From Darksidea phi (lineage: Eukaryota > Ascomycota > Dothideomycetes > Pleosporales > Lentitheciaceae), in assembly GCA_030770425.1 (NCBI GenBank), contig JASJFT010000107.1, positions 62,001 through 126,000 on the forward strand: a stretch of 64,000 nucleotides of DNA. Direction: 5' to 3'. The notes beneath the pieces are model-generated. The model had not been told where the DNA came from and ran no database searches. It worked only from the letters and a program-made list of their open reading frames with translations. Position numbers and translations under genes: made by a program. This document shows positions 1 to 64,000 of the stretch, in pieces. The first letter of the stretch is position 1. The number at the start of each line of letters is the position of its first letter.

Positions 1-2095
1 CAGCCCGGTACCACCCGTGACGAGAAGTGGCAAGTTATGTGACGTGTTTCGCAATGCAGGCCTAGAGACTGCAGGAGTGGCTCGAAGCGGCAGTACCACG
101 ACAGGTGGTGCGTTATGGTCCTTGAGCTCGTGTTGAGGCAGGATAATTAGTGAGCACGCGTCGTGGAACGTCGTTGGACGTTCTACACATGTTTCACAGA
201 CCCGCCTTCGCCAGGGTTCGCTACAGGATTTGAGTCAGGCTACTTCGCGGAGACTGACGTGAGTGAATTGGAGCCATGTAATGATAGTAGATGTGTGGTT
301 CAAATATTGTGATGTGTTGACTAACCTGTACATGTTGGCTGCAGCATGTGCCTAGTCGGGGGGAAGTACAGGTATGTACGTGAACTGCGTGATTGTGTAC
401 TGGAATGGTGGCGAGAGCGACATTGAAGCATACGCAGTCGGATTGGCCCACTCGTAGGTTGGACAAGGAATATGGTAACGTCGGTGGGCTTGGGTGCGTA
501 AAGCAGAGTATTGTAGGATGTGGCTCTGCGGCTTCGGGCTGTCTGGTAGGTGCGCTAGAACATTCCCAAAGTCGCAGGTAGGCAGCGAAGATATTAGACG
601 TATGCAGGTTGCCGGTTTAGGTGGTTATGTGGCTTGCTACTGCGCAGCGGAATTGTATCTGACTCGAGGTTGGGAGGACGTGTCGTACAGGCTTTGGACG
701 CTGCATGCGGGGAAACGGGGGCATACGGGTGTGTCTGAAGAGATTGGTATGACGAAGTCGGGGAAGAGGGAGATCGGCGCACTGTTGCTCAGCAGATGGT
801 GGTCAATGAGTGGATCAAAAGCGGTTGAATGCCGCCTTAGTAGTGATCGGCAACCGGCCGGGGTATTAGGCTTCAGACTTGAAGTTGCATTTGTTGGGTA
901 CACTTTTCGCGGACCTATCCATAGAAAGCTTGGTTGACCTGTAATGTCTCGGAAATTCTAACTACTTGGAAAACGTGAAAGTTGTTAGCATCAAGAGTAG
1001 ATCAAGACTGATGATGAGCGGGAGTTGTAGTGCGAGTTAGTATAAGGTCAAGCGAGCACAGATATTTTTGTGTCACCTCTCACTATCGTTACACTCTTGT
1101 GCCATGATTTTATGCATGGTCGTCGGGGATTGCGCGGAAGTGGGTGAAGATCCGGTTCCACGAAGCATCTCGGCAGGGTAGGGTCTGCAAATAACTGGGA
1201 AAGGGAGCACGTCTGCAGCTTGGTTGTTCTAGGGATGGACAAAGCACCCGAGTGTGCATGTATGCCGTGCGCTATCCGCAAACCGCATACGTGGAAATTG
1301 CAGCTTAGGCTGAGTCCACATGGAGGGCCGGGGGTACGTTGCGTAGCGCGACTAGAGCCTAAAGCTCCAAAGGCTTTAGGGAGAAGGACCAACTCTTAGT
1401 GTGTTGATTAGATTTCAGGAAATATGAAGCGTACGACGTCAATGGGTGTATGCAACCCAGGCACATGGACACCTCGACCCCGGAGATACATGGGCTGAGA
1501 TCCAGAGACTCGGTCTGTGAACAAGGTTTCGATTGGTGGATACCTCGGCGATGTAGATCGGGTGCCGATGAAGTGCTCTGAGCACCCTTCGACAGCATGT
1601 CTAACATTCAGTGCTCAGTGATGAACGATCTTAGAGCAGGTAACAGAGAGGCTCGATTCTCTTCCGTTCAGCATATTATTACGTACATCCAAGATTATGC
1701 ATGCGAAAGCCGGAGCCGTTCTGCTTCAAAGATCAACCGGGGCAATGATTGTACGAGACCGCCGAGCCAATTCTGCAGAGTAGCAAACAATGTGGGTCAT
1801 AAATTGGCGTGGGGGTCGCACTGCGGGGAGATATAAGAGACGAGACATAGGCTGTACAAAAACAGCCCCAGACTTCCCCAGAGATACTCTCCACACTCTC
1901 CACACTTCATTACCGTTAGTACACAGCCAGTTGCTGTTGTCTCATATCGCAGACCTCATACGAAGAGGGTTTCCTTCCTCGCACAAGCAGCCACATCGAC
2001 GCCGCCTTCACTGGGTAAGCTACTACCGGTACTGTTGCGAATCTGGGGCTTACCGTAAAACCAGTTTTGATATCACTATCCAACACCGCTTCGAT
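1..2095. other. Left-edge region without a recognisable gene
   Basis: Several open frames up to about 147 codons exist on both strands, for example 494..937 (+) and 1048..1392 (-). None shows a domain, signal peptide or repeat I recognise, and frames open on opposite strands overlap one another. A TATA-like stretch near 1829..1835 could belong to the small gene starting at 2096. I see no tRNA and no mobile-element ends here. Confidence 0.5.
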
Positions 2096-2338
2096 ATGTG
2101 CTTTTTTGAGAAGATTCATTACACACCCTGCGGTCACAACGAGAAGGGTCGCCTTATTCAGCACTGCCATTTCGCCCGGAACGATCCCGGTCACCAATGT
2201 TTCGGCGCCTGGAACTATCGCGGTACATACGAGCAGCACGAGACAGAGTGCAGGGACTGTGTTGAAAAAAGAAGGAGATGGGGCACGAACGGGTTGGGGT
2301 CCGCCAGCACCATGTACGGAATCGCCAATAGACAGTAA
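2096..2338 (+). CDS. Small Cys/His protein of the MC...CGH type
   Basis: This is an 80-residue protein of unknown function. I take the start at the ATG opening with MCFFEKIHYTPCGH, because this Met-Cys opening followed by Cys-Gly-His recurs in two other proteins of this window (50597 and 51678). The open frame itself continues upstream. Cysteines and histidines are spaced like a small zinc-binding fold (CGH, HCHF, HQC, CRDC), and the C-terminus is basic. There is no signal peptide or membrane segment. I know similar short proteins only as hypothetical proteins of dothideomycetes; metal binding is inference. An upstream 5' extension or intron cannot be excluded. Confidence 0.55.
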   Translation: MCFFEKIHYTPCGHNEKGRLIQHCHFARNDPGHQCFGAWNYRGTYEQHETECRDCVEKRRRWGTNGLGSASTMYGIANRQ

Positions 2339-3124
2339 GGTCATTTATTATGCGTTATTGGTTTGACCGGGCCGCCAATTCCACAAACGCCTAGGGCCAG
2401 ATATCCCGACTACTATCTCCCAGCTGGGTGGGAACGTCTTGTACAGAGTATTAGATATTCGCTGTCGTGGTCTCTCCACGATTGTCATTGAGGAATTTCT
2501 GTCTTCGTAACTTTGTTGACTTTTGGCCACAAAACTTCTCTTCCCGTATTAACAGCCTGTAAATACCAATGTGGTGATATGTCATGTGCCTCATAACAGC
2601 CTGGTCGCTTTCGTACGCGTTTGTACGCTTGTCAGTACATTTTGGTATAAAACGCCTAAGCAGGATTTCTCCATGAATACTAATCCAAGGCTGGGTTAGC
2701 ACGAGCTTTAATGGACTGCACAGCATCTCTCAAATTCGTGTACGATACCATTTGGCTTTCGTAATGCCTTGGTTACGGAATCGTGTGCAAGACCCTAGCC
2801 GTCGCCTGAGTTAGATAAGTTCGGGATTCGTATAGTGAGCATCTAAGTTTCTCTTAACACTATAAGCCACGGCATGGATCCCATCTCGAACCCAAAAGAA
2901 GGGCTCGTCAACGCAGTGTAAGCCGTTCACTGTGATTGTTTAGTTGAGCGAAAACTCAAGTTCGTGGTCATCGAACACATGAGAGCTCAAGACACGCCGT
3001 TGACATTGGAGTAGTATTTAAAGTAGTGATAGACACACAAGGAAAGTCCTCTATGGAACGTTAAGCAGCATCTTGTCAGCGCCGATGGACCGTAGAGCCC
3101 TGGGCGCTCGCACTTAGAGTATGC

Positions 3125-3700
3125 TTAAAGACTCGAGTTGCCCTCGGCTTGAAGTCGCCCCACAATGTTGTAGCGCTTGGTAAAGAAAGTGTGCCAGTCA
3201 TTAAGGACCTGCTGTTCCTTCTCAGAGAGAGTGGAATAGTCGGAGATGCAGTCCTCTGGCTTTAGCGAAGAAAGGCCAAGGGCGCGATTCGGTTCTTTCC
3301 CTGCAAATACTGGCGGAGTATAGAGTTAGCTTGGTGCGACAAAGCGACTCGGACAGTAGTGCACTGCGTATTGAGGCTAGACGAACCATGATACTGCTTG
3401 CCGGGTGCGTAAGTGTCCTTGCCGCTTACGTCAAAGACATCGTTCTGATGACCCATTAGTCTTTCAGCAGAATAGTTAGCAGATAGCCTTACCTTGATAG
3501 CCACCAATGTAGGAAACCCCTCATTCGTACCTATGATTGACTTATAAGCTTCACAGCCGTCAACGGAACATACTGAAAGTGCCCCCACCGTCACATTTGG
3601 AAAGATAATCGCGGGTGATGATGTCGTCTTTTGGAGGAGCCAGGTCGACTGGCTGCTTAGGAGCAAACCGCTCTTTCTGTTGGCCTGCACTATCAGACAT
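3125..3700 (-). CDS. MAPR/Dap1-type cytochrome b5-like heme/steroid-binding protein
   Basis: Four exons (3589..3700, 3493..3530, 3387..3444, 3125..3309) join in frame into a 130-residue protein. The introns are 58, 48 and 77 nt; the 48-nt intron is a multiple of three and reads open. The protein carries the membrane-associated progesterone-receptor (MAPR) signature: a VFDVSGKDTYAPGKQYHVFAG core, then a Leu/Lys/Pro-Glu-Asp stretch and a C-terminal NDWHTFFTKRYNIVG. In yeast Dap1 and animal PGRMC1 this fold binds heme and supports cytochrome P450 enzymes of sterol synthesis. No N-terminal membrane anchor is seen, so this may be a soluble family member. It ends about 410 bp beyond the convergently oriented end of nothing obvious; the agmatinase gene lies upstream on the same strand. 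Confidence 0.92.
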
Positions 3701-4111
3701 GGCGAGGAATTTTTGAAGGGAGAGTGATGAAAGCGAACTGCTGTAAAGGCGTTGAGATGAAGCGAGTAGGACAGGAAGCTGAGAATGCGACCTCGGAAGG
3801 TGGGGTTAGCGCCATAACCATAGCCACAGCACAGCCACAACTCTTGACTTTTCGTCTCCGCCATTATTCATCCCTCCCTCCTTATGACCGCATCTCTCAA
3901 TCGCTGTCAGAACATCATCAACACTGTACACATAGCTGTGCGATAAGTGAGAGTCACCTAAGTTCTATTTTGCCTATTTACAGTTCACAGCTCCATCACG
4001 CTTGTATGCCGCCAGTGAAACTGGACGACACCCATAACTTCCTTAAAGGCTGTAGAGGCTGTTGGACAATGAAGCCCAGAAGAGCTGTGGCCGATCTCTT
4101 GACAAAATATG

Positions 4112-6040
4112 CTACACCAAGGCTTTTACTGGCTGGGCAACCATCAAACGAAGCAGCGACTGGACCACTTCAGCTGCTGCAAGAACGGTTGTCTCCCCAG
4201 GATTGTCGTAGATCGGTGCGACTTCGACTAGACGGAGTCATTAGAACAACCCAACTCTAGCTTCTGTGCTTTTAGATTTCCTTACCTACGTCTCCACCCA
4301 CCACCTCCAGCCCCTCAAGGCCATCGAGGATCGCTAGCAGCTCACGCGTCGTCCAGCCGCCTACCTCCGCAGTTCCCGTTGCTAGCATAGACTGTCAGTA
4401 CACGGTTTTCTTACCATCGTGTCGCAAATATGCGCGACTAAACTTACCAGGGGCGAATGCCGGATCGAGAACGTCTATATCCACCGAGATATAAACTTTC
4501 GATCCGGAAACCCTCTGCTTTATCTTTTCTATAACGCCGGAAACGCCTGTGCGATCGATTTCTCTAGCTTTAACCATTTGGAAACCGCATCGAACGTCAT
4601 TTCTGAGATCTCCCTTTGGGCGCATCATTGGTGCACGAATGCCTGCGTGTATCGAAGTGTTCCGAATCAAGCCTTCCTCGTGGGCAATATGTAGAAATGT
4701 GCCATGATTGACTCCTCTGTACAACGACTCAGCATGCTCCTTTATTGAAGCGTGCACAACTTACGCATAGTAGGAGATGCCTCCTCCAAGCACCTTTGGA
4801 TCCCAGGTATCTATCGGCCGTATCATTAGTGCCTGGCAACATATGACTCATCCTTCCTTACCAATATGGCTATCGAAGTGTATGACGCTGACATCGCCCC
4901 AGTGCTGGTATGTTGAACGTAATGCGGAGAGCGTTGTGGTATGGTCTCCGCCTAAAGCAATTATTCTCGGCGTGGGATATTCAGTGGAGTGGGCGGGTCG
5001 GCCTGAAACAACCTGTACCACGTTTGTCAGACCACATACAACTACCTCTTCCGGGGAGAAATATCGGCTTTCTGACATTGTGAGTGGCGTCAAGTTGCTT
5101 CAGAGCCGCTGTGTTGTCCTTCCCGCCGCTGTTAGCCGACTTGTACCCCTCAACAGCGACAGGTTTTCGTACAAGGAAGGTCAACGGAGCATCCCCGCAA
5201 TCGACAATCTTAGCCCAATCAAGAAAGACGTTTTCTCCTGTACGAAACGGATTCGCAGTCAGCTTGTTTCGGCACAGTGCAGGACACAGCATCATGAAGG
5301 TTCCGGAATTCGGAAGTAGTCTCGTTCAGCAGATTCGTACTCCTGGAAGTGGGTGTGACCAGAGTACTACATGACGGAAAAACAGCATATTGTAACATGC
5401 GGTCCAACATACACGCTCTCGCTCGCTTGTTCAGGGTACTCGGGTGCGCTATGCGGTGATGCACTAAATCTTGTGCGAATCATGACACACGATCTAGGAC
5501 GATGTGCAGCCCAAAAGATATTCACTTGCCTGTATATACACTCCAAGCCGCCTCTGAACTTATTCTTTGTGAGCCTTGTCGAATGCCTCTAGGTCCGAAC
5601 CGAGCTCCGGGCCTCGCCGTCACACCCTACTGTATGTCAGCTATATCATTGAATCACACCAGCCCCACCTATCAGTAGTACTGCTGGCTACTACCAACTC
5701 TGCGCTTTGCCTGAAATTAATGCATACTTGCGAGACGATCTGTCACAAAGCACGAGCTTTGTGTTTGTGATAGGGACCAACTCACGGTGTCAAACGGCGC
5801 ACCCAAGATCGCGATGTCGTACTTTTCGACTTCTTCGTTCTCTCCAGCCAGACAATGCACATACGGCAAATTAGCGTAGGTCGTCAGTCCAGCAAAAGCT
5901 GATCCAATTGTGATGTCGATGTCACTTTGTCCGAATACTCTTTGCTCCGGGAAACCGGAGATGGGCGGAAATGCGATTTCGCGGGTCGTTGCCAGAACGA
6001 AGAGCGATGCTGTAATTGAGACCCGATTGAAAAGAGCCAT
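4112..6040 (-). CDS. Agmatinase-like ureohydrolase with N-terminal signal peptide
   Basis: Nine exons (5786..6040, 5530..5626, 5173..5237, 5077..5118, 4862..5012, 4765..4810, 4448..4716, 4286..4381, 4112..4227) join in frame to 378 residues. It is a ureohydrolase, the family that splits agmatine or related guanidino compounds to urea plus an amine. The manganese-ligand motifs are all present: GGDHT, HFDSHIDTWD and SVDIDVLDPAFAPG. Residues 1-25 form a hydrophobic signal-peptide-like N-terminus, so secretion or vacuolar entry is likely, as for several fungal agmatinases. Intron 2 (5238..5529) is unusually long at 292 nt and uses a GC-AG donor (CAG|GCAAGT). All other introns are GT-AG, 48-159 nt. 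The substrate cannot be fixed from sequence. Confidence 0.9.
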
Positions 6041-7111
6041 CCTCTCAAGATGGGGAAATAGAATTGGACAATACCGTTAGAGGCTTTTGTTTCCTCTTTA
6101 TCATCGCTCACAATTGGTGACATCGTCAGTGCTAGTGACGAACAGGGAAGGTCCACGCGAGGAACCCCTCAGACGACGTGGACGGAAATGGTTAGAAATC
6201 ATGTGACGCCAGCTCAGCCCACTATACAAAAACCTCAAACTATTTTTTCGAATGAGTAGCGGCCATCGCGTCATCAAACTCGCGGAATAACCCAAAAAGG
6301 TGACATAAAAAGGCATTTCGTCCCGAATACCTTGAAACGCAAGAAGGCCGTTGGTTACAGTCATTGCCTGAGGCGTCACGGCATGACTGCGAGGGTAACG
6401 ACCCGAGCCTCATGAAAGAGGGCGTGGCGCGTGCCATGATGTTGAGCGGTAGCGATAGTAGTCTACCAGAGTCGAGAGCAGCCAGAAACATGACCTGCTG
6501 CCTGCTCAATGTCCTATAAAACTTCTTCATCGGCGGAGCGTTGCACTCCATCCTCCATCCTCCACGAGATGACCAGGTATCCGCGAGTCTATAATGTTAT
6601 CTCGAAGCTCTACAACCTAGCCAACAGTTCGCTAGTTACACCTGGTGCTTGCGCTCCCGTAGTGGTTAAAAAATGCTTCAAACTGTCGGAAATAGGCGAA
6701 ACTGGTCCGTAATATTATCTATTCTAGTATACCTCGCCAACTTACTTCCTAAAAATACAAGAAACCCAAAGCCAAAACAGAATGCATTGAAAGTTAGTTT
6801 ATTTTAATACCCACTGTAAATTCGTGCTTTATGTTATGGCAACTGACGAGAACGACTCCGTCATCGACCTCCGCCAACATGGCAAATTTGCAGCATGTGT
6901 GACGATAGTGTTTGTCGCAAATGAATATGTACCCAACGATAAAGTCGATGAATGCAAGAGGATGGATGGGCAAGGATAAGCACATTGACTTGGTTCGTGA
7001 GCGGTGCAGCGACGGCACCTTCACTTACAGTAGTTTCATGCGCGCTGGGCAAAACATCGCACTCTAAAAAGCCAGTTCTAGGGTCTAATAATTCTTAATC
7101 GTTTAAGTGAT
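6041..7111. other. Intergenic region, no gene recognised
   Basis: This is the presumed promoter of the agmatinase-like gene plus the 3' flank of the membrane-protein gene that ends at 7112. The short open frames present (up to about 100 codons) show no recognisable motif and overlap on opposite strands. Confidence 0.4.
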
Positions 7112-8747
7112 CTATCCTCTTAGTCTCCCCCAGCCTGCATGATTCTTCCTGGCAACCAATGCCGCTTCGTCATCGCTATCGCCGTTCCTTTGATCGGCAC
7201 TTTTCACGCTCTCCCCCTCCGTGATGTCATCTATGCTTCTGCTTTTAACTACTGTCCTCGTATCTCCTTTTAAATCCCGCTCTAACCCAATTTCCAGATC
7301 CGATTGCGAGTACTCCCGATCCCTCTCGTACTCGGGCAAGGGCTCGCTTACGACGTGGAAGGCCTCTGTGACTCTGATCTCATTCGGTGCGAAAGAGACG
7401 GTGCGATCTGAGCGCTGTGGGAATGTTTTCGTAGCGGAGATGTGGCTACGGAGCTCGACGAGGGAGTGGCCTTGTGCGTGGCTGCGCGAGGCGGACCTGT
7501 TGCCGGACGTAGAGAGATCTGACGAAGCGAATTCTTGGGCGAGGGCGGCGTTGCCGGTCTTGCGAGAGGAAGAGACGGCGATGCGCTTGATGAGGTTTGC
7601 CATTGTCATTTCGATGTTGAGCTTCACGATGTACGCAAGGGGATGGAATTGGATGTAGCTATTCCATGTCAGCAACTAACTTCTTCCGTGGATAGGAATG
7701 AAATACTTACACGAAAGAGTTTGGTATCGACATTGCAGCTATAATCATAACATCCATGAGTAGGGAGAAACCGATGATGCGTTGATTGAAGCGAAGGAGC
7801 TTGTTGTACTTTTGCAGACCGTTGTTGATGAGATTCGCCTTGACGGTTTTCAAAAAGTACCAGTTTAGCAATCCATCGATGATAAGATAAAGGACCTTCT
7901 CGATGCGGTCCCAAATCTCGTTTATTAGTATATACCTAGAAGGAATTAGCATTTGGAAGAGACGTATATGGTAGCACTTCTAAGAGCACTTACCGCTCAC
8001 TAATCTGCAGCCGAGCAGGTATCCATATATTATAAACACTGATATTGATCGCAGTCACGATGACCGCCGTCCAGATCATAATCATTTTCGAGTGTCCACG
8101 ATCTGGAACAATGATCCGAATGCGGTTGATGATAATCTGAAGAAGCAGCTGCACCTGAATGCACCACCAGAACACTAAATGAGGTCAATATCAAAGCAAA
8201 GATAGGAAGTGTTTGCAGCTGCGCTTTCCCGAAGCGATGGTATACTTACGAATTGTGAAGTAGAAAACGAAGCCTATGAATTTGTTAGCAAGCTATACAG
8301 AATCAATGGCTACCTAAAACTTACTGGCGCTGATAAATTTCAAAAGATGTAGGAAGCATTCCACGCTCATCAAGAAAGAGACCAGCAGCTCCAGCCAAAT
8401 CAGCCACACATAGACGCTCCGTAAGGGTGACCTGGAACTTTTCGTTTGTCCATATCCGAGATAGATGGCGATAATGGCATTGACGAGGGTCAATGCGAAG
8501 ATAACGGATGCAATGACAATATCAGCGCCTGTGATGGGCTGATTGTGGAAATCTGTATCAGAGGACAATATGTCAGCGTATGGGACCGGAAAATAGTTTT
8601 CAAGTCATAAAAATGCCGTTCGAGAATTTCTCCAGTCATAACGGGAAGTCCGAGAAACATGAGCTCTTCGTATACTGATTACATACCATGAGGAATAAAC
8701 GGGCCCCAGGGCTTGAAGCTCGCATTCGGTCTGAACTCATCGTTCAT
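7112..8747 (-). CDS. Fungal multi-pass integral membrane protein
   Basis: Six exons (8687..8747, 8325..8552, 8250..8273, 7994..8174, 7711..7935, 7112..7658) join in frame to 421 residues. I count about seven hydrophobic segments in residues 30-280, beginning with DIVIASVIFALTLVNAIIA. They are followed by a soluble, Ser/Arg-rich cytosolic tail of about 140 residues ending in HAGWGRLRG. A conserved-looking central stretch (INISVYNIWIPARLQISERY) matches hypothetical membrane proteins I know from many dothideomycetes. No function is established. The 7-TM layout resembles receptor-like proteins, but no ligand or G-protein contact can be claimed. The start is the ATG opening MNDEFRPNASF, whose short exon ends at a clean GTATGT donor. 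Confidence 0.8.
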
Positions 8748-10115
8748 CGTACTCAGAGTTGGCCACAGTTGTAGGTCAAGCCGTGGGGTAGAGTAGACTT
8801 GTTGTCCGGGGTGGTCATGCAGACGACAAGCGACAGAAAAAGCATGGAGCGATATCGTTATTCAACAATCGCTTCAACGGAACTAACAAAGGAGGTGTTC
8901 GAGCTTCTTGCCCACGGAATGTGCCACAAGGGCAAATTGGGGAGGAGAGAGGACGAGGGTCGACGCATGTACATGAACGGTTCTGCATTTGATCAATTTG
9001 TCCCAAAAGTTTGTCATGCAGGACGCGTACAAGAAACCTCCCGTATCCGACACGTGCGCCAGACTGTTTCAAATGCAGGCCTCATCGCTGAACAGCAGAA
9101 TCCTTCAACCAGTCCTGTCGCGTCAGACGTGCAGATCGCCACCCCGGAACTGCTAGTGCCTTCAGGATCCCGCATCGCAAACTTTAATTCTAGTCGCGCG
9201 GAGGCAAGGACGCACGAAAGGGGTATAGCTGCTGTATTATAGATCGGAAAAGTGTGCTTGGTGCCCTAGCCCATGAATGACTTGGCCGAGAGAACGATCA
9301 ACAGAGCTCGAGACCTCAAGGCTTGCAGTTTCCACGACGCTCCGATGCACGCCGTAACGGCTAAACATCGGCGAGAAGGCCTCCGGAGGTTTATTCACTC
9401 GCTTGCATAGAAGGCCCGTTCTGAAGCTTGAAAGTGGCGGTCCTACCAGACCATTTGGTAGATGCAGGATTGATGTTTGGTGTGATTTGCGCCGCTCACC
9501 GCATCGCAGATGCGGGCGCAGGGTGCATAAGCATCGGCCGTCTAGCATCCACGTTACGCATAAACGAGGAGGGTTAATATTGTTTGGGTCTAAACGTCTA
9601 CCCCAGAACCACCTCACAGGAATCCGCCATATAGAGCAGCAAACGAGGATCGTCATGCGCTGCCACGAAACTCGGGTGTCCAGGTCCGCGGCGCTCCGTG
9701 CCTTCGGTCTGAGCGGTGGCGGTATTTGTAGCCAAACTTTAACGGAAGCGCCGTCGCTACACCTTCTCTAAATGCCACGCGTCAGCCCGTCCGACGAGCC
9801 TCAACATGGGACGAATGCGCGGAGTTAATGGAGCAAGTTTACCTAGACTAAAGTCGTGTGATTGGCTTAGAAAACCAAGGCTGAAGGAGTAGCTGTGGCA
9901 AATAACACACTCGATGATAGCTATAACTCTAGACCTAGGCTCCATCAGCCAGCAGCATTGGTTCCTAGGGACAGATCTAGAAGACAGACAATTCTTCCTA
10001 TGCTGCCGGATGCACTGTATGAGGGATGAGACGTCGTTGTTGTTGCCCTTGCGAAGATCCTCCGAGCCCTGGAAAATCACCATGGCTCCTTGCATCAGCT
10101 GGCCGCTATCCCTAG
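8748..10115. other. Gene-poor stretch between membrane-protein gene and HET remnant
   Basis: Open frames at 8799..9242 (+), 9237..9656 (-) and 9403..9771 (+) are 120-147 codons long but overlap on opposite strands and show no family motif. The right end (about 9950-10115) may contain the more decayed 5' part of the HET gene remnant that becomes readable at 10130. Confidence 0.4.
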
Positions 10116-10129
10116 CGGGGTCAGATAAT

Positions 10130-10450
10130 ATCAACAAGGACCTACACTATGAAGCCCTCTCGTATTACGTATGGAGCGACGGAAACGGAAGGCTGCCCAT
10201 TTAGGTGCATAAGGCAACGACGATCCCTACTCGGAACCTCCACACTGCCTCTAAAAATCTCCGTTTCCTCGGTCTGCCACGAGTCATTTGAGCTGAGCCT
10301 TTGCGAATCAATCAAAAGGAGTTAACCGAAAGGAGCAGTCAGCTCGCGATGATGGGTGATACTTACGCGCAAACAGCTCGTATCATTGTTTATCTCGCAA
10401 AAGGTTTCGACGGCTGCAAGCTCGCGATGAAAGCCATGGCGCCCTAGCGG
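10130..10450 (+). pseudogene. HET-domain (heterokaryon incompatibility) gene remnant
   Basis: One reading frame carries recognisable HET-domain blocks. HYEALSY is followed by a VW core with one extra Tyr (usual form YEALSYVWG), then TRNLHTASKNLRFL. RVI-stop-AEPLRINQ stands where the family has RxxWADALCINQ, and RSSQLAMMGDTYAQTARIIVYL follows. Two stops lie in the same frame at 10202..10204 (TAG) and 10289..10291 (TGA); the second falls exactly on the invariant Trp, as a TGG-to-TGA change would give. The Cys of CINQ is now Arg. A third stop follows near 10445. HET domains trigger incompatibility cell death in fungi; this copy cannot encode one. The 5' and 3' limits are unclear. Confidence 0.8.
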
Positions 10451-10507
10451 CGAAATCCCTTTGAATCGGACATTGCAGATGGTGCGAGCTAGCGTAATAT
10501 CATGCCA

Positions 10508-10600
10508 GCTAGACAGGGGACGGGAAGAATTTTCGGCTATGTACCCAGTAGTAGCCCTAGCTGCATACAGAATTGAAATCCTTCCCGCCTCCTGTCTAGC
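10508..10600. repeat. Imperfect inverted repeat, hairpin-forming
   Basis: The left arm 10508..10533 begins GCTAGACAGG. The right arm 10575..10600 is its reverse complement with three differences over about 26 bp, all transitions. The loop is about 41 nt. No target-site duplication is obvious, so it may be a MITE remnant or an RNA hairpin downstream of the HET remnant. Confidence 0.55.
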
Positions 10601-11379
10601 AATCTGCTAGTGGCAAGATTCACGGTTTCTGGAAAGATCGCTGATCAGATTTTTGGAAGCCCCGGTACTTGACATCTAAGAGTTTAAACTCGCTAAGCGA
10701 GACACGGAACGGCGATTCCGCGATGCCGTTTCTGAAGAAGAAATCGTTCGTAAAGAGGGCTACCGTACGAATGCAGATGGATCAAGATATCTTAATACTC
10801 GTATTCTATTCAGGAATTGGGTATTCTTCGCTAGGAACGGACTATCTCTATCGTACCTCAATGTACTGGAGAACCTCCCTGTGCGTGACGCGGCAAACCT
10901 GCTCGGTAAGGCGTACGGTGCCCTCGGTCTTACTCAACGAGTTTCCCTTCAAGTTTCGACCCTACTACATGCTTCGGTTAAAAGGGCTGTACCTACTCCA
11001 TCGCGCTGATCGAGTATGAACTTACCGGCCGCTGGTAGTTCCTAGCTTTTGTGATGCAAGCCCAAAACTCAAATTGCCATCCTGGGTGCGTGGTTGGTCA
11101 GGTAAAGGCAGCCACGAGATTACCTTAGAATCCCTACCGCGCGCAGATGGCGAAACAGGAAAATATTCTCCGGGCTAAATGAGCGAATAAAGCTTGCAGA
11201 CTTACGGGAATGAATCGCAAGGAGGACGATAGTGACTATATCCATTCTATCTTCTCGGGGCTGTGGCTGGTTTACTAGTTTGGGAAAGGAATACACTGGT
11301 CGGGTACCGGATATATGCGTGCCCAGACGCGTGAGCCATTACAAACGGTCATATTGTGTTAGCTAGGTCTAGCAGTCTA

Positions 11380-13519
11380 CATAACGACCTGGGAATACGA
11401 ATCTGGGATGAGCTCAAAGGTTGCCTGTATCGGTGCGACAACATTCGAAAAGAAGGTTTCCCGACAAGAAGGTTGCTCAAACGTGTTCATGGCGGCTGAG
11501 CCGGGAAACAAAAACTTCAAACACACATCAACTGCGTTTCCATAGAAGATCCCGGCGTCTTGCAAAAGCTCTGGTATCTGATCGTTCGCGGCATCGTAGT
11601 CATCAATAAGGTTTGTAGCCCCTGGTGGTGATTGGGATGGGTTTACCGGTAGGTGGCTGCCATTCTTCCTGGATTTTCGAGAAGGGTTTGTTGAGACCGG
11701 GCCCTATGAGACGGATAGCTAATGTATGTAGTGTTATGTTTTGGATTTGCTTGTTTTGAAATTAGGCGCTCGATGTTACTCCGTTTGTGGGGTCGCTGGG
11801 ACTTCCACCGGTTGCTTGGAGGGAACAAAGTTGTAAGAGCGGTAAGGATGACTGGATAGGCGCGGTGTGACGGAGCCTGTTTCATGCTCTAGGAAAAGAT
11901 GGATTCCCTCATTATCTAATACTTCCTTCAGCCAAGGTGTGTCACAAAGATGAGGCATAGCCTAGGTAAGGGCTGAGGCGATGCCGAAGCGTTGCTTGCG
12001 ATTGAGGGCAAGCCGACGATTGGTAACTTGGTCGACTACCCTAGACAATAGTGCATGTGGGTGCATTGTTCGCTTCGTACCCGCCGGGCTAGAGCTGGTA
12101 GAACGATCCATAGACACTACACGAACCTGCTAGTAATAATACGAAGTCAGTAAAGCTTATTCAGAGGTCTCGAAACTGGCGTCTCGTATAGAAGTGGTAC
12201 GGTCATGCGCAACGCATCGAGACTCTAGATCTTTAATCTTAGCCGTAGAGTTACGTACCTGTTTCCAGGGGCCCGACGCTGGCACAAGAATGCATGTGAG
12301 AAGGGATCGGTAGACTTGTGGAGTCCGTAACACCGTGCAAAGCTGCATTGGGGTGACCATTGTAGCAAGCCGAGAAGCTACTGATGTATTCGTACCGCTA
12401 GTTTGGCATATAGGCGCTAAGAACGTTAGTGTAAAGCTTCAGACAATGGCGAAGATATTGACCTAGCGAAAGTCTCGAAGAAGGGGCTTTGGCCTTTCTT
12501 AATTCGTCTCTCGTGATATGTATACCTAATATGCGGACTCCTTTTTTCTTAGATCGCAAGGGCTAAATTGGCGCGGTATTGGCATTTCAGGGAGAATTAG
12601 ATCTCGTTGGCGGTGATAAAGCTGCCTGGTTTTGGGGTGTAACGTTGGGAGCTGGTTTGACCTGCTCGATGCTCGCGGACACGGTCTTCCGGGAGGGGTA
12701 TTGCTACCATTGGGGCGAAGTGCTTTTCTAGAGGAAATAGCCATATAGAATGTTTCGTAAGAAGCACAACAGCCGCATCGCAAGCTAGAAGTCATCGCTG
12801 TACGCAACGCTCGGACGGTTTCTCGGACCTCCATGATCCGATCCCCGTCAAAACACTTCTGGATAAGGTTGATGATGTGGTGCTCTCTCTCGGACAAAGC
12901 CTCGCGCTTATTCAACCCGCAATTTTGGAGTGCAGTATTCCATTTGTGCAGCTGGTCGAATATCTCTTTCCGTTTCTTTCTCCCAAAAGTTCTCCTTACC
13001 CTTCGCCATTCCCAGCTCATCCGCTCAGATTGCGCAGCCGTCCAGTTCGGCTAGTTTCGTCTCCACGTTAGTCAGATACTCTTAATATACGCTCAAGCCT
13101 CACTTTAAGGACTACCAATAAGGGTTACAGGATAAGGCCCAGGCGCCCCGCGTTGGCATTTGAGACAAAAGAAACGCACCCATAGGTCCTTGAACGTCGG
13201 GGTAGAGGTCTTTCGCCATTTCATTCATCAAAGCATTCATTTGGCGAAGCATGGCCATGAACTGCTTCGAATGAATGGGTGGCTACTCTGAAGTACATCT
13301 TCGATTTCAGCCATCGTAGTAAGATCGGAGACTTCCAAGTCAAGATCAGCAAGTGTGGTATAGAGTTGTTGCTTTTGCAAAAAAGATCTCGTCTTTGATG
13401 GATTCGATGGCCTCTCTCCAGTACCGCGTGTCCTTCGCTATGTCGCATACTCTTTGGTAGTTGTCCAACGCATATACAATGAGAGGGACGGCGCCGAGGA
13501 CGACCCCAGCAATCTTCAT
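11380..13519 (-). pseudogene. DUF7580-family gene remnant (minus copy)
   Basis: Blocks of one dothideomycete family appear in order on the minus strand but in different frames. The N-terminus at 13519 reads MKIAGVVLGAVPLIVYALDNYQRV. A central block follows with RRVRRTFGRKKRKEIFDQL and WNTALQNCGL (about 12850-13020). Next are LNRKQRFGIASAL near 12000, DTPWLKEVLDNEGIHLFLEH (about 11870-11950) and ITLHTLAIRLIGPGLNKPFS (about 11660-11730). The C-terminal block GIFYGNAVDVCLKF and VVAPIQATFELIP ends the series (about 11400-11550). At least three frame changes and internal stops separate them, so no full protein can be made. The family has no proven role; it often co-occurs with HET/STAND-type genes. 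It lies back-to-back with a second copy at 14059. Confidence 0.75.
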
Positions 13520-13632
13520 GATTGCTAGCGATATTGGTGTGTCGGATCTATTGTTGATGTCGACTAAAACCCTGGTTCCAGAGGAGAGGTGGATGTCGCA
13601 AGGCTGACTGACTTCCCACCTTCAACTAAACA

Positions 13633-13708
13633 GCCACCTGAGTATTACCTTAAGCATCCTCTGGGTATATAATATACTATATAATGAATTTAGATACTCA
13701 GGGGTGGC
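13633..13708. repeat. Short imperfect inverted repeat with A/T-rich centre
   Basis: GCCACC-TGAGTATT at 13633..13646 faces GATACTCAGGGGTGGC at 13693..13708, with a two-base gap. The centre is rich in TATATAATATACTATATA. This could be a tiny MITE remnant or a cruciform-type A/T island between the two divergent DUF7580 remnants. Confidence 0.4.
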
Positions 13709-14058
13709 CTTCTAGAACCACTTAGAGGATATATTAGCATGTCTCAGCCTTGGTAATGAAGCCGCCTTGGAAATGATTAAACACTCCGCGCACCTAAATC
13801 GGTACTAGGGTGGTTTAACTAACAAGTTCCGGCAAGCAATGTCGAAAACTATGGATTATACTGAGAGAGCATTCGCATGGTATATACTATTTAGGATAAC
13901 ATCTTCTACGGCTTGAGAATGGCCATAACGAACGATGTATATATAATTTACGTAACTTGAGTACAGATTTCATGACTAACTTGCGACGTCAGCTGAAGGA
14001 AGAAGGTCTACCCGTAGTAGTAGTAAGACACGACTAGACTATCTCGGCCTCGAAAAAG

Positions 14059-15257
14059 TTGAATAAGTACAAGCCAGATAATGAAGCGTGGCGTATAATT
14101 CTCAGCATAAAGCTAAATCCGGTTCGCAAGTTACTTGACCAACCCGGAAGAGAAATTGTGAGACTGAAAGCTCTGGTTGGATCCATGGGAGATGAAAACA
14201 CCGCACCAAACCAAGATTCGGACGTCCCAAAATCGCTTTTAGAGACCCCTATCATTGTTTCTTATGCGAATGAAGTTCAAGCCTTGACTACGCATCTTTA
14301 CCATGTGCTAGACCCAGTTCCTGCGAACAAAAGGACCATTCATCAATATTTCGACTATTGCCAGACCCTCAAGAGCTAGTAGCAGAACCGCCACTCAGTA
14401 ACCCAACGATGTCGGCAAAGCGCCATGGCTTTATGTTTGAAGTTGTGTATGACCATTACAGCCTGCGGCCGTTTGTAGCTACGTTGCAACTGATAGAGAT
14501 TCGTGAAGAGTCTCAGACATGGAAATTGGATGTTCCACCTTGTCAGCACTGGCTGGGAAGCCCTGGGTCCAACTGCAGTATTCTCCTGATAACGAGCCCT
14601 ACCTTTTGCTACGACACGGAGTTTCCGTTTACGCCCCGCTTGACACAAGCCGAGAATGCAATCGCTAGGTACCGCGTTACGCTACTAACCGACGAGGCAT
14701 TTTCGACGTCCAGCTTGAAAGATATCTTGGCTACTGAATCGATATTAGAGCGACGGCATCGTTACAAGATCGCCCTTACTTTGACAATGCCATATCCTCA
14801 GCTCTTCTCCACACCGTACGCCAGCACCTTGCTGCAGAAAGACAAGGTAAGAATTCGTTTTCTATTCGTAGATGAAGTGGATCTATTGGTGGTGACGCCT
14901 AATGAAGGCCCTGAGGAAGATGCAGTAGAAATGCTTACTAATTTTCGGGCCTTTGGGATTATTCTACTAGACCTTGCTTTCGGTCAGCAACTGGAGAATC
15001 ACCCCTCCACAAGAAACTTACTGTTGATAATCTAGACAAAAGAAGTTTTAGGCATGCCGGCTGCCATGCACTGGAGCCATAGTGTTGTGAAAGAAGTGGG
15101 AGAGAACTACGTTACCGCTGTGCAATGGTACCTTAATGATCCTAGTGTCACACCCCGGAATTGGGTTCAGGAATGGTGGCCTCATGTTATTCGGCGACTA
15201 CTCGCCCAGAATGACTGTCGTGAACTTCTGATGGTCGCCTCGGATGAAGATTATTGA
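14059..15257 (+). pseudogene. DUF7580-family gene remnant (plus copy)
   Basis: The open frame 14358..15035 encodes the DUF7580-type C-terminal region: RHRYKIALTLTM, then STPYASTLLQKDKVRIRFLF, then FGIILLDLAFGQQLENHPS. It stops at a TAG (15033..15035). The same frame then continues 72 codons to 15257 with family-like sequence (GENYVTAVQWYLNDPSVTPR, VQEWWPHVIRRLL). An upstream frame 14059..14379 (NKYKPDNEAWRIILSIKLN) probably supplies the N-terminal part but sits one frame off. So there is at least one frameshift near 14358-14379 and one premature stop. The copy is diverged from the minus copy. Alternatively, an unrecognised intron spans the TAG; I see no convincing donor. Confidence 0.65.
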
Positions 15258-15456
15258 GATTCGCAATCCGTCAAACGACACATGAGCTCAACTTTCCCGT
15301 TGGACACACCCGCATGGTATAGTTTACGGTAAGAGCGCTGCAGGGTGCGGCAATGAAGGAGTTGGCTTCTTGGAATTAATGTGATCTGGAAGACCGCGAT
15401 GAGGGCATCTCACTGGACGGCCAGTTTACGAGCACCAAGCAAATGAAGCGGAGAAA

Positions 15457-15810
15457 ATGACCAAGACAGAAATTGAGAAGATGCATCAAGATCATGAGAT
15501 CGTGACAAAACAGGTGACTGCGCTGCAGAAGGTTGTGGCTGATATGAGGCCGAGGTGGATGGTGCTATTGGAGCGAGTTACGGAGAAGTCAAAGAGCAAG
15601 GAAGATAGTATTAAGAAGGATGAGACAAAAATGCGTATTAAATTGTTGCATAGCATTGATATCGAACGATGGAGGTTTGAGTTGGACGGCCGGGCCGGCC
15701 GCTGTGTAGGGGTAGGGGTAGCGGAGGCATGGACAGCGAAATGGAACAGTGCTTGTCGGCTCTGGAATGAGATCGGTCAATTGAGAAAGCATCTGAAGCC
15801 CACTCGCTGA
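15457..15810 (+). CDS. Hypothetical helical protein
   Basis: This 117-codon open frame is rich in Lys/Glu and predicted helical in its first half (TEIEKMHQDHEIVTKQVTAL). No family is recognised. An opposite-strand frame at 15589..15945 is equally open, so coding status is doubtful. It may be debris of the neighbouring DUF7580 remnant. Confidence 0.2.
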   Translation: MTKTEIEKMHQDHEIVTKQVTALQKVVADMRPRWMVLLERVTEKSKSKEDSIKKDETKMRIKLLHSIDIERWRFELDGRAGRCVGVGVAEAWTAKWNSACRLWNEIGQLRKHLKPTR

Positions 15811-16551
15811 AACTAGCAATGCAGTAGCAGCCTTAATGTTCCAGACCCTGCTAAGAGAATCAGAAAAGGAGGTGATGCTATGGATGGCTGAAGTAGCTCC
15901 GGCAGGAGCTTTTTTTGTATTTGTAGCCATAGTTCGCTCCATCATGGTGGTTGTGTTGTGGTAACAAAGTCAACATGATTACGAGAGCCCAAGTTCTGTC
16001 ATATTATAGTGCACATACATCAGAAAATTTATGATCTCTATGGTTTTGCTGATCTTCGGATTAACTGCAAGTCGCATTTGCACATTCTTCGCATTTATAA
16101 ATAAAACCCCATTGACACCTTCACGTTTTAGGGGAAACCGGTGTAAGTAGCCCTAGTTATTCCTTCGCACGGTGTCTCTGCATTGTTCCTTCAAGCACTG
16201 CGTGTTATAGCTACGTTGTCGACGGATGTTGTTGCCAGTCTCACGATTGTGGCTGCGGCCAACAGGCGCGGCCGTTCTCATCAAAACCAACTTCGCCTCC
16301 TGTTTCCAATACCTCGGGACCGTTAGAAAGGTCCACGTCGTCTATGTGGTTCAGGCGCGAAGTTATAAAAAGATGCGCCAACTCTCTTCACACCTCGTGC
16401 GCCTTGGTTGGAGCTGACCTCGTCCTTTAACGATGCGCGGTCCAGTGTACTCAAGCTGAGAGGTTGCGCTTCATTCTAGAAGGGTATTTGTTTTCGATGT
16501 TGGTTTCGTTGCTGTTATACTGCCAAATTGATGTTGATGACGTAATGCATT

Positions 16552-18242
16552 TCAGCCGTTAGCCGCAGAGGATATTTCGTCCCTCGCAAGCACGCGATCC
16601 CTGGTCTCTTGGCTGAGAAGTTTTTTGATCTCATTCTCGACTCGCTCGAATTCAGACTGAAGTGAGTCGGCACGCATGGGGCTGCTTGAATCGTCTGCAC
16701 AGAGCTCTCTGACGATCGAGTTAGCGGGAAGTGAGTCGGCACGCATGGGGCTGCTTGAATCGTCCGCACAGAGCTCTCTGACGATCGAGTTAGCGGGAAG
16801 TGAGTCGGCACGCATGGGGCTGCTTGAACCGTCCGCACAGAGCTCTCTGACGATCGAGTTAGCGGGAAGCTCTGCCGTTACTGCGCTGGGCTGTCTTGAA
16901 AGAGACGGAGGTGCGGCAACCGGCATGCCAGGGACGCTGACACGAGCAGAGACTATATGTCCTCGTCCGTCGACGGCGTAGATCTCGAGGCACCCCTCAC
17001 GCTCCCTTATCGATAGGGATATTCCAGAGACTTCCTTGGCCGTGTATCCCAATGTCGAGTCCCATTTGAGCGTCTGCTCCTGGCAGGTGAGCCCCCCTTC
17101 ATATGCGCCACGAAGTGTGAGGAGCCTCATCATGCCATTTTCCACCGTGACGAGAAAGTGGCCGTTCGAGGTCACAGCCGCCGTGTGCATATATCTACCA
17201 GTAACGTTCTCCGGAAGAGCCCTCCAATGCGATGTGGGAGCATCCAATGCGTCCTCAGACTTCTCCATTGGCGCTATGAAGCTTCGGCGCATTTGACAGC
17301 CGTGTTTCTGGTCCACCGCGCAGAATATATAGGGTCTACCGGATGGCGATTCGAAGATGGAGACGGATGCTATTTCGCCTCTATGTCGCTACCTACGTTA
17401 GCGAAAGCCTATAGTGCTTGGATGAGGTCGCTTACAGTGGTGTTTTGCCTGGATCCGCTGTCGAGCTCCCAGCTGCAGGCCGTAATCGGGCGGGCAAATT
17501 CGCGAGGGCGAACGTCCCAGCAAAAGATCCGATTATCTGAAGTCACTCCAAACACAATAAATCTGTTCTTGCGAACAAATTGCGAGAAACCAACGCTTTG
17601 TAAAGAGCTGGTATTTTGAGCGCACTTCAAGATTGTGCGAAAGTTGCGTTGGGCATTCCAGCAAGGGATACGGGCGTACTGAAAGAGCTTCACACCATTC
17701 ACCCCTTCCCCTCCAACAGCAATCCATGCTGTGGCGCTTTGGCATGTGTCGAGAGATTCTATCTGCATTATCGACACCGATTTTGGCGTCCAAGTTTGGT
17801 TTTGGTCCAAGCGCACGGCTTCCAAGACATTTTCCTCGATACTCCCAGCTTCTTTGTACTCGTACACTATCAGGCGATAATGCGTCACCACAGCAAGGAG
17901 AGCATCAGAGACAGCGATCGATCGTACCTTTTCATGTTTCGACTGCATCTTAATGGAAAATTTCGTCTTGGGCTTGATCTCTTGCGTGAGATTCTCGTGA
18001 CATAAATCGTAGAGTCGTATCTCCGACGAGGTAGCGACCGCTAGCCATCCGGTTGCTGACATGGCGGTTGATATGACCGTGTTGGCGTCGCGATGGAATA
18101 TCGAGGGTAGCCAGCCTTGCTGTTGCAATCGGGTGTTCGAAATCAAACCTAACGAAGCTGGGAATGTCGGAAAACGCTCGTTCATCAGGAGCTGTCGCTC
18201 TCGAGAAGCCCGCGATGACGCGTATGAGTTTGTCCGGGCCAT
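16552..18242 (-). CDS. Beta-propeller (WD40-like) protein with 23-residue tandem repeats
   Basis: Two open blocks on the minus strand belong to one protein. 17409..18242 (277 codons) starts MARTNSYASSRASRERQLL; 16552..17316+ continues with GRPYIFCAVDQKHGCQMRRS. Blade-like stretches recur (TGWLAVATSSEIRLYDL, NRFIVFGVTSDNRIFCWDV, NGHFLVTVENGMMRLLTLRG), fitting a WD40-like propeller found in dothideomycete hypothetical proteins. A GTAAGC donor follows codons for QNTT near 17427, but neither acceptor near 17380-17390 restores the downstream frame. An unseen splice site, a sequence error or a frameshift is therefore needed. The C-terminal part holds three copies of a 23-residue unit (LPANSIVRELCAD...) encoded by a 69-bp repeat. 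The function is unknown. Confidence 0.65.
16661..16867. repeat. 69-bp tandem repeat, three copies
   Basis: Units start at 16661, 16730 and 16799 and are almost identical, with single differences such as TCT/TCC and AATC/AACC. The period is a multiple of three and lies inside the coding frame of the minus-strand propeller gene, adding 23 residues per unit. This is a length-variable coding minisatellite. Confidence 0.92.
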
Positions 18243-18876
18243 GTTAGAGGAGGGTGGGTGGGTTGGAGCATATACTGTGCCTAGAAAGACCCTATCGCAA
18301 AGCTCTGCTCGAGGTGCTCAGAGGTACAGTCGGACTGCGAGCGGTTCCCAAGGTTCCGGAACTATCTAGAGACGTTTCCAGAGCGAGCACTTAACTCTGT
18401 AGAAGAAGGCATATTATGATTCCTTTTGGTGAGCGTAGAATTCGGGGATGGTGACTAGGGTAAGCGGGCCACACCACATGGGAGTTTTTCATTGGTGGCT
18501 CGCCGTATTTATCTTCGTAAAACCAACACAACGGTTGCCTAATATTTGTGGCGTCCAGAAGAATCCATGTACGTGGTGGCTTAGCGCGCCCACAGCGCCG
18601 GATCCGTCATCCCATGGCGTAGCTAAGATAAGGCAGAAGGGCAAAAATCCCTCTCCCGCATATTGGTCTAAGCCCCCACCCGGTCAGGCAAATCTGAGGC
18701 CGCCAGCCTTCTCGTATGGTCGAGGGCTGAGCGGATGCCTACCATGCGACTCGGTCTCTCGTAGGCTTAGCTTCAATTAATATGATGCTAAAGGGAACCT
18801 GTTGTGCTCCTTCGAACCTGAGTTCCCTTGGACGCAATCCATCTGTGGAACGGCTAGTCGAAGCTCCACAACCACA

Positions 18877-21493
18877 ATGGTGAATCACTACGAGCACCTC
18901 GATCGGGCACTTAGAAGGCCACACCTCACTGGTAACTATCCTGTTCGGTGGTAATAAACGCTGCTCACGCGACTTCACTAGGCATCGGTATAACTGGCGG
19001 CATAGGTGCTGGCATCTATGTCATGTCTGGCTCTTTAATCACCCTTGCTGGATCGCTTGGAGGGCCTATCAGCTTTGTCGTTGCTGGTAGTATATCGGCT
19101 TGCGTGGTGTATACTCTCATTGAGATGGTGACAAGTCGCCCATTGACAGGCGCGCTCATTGATCTGCCTCACACTTTCTTGGACCCTGCGGCCGGATTCG
19201 CCGTAGCCGCATCGTACTCGTAAGAATCACTTCCATGTATTGCACTCCGAGTATAAGTTGACTGATGTACTTCAGCCTTGCAAACATCATGTCGATGGCA
19301 ACGCTTACAGCACAATCGGCGGAATTGACGGCACTCTTGAAAGACAAGCCGGAAAAGCACTCACCGGAAGTGGAGGTCGGCATCAACATTGCGTTCATCG
19401 CGTTGACGACCTTTTCCCACTGTCTCGGAGTCAGGGTACGTTTTCTCGTGACCTTTCCTGGTAAGGATACCGGTTGACATTGTCTTAGCTGTACGGCAAG
19501 ATTGAAAGGGTGAGTTAAGCCGCTTACTACGATGGCCATACGCTTCTAAATTACCTAAGGTCATTATGATTTTTAAGCTTTGTCTGTACGTCCTAGTCTG
19601 CATCATATCGCTAGTTATCAATGTTGGAGGTATGTCACTTGTAACGTAGTAATAACGTGTCTAAATGCTGTACCTAACGCGCCGCTACTAGGCGCTGGAC
19701 AGCGTGGAGGGCCGCATAGAGAGTCTTATCGCGCAAGTAAGAAGATCTTATCTCCGACAATGTACGTATACTTACACTGTTGTGGTAGACTACACATCTT
19801 ACGCCTTTCCTCCTGGCTTCGTGCCTGCGGGCTTCAGTAGCACAAATGCCGATCTTATCCGGCCTAGTGGCGTCTCCGATGTCGACTTTGGTCTTTCAGG
19901 TGGCGGAGGTCGTTTGTTTGGCTTTCTGTAAGTCTTAGTGAAGTGCCTGGCAGCAAGCCCCACTGACACTAACTAGGACTGCCGTCACTTTGGCTATGTT
20001 TACCTGCATGGGTGGCGAAATGGTTGCCATGGCCGCAGGAGAGGCGAAAGAGCCATGGAAAGACATCCCTATCGTGATGTCCTTTGTCTACCTCGTTCCG
20101 TTCACCCTCAATCCGTTGGTGCTTATGGCGGGTGCCGCGAACGTAAACTACGCAGATCCCAACCTGCCGAATACATGGAGTGCAGACAGTGGGAAGATTA
20201 CCATGTCTCCGTTCGTGGTCGCTGCCCAGTCGTCTGCGTTGTGGGCTACCGCTAAAGTGTTGAACCTCTTCTTCATCATCACGGCCTATACTGCCGCGTA
20301 TGCTCTCGGATATTCCAGAATGGTGGATATTCTACTAACCTATGATAGAAACACCGCACTGTATCTGGCCTCGCGAGCTGTCTTTATGCTCGCGCAAACT
20401 TATCTGCCTAAGAGAGCGGCGGATTTGTTCGGTAAGACCAACAACGGCCACACTCCGCTCGCCGCCATTCTTTTGTGCTCAGCATTTGGATTTATATCCC
20501 TTGCGGGCCTCAGCAATCACGCGTTTTCCCAGGTATGTGCATCTGAACCTTTCGTAAGTCACTTGGCACTAACTCGTTGTTGCATAGCCTCGTCAGACTA
20601 TGTCGGCGTTTTATACCGGCTCTCTAGCCTGTGTTTACGTGTGCGAATGCTTTACTTTCTTGAAATTCAAAGCTGGGTACGTTCTAGGAATTATTTACTC
20701 GCACCCAACGTTATGCTAACGCGGACTTCCTAGGCTGCGCATGTTTGAAAAACGAAAGCTACTGAGTCGAAACGACCCACTCTACATTGAGAAAATGTTT
20801 AAATCCCGATGGCAGCCCCTACCGGCTTACGTCGGTATGGCCGGATGTATGTTCGTCATTGTATGGTCTGGTATCCCGCCGCTGTACATCTTATGCGCAA
20901 AGTCAAGCCTTACAGATACTACACATCTGAAGAGTAGCGTCGCACTCGCGTGCGATGTACTCGGCGCATGGATTGGAGTTCGTAATGCCCATTCTTCTGT
21001 CCATGCAAAGCTCAAGTCGACGCTAATATATCAACAGCCCCTTTTCTTCGCAGCCTTCTACCTTGGCTACAAATACATCACACCCCGTTCCTTTAGCGTC
21101 GAAATCTGCAACCTTACACTCGGTGACTACGTCCTTGGCGATCTCGCCGTCATCGAAGGTGAAGATCCTACCGCCTCCCACCCCCATCCTAATGACCGCC
21201 GACTCTCTGGGTCTATACAATCCATAAGTGACCGCGATCCGATCGAGATGTTAGCATGGAGGTGGAGCATCACCTCCCATTATACTGCTCCTATCGTTCC
21301 TCTCTCTTCACCTAGCGCCCTTGCGCCCGAGGAGTTTGATACCAGAGAGGAAATGGATGTGCAGGAAGAACGTGACGCGCAAAGGGCGAGGAGGGAGGAG
21401 CGCAGGAAGATCAATGGATTGTTGGAGATGAGGCCAAGCCGGATGGATAGAGCATTGGCGAGGGAGTTGTGCAGTTGTATTATATCACAGTGA
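18877..21493 (+). CDS. Amino-acid permease (APC superfamily)
   Basis: Twelve exons (18877..18931, 18982..19219, 19276..19435, 19489..19509, 19560..19629, 19692..19736, 19789..19927, 19977..20297, 20349..20532, 20588..20676, 20734..20977, 21038..21493) join in frame to 673 residues. The protein begins with a RALRRPHLT-type lead-in to TM1, GIGITGGIGAGIYVMSGS. Family hallmarks follow: SRPLTGALIDLPHTF, GGEMVAMAAGEAKEPWKDIP and NTALYLASRAVFMLAQTYLP. About 12 membrane segments are visible. Yeast relatives import amino acids at the plasma membrane; the substrate here is unknown. The N-terminus before TM1 is only about 19 residues, short for the family, so an upstream exon may be missed. The charged tail after residue 560 is long and carries a basic stretch (RARREERRK). 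Confidence 0.88.
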
Positions 21494-22091
21494 GGGCTCA
21501 GGATGAATCACTGTGAGGAAATAGAAGTGAAGACTGCATTGATTGTGAGGGCTCGGTATGAGAGCAGCTTATATAGAGGAGAATGAGGCGTAGCAGCCCG
21601 GGGTAGCTGTATGAGCTAGCCTGATATATTATTGCTGATAAGGTTAAGTGATGCGTCTCATTAGGGTTTATAGCAGAAAGCAGAAATATTGTAGCCTTTA
21701 TATGTCACTTTATAAGTCCCGGCACGAATTGGCGTTCTCTATTAGAATCCCTTCTATTAGTTCTCGCTCTGGCCTTGTGCAAGACTTTTCATGTTTCAAT
21801 AATTTTCATATTTTACAGGATGTGCAATAAACCGTGATATCGGCCGAAGTAAATGATCCTTCAGCACATTACCGTCCGTGAGATTCAGATTAGCATCAAA
21901 CCTTGGACGATGTAGAAGCAAGAGTTATACCCCAGCCTTCAGGTGAAATGTCGTAGGCCGTGTGATAGTCGCGATACTCTAGCATAGTCTAGCCTCTTTT
22001 AGACTATCGCTTCCTCTGCCCCCCCTTGACGTACACACACGTACCCCTGGATCTGAATAGCATCCCTTCCTACAAGTCTCTACAATTCGTG
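21494..22091. other. Intergenic region downstream of permease
   Basis: This is 3' flank of the permease gene. It includes A/T-rich stretches around 21620-21830 with no recognisable gene or element ends. Confidence 0.4.
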
Positions 22092-22322
22092 ATGGCTTCC
22101 AAAGCAGGCACATACAAGAAAAAGCGAGACCGAACAAAAGACGCAAGGAAAAACACGGAAGCAGGAGGACCAACCCGGGTACTCATCTGAAGATTCGACA
22201 ACGATCTCCCTGACGCCTCATTTGAGGACTCAGAAGGTAATGCCCCAACGGATTCCATCCACGGCCGGCGAAGCGAAACCAAGAGGCAGTGGGATGCCCA
22301 TCTTAGTGACCAACCCGTCTAG
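22092..22322 (+). pseudogene. Short lysine-rich reading frame broken by TGA
   Basis: An ATG-started frame encodes MASKAGTYKKKRDRTKDARK and continues to a TGA at 22188..22190. It then stays open in the same frame for 43 codons (DNDLPDASFEDSEGNAPTDS) to a TAG at 22320..22322. The charge pattern is protein-like across the stop, and a CGA-to-TGA change would explain it. The product is not recognised; it may be the N-terminal relic of a longer, possibly mobile-element-related gene. Confidence 0.3.
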
Positions 22323-22626
22323 ATGCTAGGTGAACTGAGAATGGGCTGATTTTCAGAGGTGGCAAGATCTTCCATGTTCGAAGGCATCACCTTATAGGAT
22401 TGCGTGTTGAGAGTTGTTTTGGGATGAAGGATGAGTAAGCAAACGCAGCTTTGCCAGGTCTTGGCAAGCGTCGTCATGGCGCATGAAACCGTCCCCAAGC
22501 CACAGCTCATGCGCAACACTGCGTCCACGCTCAAAGTCAACAAACTACTATAGGCTGATTGACCCCTTTTTTTCATCTTCACGCTCTCCAAGTCACGCGA
22601 ACTCTTTCTTCATCCCACCAACCACC

Positions 22627-24112
22627 ATGTCAGAGAAACCAATAGGCGATAAGGTAGGAGGACGCACAACCCCGCGTGCCCCTCGATGCTCATAGCTCGT
22701 GCATAACTAATCTTCTTCAATCAGCCCACAAAGACAGGCACAACGTCTGGTGCCGAGTCCCCGACCACGGCTCGCGAGCTCGACTTTGACGACGACATCG
22801 ACACACAGGCGACGGGCATCGAGCACGTCACATCCCCGCCGCCCCCCGCAAAGTCGCCAAAACCAGGAGTACGCTTCTCCGCCGACGCCACCGAGATACC
22901 ACCCCCGAAGCCTCCGCGCCCGATGAGCCCCCAGCAGCAGGCCGAGAACACACTGATTGAGGCCTTTCCGGGCATTGACTCGAAGGTCGTCAAGGCGGTG
23001 CTGGTTGCTAGCGGAGGCAATGTGGAGCCGGCCTTCAATGCCCTGTTGAGCATGTCAGATCCCTCCTTCCAGGCCGAAGAGGCACCTCCGCCCAAACCAC
23101 CCCGGCCAGCACAGCAGCCTCGCAGTCAGGTCGAACAGGATGAAATCTACGCGCGCCAGCTGGCCGAGCACTACCAGAGCGGCTATGGCTCGCGCTCTCG
23201 GGGCGATCCACCGCTGCCGAACCAGCGGCGCGAAACCGGTTTGAAGCCGAATGAGCTCAACGATGACCCAAATCATAGCTTCTTCGATGGTAGTTGGCCC
23301 TGTTAGTTTCTTCTTGTGACTGAGTTACTTATACACCGCAGATGACCTTCCCGAGATCCGTCGGAACATCGAACAGGGCTTCCGCGAGACGCAGAGCAAG
23401 GTCAACAAGTGGATCTCCGACTTCCGAAAGAAGCTCGACGGCGAGCCCGACGAGTACGACAGATACGGAAACCCCGTACCTCGTCCCGACGAGCGACGAA
23501 ATTTTGGTCCCTCGCAGTCGGACCAGCTCCATGGCATTCGCAAGTCCGCTGAGGCGCGCCGATCCTCCGACCGTGAGCGCTATGACAATGACAACCGCAT
23601 GCTCGGGGACGATTTCGAGGCTCTTGAGCTGAGAGATGATGAGGGTAAGCCTATGGTGAACAACACGAGAAGTGCCTATGCTAATGAAACCCACAGCCAC
23701 GGGCCAGCAGAGGTCGAACCGCCCTCAGGCGAACCCAAACTTGTTCAAGCCAACGCCCGTATCCCCGCCCCAGAGCGGCCCCGTTGACGAAGTCGATGCC
23801 CTGTACCGAAATCCATCTCCCAACAATCAAGCTGGAAACGCCCCAGGCAAGACAAGCGGCAAGAAGTGGCAACCACTTACATCGGTAGCGCCCAACCCCG
23901 AGCCTGATGACCACGACCCCTTCAGCCTCGGCGATAGCGATGAGGAGGATGTCAAGGCAAAGGACATCAAATCGGAGGATACAGAGCGGTTGAAGAAGGC
24001 GGCGGAGGGCAAGGAGGGCACTACAGCAGGTGAACTTAAACCGGCAGAACGGAGTGGGAGCGTGTCACATAAAGATGCGACTGCGGAGGCGCTGCTGAAG
24101 GAGGCTAAGTAG
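22627..24112 (+). CDS. CUE5: CUE-domain ubiquitin-binding protein, Cue5-like autophagy adaptor
   Basis: Four exons (22627..22653, 22725..23289, 23342..23644, 23697..24112) join to 436 residues. A CUE domain lies near residues 105-145 (ENTLIEAFPGIDSKVVKAVL, then FNALLSM) and carries the FP and LL features that bind monoubiquitin. A proline-rich linker, a charged central part and an acidic tail (DPFSLGDSDEED) follow. The sequence KKWQPLTSV contains WQPL, the same four residues I recall as the Atg8-interacting motif of yeast Cue5. In yeast, Cue5 links ubiquitinated proteins and aggregates to Atg8 for selective autophagy. Domain order and motif position fit that role. The first exon is only nine codons and the start is supported by the clean first intron. 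Confidence 0.9.
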
Positions 24113-24429
24113 ATACTGTATTCTAGTAAGACTCTTTGCTGTTGATGCGTCACGGCCGATCGGGTGGGAGAAACCAAGCTTGTCGAATATACCGTAGCTT
24201 GGAATGAGTACTTGTTACAGATTCTTGTACGTCTGCTTTTCGATACATCATCTTGATATGCGTCCGTGAAGCGGGTACCGACGTGTTTATCAGAGCTTGC
24301 TAATACCTGCATCGCATAGTCGAATACATGCGCATTCAAAGGGGAAGGTGTGATGGAATCAAACAATCGCGTTGCCGCCAATAGTACCTAGGGCGCGGTA
24401 GCGGCTTGGATGAAGAGGCGAAAGTTTGT

Positions 24430-24890
24430 CGGCTCGGTAATTGAAAAGCTGTGCCTACTTGTTGCTTTACTCACCTACGCGCTTGCAATCCCTCTACTTT
24501 TGCCCCTCATATCCTCGTCACTGTCCGCAAACACGCCATTATTCTGGGCGTCAGGACCTAGAATCAGCCCTGACTGGCTAAACTTGGGTGCATCACCGCT
24601 CCAGCAAATTTGTGGGAAAATGTAGTTTAGATTAAGTAGGATGGAAAAAAGGTGTACTGACAGGTTATTGCGGAAGAGGTAGAAGGGACGGCGGAGAAGG
24701 GATATGGCGTGAACTGCTCTTGGCATGGTTGTCCAAATGTTCTGGCATAACAGATTCTGACCGGGTCCGTCCAATACGGCCAAACATATCTTAAGGGCAG
24801 GGCGTTGATAACCTTCTGGAAGTAGTATACGGTATCACCAGGTTGCGTACGTGCATATGTACGTGTCCAGATGTTGCTCATAGACTCAGG
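24430..24890 (-). pseudogene. Possible decayed gene of unknown family
   Basis: Minus-strand frames carry protein-like stretches that seem to follow one another across a frame change. MSNIWTRTYARTQPGDTVYY begins at 24881; DGPGQNLLCQNIWTTMPRAV and SLLRRPFYLFRNN follow at about 24660-24770. After a possible small intron come ICWSGDAPKFSQSGLILGPD and FADSDEDMRG (about 24490-24610). I do not recognise the family. It is read as one broken gene because successive blocks are in consistent order and orientation. It could instead be chance openness. Confidence 0.3.
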
Positions 24891-25619
24891 GATGAACTGA
24901 GGCTCGTTCCTAGATTCAGAGAGACCGTTCTAGCTTCGGCGAAGATAGCGTCTCGTAGACGAACCGTTAAGGGTTCGAGCCATGGTTAAAGTAAACCGTG
25001 TGGTTGAAAATCGGTTTCTTATGGCTAGAATGTGCAGTAGCCCAACCGAAGCATATCTACGCCTTTTCTTTTGTAAAATTTTCTACTTGTTTTTTCTTAG
25101 GTACTAGCTCCCTTCTAGATCAGTTGTGCGGAGTAACCCAACAACAAGTGCAGGCCAAAAGGCACGAAGTTAGCAAAGCTAATCCAGACTGGCATTGATA
25201 CAACAAAGAAGCGCCTTCAGTACAAATTATTAGGTACTGGCACCCTTCTACATTGGCTTTCGCAGCAACTAAGCAACGGAGTAAATAAAAATAATGATAT
25301 TATCAAGTAGAGAGAGTAGTGTCTCTGCAAGTCTATATGATAATACATGTGGCAAATATGAAAAACCAGATATGAGAATGGGCTCAGTAGTCAGGGGATC
25401 TACTACTAAGTGCAGTAATAGTAGTGGAATGGAAGTCAAGGTTGGAAATAGCGTGCAGGACGACATGCCAAGGCAGTCTGAGTAAGAAAGCACAACCAAA
25501 GCCATGAAAGTTCGAATTTCGACTATGCGTTATTATTATCTAACATAACAAGTCTAACAGATCAAGCAACTTTACGCTTGGGCAGTAAATCCCTCATTTT
25601 TGTGAACGAGAAGGATGCG
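24891..25619. other. A/T-rich intergenic stretch
   Basis: No gene is recognised. Composition drifts toward A/T between about 25040 and 25330, and neither strand holds a convincing open frame. Confidence 0.4.
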
Positions 25620-26032
25620 TCAACCCGAAGATATAAACCTCGTCGAGGCCTAACAAGTCACGGGGCCTCCCAAGATGCCTGGCGGAAAAGCCGAGCAGGG
25701 CTAAACCGGTCAGCTTGTACGTATCAAATTGGAATCATACATACCGAGCCGTCGAAGCTGCAGTTAAAAACTCGCGGTGCATCTATAATGCCATTGTTGC
25801 ACCCTAAAGGTACACCAAAGAAGGGCGAGTCGGTAGGAGAAGTGATGGTGCAGGCTCCGCGTGGAATGTTATTCGTAGGCGAAATGGTATGGCATGTGCC
25901 GTGTAACTTTGTGATGGAGGTTGTGCTTAATTGTCGATCGACAAGAGTGGCTGGAGCGAACGTTGTGGGTGTGGGAGCAGGTGATGCGGAGATCGAGGTG
26001 AGAAAGGCAAGGAGAGCCGTGTAGGCACGCAT
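25620..26032 (-). CDS. Small secreted cysteine-containing protein
   Basis: An N-terminal signal peptide (MRAYTALLAFLTSISAS, likely cleavage near Ala-Ser-Pro) is followed by about 80 residues with five cysteines (GTC, GAC, LGC, FNC, VC if unspliced). The long open frame runs to 25724, but codons near its end include a GTATGT donor. Splicing 25650..25744 (95 nt, ending TTAG) adds a nine-residue end and stops at 25620, leaving four cysteines. Both forms are small and secreted, the size range of fungal effector-like or surface proteins. No named family is recognised, so no host-related function is claimed. Confidence 0.6.
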
Positions 26033-27397
26033 TTTAAGTAGATTTCAGTAGAGACAAACGGAGATTGAACGGAGATGGATGAAGTTGAAAAAGTTGTGAA
26101 GCACGTCGGGGCTTTATACTTGAGAATAGGCCATGGTATTGAAAACTATGACGCTGCTTTAGGTACTCGGAGTGTCAAGAATCTGCATGTATGACCGCTG
26201 ATGCATCCGACCCAGTCCGCTCTTTCGATATTAATCGTTAACATTTCCTCTGGTTGACTACTCTAGAAGAGTTCCGAGAGATCATGCTGGCGGTAGTGGG
26301 CGTTCTCACGGCGCTTGCTGAGTCGCGGGAAGTAAGAGCGTATGATCCGTCAGCATCAGCATCCGACCCATATACCTCACACTAATGGGCTCAATAATCG
26401 TAAAAGGGAGGATGACCGGTTCACCGTAATATCAATGAATATTTCGCGGCACTGGCAAACGCAGTTCGTCTAAAAAGCTCATTGGAGACATTTCGGTTCC
26501 GCTTTCCACAAAAGAAGCGAGAATGCTACCATGCTTTTTCTTCCATGCGCTCTGGACCGAGAGATCGCCTTGCATTTCTCATGTACTTCATGTTTGTCTC
26601 ACCGATGCGTGTTCTAGATTCATTACCAGGTGTGATGCGGTCCCAAACACTCCCCATCTGGTAAAACATCATCTCCACATCTTTCTAAAAATTGTACCTA
26701 CGCGAAAGTTAGTGGATGAGATTTTGGCTTATGTCTACATTCCCTGTAAAAGATGCATGAAAATTTTAGGAGGCGTCATGGCCTCCGTAACTCCGGATGT
26801 TAGTTTGGTCCTACATAATCTTCAATGTGAGAATTGCTGAGACCGCGGCGTTGAAGCCTTGCCAAAATGCGCAACAGATGTTGTGGCCCGTGACGAGAGG
26901 TTGTGCCGTTATCGGCGGGAACACACGACGGGATTTCCTTTTTGAGGCGGGGATGGCCAGCGAGGTTTGACATTGGAGACTAGTGCTACTCAAGAACGGC
27001 AACCTTTACCCCAGAAGACGCTTCCGATATCCGCATGTCCGAGCAAATTCGTGGGGTGGAGTGCGGGGATCGGATCGGTCCGAATAGTGATTGAGGTTTT
27101 GTGGAAATGCCCTCGGAGGGGCACTGTGTTCCCCGCACTTCTTTCCGAACGTCCCGCAAGGCAAGTTTGCCGAACGAGGATTGTTGACCTGTGTCGGCAA
27201 GTAGCCTATAACCACGTGGGCGGTTATGCGAGAAGAAATAGTTGCGTGGTACAAATCGTCAGCGATAACCCACGACGCATCATATAAAGCAGCGGCCTCG
27301 CCCGTCCTAATGCACACAAATCCAACCAGCCCTCACATACGAAGTCCTTACATTGATGTCATTATACGACGGTTTCTAACTAGAAGAATCACCAGTC
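26033..27397. other. Intergenic region upstream of the monooxygenase gene
   Basis: The short open frames at 26482..26664, 26523..26840 and 26967..27287 show no motif. The last 300 bp before the monooxygenase ATG are presumed promoter. Confidence 0.4.
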
Positions 27398-29299
27398 ATG
27401 GGAGCTTACGACGGCCCGGGTCCTTCCAGTCAGCGCGTTGAGCCGGGCTCTGTCAACATTCCCCTTGGGGAGTTCCCGGCCACCTCTAATAACTCCTCGG
27501 TCGATGCAGCCAAAGTTGCGCATGATGTCGTCTCTAAACTCACCTATGCCGTCTCCCAGGGCCCATCGAGCGTAGCAAGGCTCTTTCTAGACGACAAAAG
27601 CTACTGGCGTGATCACCTGGGCCTGAGCTGGGGCCTCAGGACCTTGAAAGGACGAGACCAGATCTCAGAATTTGTGAGAGAGAGTAGGATCAAGCTTGAG
27701 AAGGTCGAGGTCGATGCGAGCGCGCCACACAAAGCCCCGAAGTTCGCACCTATTGATCTCTGGGGTGACGTCAATGGCATTCAATCGTTCATCACATTCG
27801 AAACTGAGCTTGGCAGAGGTCAGGGCGTTTTGGCGCTCGCTGAAGAGAACGGAGGATGGAAGATCTTCACCATCTACATGGTTCTAACCGAGTTAAAAGG
27901 CTTCGAAGAGCTCGTGCGACATCGTCGACCAAAGGGTGTGAAGCATGGCGAGGATCCGACGAGGAAGAATTGGAGGGAGGAACGGGAAGCGGAAGCAAAC
28001 CTCGAGGGCGTCGACCCCAAGGTTTTAATTATCGGCGCCGGCCAAGGAGGGCTCACGGCTGCAGCACGATTGAAGATGCTCAACATCCCATCGCTCATCA
28101 TTGATATGAACGAGCGTGTTGGCGACAATTGGCGGAAGCGCTATCATCAACTCGTCCTCCACGATCCCGTCTGGTACGACCATCTTCCGTACCTTCCGTT
28201 TCCTCCGCACTGGCCAGTTTTCACACCCAAGGATAAACTTGCAGAGTTTTTCGAATCATATGTCAAGCTCCTAGAGCTAAACGTCTGGACATCTACAACG
28301 ATAAAATCAACAGCATGGGATGAAAGCAAGAGACACTGGACGGTCACGCTCGAACGCAAGATGCTTGATGGCACAACTGAAACAAAAACCCTACATCCGA
28401 ACCATATCATTCTGGCAACCGGTCACTCTGGTGAGAAGAATTTCCCTACCATGAAAGGAATGGATTGCTTCAAAGGTGACCGACTTTGTCACTCCTCCGA
28501 GTTTTCGGGTGCGAAGCTCAACTCGCACGGCAAAAAGGCGGTCGTAGTCGGCTGCTGCAACTCAGGTCACGACATCGCGCAAGACTTCTACGAGAAGGGA
28601 TACGATGTCACCATCGTCCAGCGCAGCACAACGTGCGTCATATCCTCTGAAGCCGTCACAGACATCGGACTCAAAGGCCTATATGATGAAGACGGGCCGC
28701 CAGTCGAAGATGCAGATGTAATCTTCTGGTCGGTACCCAGCTCGCTTCTCAAGGCGCAGCAAGTCAAGGTGACGAAGCTGCAGAACGAGAATGACAAGAA
28801 GGTCCTGGATGGCCTGCGCGCAGCCGGATTCGGAATCGACAATGGACCTATGGACTCCGGTCTACTCATGAAGTACTTCCATCGCGGTGGCGGTTATTAC
28901 ATCGACGTAGGCGCTTCGCAGCTCATTGTCGACGGAAAGATTAAGGTGAAACAAGGACAAGAGATCGCTCAGATACTGCCGCATGGAATCGAGTTCGCGG
29001 ATGGGTCGAAGCTGGATGCGGATGAGATTATATTCGCGACCGGGTATCAAAACATGAGGTCGCAGGCGCGAACAATCTTCGGAGATGATGTTGCCGATCG
29101 CGTGGGCGATGTGTGGGGGCTGAATGAAGAAGGCGAGTTCAGGGCTATGTGGCAGCGGTCTGGGCATCCGGGATTCTGGTTTATGGGCGGTAACCTTGCG
29201 ATATCGAGGTACTATTCCAGGATCTTGGCGTTGCAGATCAAGGCGATTGAGGAGGGTATTGTTGGCAATAATGTAGAGGTTGAACGGGCGCGGTTGTAG
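27398..29299 (+). CDS. FAD/NAD(P)H-dependent flavin monooxygenase with NTF2-like N-terminus
   Basis: This is an intact single-exon frame of 633 residues. Residues 30-170 form an NTF2-like segment (DVVSKLTYAVSQ, then IDLWGDVNGIQSFITFETEL). The FAD Rossmann motif GAGQGG lies near 212 and is followed by IDMNERVGDNWRKRY. A second dinucleotide motif, VVGCCNSGHD, near 382 would bind NADPH. An ATGYQN motif lies near 545. The overall layout matches fungal class B-type flavin monooxygenases, which oxygenate carbonyls or heteroatoms. The FMO/BVMO fingerprint between the two nucleotide sites is only partly matched (HSSEFSGAKLNSHGKKAV). The substrate is unknown. Flanking intergenic regions on both sides exceed 1 kb, and no biosynthetic cluster partners are visible. 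Confidence 0.92.
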   Translation: MGAYDGPGPSSQRVEPGSVNIPLGEFPATSNNSSVDAAKVAHDVVSKLTYAVSQGPSSVARLFLDDKSYWRDHLGLSWGLRTLKGRDQISEFVRESRIKLEKVEVDASAPHKAPKFAPIDLWGDVNGIQSFITFETELGRGQGVLALAEENGGWKIFTIYMVLTELKGFEELVRHRRPKGVKHGEDPTRKNWREEREAEANLEGVDPKVLIIGAGQGGLTAAARLKMLNIPSLIIDMNERVGDNWRKRYHQLVLHDPVWYDHLPYLPFPPHWPVFTPKDKLAEFFESYVKLLELNVWTSTTIKSTAWDESKRHWTVTLERKMLDGTTETKTLHPNHIILATGHSGEKNFPTMKGMDCFKGDRLCHSSEFSGAKLNSHGKKAVVVGCCNSGHDIAQDFYEKGYDVTIVQRSTTCVISSEAVTDIGLKGLYDEDGPPVEDADVIFWSVPSSLLKAQQVKVTKLQNENDKKVLDGLRAAGFGIDNGPMDSGLLMKYFHRGGGYYIDVGASQLIVDGKIKVKQGQEIAQILPHGIEFADGSKLDADEIIFATGYQNMRSQARTIFGDDVADRVGDVWGLNEEGEFRAMWQRSGHPGFWFMGGNLAISRYYSRILALQIKAIEEGIVGNNVEVERARL

Positions 29300-30426
29300 A
29301 AAACAGCTTGCAGGCTCTTCAGCAACATACTACTATTCTAATTTACTTTTAGATCTATCTCAACATTCTGTTTGTCTTTTGGTTTTATGATTGATGCACA
29401 TCAGGCTTGCTCTTTTACATCTAACAGGCTTCACCGAGGGTGACACCACCGAGAGACTTTATCCGCCCAAAGATTGAATAGGTTGAGGTGTGATGCTAGT
29501 GAGGAATCTGAGCCTAGATTCCTTCGTCGAGGTTCTGTAACCTCGATACGCGCTAAACTAAAATGCACATTATGGGTTTGAAACTATCAGCATGTTTCTA
29601 ATAGTCCTTGCGCCAGCGATACGTTCGACATGGAGATAACCTCCGCCTTTTCAAAAATATTTCTTCCAAGCATCACCTCATCTGCACTTGACAGTCACGA
29701 TGTACTAGAAGGAATAATTAAGGAAACCTCGTCCATGCTCTTCATGAAGAAGAAGTGCATTTTCTTTTATGGCACGCTCTTGGCCCATTGTTTCCACAAG
29801 TGTACTATCTTGGACATGGGCATTTATTACCGGCCGTGGCATGCATGTACATGGAGCAGGTAAGTCCTCAATTCTTGTGTCTCAGTCCCGGGATGGCCGT
29901 TGCTCCAGTAGTCTATGCTCTGCGCTGAATACGGCCACCTGGCGCCGCCATCAACGGATGCCGAGGACCAAGAAGGTGCCCTGGATGCCTGGAACTTGCA
30001 TCACTGGTTGCGCAGAGACTCGGCATTACTATAATGAAAGTTGATGTTTCTCATGGAGCCAGAGCAGGTTCAGTCGCATGATGGGATGGCAGAGCAGATA
30101 ACGGCATGCACTATGCTCCCTTAGGTGCGGGTGGCGGTGGCTTGGTGTGTATGTTTGTGGTGTCTTTGCACAAAGTTTAGCCTTTATAGGCAGCCTATCG
30201 GGCTGAGCCTCAAACCGGCCTGACACGCCCACTCAGCATATCTTCGGCTTGGAGCTAATAAGCATAAAGTACTACATTTACTACAGTAATACAAAAGGTT
30301 CTATACTAGATACAAGTCGGATGAATAATACTAGTTGGATTCCAAGCCTAACTAGCATCATGCATCATAGGGCAACGGCGCGGATAAGTTGACTCTGCCA
30401 ACGGCCTTGAAAGCCGATTTCGTGAA
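29300..30426. other. Intergenic region between convergent genes
   Basis: The monooxygenase gene (+) and the unknown gene at 30427 (-) converge here. An A/T-richer patch around 30245-30350 may be repeat debris. No open frame is convincing. Confidence 0.4.
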
Positions 30427-31350
30427 TCATGCTCGTTTCTTGATAGGCATGTATAGTCCCTCAATACCGTGCTCCTTCCAATTTTTCCACGACTGACGAA
30501 GCTCCTCCTGCTCGCTATCAGTCTCATATTCGAATTTCACCCTACGAGGGTTGGCCATGTTCTTGACTTCGTCCACAACCCCATCGTCGTCCTCATTTTC
30601 GTCACTGGATGTGACCGTCTCAGACACATCAGCAGCTTCTTTCTCGACCTCGACCGTAGTGGTGCGCGATGCCGTGCCCTCCGACTTCCGCAACTTGGCC
30701 CAACGAGCAAATGCTCGGCTGTCGAGATGCTCATCCGTCACGGTAGCGGGACCACCTAGGTGCTTAACTAGCTCCTCGAATTGATCTGGATAGAACCATA
30801 CCTCTTGCGGATGCGCTTGATGATGCTTAACGCATCGCGTCAGGTCAAGAGCATCGTTTCCCTCCGGCATGCCCTTCAGCCCCTTCGCAAGGTCCTTGAA
30901 AGGTGTGGATGGCGGCTGCTCATTCCACTTCTCATGCTTCCGCGGATACGTCTTCGCTGGCGTCCTAAAGCCTTCAACTCTCAGCCCAATGGTACGCTCA
31001 TCCCATCCCTCAGGCGGCGTATGCTTCAGCACTGTCCATCCATTGTACCGGTCCTCGGTGCGCGTCCGTACCGCATTCTGCATTAGTCGCAGCACGCTGT
31101 TGAAGGCGATCTGACCCGAGGGCATGTCGCGGTTCGTGTTGATGATGAATGCGAGGGTTGGCGTGTTGGCGCCGTTGCTAATGAAGCGCTCGATGACATC
31201 CCAAGATTTGAGGGTCGAGGGGAGGAAAGTGAGGAGTTCGACGGCTGTTATGTTGCCCGTGGCTGGGAAAGGGAGGTTGAGCGATGGAGCGTCCTTGAGT
31301 TTGTCCCAGGATGCGGCTTGGGCTTTCACGGGGTCTTTGGTTCGCGGCAT
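30427..31350 (-). CDS. Hypothetical protein, acidic C-terminal part
   Basis: This is a 307-residue open frame from the ATG at 31350 (MPRTKDPVKAQAASWDKL). The frame stays open 20 codons upstream to 31410 with another possible start, but the upstream part looks like promoter or leader sequence. Visible features are a conserved-looking core (SGQIAFNSVLRLMQNAVRTR), a basic Pro-rich section and an acidic stretch (SSDENEDDDGVVDE) before a charged helical end. There is no signal peptide or membrane segment. I do not recognise a domain. It is probably a real fungal gene because the frame is long, single and Pro/Glu/Lys-balanced. Confidence 0.6.
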   Translation of the reverse strand: MPRTKDPVKAQAASWDKLKDAPSLNLPFPATGNITAVELLTFLPSTLKSWDVIERFISNGANTPTLAFIINTNRDMPSGQIAFNSVLRLMQNAVRTRTEDRYNGWTVLKHTPPEGWDERTIGLRVEGFRTPAKTYPRKHEKWNEQPPSTPFKDLAKGLKGMPEGNDALDLTRCVKHHQAHPQEVWFYPDQFEELVKHLGGPATVTDEHLDSRAFARWAKLRKSEGTASRTTTVEVEKEAADVSETVTSSDENEDDDGVVDEVKNMANPRRVKFEYETDSEQEELRQSWKNWKEHGIEGLYMPIKKRA

Positions 31351-31859
31351 TCCGACGGTTTTCTGTGCGGTGTTAGGGTGTGGTCGAAAGGGGTGAGGTT
31401 GCAAGTGCAAGTGCAGGAGGGGTATTTATATGGGTGGGCTTGCAAAAAAGGTGTTCTGCCTGGATCTTCTGTGAAAGCTCTGACTAATCGATTTATTGGG
31501 ATTGCGTTTGCAATGGTGTAGTGAAAGCTGCCTAGCAAGCAAGCATTGACCGACTTTGAAAATTGGTGAAATTTCACAGTCGGGTCGAACACTCCAATTT
31601 TTGCTCTTTGCAAACGGATCTAGCATTGTGAAGGTCCTCGAAAACCAGTCGATTAGCTATGCAAGTACCACTTCGAACATGTGTCTTCTTCCAAGTGATC
31701 TAATGAACGGGATAGAGCTACGAGCCATGTATAGAAGATTTAGAGTCGCATTTACATTGCGGTTCAAACGAGGGTTGGAAGCTAGGTAAGAGTAGGTTGC
31801 AAAGCATGTTAATTCAAGCTAAAGCACAGGGTATACTGAACTAGTACATAATTCACTGC

Positions 31860-32888
31860 TCATGCCTCTACGTCATCGGCAATTTTAATGACTATCGACC
31901 CGATCCCCGTGTTCTGGTTGAACTCGCGATGCGCCTGCGGGTACGTCTCAAGCGTCCATACTTTCTTAATGGGCGCCCTAATCTTCCCTTGCAGGACCAT
32001 ATCAAACAACGTCTTCAACTCTGGCTCAAAAGTGCTCTGATCCCTGTTGATGTAATAGAAGCTAGTCTTATTGGGACAAAATGGAACTGCATTCCTGGCC
32101 AGCAACTTTGCAATGGCAGGAATCTGGCTACGCGTCTCTCCGCCATTCAGCAGATTGTAATTTCCACCGTAGCCGATAAGATGGCCGCCGCCTTCGGCTT
32201 TGGGAGCAAGGATGCTCCAGCTCTCGTCCCAGGACTCGAAGCCGAGCGGGTCCATGACCACATGTGCGCCGCCGATGGCGTTCATGGCTGTGATCCAGTT
32301 CTTGTCGGTGTAGACGAAGGGAGTCGCGCCGGCTTCGCGGAGCTCGGCGTGTTTGGACTGGGAGGCGGTGCCGTAGACCTCAGCGCCTTCGAGTTTGCAG
32401 AGGGTCAAGAGAGCAAAGCCTACGGCGCCGCTCAAGCCGTGGATGAAGACGCGCCTGGCCTTGGTGACCTTAGCTAAACGATAGACCATGCCGTAGGCTG
32501 TGCTCCAGTCCAACGTCATGGCAACGGCTTGCTGCAAGTCCAGACCCTTGGGAACAGCGACAAGATACTTCTCAGGAAGATTGACGAGTTCGGCGTGGGC
32601 TTCGTGTACGGTGAGGCAGACGATTAGGTCGCCCTTCTGGAATTTGGAGCAGCCGCGACCGTTGATATGTACGCGGCCTACGAGAGTGTAGCCAGGAGTG
32701 AAAGGAGCGCTGTTCTGGTTGGGGTATTTACCCACGCGCATCAATATGTCCGCACCACCCATACCGGAGTAGATTGTTTTGACTTGGACATCATGGGACT
32801 TCGGGGGTTCGATCTGGGCGTCGACGACCTGAACCACCGACGCGTCGCCGTAGGTGGGGATGAGGGCTTTGCGGATGGTGGTAGACAT
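31860..32888 (-). CDS. Zinc-independent MDR oxidoreductase (quinone oxidoreductase-like)
   Basis: This is an intact 342-residue single-exon protein. The N-terminal GroES-like part contains GMGGADILMRVGKYP and PFTPGYTLVGRV. The nucleotide-binding part has RVFIHGLSGAVGFALLTLCK, the AxxGxxG-type motif of NADPH-dependent quinone oxidoreductases. Typical catalytic and structural zinc cysteines of alcohol dehydrogenases are missing, which fits the zinc-independent branch. The C-terminus ends GSIVIKIADDVEA. The reaction is presumably NADPH-dependent reduction of a quinone or enone; the substrate is not fixed. The gene is divergent from the F-box-like gene at 33680, with about 790 bp between starts. 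Confidence 0.9.
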   Translation of the reverse strand: MSTTIRKALIPTYGDASVVQVVDAQIEPPKSHDVQVKTIYSGMGGADILMRVGKYPNQNSAPFTPGYTLVGRVHINGRGCSKFQKGDLIVCLTVHEAHAELVNLPEKYLVAVPKGLDLQQAVAMTLDWSTAYGMVYRLAKVTKARRVFIHGLSGAVGFALLTLCKLEGAEVYGTASQSKHAELREAGATPFVYTDKNWITAMNAIGGAHVVMDPLGFESWDESWSILAPKAEGGGHLIGYGGNYNLLNGGETRSQIPAIAKLLARNAVPFCPNKTSFYYINRDQSTFEPELKTLFDMVLQGKIRAPIKKVWTLETYPQAHREFNQNTGIGSIVIKIADDVEA

Positions 32889-33679
32889 GTTGATAGTGAT
32901 TTTGGGCTTTGGAGAGTGAGATATGGGTAATGCAACCTAATTACCTGAAATGGTATCGATGGAGTTGATGTGCTAGGGTGATGATGGGAATGAACTTCGA
33001 CGTTGCCATTGCGCTCTTTGTATAAAACACAGTTACAGACATGGCGCGGTAGAGTAGCGATCAATCTCTCTAGAGCGCAATCGAATCTCCCCGTACAGGA
33101 CCTGCGCCCGTAATCATGGGGAAATCCACGCTTTTGCCCGTTCGTGGTGTTGAGGCGCAGAGGGCAGATCAGGCCGAGCCGGGCAGAATATTTGCCCGGC
33201 TCACGCAATCGGTTAGCGCAGCCCCTCATTTGAAATCAAATACTCTGACGCAGGAATAACCTCTTCATTCAATTCTACTTTGGTCTTTCATACCCAGCAC
33301 GAGCACGGTTGTACGTTCGAGCTTCGTTTCGGGTTCTTCTTGGTCTTCGATGGTTCGAGTTGAACGCAGGAGTTCTAACACGCGATTCATAATGGCTCAC
33401 CATGACGGCCGGCATGAAGTCTTTCCTCCCACTTAAAACGAGAAATGAAACGAGACAAACATTATTACCATATGCAGCGTCATCGCCACTTGTGATTTCT
33501 ATAGAAAACGGATTAGTCCCCATTGCCAGAGCCTTGAACCTCCCTTCGAATGCATCTTAGTGCCCGATATGTGATTTTGCCAACGTATCGATTCTATCGT
33601 TCGATCCAGCGCCGACACCATTACAGACATGCTAACGTGGAAATAGACCACGCTAGGGATTGTAACCAGCTCCGCGACG

Positions 33680-34600
33680 ATGGTCACACCCGCACTGCCT
33701 CCCGAGATATGGGGCCAGATCTTTACCTATATTGACAGCTTCAACCTATGGACGAGCTGTCGCAATATCTCTCGACTGCTGCGACAAGAGGTTGAAGGCG
33801 AAATAGCCAGGGCGCGCCTTTCCGACCTTAAGATCCGATGGACATGCCACAACCTTCTCGACAGATGGCAAGAAGTCCCGGTCTTGAAGACATCAAAGTT
33901 TCTCCGGTTTTCAAAGGACGGATCGCGCGCTCACTTCAGCATATGGACTGGCTACCGAGACTGCGGTGCATCCGGTTTGCCCTCCCCAGAAATCAAAGGA
34001 TTTGAAAAGGTGCCCTGGGACGCCGCCCATACCGAGAAGATCTTCACTGAAGCGATCAAGTTCAATGACCTAGAGCTTCGTGATCGCTGTTTCCAACGCC
34101 TACCATGGAGGATGTTGGAGGTTACTTTTGGCTGTTTCGTCAACGACCCCGACATTCCTGGATTGGATGTCAGTAGTGATTGGACTGAGTTATCTTTCGA
34201 GTGGAGAGAGCTACTTACTCGGTTCTATATGGACGAACGATACGTTTGCTCCTTGAAGCGCAAGGCCGCCCCCGAACAACCGGTGCTACCATATGCAGAA
34301 AGGGCGGAAAAGTCGCTTGAGACGCCTGAGCTGCGCGATGCATGGTGCTGCAGAGCCCAATGGGAGAGGCATTATGCCAAGGAAGATGCTCCTCTATACA
34401 AGGAAGCGTACTTGAGACGAGTGGCACGCTCACATCAGCAAGCCGGGAAGACATTCCACACAACCGATTTTACGCAGCAGGCGCATCACGAACTTCAGCA
34501 GGACTTGGAAACTCTCCGGTATTATCGAAATGAGGAAGTCATGAGACAGCTGCTTGCGAAAATGCCTACGGAGATTCTGCAGATGAGGGAGATCTGCTGA
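33680..34600 (+). CDS. F-box-like protein
   Basis: This is a 306-residue single-exon frame. Residues 5-40 (LPPEIWGQIFTYIDSFNLWT, then CRNISRLLRQEVE) resemble the F-box that recruits SKP1 in SCF ubiquitin ligases. The rest has no recognisable repeat domain and ends in a charged helical region (QQDLETLRYYRNEEVMRQLL). Its stop lies 34 bp from the end of the convergent gene at 34634. A role in substrate recognition is inference from the N-terminus alone. The gene is not obviously broken. Confidence 0.65.
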   Translation: MVTPALPPEIWGQIFTYIDSFNLWTSCRNISRLLRQEVEGEIARARLSDLKIRWTCHNLLDRWQEVPVLKTSKFLRFSKDGSRAHFSIWTGYRDCGASGLPSPEIKGFEKVPWDAAHTEKIFTEAIKFNDLELRDRCFQRLPWRMLEVTFGCFVNDPDIPGLDVSSDWTELSFEWRELLTRFYMDERYVCSLKRKAAPEQPVLPYAERAEKSLETPELRDAWCCRAQWERHYAKEDAPLYKEAYLRRVARSHQQAGKTFHTTDFTQQAHHELQQDLETLRYYRNEEVMRQLLAKMPTEILQMREIC

Positions 34601-34633
34601 TTTACCTAACTGATCACCAACGACACACCCTGC

Positions 34634-35530
34634 CTAGCCACTCAAAGCAACAAAATCCTGGTAGCTATGAATGGCGATTCCCGCAAACCCGTTGGATTCC
34701 TTTATAGCAATCTTCTCCACCGCGGCTAAGTCACTCATCAGCGTTGCCGCGGTCTTCCCAGCATAGCTAATTAACTCTGCTTCTGCGCAAAGACCGCTTG
34801 TCTCCACCGCCAACCAAACCGACTTCCCCGGATGCGCACCATTAACCGCCTTCAGCAACGGTGTCGCTATACCAAGCAGTTCCACTGGAGTATTGCGGTA
34901 CGTCATAAAGGTCACTGAGTCCAGATGCGGCAGCAGACACATGTCCAACGTGGTGTCATGGCAGGCCACAGTGTTTGCCCAGAAAGGAAGATCGGCTGCC
35001 ACAGGGAGGTCGAGGGGTTTGGCAAAGGACACCACGGTATCGGCGATTGAGAGTAGGGAGTCTACATGCGCTTTTTTGTTCGACATCCAGTCATCTAGTC
35101 CCCACGGTTCAACATCCATATGGATTCCTGAGAACCTCGCATTTGTAGATACATTGGCTTGATACTGAGCGATCTAATTGAGCTGGTGCTGTAATGTCGG
35201 CCCATTATCTGTCGTTCGTCCCATGATCCACTGCGCGTCACCGATTAAGGCCTCTACCGCTATGCCGCTGGCGTTGCATTTGGTGATGAAGGATTCCCAA
35301 ACGGGGTTGCCCATGTCGCGGTTAATAAGTGCGTGGACCCTGGTGATTCCATTGTCTGGGGAAGTGACGACAGATAGAAAGGTGGAGAGAGATGCGCTGT
35401 CTTTGATGAGATCGGATTCCCAAAGCCAGAGGGCACGGTTCGGTGTCGATGTCGTTCCGTGGGGTTGAGGTGAAACCGGCAAAGAGAGCGCCGGCGCTGC
35501 CAGTGCGAGGAGAAACGTGCACCAGTGCAT
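34634..35530 (-). pseudogene. Secreted TIM-barrel-like protein broken by one nonsense codon
   Basis: A signal peptide (MHWCTFLLALAAPALS) opens a frame that reads RALWLWESDLIKDSASLSTF and ends at TAG 35174..35176. The same frame resumes immediately with QYQANVSTNARFSGIHMDVE. It continues to 34634 with FWANTVACHDTTLDMCLLPH and DSVTFMTYRNTPVELLGIAT. This is a family of secreted fungal proteins with glycoside-hydrolase-like TIM-barrel appearance. Related proteins, as I know them, have Trp at the stop position, so TGG-to-TAG is the simplest cause. No GT-AG intron in the right phase removes it cleanly. All other parts look intact (299 codons), suggesting recent loss. Readthrough cannot be excluded. 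Confidence 0.75.
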
Positions 35531-36114
35531 ATTCTAAAGAGTGGCTACGCAAATCGTTGCGTGAAAATGGTTCAAAAACGAGCGACTGATGAAGAAGATG
35601 AACAACAAAACCTACGAAGTAACTCTCGCAGATGGCGAGCAGGCTGCCCTTATGTCGTCGGAAATTACGCAGTCGAGCTACTAGTAGTCCTCCTGCAGAC
35701 ATCCTCCATGTTTCATGTTAGAGCAACGAACAATTCTGGACAGTTCGCAGCGCGTGAACAAGACAGATGTTGGGCGTTTAGGGAGCACGCTATAAAGCGC
35801 TACGCGTTGACTCGCTACCCCGGTGTCGCACACCCGGCTCCTCTGAGGAGAGTCCATCGTAAATGCTCATGTTTGATGAAACAACTGTCCCCTTAGTGGG
35901 ACCCGAAACGTGTGCGAGCCGCCCCTAGCCTTCGTTGCGTTAGGCCTGGTTGGCATTCTTAGCGCAATCTACGATGTCGATCATTCGGCCGGGGGTTCAT
36001 ATCCACTCACAGCCACACACGCCACATCATCGACCGCGGATGACGCTGGATATAGTAAGATAATCCTACATTGTATATATGAAGTAGTTAAAGTCCTAAC
36101 CTACGTACCTTTGA
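35531..36114. other. Intergenic region, no gene recognised
   Basis: Upstream flank of the broken secreted protein. The 35525..35896 open frame shows no motif. Confidence 0.35.
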
Positions 36115-36402
36115 GGGGCGGGAGAACTGCGTGTAGCTCTCTTCTGGGCACTCGACGAAGCCGCCGGCGAGCCACCCAGCCACGAAGAGTCCGACACTCA
36201 GCAACGCTCCGCTCTAGAAGCAACATTGTCAGAACTGGTGCAAGATATTCTCGCATCAAGGAATGGAGAGTCGCCGCCGCGTTTTGAACAAGCACTCCGT
36301 CTGTCTCATCTGATTGCTTTCCTCGGCGTCGACCAGGAGCAAGAGCAAGGGCGAGAGGCTTTGCGCGCACATATCCCTCGGATATGGAGGCATTTGGTAT
36401 AG
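36115..36402 (+). other. Open frame without start codon, possible gene relic or last exon
   Basis: After a TGA at 36112, the plus strand is open for 95 codons with no ATG. It reads GELRVALFWALDEAAGEPPS, then ATLSELVQDILASRN and RFEQALRLSHLIAFLGVDQE, to a TAG at 36400..36402. The composition is strongly protein-like (amphipathic helices). An acceptor-like TTGAG precedes it. It may be the 3' exon of a gene whose upstream exons I cannot find, or a relic. Confidence 0.35.
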
Positions 36403-36871
36403 ATGAGGCCGCTTTCCAACGTTGGAAGTAGGATGCAACATCGGAGGGTGAAGAGTGCAATGATCTAGAGGACAAAACCTTCTCACTCGACCCTTGTTAG
36501 GGCAGGGAGATGGACTGTTGGGCGACGGCAAAAATTTGGTGGTATTCAAGTATTTGCCCGGTAATAATGGGACGTGCATACCACAAAATTAACGTAGAAA
36601 AGTCCAAACATATACATTGATGGAATTGAACATCTTTCATGATCGACAGTACTGGGTACAGCTCTAGGCCTGTATAAGGTGTGGGTACAGCACATCTACT
36701 GTGTACACACTCCTACTGTGTTTCGTGCGGACCTTACAAAAGATACTCCAATTGTGCAAATCCAACAAAAAATGCAGCGAGGCTGCTGACCAAAGACATC
36801 TGAAAGCCATGCCGAGCTCTCCGTAATAAGTGTCTTGCCAATATACGCAATTACCAACGTTAACAGTCCGT

Positions 36872-39511
36872 CTATTCCCCTCTTTCTACCCTCAAATCAG
36901 CAGCACGTTCATCCAAGTACTCCTGAACAGCCTTTGCTGCAATGTCTGCAAGCGGAGTAGGTAGCCTCTCTTCTGGACCCAACTTTCTGGCTTTGCGAAG
37001 GCGCTTCTCTTCCTTCTCGACATCGATGAGTTCCCGAATTGTCTCGTTCACCATTATATACGAGTACCAAGTACCGGTGTGCCATTCCGCTTCCTGCGGT
37101 CGAAGTATACTGTGAATATTACCTATTTCTGCTGCAATTTTTGCACTCATCCCCTGCAGGATGATAATACAATCCGAATGAGCGATGAGGTAATCCATTT
37201 GGAGACGAGGCAACGCTTCCTCGAGATATACTTGCAGCTTCTCGAGGAACGGAACGACGCCAAGCTCGTCAATGTAGGACTTTTGCTTGCGCTTCGGGAC
37301 ACCTAGCTGCATCTCTGCATCGAAGCGGTAGAGAGCTTGTATAAGTGTAATATCTCCGTGAAGGTATTCGCGTAGGATTTGAATGGTCGTCGATGTGTGA
37401 AGCTGGTACGTCTTCTTAGAACGCATTTCAGAAGCTTTAAGATCGCGACCGTGGCGCACGAGCTGTTTCCCTTGCTGCATGGCTTTTAATGAGGTCCCCA
37501 TCGCCACTCTCATTCGTGAAAGCATCGCTTGCGGGTCGGTTGGGAATGTTAGTCCCATGAAAAGCTCTTGGCTATGCAGCTCCGAGATCTGCTGAAACAT
37601 ATTGCGTTCCTCCCCAGGTTGAAGTCGACCTGTCTGGGCGAGTGCGTTATAAAGGTGGCACATAGAAAAGACGTGCGGCGAAGTGTTCACCACGTCTATA
37701 CCCAATTCCTCATGGAGCATAAGGATCGCGAAACGCAGCTTGCCATCGTAAGCTGGGTTTATAGAAAGAAGGAGGTGTTCATCATCTGAGATGGGAATTG
37801 CTCCTTCTAGATCACGCTGTGTTTCGGGTGTCTCCACTGCTAGTCGTTGGCGGCGAGCTTCAGGTACTGGCCACTCTGACATCCACTCGTGAATGGCTCG
37901 AAGCCTGTCCATTAGCTTGTGATCCTTAACCCCTGGTAGGAATTCTTCGATATATATAATCTGCTGTCCAAGATTACTGGCTCGTTTCGAGAGCTGGAGG
38001 GGCACCAGGACCCGATCCTGCGGATCTGTAACGCGAAGAGCGAGAACCAATTCAGCTGCCAGTCCCGCTTGTAGCCCGACGGATCCTTGATTGTTGACAG
38101 ATTGAAGGACTCGAGATATCTCGTCCAGCGTCGTGGGTAATAGAGGCTGATTACGGTCGCGTTGTGACTTCATCCAGCCCGGCTCTTCCCAAAAGTTACT
38201 GCGAATAGCCTACAACCTGTTAGCGGGCACCATAAAAATGCGAACAGTGATGAATTCACTTACGGATTCGAGGCCAAGATCCATCAAATACTGAACCAAA
38301 ATAGTATCCTTTTCTTCCATGTCCTGATCGACTGTGTCTGGACCACGAGCGTGTAATAGTCTGAGAGGAAGCCTATAGGCGTTCTGGCCAACCTCTCGTC
38401 TTGATTTCGCGATATCGCCGAGCGTTCCAAGGGGGAGAAACATCAGCTCGTTTGGGTCCAGCTCGAATTGTATACTCTGGATACCGCTGACCTCGTTGAT
38501 GTGAAGGCGGTATCTTTCTTCTTGTTGACCCATATAGGCAACAGCAGCTTCGGTAATGATCGCAGCAACAGCAGTGTCGGTCAAAGTCTTCTGGCTCGGC
38601 TTGGGGTCCGGATTGATAGCATCGGCAACTATTTCCTCTTGAAGATCTTCCGTCTTACTTTCCAGAGCCTCTTTCGTGTCATTGTCATTGCTCTCTTCGA
38701 TCTTTTGTTCCTCTAGTACTTGTGAGCCTTCTGCGGGCCCATAAGGACTGGTGCCGCTCCATGTCTTTACACTATAATACCAAGCCCGACCTGCTTCTGT
38801 GAGAAGGCATATATACTGTAAGCGAGCTTCTTCCTCCTTGCTCAGCTTCGGCCGGTAGATTGCCCTGGTGGTGCTTGTTGAAGAAGCTTCAGGAGTATCG
38901 CTCGCATAGCCTTCGTCATGCGCCGGCTCTAAATTTTCTGCGGTGGGGTCTGCGTGTTTCAGTTTGTCGTACAGGGTACCAAGAGTTTCGCCAACTAGCG
39001 CGGTTTGGCCCTGGGTGTTGGGCGCGCTGGCAACTGGTTGGACACGCACACGATCCTTGATAAGATCGTGCACAGTTGCCAGTACCTGATTGAAGTAGCG
39101 GTGGCCTTCGTTGTCAAGCGGATCTGTAGACTCGTCCTCGGCATACCGCGCGGCGTAACGCTCCCGAGTATTCAGGCAATCCCTGTAGCAACGCCACACG
39201 ACTCGAGGCATCGTGAGCGTAAACTGGAGGGTGGCAATGAACCTCGCTTGCTTCTGGATCTCGTCGGTGCTGATGAGGTACCTTCGGGGTGGACGTTGGA
39301 CACCTGCGGGTTGCGGAGTTGGGCGATTTAGCGGTAACAGCCCAGCTTCCTTGGCTTGTTTACGCAACTTTCCTTTAAGTCGACCAGTTCTTGCAGCGGA
39401 TGTGTCGATCTCGTGATCCTTCTCGACATAGTTGCCATGATCTTCTGCGGCTTGGATGAACCAAGATAACCAAGCTTCGGTGTCGATCTTGTACTTCTCG
39501 TAGCCACTCAT
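36872..39511 (-). CDS. DUF6604-domain protein
   Basis: Two exons (38264..39511 and 36872..38209) are separated by a 54-nt intron (38210..38263, GTAAGT to TGTAG) and encode 861 residues. The N-terminus reads YEKYKIDTEAWLSWFIQAAE, then RLKGKLRKQAKEAG and a block with ISTDEIQKQARFIA. This matches the fungal DUF6604 domain, which begins with a YxxYKxxTE motif. A low-complexity acidic linker follows (about residues 220-300). Most of the C-terminal half is predicted helical (MRVAMGTSLKAMQQGKQLVR, ALPRLQMDYLIAHSDCIIIL). There is no membrane segment. The function is unknown; DUF6604 proteins often sit in accessory regions beside HET/NLR genes, as here. Confidence 0.85.
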
Positions 39512-40792
39512 GGTTCCTCTCTGCTCGGGTATGGGAAATAAATGTCGTCGATGGAAGGAGTGGAGTCGTCTTCAAGGCCGTTGCCGAATAGCTTGGTTGA
39601 GAAGTATAAACTAGGTCGGAAAGGAAACAAATTCAACCAATTTATAGAAGGGCTCAAAATATCGAGCTCTAAAAGCTCTAAACGATGACGAAACTTCGGC
39701 GGGAGATAGCTGGGGAAAGACTATTGCCACTACCAAAGATAATTGGCTAAACAGAGCATGAAAGAGAAGCGCAGGGATGAACATTACCCTTCCCGGCAGT
39801 GACCCCGATCTTGAGCTAAGGGGCCAAATTTTCAGCTTATGGATTTTAAACGGCAAGCACGTGTTCGATCACTCACTAGCATTACGTAGAAGATTTCCAA
39901 AAGCGGAAGTGGAGAGAGAAGAGGAGACGAAAAGAGTGACAGTTATATACAGATGGTACAATGGGTTGCTACTAGCCTACGGAGTAAGAGCAAGAAATCA
40001 AAAGGATCCTGATTTATATAATAGGTTTACAACCCATATATAGTGCTGCGGTATTATAAAAGTAGAAATAACAACCGGATACCCTTCTCCTAGTAGGCTC
40101 AAGATGTCTTTAAATACTACGTACGGCTAGTTGTTTGCGCCCAACAATTATTGAAACAGGTCAGTATCAAACTGTTTGCTATCAAACATGAACTGTAAAC
40201 GTGCCCCGCTTGAGCAAACTCAGAGAGATGACCACCTTCAATAGAGCTAATGTAAATATGCATTTTGAAATGCTCCGGCTCCGAGGTTTTTGGAAAGATC
40301 ATTAGTGTTGAAGCCGTGTGCTCGACCCGTGCATATAGAATTAAGTATCTGACATTGTGTATTCTGACACGAATGGCCCTAAAGCAAAGTCGTAAGCAAA
40401 CTAGCTATGCAACTGTCCTTAATCAAACCATGCACGATCATCCCCAAAAAGACTCATTCTAATTCTTCGTCCGACACCTCCCTCATACCTAGGCCTAACT
40501 TCGCCACCCACCTCACTAGAAAACTCAGTTCCTCCCGTACGAGCAGCGATGCTAGCCTCCAGTGTTTCGAATCGCAGTTTTTAAAATGAATTAGAGAGGG
40601 GCTTGCAATACATTAGGTGCGGGCACAACAGAACACACCTGATGCTTGGGCCCTCGAGCTTTACTATGTTTTGAGCAATTTTCTTCGGGTCAACAAAGCT
40701 ACTCAAGAAGACTCGGGAGATTCAACCAAACTAAGCACCCTAAACAACCTAGCGACAGAGCTGATGGACGTACGCTTTGATTTCTCACTCGC
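39512..40792. other. A/T-rich intergenic region
   Basis: This is the promoter of the DUF6604 gene and the 3' flank of the ankyrin gene. Composition is A/T-rich around 39940-40180. Open frames are short and without motif. Confidence 0.4.
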
Positions 40793-42181
40793 TCAACTTC
40801 CCTTGGGGTTAACCCAAATCATCACCTCCTTACACCCACTTCCCATACTCTGCACAATCGCCCCCAACATGATAGCGAGCTTCTTCGGAACATGTATGAC
40901 AACCTCCACAATGCATCTCGCTAGCAGCCAGAGGATACAGCCAAGAGTGCCAAACAAAGCCTTGAACACGTCATAGCTTATCTCTCCAAACTTACAAAGC
41001 CATTCCCAAAGTTTCTTTGGTGCGTCGACGAAGATGGCGTGCAGGAAGATCTCAAAGCCGTCCAGCATGTCCTTGATTGTGATACGGCGGAAGAACGACG
41101 CAATAGCGGCGAACATCGTATGAAGAAGGGAGAGGAGATGGGTGAGGATGTGTTTTATGTCGTGCCCAAACTTCTTGAGACCACCCCACAACCATATCAA
41201 AACAATCCTTGCGGCTTTCGGAGTCCTTTTGATGAATTTACAGATATCCGCCAGCATCTCTTTCACCGTGATGGGAATCTCTTTGATAAGCCCCCAAATT
41301 TTCTTTGGGGTTTTCTTCGACCATTCTGCGATTATCTTTGGGATTTCCTTACGATGCTCTTTCAACCACTTGGCTCTGCGGATAGTAGGCTCAACGATCA
41401 AGCACTTGGGTACTTCCCAGACAAGGAATTTTGGGAGGTACCATAGCAAGACATGAAAGAACCTGTATATGCTCTTCATCGCCCTTTTAGCCCGGCACAT
41501 TGTTTTATGGTGTTTCGTTCTCCATCGTCGCCATCCGCCGCCTCTCCGCGCTGGTAGATATTTGACTATCTCCTTGTGGCCGTTGGTGGCGGCTAGTCGT
41601 AACGCATGTTGACCGTCTGGTGCAATGATCGAATCGTCGGCATGATATGTCTCCATAAGAAGTTTGACGATGGTTAGATTACCCTTTTCGGCCGCGAATT
41701 GTAACGGTGTGCGATACGTCTTCACGGGCGCTTTCCCAGAGCGCCGACCCGGTAGACCAATCGTGACTCCAAAGGCATTGACATCGGCTTCGAAGTCCAT
41801 CAATTGCTGCACCGTCCTCACATTTCCCGCCTCCACTGCAACAAGAAGCGGCGTGCGTTGATTCTCGTTCGTCGTTTCAGTCGTCACTAGTCCCGACTCG
41901 ATAAGCAGTGCAACAACTTCATCCTGCTTCGACCTGATTGCTTCAAAAAACAGTTTCACGATCTGTCGGCGCCGGCGGTACGGGACAAAGACTTGGTATC
42001 GCCGATCCACAAGCCGAGGACCGGTCGGATATTGGACAATAGGTAGTACACCCCCGTCATTGAGTGCCTCATCCACAAGTTGGTGCACACGGTCGCGTAA
42101 ACTTGTCTCGTGTTCTGTGTATGACGGTAGGGTAAGGTCGTCATATGCCAGTTCGTATGACGTTGACGGGTTAGCATCCAT
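40793..42181 (-). CDS. Ankyrin-repeat protein with basic, hydrophobic C-terminal half
   Basis: I take the start at the ATG opening MDANPSTSYELAYDDLTLPS (462 residues). The frame is open 66 codons further upstream, but that part is leader-like. Ankyrin units fill about residues 75-215: RTPLLVAVEAGNVRTVQQLM, TPLQFAAEKGNLTIVKLLME and HALRLAATNGHKEIVKYL. The C-terminal 240 residues are an unusual run of Trp/Lys/Ile-rich segments (WLKEHRKEIPKIIAEWSKKT, then several near-hydrophobic helices such as MLDGFEIFLHAIFV). This could lie on or insert into membranes. The stop at 40793 comes in mid-pattern, so a 3' intron or truncation is possible. Ankyrins sense partners in many fungal NLR-type proteins; no effector domain is recognised here. 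Confidence 0.75.
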   Translation of the reverse strand: MDANPSTSYELAYDDLTLPSYTEHETSLRDRVHQLVDEALNDGGVLPIVQYPTGPRLVDRRYQVFVPYRRRRQIVKLFFEAIRSKQDEVVALLIESGLVTTETTNENQRTPLLVAVEAGNVRTVQQLMDFEADVNAFGVTIGLPGRRSGKAPVKTYRTPLQFAAEKGNLTIVKLLMETYHADDSIIAPDGQHALRLAATNGHKEIVKYLPARRGGGWRRWRTKHHKTMCRAKRAMKSIYRFFHVLLWYLPKFLVWEVPKCLIVEPTIRRAKWLKEHRKEIPKIIAEWSKKTPKKIWGLIKEIPITVKEMLADICKFIKRTPKAARIVLIWLWGGLKKFGHDIKHILTHLLSLLHTMFAAIASFFRRITIKDMLDGFEIFLHAIFVDAPKKLWEWLCKFGEISYDVFKALFGTLGCILWLLARCIVEVVIHVPKKLAIMLGAIVQSMGSGCKEVMIWVNPKGS

Positions 42182-43507
42182 CGTGTCGCTCTGGTTCTGA
42201 TTCGAAAGCGATGGGCCGAAAGTTTTGGCTGTAGACACTGCTAAGCGATGAGTTGCAATGTAATGAAGCGGGGAGACTGATGTATTAGTTTGAGCACTCG
42301 CTAAGCAGAGGCTGTGTTCGTGCCGTGGCGCAGAAGGACTTGCGATTGTACAGCCTCGTCCCGGTGCCGAAAACCTCACAAGGTCAACTGGTCAAATTTA
42401 CCGGGGGGGCGAGCTGGTATTTATGTAGGAGGGGGCAGGTTTGGATAGTTAATTCGCTGTTGCCTTAGAAGAGTCGCTCATAACCAGCAGCTGGTACGAT
42501 GACGGCATTGCTGCTCGCCCCCACCGAATACGAGCATGTGAAAGTTCTTCGTGCAGTTGGAATACTTTCGATGCCACAGCGTCACCTGTTGTAGAGGTAT
42601 GAAGCGCATACTTATTTGAATGCGTTTCGGAAACATCTGCTGTTTCTTAGCACATTGTGACGATATAGTTGGCGTCGCGAAGGCAAACTCAGTGAGTGGG
42701 TGCTCAGACAATTTCCGTTGCCTTTTCACGCTGTGATCAAAGGGTTGAAGATTGGTTCTATCATCATAGTTCGTACCAGCAAGGAAAGACTGGGTACATA
42801 CTAAAGCCTGAATGACTGGCGCACAAAGTTACCTCAACGTATATGCGCAGGCAAAAGAAACTCGCTACCCAAATTGATTGATCACTGGAAACCTTAGATA
42901 ACAACGCGGGACGGCCGGCAGAGGCTATGGCATCGCTAATCGGGTGTCCCAGAAAGAAAGGTATGTTGCCACGGGTAGACACAAGTATATGTGAAGAGAG
43001 CAGAGACGTCGTTAACAAGGCCAGACAGCGGGGAGTGAATGCTAAAGTTTTTTTTGGCGGGGGATGCGAGCTCGGGCCTCGGAGCTAAACCATTCTGGAA
43101 TCGGCGACATTTGCTTCAAGGTGTTTCTTTAGCGTCACTTTTCTGGGTCCTTTCATACACACAAACCTATTTCCAATACAATAAGCACTCAAAGGTAAAG
43201 TTGACCAGCACCCGATAGCGTCGTTTCAACACGCTGATACGTCATGCCGCAGCAGGATGTCGATATTGTCAACAAAACGGTCGCTTCGTCGCAATGTTTG
43301 TTATATTGATGCTTAACTGTAGCAAGTATCTGATCCTGATACGTTAATTAGACCTACATCTTTTAATCCGTATAAAATGAGGAAGGCATCGTTGACAGCT
43401 CGTACCCCCCTCAGGAACGCTTTGAGCAGCACACCAAATATGGTTCCGCTTCCATCAACCATGTACGCGGAAGCGAAACCAACCATTTTCACAACATTCA
43501 TAAGTCT
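42182..43507. other. Intergenic region, no gene recognised
   Basis: Upstream flank of the ankyrin gene. Minus-strand frames near 42478-43018 and 43313-43501 are short and show no domain. Confidence 0.4.
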
Positions 43508-44322
43508 TCAGAACTTATACAAAATCTTCGCCCGCTTGACTTGACAGATCTGCACCATTGCGACCTCACGCCATCCCCGCGGATCCACTCTGAGACCGAC
43601 CCGGACCTCGACTTGTTTCTCTAAATCCACGTGGCGACCGAGGAGGTTCAGCTTCCCATACTTGCCCTTGATGGCATCATACGGGATGTGTTCCGTCTGC
43701 TTTTGATATACCAAAGGAGTCGGTCTTGGTCCCGGTCCTCAACTCTAATATTGAACGGGGGAAATTCCTGAATATCACTATGAGTAGAGCTGCTCAATTT
43801 GCTACATCGGGTGGTTGACAGCCCACATGATAGACATGAATGACTGAATGAACCAAACTGCCATGTGGCTTTTGATTCCATCACGGAAGGCTTACTTAGG
43901 CCTGGATAATTGTCATTCTTCGATGCTAATGCGAACAGTGCTTGTCGGTTCGATGCGAAGTGTCTTGTCGGTGCCCGCACAGCATATGACTTTCGCTTCG
44001 TCGCACCTCTAGAGGGCTCACGCATGAGATCTTTTAGCGTACCAGCAGGTCTACTTGGTGGGCTCATCGGTGAAGGTATGGGCCGTGGTACGGCTACTGT
44101 TTCTGAAGTGACGATCGGAACATTGACGCTTTGGGGAGCTGTAGGTGCAGGTGGCAAGGCATATCTCGACGTACCTTCTAAAGGATTCCACTCTAAATTC
44201 CTAGAAGTGTACGCTCGTTCTGTCTCTCCCTTGGGCGATGGCATCTTTTGCGACGAGCTTGAAGTGGGTTGCGAAGAGCTCAAGTTGTTCGAATAGACAC
44301 AGGGCTTCGACACCCGCTGCAT
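43508..44322 (-). CDS. Ser/Pro-rich hypothetical protein
   Basis: The preferred model has two exons (43896..44322 and 43508..43737) with a 158-nt GTAAGC-AG intron and encodes 218 residues. The first exon is Ser/Pro-rich (VAVPRPIPSPMSPPSRPAGT, then TLKDLMREPSRGATKRKS). The second is a compact charged block (YDAIKGKYGKLNLLGRHVDL, then VGLRVDPRGWREVAMVQICQ). Removing the intron joins the frames exactly, which supports it. The frame is also open upstream to 44520, but that stretch contains the dispersed repeat at 44359..44411. I therefore prefer the Met at 44322. No domain is recognised. It is the first gene downstream of the NLR gene on the same strand. Confidence 0.45.
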
Positions 44323-44358
44323 CGACGGCCCATAATCCCATAATTCGAGACTGGTAAT

Positions 44359-44411
44359 GTCAATCCTTACGTGCCGGGACACCCGGCGTGACGGGACACT
44401 TTTTCTTTCGG
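44359..44411 (+). repeat. Dispersed 53-bp repeat, copy A
   Basis: This copy is 83% identical (44 of 53) to the reverse complement of 49248..49300. Eight of the nine differences are transitions. The block ACGGGACACTTTTTCTTTCG is identical in both. Weaker similarity continues for some 40 bp beyond one end. Confidence 0.8.
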
Positions 44412-45079
44412 TACCTCGGGTTGTTCGCAGCGTCCTTGTATACAGAAGAGCGCCATATGTATCCATTCTCGGCTTTCGTTCTTCCATCACACCAGCTCCC
44501 GGCGTTAAAAAGCACATCACCGACCATGTTATCGTTCGTTCTCTTAGTACTATCGAGTGAGTCTCCTACAACACTACGCCGCTCGATCACGGTAATAAAT
44601 ATCTACAAAGAGCTCGGTGGACTTAAAGGGAAGTCAAGATGGCTAAAACTCTCACTAGCGTCTTAAAAGGTCGATTGTAGGTAGGAAGTGTGCATTCCGG
44701 CAGTTTCTCCGCGCAGACGGAACTTGCAGTAGCGTACTGAAATATCTGCGATCAGCACAGCGCAGTGTGGCTAAGAACTGCGGCTTTGAGCCTCATGCCT
44801 CAGGTAGCTCTTATCTCCGGCTGTACAGGTAGCTGTTCCTCCAGTCGTGCACGCACGCCTTACACAGAGCTACGTCCGCTTTTTGTACAGGTCTCTATAC
44901 ACAAAAAATATAGTAAAGGCAGCAAAACTCCAAGTTCTAAGAAGTGATCTTGCAGGGCTTATAGATACCTTACAGAGAAAACACCTTTGAAAGCTATACT
45001 AGACAAGCGAGCTTGATCGCATGTGGCTTCGCGAATTAGATGACATGCAAGGAGAGCGTGCCTTGGGCTCATCATTGAG

Positions 45080-48000
45080 TTACTCTGCTTGCCAACTGCT
45101 TAGCGCATCACGCGACGACTGCGTATCGGGGTGGTGCTTGCCAAGAATCTGCTGGCGCGACTGGAAACATCTTTCCATCAGTTCAATAGCCTCCTCTTGA
45201 CGAGCTTGTAACTTTAGTGTATAAGCAAGATTGTTCATGCTGGTCAGCGTGTCTGGATGTTCGCCGCCAAGCACTCTCTTCCTCGTTTGCATCACTTTCA
45301 CTTCCAGCTTTGCGGCCTCACGCCATCGCCCTTGTTTGCTGTATGTCGCCGCTAGGTTGCCCATGCCGAGAAGCGTAAGTGGATGCTCATCGCCTAGAAT
45401 TTTTCTCTTTGTTTTTATTACTTCCATAGATAGTGCTTCTGCCTGCACCCACTGCCTTTGGTAGCAGTGCGTTGACGCCAGGTTGTCAATACTAGTTAGC
45501 GTGGAAGGATGTTCACAGCCAAGTACTCTCTTCCTTATCTGCATGACTTGTACTTGCAGCCCTTCCGCCTCGCGCCATCGCTTTTGATTGCTGTAAGTTG
45601 CCGCTAGGTTGCTCATGCTGATCAGCGTGTCAGGATGCTCGTCACCAAGTACTCTCTTCCTCGTCTGTATTACTTGTACATTGAGTTTTTCAGCCTCACG
45701 CGATCGCCCTTGGTGCCTGTATATTGATGCCAGGTTGTTCATACTGGTGAGTACGTGCGGATGCTCGTCGCCAAGTACCTTCTTCCTCGTTTGTATCACT
45801 TGCACTTCTAGCTCTGCGGCCTCGTGCCATAGCCCTTGGCGTATGTATGCCGACGCCAGGTTGCTCATGCTAACAAGCGTGTCAGGATGCTTGTTACCAA
45901 GTACCTTCTCCCTCGTCTGTATCACTTGTAAAAATAGTTGTTCAGCCTTGTCCCATTGCCCCTGTTGCGCATAGGTCGATGCTAAGTGGTCCATACTAAT
46001 CAGCGTGTGCGGATGCTTGCCGCCAAGTACTCGTTGCATTGTCTGCATCACTTGTACTTCTAACTCTTCGGCCTCGCGCCATCGCCCTTGGTGCGTATAC
46101 GTTGACGCCAAGTTGCCCATACTGGTCAGCGTGTCTGGATGCTCGCCACCAAGCACTCTCTTCCTTATTTGCATCACTTGTACTTCTAACTCTTCGGCCT
46201 CGCGCCATCGCCCTTGGTGCCTGTATGTCGATGCCAGGTTGCCTATACTAACGAGCACGTACGGATGCTCGTCGCCAAGTACCTTCTTCCTCGTTTGCAT
46301 TACTTGCACTTCCAGCTCTACAGCCTCGTGCCATCTCCCTTGATGCGCATACGTATACGCCAAGTTGCCTATACTGGCCAGCGTGTCCGGATGCTCGTCA
46401 CCAAGAACTCCCTTCGTTATCTGCACCACCTGCAAAAATAGCTCTTCAGCTTCCTTATACCGTCCATCACTATGTAGAGACATGGCACATTTTCGTGCAA
46501 GTTCTAATCTCTCTCCTCCATCACCATCACCGACCTGACTATGAGAAAGAACGTATTGTGCATGCGGTAGCAGTCGTCTCCACTTGCTTCTGTTACTGTG
46601 ATCGCCATCTGGAAATATCCGGTTTAGTTGTGTAATAGTTTGTCGAGTCCAATATTGGATCCTTCCTTGCGCCTTCAGCTGCTTTCGTAAGGCTTGGTGA
46701 ACTAGTTGATGGATATCGAGTGCAGACTCAGCAGGTCGCCTGGTGACGAGCGCATACTTGTCAAGTACTTTGACAGCTTTCTCTCGATCTTTTGATGAGA
46801 CTACCTCTAGAATATCCAGCAAAATGTCTCTTCGGTCCACGCATGCAGCAAGGGACAGATAGTCTGCTGCAGCCTGATTGATACGACAAATATGGGCTAT
46901 AGAAAGAAACAATGTAGCAGTTACAGGGCCTTCCGCATCGCAATTCTGCAGCTTGCCATTAGATGAGTCACTGCAGCACTCGAGGACCCCCTCTTTGTGT
47001 TTGTTTAGTTGTGCTTGATACTCCTGTACTGTCATGCTACTAGCATTCATGTGCGATGCTGCCTGCACAATTGCAAGAGGCAGATACGATAGCTCCATCA
47101 GCAAGTGCTCGGCTTCCTGCTGTTCAGTGTTCGCGACCGGCCTCGATAGGTAATTTCGCAGCATCCTCAACGCCGTGTCTGGCATCAGCTTATGTAGTGC
47201 TACGATGTTTTGTGGAGCAAATGCCTGAGCTATAGCGTTGTTTGTGGTCGTGAAGATGATAGAACATAGCTTAGACTGTGGTAGACAATCGGCTAAGCCT
47301 GCCACTTCTACTGTTGACCCGTTGGATCGTAGAGTGGCGTCCTCCACGTTGTCGAAGATTAGCAAACACTGCCGCGCGCTCAGCTCTGCTGCGCAATATT
47401 GTATGATCCGTTTCATGTCTGCCAGGTCGTCATCGCATCCGGGAATACGAAGTTTCTGTGCAATACGTGCATACGACTGGTAGAGACTGTCTCTGTCGCT
47501 CGCCTCGATCCAAAAGACCGAGCAGTTCTTGTTTTCAAATCTTGTTGTGTGGGCAACCTCAAGCGCGAGCTGCGACTTGCCTGTTCCGCCGGGTCCAACT
47601 ATTGCCAGTGTGGTAGTCGACTGTTCGTTGCTGAAGAGTTTTGCTTCTAGTTCGGCAAGCTCCATCTCTCGACCCACGAAGCGATCGTTCTGCGAGAACG
47701 GAATGATCGACAGAGCTCCTCTAACTTCTCCTACCTCGGCCTCCAGTCTTCTCTGTGCACTAATTATCCCTTCGCCATACATGGCACGCATAGAGACGCC
47801 AAGAATTCCAAGCAGACAGTACACAATATCTTCTTCTTCGGTCGTTACACGATTTTCGGCCCACCTCTTTCGCTCAAACGTAGTAAATTGATCCAAAGGG
47901 CAGTTTTGCAGTGCTGCGAGCGGGATGCTGGTGATCTCATGTATAAGCCTCTCGAGTGACGCTTTGTCGCCTATGCGCCGTCCTTCGTGCGAAAAGAACT

Positions 48001-48451
48001 CTACAGAGACTGGCGCAATCAGCTCTTGTAGCGTCCATCCTCGAGTGAACCACGCGCTTGCACGAAATAACGCTTCCCAGTCGCTGCGTTGAACGGGGTC
48101 TGTCGAGGTTGACGCTGATACGTCTGACAAGAAGACGTAACATCGTGACGCGCTCTTGTACCACTGGAACATCGAGTTGATCGCCCTAGAGCGCTCGATC
48201 TTGTCCCACCTGTCGATGCAGCATGTATCGATCCAGAAGTACTGCAGCTCATCCCGAGCCGCTTGCTCGGCGCAGAACTTGAGCTTTTTGTAGCCTTCTT
48301 CTTTTCCCTTGTACGCTTCGCTCGATAGGTCTTCGATGAGGACTTCGGAGGCGCCCCATCTGTGCGATAGGATAGCGTAGGGCGGAATCAATTTGCCGCG
48401 GAAATCCGTCAAGGCGAGTCTGCCTAGCGCGTCAAAATGCAGAAGTTGCAT
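45080..48451 (-). CDS. HET-NB-ARC-TPR receptor (fungal NLR)
   Basis: This is an intact single-exon frame of 1,123 residues. Residues 24-230 are a HET-type domain: PPYAILSHRWG, WIDTCCIDRWDKIERSRAIN, GWTLQELIAP, then EEEDIVYCLLGILGV and MRAMYGEG. A nucleotide-binding NB-ARC part follows with P-loop GPGGTGKS (286-293), Walker B-like LLIFDNVED and LSYLPLAIVQAAS. From about residue 665 there are eleven 42-residue TPR units of kinesin-light-chain type, each with a VLGxEHPDT-like corner and NLAxTYxxQGRW. Such proteins are fungal NOD-like receptors: TPRs sense, NB-ARC switches with nucleotide, and HET executes incompatibility-type cell death. No frameshift or stop is seen, so it may be functional. 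Repeat units are very alike, as expected for fast unit exchange. A MITE sits just upstream. Confidence 0.95.
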   Translation of the reverse strand: MQLLHFDALGRLALTDFRGKLIPPYAILSHRWGASEVLIEDLSSEAYKGKEEGYKKLKFCAEQAARDELQYFWIDTCCIDRWDKIERSRAINSMFQWYKSASRCYVFLSDVSASTSTDPVQRSDWEALFRASAWFTRGWTLQELIAPVSVEFFSHEGRRIGDKASLERLIHEITSIPLAALQNCPLDQFTTFERKRWAENRVTTEEEDIVYCLLGILGVSMRAMYGEGIISAQRRLEAEVGEVRGALSIIPFSQNDRFVGREMELAELEAKLFSNEQSTTTLAIVGPGGTGKSQLALEVAHTTRFENKNCSVFWIEASDRDSLYQSYARIAQKLRIPGCDDDLADMKRIIQYCAAELSARQCLLIFDNVEDATLRSNGSTVEVAGLADCLPQSKLCSIIFTTTNNAIAQAFAPQNIVALHKLMPDTALRMLRNYLSRPVANTEQQEAEHLLMELSYLPLAIVQAASHMNASSMTVQEYQAQLNKHKEGVLECCSDSSNGKLQNCDAEGPVTATLFLSIAHICRINQAAADYLSLAACVDRRDILLDILEVVSSKDREKAVKVLDKYALVTRRPAESALDIHQLVHQALRKQLKAQGRIQYWTRQTITQLNRIFPDGDHSNRSKWRRLLPHAQYVLSHSQVGDGDGGERLELARKCAMSLHSDGRYKEAEELFLQVVQITKGVLGDEHPDTLASIGNLAYTYAHQGRWHEAVELEVQVMQTRKKVLGDEHPYVLVSIGNLASTYRHQGRWREAEELEVQVMQIRKRVLGGEHPDTLTSMGNLASTYTHQGRWREAEELEVQVMQTMQRVLGGKHPHTLISMDHLASTYAQQGQWDKAEQLFLQVIQTREKVLGNKHPDTLVSMSNLASAYIRQGLWHEAAELEVQVIQTRKKVLGDEHPHVLTSMNNLASIYRHQGRSREAEKLNVQVIQTRKRVLGDEHPDTLISMSNLAATYSNQKRWREAEGLQVQVMQIRKRVLGCEHPSTLTSIDNLASTHCYQRQWVQAEALSMEVIKTKRKILGDEHPLTLLGMGNLAATYSKQGRWREAAKLEVKVMQTRKRVLGGEHPDTLTSMNNLAYTLKLQARQEEAIELMERCFQSRQQILGKHHPDTQSSRDALSSWQAE

Positions 48452-48555
48452 GGCGCTTACAGTTTAGATTTGGTCGAAGGAGAGGGAAGGGCGAACGACT
48501 CACATGGTGTTGAGGGTAGAACTACATAGCGACAAGGCAGAGGGAGCTTATGCTA

Positions 48556-48791
48556 CGAGGGCGTCGTATTTAGTGAGTCATAACCGAAATCCTTGGCATA
48601 CCATCACAAAACCTTCCCCCCATATAAAGTACCACCAAAATAGGGTTTTCTCGCGGTTTTTAGGTTAGAATAATAGAATTAAGGCTATAAATTATAAGCG
48701 AAAGCCTATAAAGAGCTATTTTTTAGTATTAAGATTCGGTGTTTTGAAAATGCCGAGCTTCGGTTATGACACACTAAATACGACGCCCTCG
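48556..48791. mobile_element. Tc1/mariner-type MITE with 33-bp terminal inverted repeats
   Basis: The ends read CGAGGGCGTCGTATTTAGTG inward and match each other over 33 bp with a single mismatch. Less exact pairing continues to about 44 bp. TA dinucleotides flank both sides (48554-48555 and 48792-48793), the expected target duplication of Tc1/mariner elements. The 236-bp interior is A/T-rich and encodes nothing, so this is a non-autonomous element. It lies 105 bp upstream of the NLR start codon. Confidence 0.93.
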
Positions 48792-48793
48792 TA

Positions 48794-50596
48794 GGCTGCG
48801 GTGAAGGCAAACAGCTGTCAATGTGATCGGGAATAAGAGCTGTGTGGCTAAGCCCCAGTTCTCAGCCACAGTGCACCGAGCGGCCATAGATATCTCAGCA
48901 CGCTGCACGGCCGATCAGATGAGTTTCGACGATGTTGTTGATTACACGGAGAAACTACCGGAATGCATACTCTACATCTAAAATTAATCTTTCAAGGCTA
49001 TATTTCTACTCTTTGCTATCCGAAGTTGCTCCTAAGTCTACAGGATTGTTTGCAAATCAATACTGTCGAGAATAAACAGGGGGTTGTTGGAAGAGAGTGC
49101 ATCGACAACATTGACAGAAAAGGCGACAGCAAGGTCAAAAACGCATTTTTCGATGTCGGAGCTTGATTTGACTAGAGTGCGAGAGGTCTAGAAGAGATTC
49201 ACGCTGGATCTGTCGATCTACAAGTGTGGTGGGAGCATTCCGAGCGCCCGAAAGAAAAAGTGTCCCGTTACACCGTGCGTCCCGGCATACAGGGACTGAC
49301 CTTAGACCCCTCGATTTGTTGGGGGTTGGAGATCCATTCCGTGTGGGAAGAGTTGGCATAGTCGCGTCATCCTTCCGAGTTATACCCTTCCGTCTGCTAT
49401 GAAAGCAGAGCTTCTGGTGCAAACATCGCTTTAAGCGACATGGGTTCTTTGAGAAATCTGGTACTTCTACGAGAATGTACTCATCCGTCGTTTCGTGCGG
49501 ATTTTGTATGACAAAGGGTAATGTCTGGGGTTTCAGCATGGCGATCATGAGTGTACGTAAGGTAAACCGTCGGCAAAAGAACACAGGGCTGAAGAGATTA
49601 TGATAGAATTTCACAAAAAAGGATTCTAGGAAGTATCCAACGTTCTGCACGACGAAAGTTGAAGAAGTCATGAATTACGTTTTTGAATGGTACTGATTCA
49701 TTGTGCAGACACGGATCGGGCACACGAACTCGGGATTAGTTGATCATACGTCCTGCGCATCGGCTTTATACACTTGTACGCTTTTGCGTCCCTGTATTCT
49801 CTGTAGCACTCGTCCTTCCATTCTGGATATAGAAAGAGTTAGCTGGCGAGCAACGGCAAGATAAACAACCAGTGGGCTAGTGAACTCGATATCTTTTCTG
49901 TGATCTGTACTAGGGGTAAAAAGGCTGCTATGGTAACTAAGTTCCCCAGTTGAAGTATTTCCACGAGGCCAAGAGCGGGCGAGCGGGACGGACACGTCCG
50001 TTGCATATTAGCAACACTCAATTCTCAAACACCATAAACGACGCCTAGAAGTACCATAAACCTTCCAGTTGTTTTGGCTCTTGCGTTCGACATATCGTCT
50101 AAGATCTCCTTCAACATCGCCTCCTAAGCGATCCGCCGTCACAGCAAAATTACAACATTGGTACAACATCCACACTCACGAACAGCCAACCAACCATTCC
50201 ACAAATAACGCCGCCACTCAGCCCCATCACGACTTATAACGCGCCAACACGCGGCTAGACACGTGTCCGCCAACACGCACCCACGTGACAAGGCTAATCC
50301 CTGCGCAAATTCTTTCACCGCTTATTGCACAAAATAAACAAGCTAGACATGCGGCGTGAACGCAAAACGTCATTTCACATACGCCGATCATCCCTCTCTT
50401 TCTCGCATATTGAAACATTTTTGGTATTGTGTAACTCTGTTCAATTTTCGTAACGAATTTTGCTTTCAAAATCAAGGGTCCAAAGGCCTGTCATCCTGCA
50501 TATCAGGTTACACATCGGCTACCCAGCCAAAGTACAACCATAGAATCGGCCAGCAACGCACTTCAGTAAGCCACAGTCCAAAGGGGAAAAAAGAAG
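48794..50596. other. Intergenic region with repeat copy B
   Basis: No recognised gene. The minus-strand frame 49135..49671 overlaps repeat copy B and shows no domain. Around 50240-50290 the sequence GCCAACACGC occurs twice beside two CACGTG cores, possible regulatory sites for the small gene at 50597. Confidence 0.4.
49248..49300 (-). repeat. Dispersed 53-bp repeat, copy B
   Basis: This is the inverted partner of 44359..44411; the two copies flank the NLR gene and its MITE. Differences are almost all transitions, as in RIP-aged repeats. Confidence 0.8.
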
Positions 50597-51268
50597 ATGT
50601 GCCACCACAACTACACCCAACACTCGGGCTGCGGCCACTACGGTCCCGTCTACACCAACCTGTACACACCTTGCGAAAGCGCCTTCCAACAACTGCTCTC
50701 CACCCGAGGTCCTAGCTCACCAGCACTCTCCCCACCACCAGAGTTCTTTCCGCCCTCGCGCTCAAACACAACGACTTCGAAACGCAGCTCAAAGCGGTTC
50801 TTTAGCATAGGCGGCGTACTGCAGCGGTCTTCATCTGCAGCCAGTAACTCTACCAGACGCGTAGTATCCGGCCCAGAAGCCAGAAGTGGAACGTCTACAA
50901 CCGGCATTGGCAACAACCTAGGCGTCGCCGACCACGAACTAGCCCACGCAGCGACCAAGTGCCCGAATCTCAAACCGCGGACCATCGTGTCGAGTAACGC
51001 GGGCCAAGTGTGTAAAGAGTGTTCTAGGTGGATCGAAGCGATGCGGAATATGGTCGCCGGGTACGATAAAGGGCGGGGTATCAAGGGTACGCCGGCTTTT
51101 AAAGAGTTTCTGGAAGGGAGAGAGGAGTGCGTTAATATAGCGGTGGAGTTGGGGTTTGCGGTGCCGACGAGAGGGCCGCCAAGGGGCATTATGGGGGTGT
51201 TTGGGGGTGGAACGAGGACGCCGCCTGATGGGTGGACGGTAAGTGAGAGTGATAGTTTGTATGATTGA
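50597..51268 (+). CDS. Cys/His-rich hypothetical protein (MC...CGH type)
   Basis: This is a 223-residue single-exon frame. It opens MCHHNYTQHSGCGHYGP, the same Met-Cys plus Cys-Gly-His opening seen at 2096 and 51678. A Ser/Thr/Pro-rich middle follows, then a C-terminal block with CPNLKP and VCKECSRWIEAMRNMVAGYD. The two Cys/His clusters could bind zinc. There is no signal peptide or membrane segment. I know this type only as hypothetical dothideomycete proteins. The ATG used is the first in the frame and is preceded by AAGAAG, an acceptable context. Confidence 0.65.
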   Translation: MCHHNYTQHSGCGHYGPVYTNLYTPCESAFQQLLSTRGPSSPALSPPPEFFPPSRSNTTTSKRSSKRFFSIGGVLQRSSSAASNSTRRVVSGPEARSGTSTTGIGNNLGVADHELAHAATKCPNLKPRTIVSSNAGQVCKECSRWIEAMRNMVAGYDKGRGIKGTPAFKEFLEGREECVNIAVELGFAVPTRGPPRGIMGVFGGGTRTPPDGWTVSESDSLYD

Positions 51269-51677
51269 TATGAGATAATTAGGATAGGAGGGCAGTACAA
51301 GGAACTAGAAGAAGTGGTTGTACGATAAGCAAATGATTTATGAGTGTTAGTTCAATAATAAGGTTTAAAACAACCTTATTACAGCCATGGAAAGAGCTCG
51401 CCCTTGGGCGCAATTTCCTCAACTACTCTAGCGTAATGTCTAACATACGCTTTAATTTAAAAGCCTTCACTATCCATCACGTACCGAAGCTTTCGAGATT
51501 CACACGCACCACGACGCAAAGCACAACCACCACGTTATCTACAGGCGCCGCCCCTTATTCTCGCTGTACACTGTATAACACATCGCCCACGCACAACAAC
51601 TCGACCAGAGCGTCGCAACCCACATCAACCTACAGAGACCACTCGCCTCAGAGCTCACAGATAGGGTCTCCACCACC

Positions 51678-51965
51678 ATGTGCACCGAATGGCAAATTCG
51701 ATTCCGCCGGTGCGGCCACACAAGGTTTCTGAGATACGACTACTGCTCTGTGCTCCTCCAGCGCGAGCGAACACCAGAGACAGGTCGTGCTTGTCGGAAG
51801 TATCGATTACGCCATAGGGATAACCAGGAAGGCTGGAATTGCTACCAGTGTATTCACGACCGCGGTTCCACGAACGGAGGGTCTGCCAACTCGGAGCGCG
51901 ATGTCTGGCGTTGGTTTCGACGACTTTTTGCAGTGGGTAGCTCATCCCGACCACAGTCACCATAG
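51678..51965 (+). CDS. Small Cys/Arg-rich protein (MC...CGH type)
   Basis: This is a 95-residue frame opening MCTEWQIRFRRCGHTRFLRY, followed by DYCSVLL, then CRKYRLRHRD and WNCYQC. The regular Cys-His and Cys-x2-Cys spacing suggests a small metal-binding domain. The last nine bases overlap the 3' end of the opposite-strand Rix7 gene. It belongs to the same loose group as the genes at 2096 and 50597. Function unknown. Confidence 0.55.
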   Translation: MCTEWQIRFRRCGHTRFLRYDYCSVLLQRERTPETGRACRKYRLRHRDNQEGWNCYQCIHDRGSTNGGSANSERDVWRWFRRLFAVGSSSRPQSP

Positions 51966-54268
51966 CTTCGTCTCGAAGCGGCGCCGCAGTTCTTGGTAAC
52001 GCTCGAGATTGCCCACACTGGGTATGAGGCATTTAGCAGCTGTAACGACATCCACCTCCTCCACCGTGTTCGCACCCCGTCTGAGCGCATTTTGTCCAGC
52101 TTTCCGTAATAGGCTTTCCAGATCGGCACCACTGAAGTCCTTGCATTCGTCTCTACTGGCGATTTCAGCCAAGCTAGCATTTATAACGCCTCCGCGCTGG
52201 CCAATCAGAGCTTTCAGAATATCGACACGTTCTTCTGGCTTGGGGAGTTCGACGTAAAGTAGGGTCTCTAGGCGTCCGGGGCGTAGCATTGCTTCGTCAA
52301 TCATCTCGGGACGGTTGGTTGCGGCGATTAGGTAAATGCCCTCGCGGGTGCTCAGACCATCCAGCTCTGTTAAGAGTGTATTTACAACACGGGCGGAAGC
52401 CTCGTGTAGCTCGGACGAGCGTTTTGGGACCAGGGCGTCGAGTTCGTCAAAGAATATTACACAAGGCACAGAGGAGCGGGCGCGCATGAACACTTGGCGA
52501 AGGGCGCGCTCGGATTCGCCGACGTACTATACAGGCTGTCAGTATATAATGTAATGCTCTCAACACTCCTATGGAATAGTATCGTAATCGTGACGTGACA
52601 TACCTTGTTCAGCAATTCTGGCCCCTTGACGCTGATGAAATTTGCCTTTGATTCGGCTGCCACGGCCTTTGCGAGTAATGTTTTACCGCATCCAGGTGGA
52701 CCCCAGAGCAAAACACCTGTTGGTGCAGATATACCGACTGCTTTGTAGCGCTGAGGGTTCTTGATCGGCTCGACGATCGCCATCTGAAGCTCATCTCGCA
52801 CGCTAGCTAGCGCACCGACGTCCCGCCATGTTGTATCCGGGACGGTTGCGAACCCTTCTCGCTTCGACGATGGTACTATGGAAGGTAGTACGGCTTCGAA
52901 TGCTTGCATAGTGATGGCGGTATCTTCGAAGCCTTCAGGCTCGGCCATAGCTTCGTCTCGCATGCGGGTAATTAGACGCCGCGTGGATTGAACCGTACTA
53001 GATGATTTTTTGGTAGTGCGTGGCGAATCGTCAATGTCCATCTCAGTTTCCGTTTCCGCAGCCTGCTTCTCTAGGGCCTCCCTATATCGGTCCATCGACC
53101 AAGTGCCGGCTTTGCTGACCAGATCCTTGAGATCAGCACCGACGAATCCAGCTGTCTTTTTCGCGAGCAACGGGAAGTTAACATCAGGTGCCAGTGCCGG
53201 CTGTCGTGTCAAGGCCTTGAGAATGAGTTCTCTCATAGTTTCGTTTGGAACGCCCATATTGATCTCGGTGTCAAAACGTCCGCCTCGACGTAGTGCGGGG
53301 TCTAGGCTGTCGGGGCGATTGGTAGCAGCGAGGACGATGACTGGTTTGCCATCATTCCCCTCCATAGCCAGGCTGTCCATGGATATGAGGAGCTGGGCAA
53401 CAATGCGCTTCTCCATTTGACTCTGTGCGCTGTCCCGCTTCGGTGCAATGACATCGATCTCGTCGATGAAGATTAAGCAGGGAGCCACCTCTTTCGCTTT
53501 TTCGAAATGCTCCCGTACTTGCTTCTCTGACTCTCCAGACATGCCCGAGACCACCGAAGGACCCAGAATCTCGATAAACGGCACTCCTAGTTCCGCAGCA
53601 AAAGCTCGACAGATGACCGTCTTGCCACATCCTGGTGGTCCGTGGAGGAGAATTCCGCGTGGGATGGGAATCTTGCGATCAACGTAGGCCTTAGGTCGTA
53701 GGAGCGGCATGACGAGGTGGTCTTTAAGCTGGCCTATAACATTGTCGACGCCTCCGATATCGTCCAAGCTCACATGGCTGGGTGGATTAGTGTCGATCTT
53801 CTGCTCTGCAGTCCCTGACCTCTTCTGCCTCTTACTCTCCCTATCAGCCCCCCTGACACCCTCTCTCTTCTTACTCTTCTCCCCATTCGCAACCGGCGTA
53901 GCAGCCCCCGAGTTCCCCCACCCACTAACGATCTGCCTATTCATGAAGTCTATACTCCTCTCCTCTTTCCTTCCGCCATCCTCTCCATTTTCAAAATTCC
54001 CTTCAAGCTCGGCCATTTCGTCTTCGCCACTCTCATCTTCTTGAATAACCAAGAGAACTCTTTCGATTGAGTCTTCCAATTGCTTCTTGGGTCGTCTCTT
54101 CAAGGAGGAATTGGAGTTTTTGATGAAGTCGTAGATTTGGTGAGGTTTGAGCTTGAGCGGCGATTCATCGGAGGTATCCACATATTTGCAGACGATTTGG
54201 TAGACGTCCTTATCCAAACCCTGCTGGAGGGATGGCCGTCCACGGGAGGTACTTGTGGGGCCGGGCAT
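51957..54268 (-). CDS. RIX7: Rix7/NVL-type double AAA ATPase of 60S ribosome biogenesis
   Basis: Two exons (52604..54268 and 51957..52526) flank a 77-nt intron and encode 744 residues, within the family range. An N-terminal helical domain ([14 protein letters not shown]) and a basic nuclear-signal-like stretch ([20 protein letters not shown]) precede two AAA modules. The first P-loop GPPGCGKT lies at 210-217 with Walker B LIFIDEID. The second lies at 523-530, with [16 protein letters not shown] and [10 protein letters not shown] after the intron. Arginine-finger regions (RRGGRFD, RPGRLE) are present in both. In yeast, Rix7 strips Nsa1 from pre-60S particles in the nucleolus. The family also resembles Cdc48, but the Rix7-type N-terminus and linker favour Rix7. 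Confidence 0.95.
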
Positions 54269-54517
54269 TGGGCGGCCGGCGGGAGAGGTTGGTACTGAAT
54301 TTGTGAGGCCTGGAATACCCTCCAGGCCTATTCGTGCGTAGTGGTCTCGGAGAAAGGGTCAAGTTACAACGACTTCTCCATATCGCTGCAAAAGTCTGGA
54401 AAATTCACGCCAAGGTCTTATCGATAGCACGGGCCATCTACGTCGGTTCATGCGATCACTATCAAGGCACAGCTTCTCTAGCACTCCGGCGTTCCTCATG
54501 GCGACGCTGGCGACAAT

Positions 54518-55260
54518 ATGGGCAATTCAAATAGCACACACAAGATCTCCGCCCAGGATAAGTACGCAAGTCATTATGGGCTGCATATACACACTAACAC
54601 TATATAGAGCTATCCTGGACATGAAGAACCAGCGCGATAAGCTGCACCAGTATCAGAAGCGCATAACCGTCCTCACCGATCGCGAGAAGGAGATTGCGAA
54701 AGAATGCTTAGCGAAAGGAGATACCAAGAAGGCGAAGCTCGCATTACGGCGTAGGAAGTATCAGGAGTCATTGCTGGCCAAGACGGATGCGCAACTGCAT
54801 CAACTAGAGCAGTTGACGAGCGATGTCGAGTTCGCACTTGTTCAAAAGGATGTGCTATACGGCCTGCAGCAAGGAACGGCGGTGCTGAAGGAGATTCACA
54901 AGGAGATGGGTGGCATTGATCAGGTCGAGAAGCTGCTGGGCGAGAACGAGGAGGCGCGGGCTTATCAGGAGGTGCGCATATCCATAATCGCCATTCGCAC
55001 TTGGACTGCATACTAACGATCGTGCGCAATAGGAAATCAGCGAACTCCTTGCAAACAAGATGTCCAACCAGGACGAAGACGAAGTGGAAGACGAGCTCGA
55101 GGCGCTGGAAGCCGAGGTCAACGGCGTTTCCCTGCCCACGGTCCCCGAACAACAGCCTGAATTCACACCAGAACAAAAGGCGCTTATAGCAAAGGAAAGG
55201 GCGAAGAGAAGGGCAGAGGAGCGCGCTGCACAGCAAGCGTCGGAGCCTATGTTGGCATAG
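54518..55260 (+). CDS. VPS20: Vps20/CHMP6, ESCRT-III subunit
   Basis: Three exons (54518..54561, 54608..54971, 55033..55260) join to 211 residues. It begins MGNSNSTHKISAQDKAIL with Gly2 fit for N-myristoylation, a hallmark of Vps20. The basic first helices (ILDMKNQRDKLHQYQKR, then AKLALRRRKYQESLL) are the Snf7-core membrane-binding surface. The C-terminal half is acidic (DEDEVEDELEALEAEV) and ends in a MIM-like helix (KERAKRRAEERA). On endosomes, Vps20 links ESCRT-II to Snf7 polymer growth during multivesicular-body sorting. The first exon was placed from the myristoylation signal and a 46-nt intron that restores the frame. It is divergent from the Rix7 gene. Confidence 0.93.
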
Positions 55261-55644
55261 CATATCTTGGTTGTGGTCATTAGAAGCATCAGAACGCGGC
55301 GTTTGGTGTTGGTATAGAACATGTACTGCGCGATGGTATAATCTTATTTATATTTACTTGGCTAGCATATAGACGATGAAATGTGTACCTGCATAGCCTC
55401 CTCTGTCCACGTGCTCACGATGCAGGCGATGATGTGCACTCGCTCTAATAGGCAACGTTTGTCTCTCATACGCATCACAGCGACTCACGTTCCTTTCACC
55501 CAACGGCCGCCGCCCCATTAAAGCTTACTCAAGCTGCCCAACCACCTCTTCTACACGAAAACCCCGCAAATAGCGCTCGTTAACCCGCCGCAACCTCTCC
55601 GTCATCACGCAAGTTCCAAAAGCTACCCCGCTACCCCGCCAAAA

Positions 55645-56375
55645 ATGTCACACAACCACGGCCATCACCACGGCCACGACGAAGAGCACGCCGAAGCACA
55701 CGATCACGTCCACGATCATGACGATGATATCGTCCCCGCACTACAGAACTTGCTTTACGAGCAGATCGACTTCAGCAAAGTGCAAACCCTGAACGAAGAA
55801 GAATCGAATACAGGGAGGAAGATCTTGCAGAAGACGTGGGCGCAGAGGATGGATCGGGAACCGGAGCTGAAGAGCTTTGCGGATGAACAGTTGTTGATGA
55901 TTGTGCCGTGAGTGCCTCTTATACATCTGTGGAGGAGGGAGGGATTATTGATCGTAAATGCATGTACAGTTTCACAGGACAGGTCCGCCTACATAGCATC
56001 TTGATCCGTACCTCGCCCACGCCCGCCTCCCCCAAAACCCTCAAAGTCTTCCTCAACGACTCGGACCTCGACTTCAGCACCGCTGCCGAAAAGCCCCCCA
56101 CGCAAACCTTCTCCATCTCGCAGACCTCTGAGATCCAAGAAATCCCCGTCAAGCGCGCATACTTCAACACCACCCGTTCCCTTGCACTATTCTTCGAGGA
56201 TAATTGGGGCGATGGCGAGGAAGACGAGACAAGGATCAGCTATTTGGGCTTCAAAGGTGACTTTATGAAACTGAGTAAAGAGCCTATTAGTTTTCTGTAT
56301 GAGGCCGCGGCTAATCCAGGGGATCACAAGGCTATCGTGGGGACAAAGGAAGGGCTGGGAAGGTCGATCCAGTGA
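55645..56375 (+). CDS. PITH-domain protein
   Basis: Two exons (55645..55907 and 55970..56375), with a 62-nt intron, encode 222 residues. A His-rich start (MSHNHGHHHGHDEEHAEAHD) could bind metal. The PITH fold follows: LLYEQIDFSKVQTLNEEE, then PFTGQVRLHSILIRT and SLALFFEDNWGDGEEDETRI, ending with a conserved YLGFKG motif. Human PITHD1 and the C-terminus of TXNL1 share this domain; the thioredoxin part is absent here. PITH modules associate with the proteasome in animals and fission yeast, so a proteasome-linked role is plausible. The gene is intact and lies between Vps20 and Lsm8. Confidence 0.92.
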
Positions 56376-56799
56376 AGAAGGCGAGGATGGAGTTGGAGGA
56401 GTGAATGAAGGCCCTGGATTTGGGGCGATGAATTTGCATAAATAGAAGATACAAATCGCGGCGCATAGGTGGAGGGTAGGCTTCGACGGGGCTGTACGAT
56501 TTATGGCGTCTATTATGTGGCAGCATTTTGAGAGCAATTTTGGGGTTCCTAAAGCAAAATCCCATTCGCAATCTGGAGTGTCAGCCAAGGATTCTGCAGG
56601 CTGAAAGAGGCGACATACTCTGGGTATCTTTTCTCTTTCCAAATGTAGTGAGTGCTTCCTCAATGAGCACATGTCGTATCCTCCAATTCGTATCTTCGTG
56701 TCCGAATCCACGCCTTGTCCCAAATGCCTTCCTCCCCCCAGCCTATCGTCATTCGCGCGCCAATGGCCATTAAGTTCCTTGTCCCCATCCACGCCCGCC

Positions 56800-57176
56800 T
56801 CATACGTGTTTCGTGCTCCCCAAAACATCTCCCCTAACCTTCGCCCAATTAATCGTCCCATCAGTTTCCTCATCCACCCTCCCACAAATAGCCACGCTAT
56901 CTCCCCGTATGATGTATAGTCCTAGCGGTACCTCCTCGCTCGCAGCTTCTTCTTCGCGAGGCCGGATGATGCGTTCTACGGCGTCGGCGAGGACGAGGTT
57001 CATGCTGCCGTCGCACGAGGTGAGTGTGCCGACCATGGTTCGGCCGTCGAGGGTGATGACTGTTACTTTCTCTGCATGGTGGGGTTAAGGGATTCTATGA
57101 GGAGGGATTGAGGGAGGTGTGAGGGGGAGACGGAAGGTGGGGAAGACCTACTGTTTACGTAGGCGTTGAGCGCCAT
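56800..57176 (-). CDS. LSM8: Lsm8, U6 snRNA-binding Sm-like protein
   Basis: Two exons (57152..57176 and 56800..57071), with an 80-nt intron after codon 8, encode 98 residues. The start MALNAYVNKKVTVITLDGRT and the Sm1/Sm2 blocks (MVGTLTSCDGSMNLVLADAV, then GLYIIRGDSV) match Lsm8. The VERIIRP lead-in and the C-terminal INWAKVRGD are specific to it among Lsm proteins. Lsm2-8 is the nuclear ring on the U6 3' end in splicing. The Sm2 loop is lengthened by an acidic insert (REEEAASEEV). The gene is convergent with the PITH gene, with about 425 bp between. Confidence 0.93.
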
Positions 57177-58100
57177 TTTGGGTCTCAGATATAGGCTTTT
57201 CCGGTAGAGTGACGGCGGCGCTTTGAGGATCCGTGTGTGCGAAAGGAATTTCGATTCAGGTACGCGTGGGTGGGATTAGAGCGGCGGCGAGTAGTGGGAT
57301 AGCTCCGAGCAAACAATCGATAAATCGAGGCTTTGGTGGCCTGTGCTTTTCGGCCAACCAGGCGGCGACCTCGCCGCAAGGGACCTCTCGTTCGAAGTAT
57401 CTAGATTTTGGCCTACCATATACGTAGACATATTGAGTTTAAGGTCTACAAACTTTTGTATAGTAGGTTTTGCTTATGGCTTCCGCTACCCGCTCTGACC
57501 GCAGTGTCCTTTCCATACTTCCTACGACCGCGCAGCGTCCAAAGTCGTTTCTTCGTTGATCCATCAATCCAACCGAGTATATTCTGCAGTACGGCATGGA
57601 TCAAGTGTTGTCCTTGATGACCATTTCTCTGCTTAGTATCAAGGAACTCTCGGTGCTTTACCGTTCACACAGGGACACTTCTCTATCGATAACGGGCCAA
57701 CAGCTTAGTGAAAGACCAGTATTCGGGACTTGGCAGATTCCCTTTCAATTCCTAGTTTTTCTGTTTTGCATCCAGGACCGCATGCTCTCGCCTTGCTGCA
57801 CCTCCTCTCATTCCCCATCTACTTCTAGCTGCGCGATGCATTTCCGACGCAGTGCTTCCATACTCATAAGCCAGGTAGATAGCCTCGAAATCTTCGTTTC
57901 CTAAACTCTGGTAAAAAGTGAACGCTACTGTATCCAAAGCAACTGGAGCACCATATAACTCCGTGGGCACGCTCGGCGACGATGTTGCTGACGCTCATGA
58001 ACCGGAACCACGAACAAGCTTCTTCACATCCTGCAGAACTCTTGCTTAGCTTTTTCAGATTCTGGCCCCACCCGGCTTCCTGAATTGTTGTGGTCCTCTC
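57177..58100. other. Intergenic region between Lsm8 and a decayed gene
   Basis: A minus-strand frame at 57752..57970 reads protein-like (ELYGAPVALDTVAFTFYQSL) but has no recognised family and no clear start. The region near 57177-57260 is the presumed Lsm8 promoter. Confidence 0.35.
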
Positions 58101-59495
58101 ATGACAGACCCAATCTTAATATTCGGCGCCGTCGCAGGCGCAATCCAAATCGTAGATGTCCTTTCTAAATCAATCGGCATGCTCGAAGACCTCCGGTTAT
58201 AATGGCAGAGCTGATATCTCGAAGCAATTCTCTCGCAAAATAACAAAGGATATTGGCGAAGTTAGGTGTTCGAAAGCAGATCGATCGCGTACAGAAGGAT
58301 ACAGAGTCGCTGATTGCTGCGGTCGATTCCGCCTCATTCCCCTCAAAGCGCACGGAAAAAAAGGGGCTCTCTAGGTCGACAATGCTGTTCGGCTTTGACG
58401 GGCAGATTTTTACTTCGAGACAATACAAGGCTACGATTCGAAAGATCAAAATCCCCAAGTCGATCACGACTACATCAAGCGGTGTCATGACCGGAGCAAG
58501 TCACGACTATATCAAGGAATTGGGCAGGATCTGCAGCTCGCCCTTCTAGCTATACTAACGACATTGAGGTTCCACACTCGCGAGAAGCACGCCTTTGTAA
58601 TAAGATTCTGCTGCTTGAAATTTTGGATCATAAACCCACATCATTGAGTGAGTGTAGTTAATTATATTGCGAAGGTCAGGGCGAATCTAAGTAAACGACG
58701 TTTACCCCACAACATACAACAACGAACCAACTTACTAGTAGGCTACTCTCGGTATATGAAGTATTCGCTGTATTTAATTAAGCTTGGGTGAAGAATTTTG
58801 AAGATAGCTACGAGATTTTCGTATATGATAATCCGCCACACTTCCCGCCCCCCAAAGAAACCGGAAGGGCGTAGAGAGTCTGCATCTGTTTTAAGGTCGT
58901 TTCGAACTCATGAAAGATCGCGCGGCTGGAATTCGACGGGCTACAGTATCTCATTCAAAAGACCACATGCCGCTTGAGTTCCCCGAGGTTTTCGAGATGC
59001 TATTCAACGCAAAAATCGTAAAGATCGCGCTCCGTGAGGGAAACATCAAAGGACTTCCCGAAAATCTGGACCAGTTTAGCGGCGGCCATACCCAGGGCTC
59101 TGAAATATGTTCACATTTCTAGTTTCATTAAACACTTCAGCGTACGTACCTAACACCGAAGACACGTCACGCGCCCGAACGCGCACCACAGGCGTGCACA
59201 GGAAAAACATCTTTAAGCGAAAGTCGGCCCAGGCATGTCACCAATCGTCAACTACTTCTCAGATTTTGAAGGCGCGCCGACCGACATAGGAGCAGCAAAA
59301 ACCTACATTACCGGAAGATTCACCAACTTCTTAAAGGGGCGGACCGAGATTGATATCTGCTACCTAGATGTTACCAATACAGAGGATGTTCGGACGATGC
59401 TAGCACGTGTTTTCGATGCTGCTGTTCCGGCATCTGCGAATATTTTCAGATTTCCCAAGACGCACACTCAACTAGGGATGTGTAGGATGCCTTAG
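58101..59495 (+). pseudogene. Decayed G-alpha-like gene with STAND-type N-terminal domain
   Basis: An ATG at 58101 starts with FGAVAGAIQIVDVLSKSIGM and LEDLR, the opening of the fungal N-terminal STAND-associated domain. Stops and frame changes follow. RVQKDTESLIAAVDSASFPS and STMLFGFDGQIFTSRQYKAT (58280-58440) continue that domain. KDHMPLEFPEVFEMLFNAKI (about 58960-59020) resembles the G-alpha helical region. IVNYFSDFEGAPTDIGAAKT and CYLDVTNTEDVRTMLARVFD (59240-59420) are the C-terminal G-alpha part. No P-loop (GxGESGKS) is found between 58550 and 58900, so that section is lost or unrecognisable. This matches the fungal class of large STAND/G-alpha fusion genes, here inactive. Confidence 0.7.
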
Positions 59496-59599
59496 AGCCC
59501 GATAAAAGTGTTCTACTCGCTTGCCGCGGCCCCTTCAACGACAGATTTAAGTTGAGAGATTTCCATTGCGTGTCATGCTTAGTATCGTCATGTAGATTA

Positions 59600-60240
59600 A
59601 TTTTGTTTTATATGGCTACAGAGAGAGCTTGGGTTTACATAGTAGGAGCCTGTACAGTGCCAGAGTATGAGCCGATATACATTCTTCTATATAGAAGGAT
59701 TTACAGCGCTTAATATAATTTTAATGAACTACATATCCTGATAGCCCATAGTAGATAATGCTAGGTAGCTAAAGGCTATTTAATCTAGAAGATAGCTTTA
59801 TTAAGGTAGAGACGGTAATGTATATTTAATGTATATAATTTCTAAAATAATTGTACATAGTAGAAACGTTATACCTATACCTTATACACGATAACAAAGC
59901 TATAGAGCTGGACGTAGTACTGTCGGTCATATAAAGTATCTGGCAAGGTAAAGAAAGTAGCTAACATAGGTAAAAGCTAAACTGATGATACTCAGCTGAA
60001 AAGTCGAAAAGATTTATAGTAGCCCCTGCCTTAACTCCCTTAGCTTCGAGTTTGATAAAGTACTAGAAGCTAAAGTGTTATACAACATTTCAGGTATATC
60101 CAATGATCAAATAAAACGAGTTGCATTTCTTAAATGGTAGCCCGTAAATTAACGGAGAACTATTAGGTATAACAAGATGCCTCAACGAATAAAGAGTAAG
60201 GATTCTACTACTCGAGGTGATTCTAAAGGAAGATACTTCG
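59600..60240. repeat. A/T-rich, TpA-rich patch (probable RIP-aged repeat)
   Basis: Composition falls sharply toward A/T with many TA steps and no open frame on either strand, unlike flanking coding DNA. This is the usual look of transposon remnants after repeat-induced point mutation in Pleosporales. No terminal repeats or coding relic could be read. Confidence 0.6.
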
Positions 60241-60336
60241 GCGGAGCCTGAAGCGGCAACTCCGGCAGATCAGATGGATATTGTAAAGTAGCTCAGACAC
60301 CTGCTCATCTTGCTCACCGCGACGATCAGACGGACA

Positions 60337-61077
60337 TCAAACGTCGTCCTCCACCTCCTCCGGACTAGGCAATCGGTCCAACTTCGTCCCCATAAATTCT
60401 CCCACTTCCCTCGCGCACTTCATGAGCGTCTTAACATCCTGCAAGCCCATCCCAATCCTCCTCGCCCCCCGAAAATGCCATCTCGTCTCCAACGGCAGAT
60501 TCTGAATCGCAATGCCAATTAACACTACAATCTCCGTATCCAAGTCATCCAACACCTGCCTATCGCTCAAATACAGCCCGTACGTAATCTCAGTACTGAT
60601 CCATCGGAAGTCCTGATGCGCGGAGAACAAATCAAGCGTCTTGTCAGTGTTGTGCGTGTAGACTTTGCGCAGCCAGTCCATTCCACGATCATGATTGGTG
60701 GAATCGGCTTGCCAGTCTTTGCGGGTGAAGGTGAAGTCACGGTCTTCTTCCTTCTCGACTTTTGAAATAGCCAGTATGGATTCAATGGGTTTGCAGACGC
60801 CAACTATAGAGATGAGTTTGACGAGGGCTTCTCGTAGACGACGGACGAGTGCTTGGCGCTCGGTGGGTTGTTGACAGTTGGGCTTGCTGATGAGGTAGAG
60901 ATAAAGTTGGTCGGCTAGAAGGGGTTCGGTGCCGCCTACTAGTGCGGCGAGTGCGAGGAGGTACCAGCGGTCGGGTCCTAATGCGGTGGAACTGAAGGTT
61001 TGCTCGACGGACTGGAAGAGTTTGAGGATGTCGGGACGAATGGAGTGATCATTCTTGGATTCGGTGACGTCCGGCAT
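60337..61077 (-). CDS. AhpD-fold (carboxymuconolactone decarboxylase-like) protein
   Basis: The start at the ATG opening MPDVTESKNDHSIRPDILKL gives 246 residues. The frame is open 39 codons further upstream, but that part overlaps the neighbouring gene's 3' region. The all-helical layout with RWYLLALAALVGGTEPLLAD, LVRRLREALVKLISIVGVCK and an ending near GLQDVKTLMKCAREVGEFMG resembles fungal AhpD-like proteins, including peroxisomal CMD-family members such as Ustilago Pxp2. The CxxC redox pair of true AhpD is not seen, so peroxidase-reducing activity is unlikely. No PTS1 tail is present (it ends EVEDDV). Confidence 0.7.
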   Translation of the reverse strand: MPDVTESKNDHSIRPDILKLFQSVEQTFSSTALGPDRWYLLALAALVGGTEPLLADQLYLYLISKPNCQQPTERQALVRRLREALVKLISIVGVCKPIESILAISKVEKEEDRDFTFTRKDWQADSTNHDRGMDWLRKVYTHNTDKTLDLFSAHQDFRWISTEITYGLYLSDRQVLDDLDTEIVVLIGIAIQNLPLETRWHFRGARRIGMGLQDVKTLMKCAREVGEFMGTKLDRLPSPEEVEDDV

Positions 61078-61139
61078 GATGTATTCGCCCAAACCACAGC
61101 AAGAAATCTTGTCAATTGAGGCAGATAGCGATGAGCAAA

Positions 61140-62485
61140 TTTTGGACTTTGGTTTTGAAACGATCGTCCTTGTGGTAGGTGCAACGCAAGTCAAAAGCCT
61201 CTCCGGCGATTCTATGTTCCTTTTTATCTTGTTCGCTGGGTAGCCGGATTATTGCGCAAGCTGATGCGAGTTTCCTCTCGCAGTAACTTAAATTGGTAGC
61301 CTGAGCGATAATTGTTACAAGGGTATGTGGAGTGTTGAGTGTGGCAGCGATATCGGGGACGCTTGTTCTCTTCTGGCTTCGGCTACTCGGGCGGGGTACG
61401 GCGTGGTCTTCTTCTTGCTGTCCCTCCACATCGATCGACGCCTCGGACAGCATCTCGCTATTTCTGACATGAACAAGGCTAGAGTTAGCTGCACGCTCAC
61501 CAGGTAAATGCTCTTGTCCCCGATTTTTCTAATGACGCACCCGCAGGACGGTGCCGCACAAGCTAAAATTCCCAACATCACCCCAAGAGCAGATAAAAGA
61601 CTGAGATAACTCTGTGAATAGATAAAATCTGGTGAAGTTGCGTATGATACTGCTTTCAACCTAAGTACTACCACGACCCTGAGCCTATTCTCATCAGTAA
61701 AGAGCACATGGGTCTTCTTTGTATATATGAAGTACTCCTATGTCGAGAATGCAGATGATTCGAAGTTTTTTGCTTACGACTATGTGCATTCGGAAAGTAA
61801 AACAGGTGGGGGCGCGCATATCAAGCAATCCAGCAATCCAGCGATTGTTTCAATCGCAATGAAAGATGCTTTTTGGTTTCCACAGGTTGCTGTTACGTCG
61901 GCTTTCCACTGGGCAGAAACGGGGCGACATATCAGTATGAGGTCGAGAACGGATGCTGTGCCGTGTAATATGGAAAGACCCGATAATGTGATCCACAGCG
62001 CACGACTCTTGGTCAGACACTCGAAAAGTTTATTTAAAAATACGGCAGCTAACGTACGAATCAAGGCATTAGCAACTGTCCGCAAGATTTCGAGAACAAT
62101 TAGTGACTATCCAGGGTTAAGTAACATTCTCCCGCTGGGAATCATGCAAACGTACCTTAGCTAATACGTTGATTCGACCTGCCGGAAGGTCACTTTGATG
62201 GTGTGCTTGTCCTTCATGGACGATCGCCCATGTGTTTTGAGCAACCAGAAGACCGCCTATGAGAAACGCTACGAAGTTGAGGCAATCCGGGGGGCCAGGC
62301 TTCCGCCGAAGAATGAGATCGCTTCTTAACACGGAAACCAAAGATACCAGGGCTGGCGAGGTAGCGGTCCACGAGCAAATGATGGTGCTGTCATCTAGAC
62401 AAGAGAGATTACTCACGTTTGAATGCGATGCTGTTGTGGAGGTGTTACTTCGGTAGTGATGAGACAAAAAGCAAAAAGTTGTCAT
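61140..62485 (-). CDS. Fungal rhodopsin-fold (Pth11/SAT4-like) membrane protein, possibly decayed
   Basis: Minus-strand blocks follow the family order. PDCLNFVAFLIGGLLVAQNT and EGQAHHQSDLPAGRINVLAK (62117-62300) lead through a 49-nt intron into ILRTVANALIRTLAAVFLNK. LILICRPVSAQWKADVTATC and GNQKASFIAIE (61840-61930) follow. The last helix SQSYLSLLSALGVMLGILAC and APSCGCVIRKIG (61510-61610) precedes a soluble tail to about 61140. These are the 7-TM fungal rhodopsin-domain proteins with the Cys-rich fifth helix. A stop after CAPPPVLLSECT (about 61780) is not removed by any clear intron, so the gene may be recently broken or its splice sites are unusual. The 5' end is also uncertain. Confidence 0.65.
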
Positions 62486-62640
62486 CGTGTGAGGCGCAGT
62501 GTATGCATAAGGCGCAGTGTCAGGGACTCATCGTGCAAGGCTATCAATATAGAAGCAAATGTCATAGTGTGAGGCGCAGCGTATGCATATACAAGGATTC
62601 ATCGTGCAAAGCGATCAGTGCAAGGCTGGAACTGCTTTTT
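62481..62640. repeat. Two-copy 80-bp imperfect direct repeat
   Basis: GTCATCGTGTGAGGCGCAGT at 62481 recurs as GTCATAGTGTGAGGCGCAGC at 62561. TTCATCGTGCAA-like and TGCAAGGCT blocks are shared downstream. GGCGCAGTGT is also repeated within copy one. Located at the 5' edge of the rhodopsin-fold gene. Confidence 0.6.
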
Positions 62641-63122
62641 GCTGTTGCCTTATCGGCATGGTTAAGCGAACTTTTCCCGCCTCGCTTCAGACGGTTTTTG
62701 CTTCCTTTACTTTTGCATCATCCCGGCCCTTCTCCCACCGTATTTGGCACCGAAGATCTAGTCCTCAATTGTTTTGCACCTTACACTCTTACTGATCTCT
62801 ACCTTATACCATGTTATGTCGCCGTCACAGTCACTGTCGTCCCCGTATCCAATCTATTTCAGACAGTTTACGAGCGCCAGCCAAGTGTGACATGTGGGCA
62901 TGAACTACCCTGCACCCACACCAAAATTCTCTTGGCTCATTTATCCCGATAGCACCTGCAGGTATGTCAAATATTGTGGTGGCTGTTCAACGGCTCAGCC
63001 TGGTTCCAAACGAACGAGCATATAGTAGCACGTAGCCTCCTTTTAGCAATGCACGACGCCAATAATATCTTCTAGTCTAAGGACTTTTCATCGAACCATT
63101 TTATGACCCAGACGGCCGGGCC

Positions 63123-64000
63123 ATGACCGGCGCAATGTGCTCGTTGCTTCGCATCCTTGCTTCTCTTCTTTTGCTGTTCGTTGTTCTTGCGGAGGCTCAA
63201 CATGGATTCAACCGAGAAGTATGCTTCAAGACGGTGAAGGACGGTCTTGAAAATGGCACGCTTACGAGAGATGCATCCATTTTCTACCGAGACGACAACG
63301 GTCTGCCCATGGCCGAGCCAGAAACGCCCTTTCTAACTATTGGCGGATGCGAAAAGGTCTGCGGAAAGTCATATGGCTGGTACCGAGATGTTGGACCCAG
63401 GCTCAGTACCTGGCTTATCCCCGTCTTCTTGCTCATCAGCAACATGGAGGTGTCGCCTTTGGATAAACGGCGCTATTTGATGCTCGTCCACCTGCTAGGA
63501 GATCCGATAGACTCGCTGTACTCACTTCTACTGAAGATGGAGGCTTGGTCGAGATGTCACTCTATGGCCAGGGCGATGTGTAGGAGAAGTGGACGTCGCG
63601 TACGCAATCTCGCAACCGTTCTCGGCGGCTTCGAAGAGCTGGTTGGTTTCTACACCAATCCCGCCGACGTCTACACAAAAGTCCTACAACACTAGCAGCT
63701 TGATTTGGCTCAGATAGACGCCCACGTCGCTCGGGCGGCTCAGAAGTTAGCCGATAGCCGCACAGACGAGCGACTGCGGACACTCTTGGCAACCATCCTA
63801 TACATCTACCAGCTCATCTCTGCCTTTGTGACGACGGTAGGAGGGGGGAATACATCGCCACCCGGGGGAAGGATCGGCATTGCCATGTTCATGACATGGA
63901 TTATACCGTCGATTCTCATCAGCAACGCTATCGGCTGCTTCACATCGAGGCGCACATGCTTCAATATCCTAGACAGCTTTGCACGGCATATCAGCCCTGA
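63123..64000 (+). pseudogene. Membrane protein interrupted by in-frame TAG (runs off the window)
   Basis: A signal peptide (MTGAMCSLLRILASLLLLFV) opens the frame. A Cys block (GGCEKVCGKSYGWYRDVGPR) follows, then LSTWLIPVFLLISNMEVSPL and a conserved-looking YLMLVHLLGDPIDSLYSLLL. At 63693..63695 there is a TAG. The same frame then continues to the window end with ARAAQKLADSRTDERLRTLL, ATILYIYQLISAFVTTVGGG and TSPPGGRIGIAMFMTWIIPS, clearly the same protein family (a dothideomycete multi-pass membrane protein of unknown role). The stop reads LQH-stop-QLDLAQ. A CAG-to-TAG change fits. The C-terminus lies outside the window, so other lesions cannot be judged. Confidence 0.75.

Follow-up and report, generated by a model that had tools for sequence, protein, structure and literature searches.

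The NLR gene

The window considered here is the whole 64-kb stretch of DNA that was analysed, and the argument starts from two neighbouring features within it:

45080..48451, minus strand: NLR-type gene (HET-NB-ARC-TPR, 1123 aa, one open frame), from the ORF call and Pfam domains
48554..48793, no strand assigned: MITE copy with both flanking TA dinucleotides (core 48556-48791) and 35-bp TIRs; four full copies were found in the genome, this one included

The initial annotation described an unbroken HET-NB-ARC-TPR gene of about 3.4 kb, and this was borne out, as the frame 48451..45080 on the minus strand runs through 1123 aa with zero internal stops. The Pfam domains are HET (residues 25-118) and NB-ARC (263-492) followed by 11 TPR_10 stretches, giving an N-terminal HET, a central NB-ARC with P-loop and a C-terminal TPR region, the order of the HET-NB-ARC-TPR class of NLRs in Ascomycota. 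The Walker A motif reads GPGGTGKS at residue 286, and HET blocks, Walker B, GxP-like and MHD-like motifs were also located in the protein sequence. Judged from its domains, the protein would be an incompatibility receptor. HET NLRs are an established class in which ligand sensing by the TPR region leads to NB-ARC oligomerisation and to cell death triggered by HET, and the present receptor would work in the same way.

Among the matches listed (120 of 6320), relatives of the NLR are 49-73% identical to it, and those that are named belong mainly to Pleosporales. The protein contains ten 42-aa repeat units with pairwise amino-acid identities of 38-79%, and because they are only this similar, they fall outside the class of NLR repeats with high internal conservation, for which the excerpt of Dyrka et al. 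(2014, PMC4986451) used here gives more than 85% identity over at least 100 aa. The same excerpt describes repeats of the TPR_10 type (PF13374) in the Ascomycota HET-NB-ARC-TPR NLRs, recurring at a strict 42-aa period as they do here. It had also been proposed that related genes lie broken in the window; this was not confirmed, since a search with the NLR against the rest of the 64 kb, the NLR itself being masked, gave no hit by tblastn (E up to 1) or by blastn (E up to 0.1). An interrupted gene does occur near the NLR, a DUF6604 gene in which no similarity to the NLR was detected.

A MITE family with four full copies

The TA-flanked 236-bp element noted upstream of the NLR proved to be a real MITE, present in four copies, non-coding and 240 bp long when bounded by its TA dinucleotides (core 236 bp). 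Its inverted ends (48553-48588 and 48759-48794) comprise 36 nt with 97% complementarity, and the terminal repeats, first given as 33 bp with one mismatch, extend over 35 bp with a sole mismatch at position 48576. The distance from the TA to the NLR ATG is 102 bases, consistent with the 105 bp reported initially, and as single-stranded DNA the element folds with a z of -7.6. It is a non-autonomous, TA-inserting element and, judging by its TA ends, probably of the Tc1/mariner superfamily.

A search for the same ends across the genome retrieved three additional full copies, on contigs C148, C259 and C8, which are 95-96% identical to the window copy; all four have TA at both ends, and their flanks are mutually unrelated. 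With up to 3 mismatches allowed, the 51.35 Mb searched contain the 22-bp end 9 times; 8 of these are the ends of the four copies, and the reversed control pattern gave 0, so that these ends are not due to chance, and no additional copies emerged from the genome-wide end searches at this threshold. As regards an empty site, a related single-TA site was found for the sister copy on C148 and none for the NLR copy. When the C148 flanks were joined with a single TA, 28 of the 40 scored repeat matches (from 263 first-look candidates) continued for at least 5 bases past the TA, one side being supported by 5 bases only. The flanks of the C259 and C8 copies matched nothing but themselves. For the NLR copy, the C113 paralogue, which shares 61% identity across NLR residues 1-947, shows no promoter homology, and the 600-bp flank upstream of the NLR matches only itself, contig C98 and the left arm described below.

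No autonomous partner was found genome-wide within 3 mismatches of 22 or of 35 bases (RIP-tolerant), in an end check that covered 29 of 82 DDE_1 and 0 of 28 DDE_3 matches. Two candidates were set aside: the 22-mer match on C447 is a lone end within other sequence, and the C294 sequence that matches the degenerate pattern is rich in A/T and was treated as chance. At the NLR, C148 and C8 copies, the MITE precedes an ORF (of 1123, 330 and 747 aa, respectively) by 102, 199 and 335 bp, in the same relative orientation, and for the C259 copy the nearest ORF start that it precedes (ORFs of at least 80 aa) is 1034 bp away. Four copies with no null model give no evidence for preferential insertion upstream of genes.

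The near-identity of the element ends had been taken to suggest a recent insertion. However, each of the four copies keeps 0-1 mismatches in the 35-bp TIR while internal divergence varies, and TIR identity was therefore rejected as a sign of recency. Over 240 sites, the NLR copy shows 10-12 differences from the other copies, which show 5-7 among themselves, and since it is the most diverged copy of the family, nothing marks it as freshly arrived. It carries 8 private changes, 3 of which are CpA/TpG where the sisters carry TpA (at 48597, as an exception, the sister on C259 carries TpG). RIP-type changes common to the sisters could account for this, and the NLR copy could then be an early branch and not just an older one; on neither view is a recent insertion demonstrated.

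Long inverted arms around the gene and the MITE

A second, longer inverted structure encloses both features:

44355..44786, plus strand: left long inverted arm, outer end TAATGTCAATCC... (outer to inner), from sequence comparison
48850..49304, minus strand: right long inverted arm, outer end TAAGGTCAGTCC... (outer to inner), from sequence comparison
44355..49304, no strand assigned: proposed TA-ended TIR element of 4950 bp holding the NLR and the nested MITE, by inference

The arms, of 432 bp (left) and 455 bp (right), are both outward-facing and TA-ended, and when aligned across 431 columns they share 62.2% identity, the highest value among 120 controls (60 shuffles and 60 random window pieces) being 48.1%. 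They form the sole inverted pair listed in the 64-kb window by a dust-filtered scan (E < 1e-3), from whose list the MITE arms are absent. Relative to the NLR, the left arm is on the 3' side and the right arm on the 5' side, and the stop of the gene is 725 bp inside the left end. The interval 44355-49304 thus combines TA at both ends with paired homologous outward arms; both ends together were seen once in the genome, and neither an empty site for the 4950-bp element nor a transposase with its ends was seen.

The same ends occur on other contigs. The 26-bp end core, TGCCGGGACRCMCGGYGTRACGGGAC, has 6 occurrences in the genome and 0 for the reversed control, and the ends begin with TAA in 4 of the 4 that were read, two 3-mismatch occurrences (C183 and C455) standing outside this count. 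The matches of C98 and C13 to the right arm stop at this TAA. On C98, a TPR gene stop lies 722 bp inside the end, as against 725 bp in the window; on C13, the open frame of a TPR fragment begins 426 bp in from the end and the stop of a TPR gene lies at about 1.2 kb, two TPR C-termini adjoining the end tail to tail. Both contigs carry TPR coding sequence of the kind found in NLRs, the likeness to NLRs lying in these repeats. Under a generous null, at least 2 of 4 ends this close to TPR genes would occur with P of about 0.002-0.005, for an association that was noticed post hoc. The C98 element runs off its contig after one end, and no second end was found on C13 within 3 mismatches. With the first 60 bp removed, the alignments of the C98 and C13 arms with the window arms are at control level or close to it: C98 and the right arm scored 0.492, where the best of 40 shuffles reached 0.488, and the other three fell below their shuffle maxima.

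Two proposed transposon layers and the alternatives

Because related ends adjoin TPR genes on two contigs, the larger structure is read here as a member of a non-autonomous TIR family with NLR cargo. This reading, in which two DNA-transposon layers surround one NLR and the MITE is nested in an older NLR-carrying TIR element, is given slightly better than even chances. The NLR would have been the cargo of a non-autonomous 4950-bp element, mobilised by a transposase that recognises its long-arm ends, and the MITE, the layer that is directly observed, would have been the later arrival, inserted 102 bp ahead of the NLR start. Since arm ends adjoin TPR genes elsewhere, NLR-type genes may be moved by transposons, and a broader version is put forward tentatively, with the balance against it: that a Pleosporales family of small, TA-inserting, non-autonomous TIR transposons disperses and regroups NLR/TPR cargo by cut-and-paste, and that younger MITEs land in the cargo promoter.

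It is rather unlikely, although it deserves serious weight, that an ordinary MITE lies upstream of an ordinary NLR and that the arms are two separate outward-facing repeat relics, the repeat shared with C98 and C13 tending to insert near NLR/TPR clusters. NLR clusters frequently accumulate transposons, the arms are old (62% identical), a full second element was not seen, and no such arms were listed in the partial flanks of the other NLR-relative loci (C94, C113 and C390), all of which suits separate relics. On the other hand, the two arms are homologous and of similar length, both point outward from the gene and no other such pair was listed in the window by that scan, and TPR coding sequence lies on the inner side at C98 and C13 too.

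An improbable origin of the arms is an old inverted NLR duplication, head-to-head or tail-to-tail, in which one gene was lost and the shared ends are NLR-flanking DNA. The tail-to-tail TPR C-termini on C13 fit such an origin, as does the match of 10 of the 18 bases outside the TAA in the window pair, a level reached by 85 of 20,000 random 18-mers. These 18 bases slightly raised the standing of the duplication and slightly lowered that of both the NLR-cargo element and the NLR/TPR-dispersing family, and because of them the outer boundary rests on the C98 and C13 ends. However, all four ends read start with TAA, where the right-arm matches of C98 and C13 stop, and, outside the arms, stretches of 100 and 200 bp of the window flanks are no more alike than the controls. 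Additionally, neither arm is a copied gene end, since they lie 3' and 5' of one gene, and no NLR relic was found in the window.

Comparison with known systems

Taken alone, the MITE is of a known kind and ordinary within it. The mimp elements also target TA, and their TIR presumably differs in sequence from the one described here. According to the part of the mimp report cited (Fusarium oxysporum, PMC3599309), mimps are likewise non-coding, about 200-240 bp long with TIRs of about 27-35 bp, and located upstream of genes, and an intact partner transposon is absent from the genome described, as none was found here either. In contrast, 55 copies are counted there on one chromosome against 4 here, and the downstream gene is a secreted SIX effector rather than an NLR.

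A system resembling the larger element is the Dothideomycetes hAT with a transduplicated histone H3 (PMC6710886, as excerpted), where a host gene also lies between DNA-transposon ends; that element has an 8-bp TSD, a TIR of about 20 bp and a high copy number, whereas TA ends, 432/455-bp arms, one complete structure and an NLR gene are found here. The Fot1/pogo (DDE_1) elements of the same genome also have TA ends and long TIRs with inner direct repeats, the TIRs reaching at least 40 bp at 15 of the 29 loci examined. At these 15 loci the ends read TAACRTGTTT... in 14 and TAAGCTAGCC... in one, matching neither the MITE nor the larger element, and Fot1/pogo was rejected as the autonomous partner of the MITE.

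To our knowledge, the expansion and interchromosomal movement of fungal NLR repertoires are largely unexplained, and Starship cargo is the main documented vehicle. Starships are giant elements with a DUF3435 tyrosine recombinase captain, with which a 4.95-kb element with TIRs does not fit. The likeness lies in a fungal NLR within a mobile element, one NLR being placed within one Gaeumannomyces Starship in the portion of PMC12134995 used. If the two-layer reading is true, a compact TIR element with an intact NLR would be a second, testable vehicle for NLR movement, and the 26-bp end core would be a sequence tag for finding more NLR-carrying elements.

The MITE and NLR expression

One further feature concerns the promoter:

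48574..48580, no strand assigned: TGAGTCA (CPRE/Gcn4-type site), created by the private change at 48576 and absent in the other three copies

It is predicted that the MITE does not affect the coding function of the NLR and that its influence extends no further than replacing the distal promoter; it is probably neutral. The motif, as defined in the cited section of PMC3199737, lies about 125 bp upstream of the NLR ATG, and because the change at 48576 creates it, a starvation-responsive receptor under a putative CPC1/Gcn4-type cross-pathway control is conceivable. That a recent insertion rewired NLR expression in this manner is nevertheless very improbable: TGAGTCA occurs in 1 of 4 copies, no more than 2 of the 720 possible single changes to the majority sequence would create it, and the change is derived, as the other base stands in the three sisters and in the opposite arm of every copy, but the motif was picked after the fact, the NLR copy is the most diverged, and deletion of the mimps upstream of SIX1 and SIX3/SIX5 left expression unchanged in the Fusarium experiments excerpted (PMC3599309). 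In a panel of 11 motifs, the same copy has also lost one STRE, retains just one of three TATA-like matches and has acquired a PacC-like match, as drift would produce.

NLR gene and enclosing structure

The intact NLR gene and the MITE in its promoter described in the initial annotation are both present, and they are arranged as follows.

44355-44786 (+), left arm of a larger structure, 432 bp
45080-48451 (-), NLR, a HET-NB-ARC-TPR gene
48554-48793, MITE, 240 bp with TA at each end, 102 bp upstream of the NLR ATG
48850-49304 (-), right arm of the larger structure, 455 bp

The NLR (48451..45080, - strand) is a stop-free ORF of 1123 aa, with HET at residues 25-118, NB-ARC at 263-492 and eleven TPR_10 stretches. 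Ten TPR units are full and follow a strict 42-aa period, with 38-79% pairwise protein identity. Among the best 120 of 6320 protein relatives, identity ranges from 49 to 73%, and the named ones, which include Paraphaeosphaeria, Pyrenophora and Alternaria, are mainly Pleosporales. The neighbouring Rix7-type AAA gene has protein relatives up to 83%, the named ones (Kalmusia, Paraconiothyrium) reaching 80%, which suggests that the species is absent from the protein set searched. Within the genome, at least 62 NLR matches were listed and 41 of 242 candidates were scored; the best scoring of these, on contig C113, showed 61% over residues 1-947, and its upstream DNA bears no relation to that of the NLR.

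The gene lies between two inverted arms, found when a search with the NLR upstream flank returned an unexpected inverse match at 44355-44440 and one place on contig C98. Collinear inverse matches join 44355-44440 with 49304-49219, 44662-44711 with 48996-48947, and 44731-44786 with 48904-48850. Aligned end to end, the arms share 62.2% identity over 431 columns (102 transitions, 61 transversions), against a maximum of 48.1% in 120 controls, half of them shuffles and half random pieces of the window. A dust-filtered scan of the window at E < 1e-3 listed no inverted pair but this one; it omits the MITE arms, which were seen in a separate analysis. Of the 4063 bp between the arms, the NLR takes up 3372 bp and the MITE 240 bp; the remainder, about 0.45 kb, is other DNA.

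The arms terminate in TA. An ungapped repeat finder prolonged them 18 bases outward, where 10 of 18 match, a level reached by only 85 of 20,000 random 18-mers; the five bases that border the TA all differ. Since these outer bases also match within the window pair, the TAA boundary relies on the comparison with contigs C98 and C13. Over longer stretches outside the arms, similarity was at control level (0.481 over 100 bp, shuffle maximum 0.548; 0.471 over 200 bp, maximum 0.529).

Recurrence of the end core

The 26-bp outer end sequence of the arms (end core), allowing up to three mismatches, has six genome matches, and its reversed control none: both ends in the window, C98 (no mismatch), C13 (2), C183:30728-30753 (3) and C455:58434-58459 (3). 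The four ends read (two window, C98, C13) all start with TAA, where the C98 and C13 blast matches to the right arm also end. On both of these contigs the end core stands beside TPR genes. On C98, a TPR gene is represented inside the end by its 3' portion, with its stop 722 bp from that end versus 725 bp in the window. On C13, a TPR gene also found among the NLR-protein matches has its stop about 1.2 kb inside the end, together with an opposite-strand TPR fragment whose open frame starts 426 bp from the end. Assuming that 2-3% of the genome is this near a TPR gene of the type in question (a generous scaling from the at least 62 NLR matches listed) and entering C183 and C455 as misses, the probability that two or more of the four ends, taken as independent, fall so near to one is about 0.002-0.005.

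Beyond the first 60 bp, C98 versus the right arm scored 0.492, at the control limit (maximum of 40 shuffles, 0.488), and versus the left arm 0.433, below the control maximum of 0.462. C13 stayed below the control maximum against either window arm, whereas C13 versus C98 reached 0.516, above its maximum of 0.480. In the partial flanks at C94, C113 and C390, no arms of this kind were listed.

We infer that the enclosing structure (44355-49304, 4950 bp) is an old TA-ended TIR element with the NLR as cargo. The whole 4950 bp would have moved as one unit, presumably by a Tc1/mariner- or pogo-type transposase. Within this genome, no empty site, second complete element or transposase with its ends was seen. 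Among the open-licence papers listed on NLR genes and transposons, none deals with an NLR carried by a small TIR element or with a fungal NLR preceded by a MITE. For Dothideomycetes, PMC6710886 describes a host gene, histone H3, captured by a hAT DNA transposon. Elsewhere, PMC12134995 reports one NLR in a Gaeumannomyces Starship.

As a separate observation, the C98 TPR gene (L080/L082, C98:91010-91708, -) runs off the contig and has almost identical repeats, giving the look of high internal conservation, a criterion for NLR repeats taken from PMC4986451. At C13:66700-68560 (L083/L081), two TPR C-termini stand tail to tail inside the end, the second apparently 5'-truncated.

Copies, target site and age of the MITE

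The MITE is genuine, and of an ordinary and known kind. Its 35-bp TIRs differ by one mismatch only, at 48576, and as single-stranded DNA it folds with z = -7.6 versus shuffles. A genome-wide DNA search for further copies gave four full copies, the window copy and three others, each with 95-96% identity to it.

C148:1075-1314, MITE copy
C259:3064-3303, MITE copy
C8:53278-53517, MITE copy

The 22-bp MITE end, with up to three mismatches, occurs at nine genome places, eight being the ends of these copies; the ninth, on C447, was rejected as a lone match in unrelated surroundings. A RIP-tolerant 35-bp pattern again recovered all eight ends of the four copies, with a single A/T-rich match in addition. 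The flanks of the copies are mutually unrelated, and they are therefore separate insertions.

When the C148 flanks were joined through one TA and 40 other matches were scored (of 263 first-look candidates), 28 continued at least 5 bases past the TA and 12 continued 3 bases; by eye, two of three inspected carried ACAACGTATAACA and the third ACAACGCATAACA. This supports TA duplication, though on the right it covers just 5 bases, the repeat stopping at that point. For C259 and C8, the joined flanks found no match beyond their own. The repeat family terminating at the C148 site (L027, C148:886-1076; at least 40 matches) is possibly a retroelement end.

Near-perfect TIRs occur in all four copies, so that TIR identity gives no insertion date, and the recent insertion initially proposed is not borne out: over 240 bp the window copy differs from each other copy at 10-12 positions, versus 5-7 among the other three. 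Its private changes relative to the majority number eight, versus 2, 3 and 4. Three of the eight show CpA/TpG in place of the sisters' TpA (one sister departs from this at one site), so some of this distance may belong to the sisters' common branch.

Concerning an autonomous partner, the genome holds 82 DDE_1 matches (pogo/Fot-type transposases) and 28 DDE_3 matches; 29 DDE_1 loci were examined, 15 with TIRs of at least 40 bp, and none had MITE-like ends. Internal TAG stops, as expected of RIP, occur in 68 of the 82, and a few full-length matches are open (L033, L034, L038).

MITE and NLR expression

The private change at 48576 creates TGAGTCA in the window MITE, and it is derived, since the other base is found in the three sisters and in the opposite arm of every copy. 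This motif is the CPRE, bound by CpcA-type regulators according to PMC3199737. Only 2 of 720 single changes could make it, and the window has four such sites versus about 7.8 predicted from base composition. In a panel of 11 motifs, the window copy has gained one PacC-like match, and its losses are one STRE and two TATA-like matches, as expected of drift. Removing mimps from the SIX promoters of Fusarium left expression unchanged, as PMC3599309 reports. As to the altered expression initially suggested, a neutral or modest effect would have the better prior.

The leader directly upstream of the NLR start (48451-48510, -), CACCATGTGAGT...CTAAACTGTAAGCGCCATG, reads either as a start-stop uORF (ATG TGA) or as a 5'-UTR intron of ~48 nt (GTGAGT...AG).

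Neighbouring genes

Related genes had been described as broken in the window; with the NLR masked, searches of the window with its protein and coding DNA gave no other match. The interrupted gene near the NLR is a DUF6604 gene.

39571-36872 (-), DUF6604 gene
38210-38212, in-frame TAG within it
40793-42391 (-), ankyrin ORF

This single TAG cuts the DUF6604 gene into two ATG ORFs of 433 aa, and the ankyrin ORF is its neighbour.
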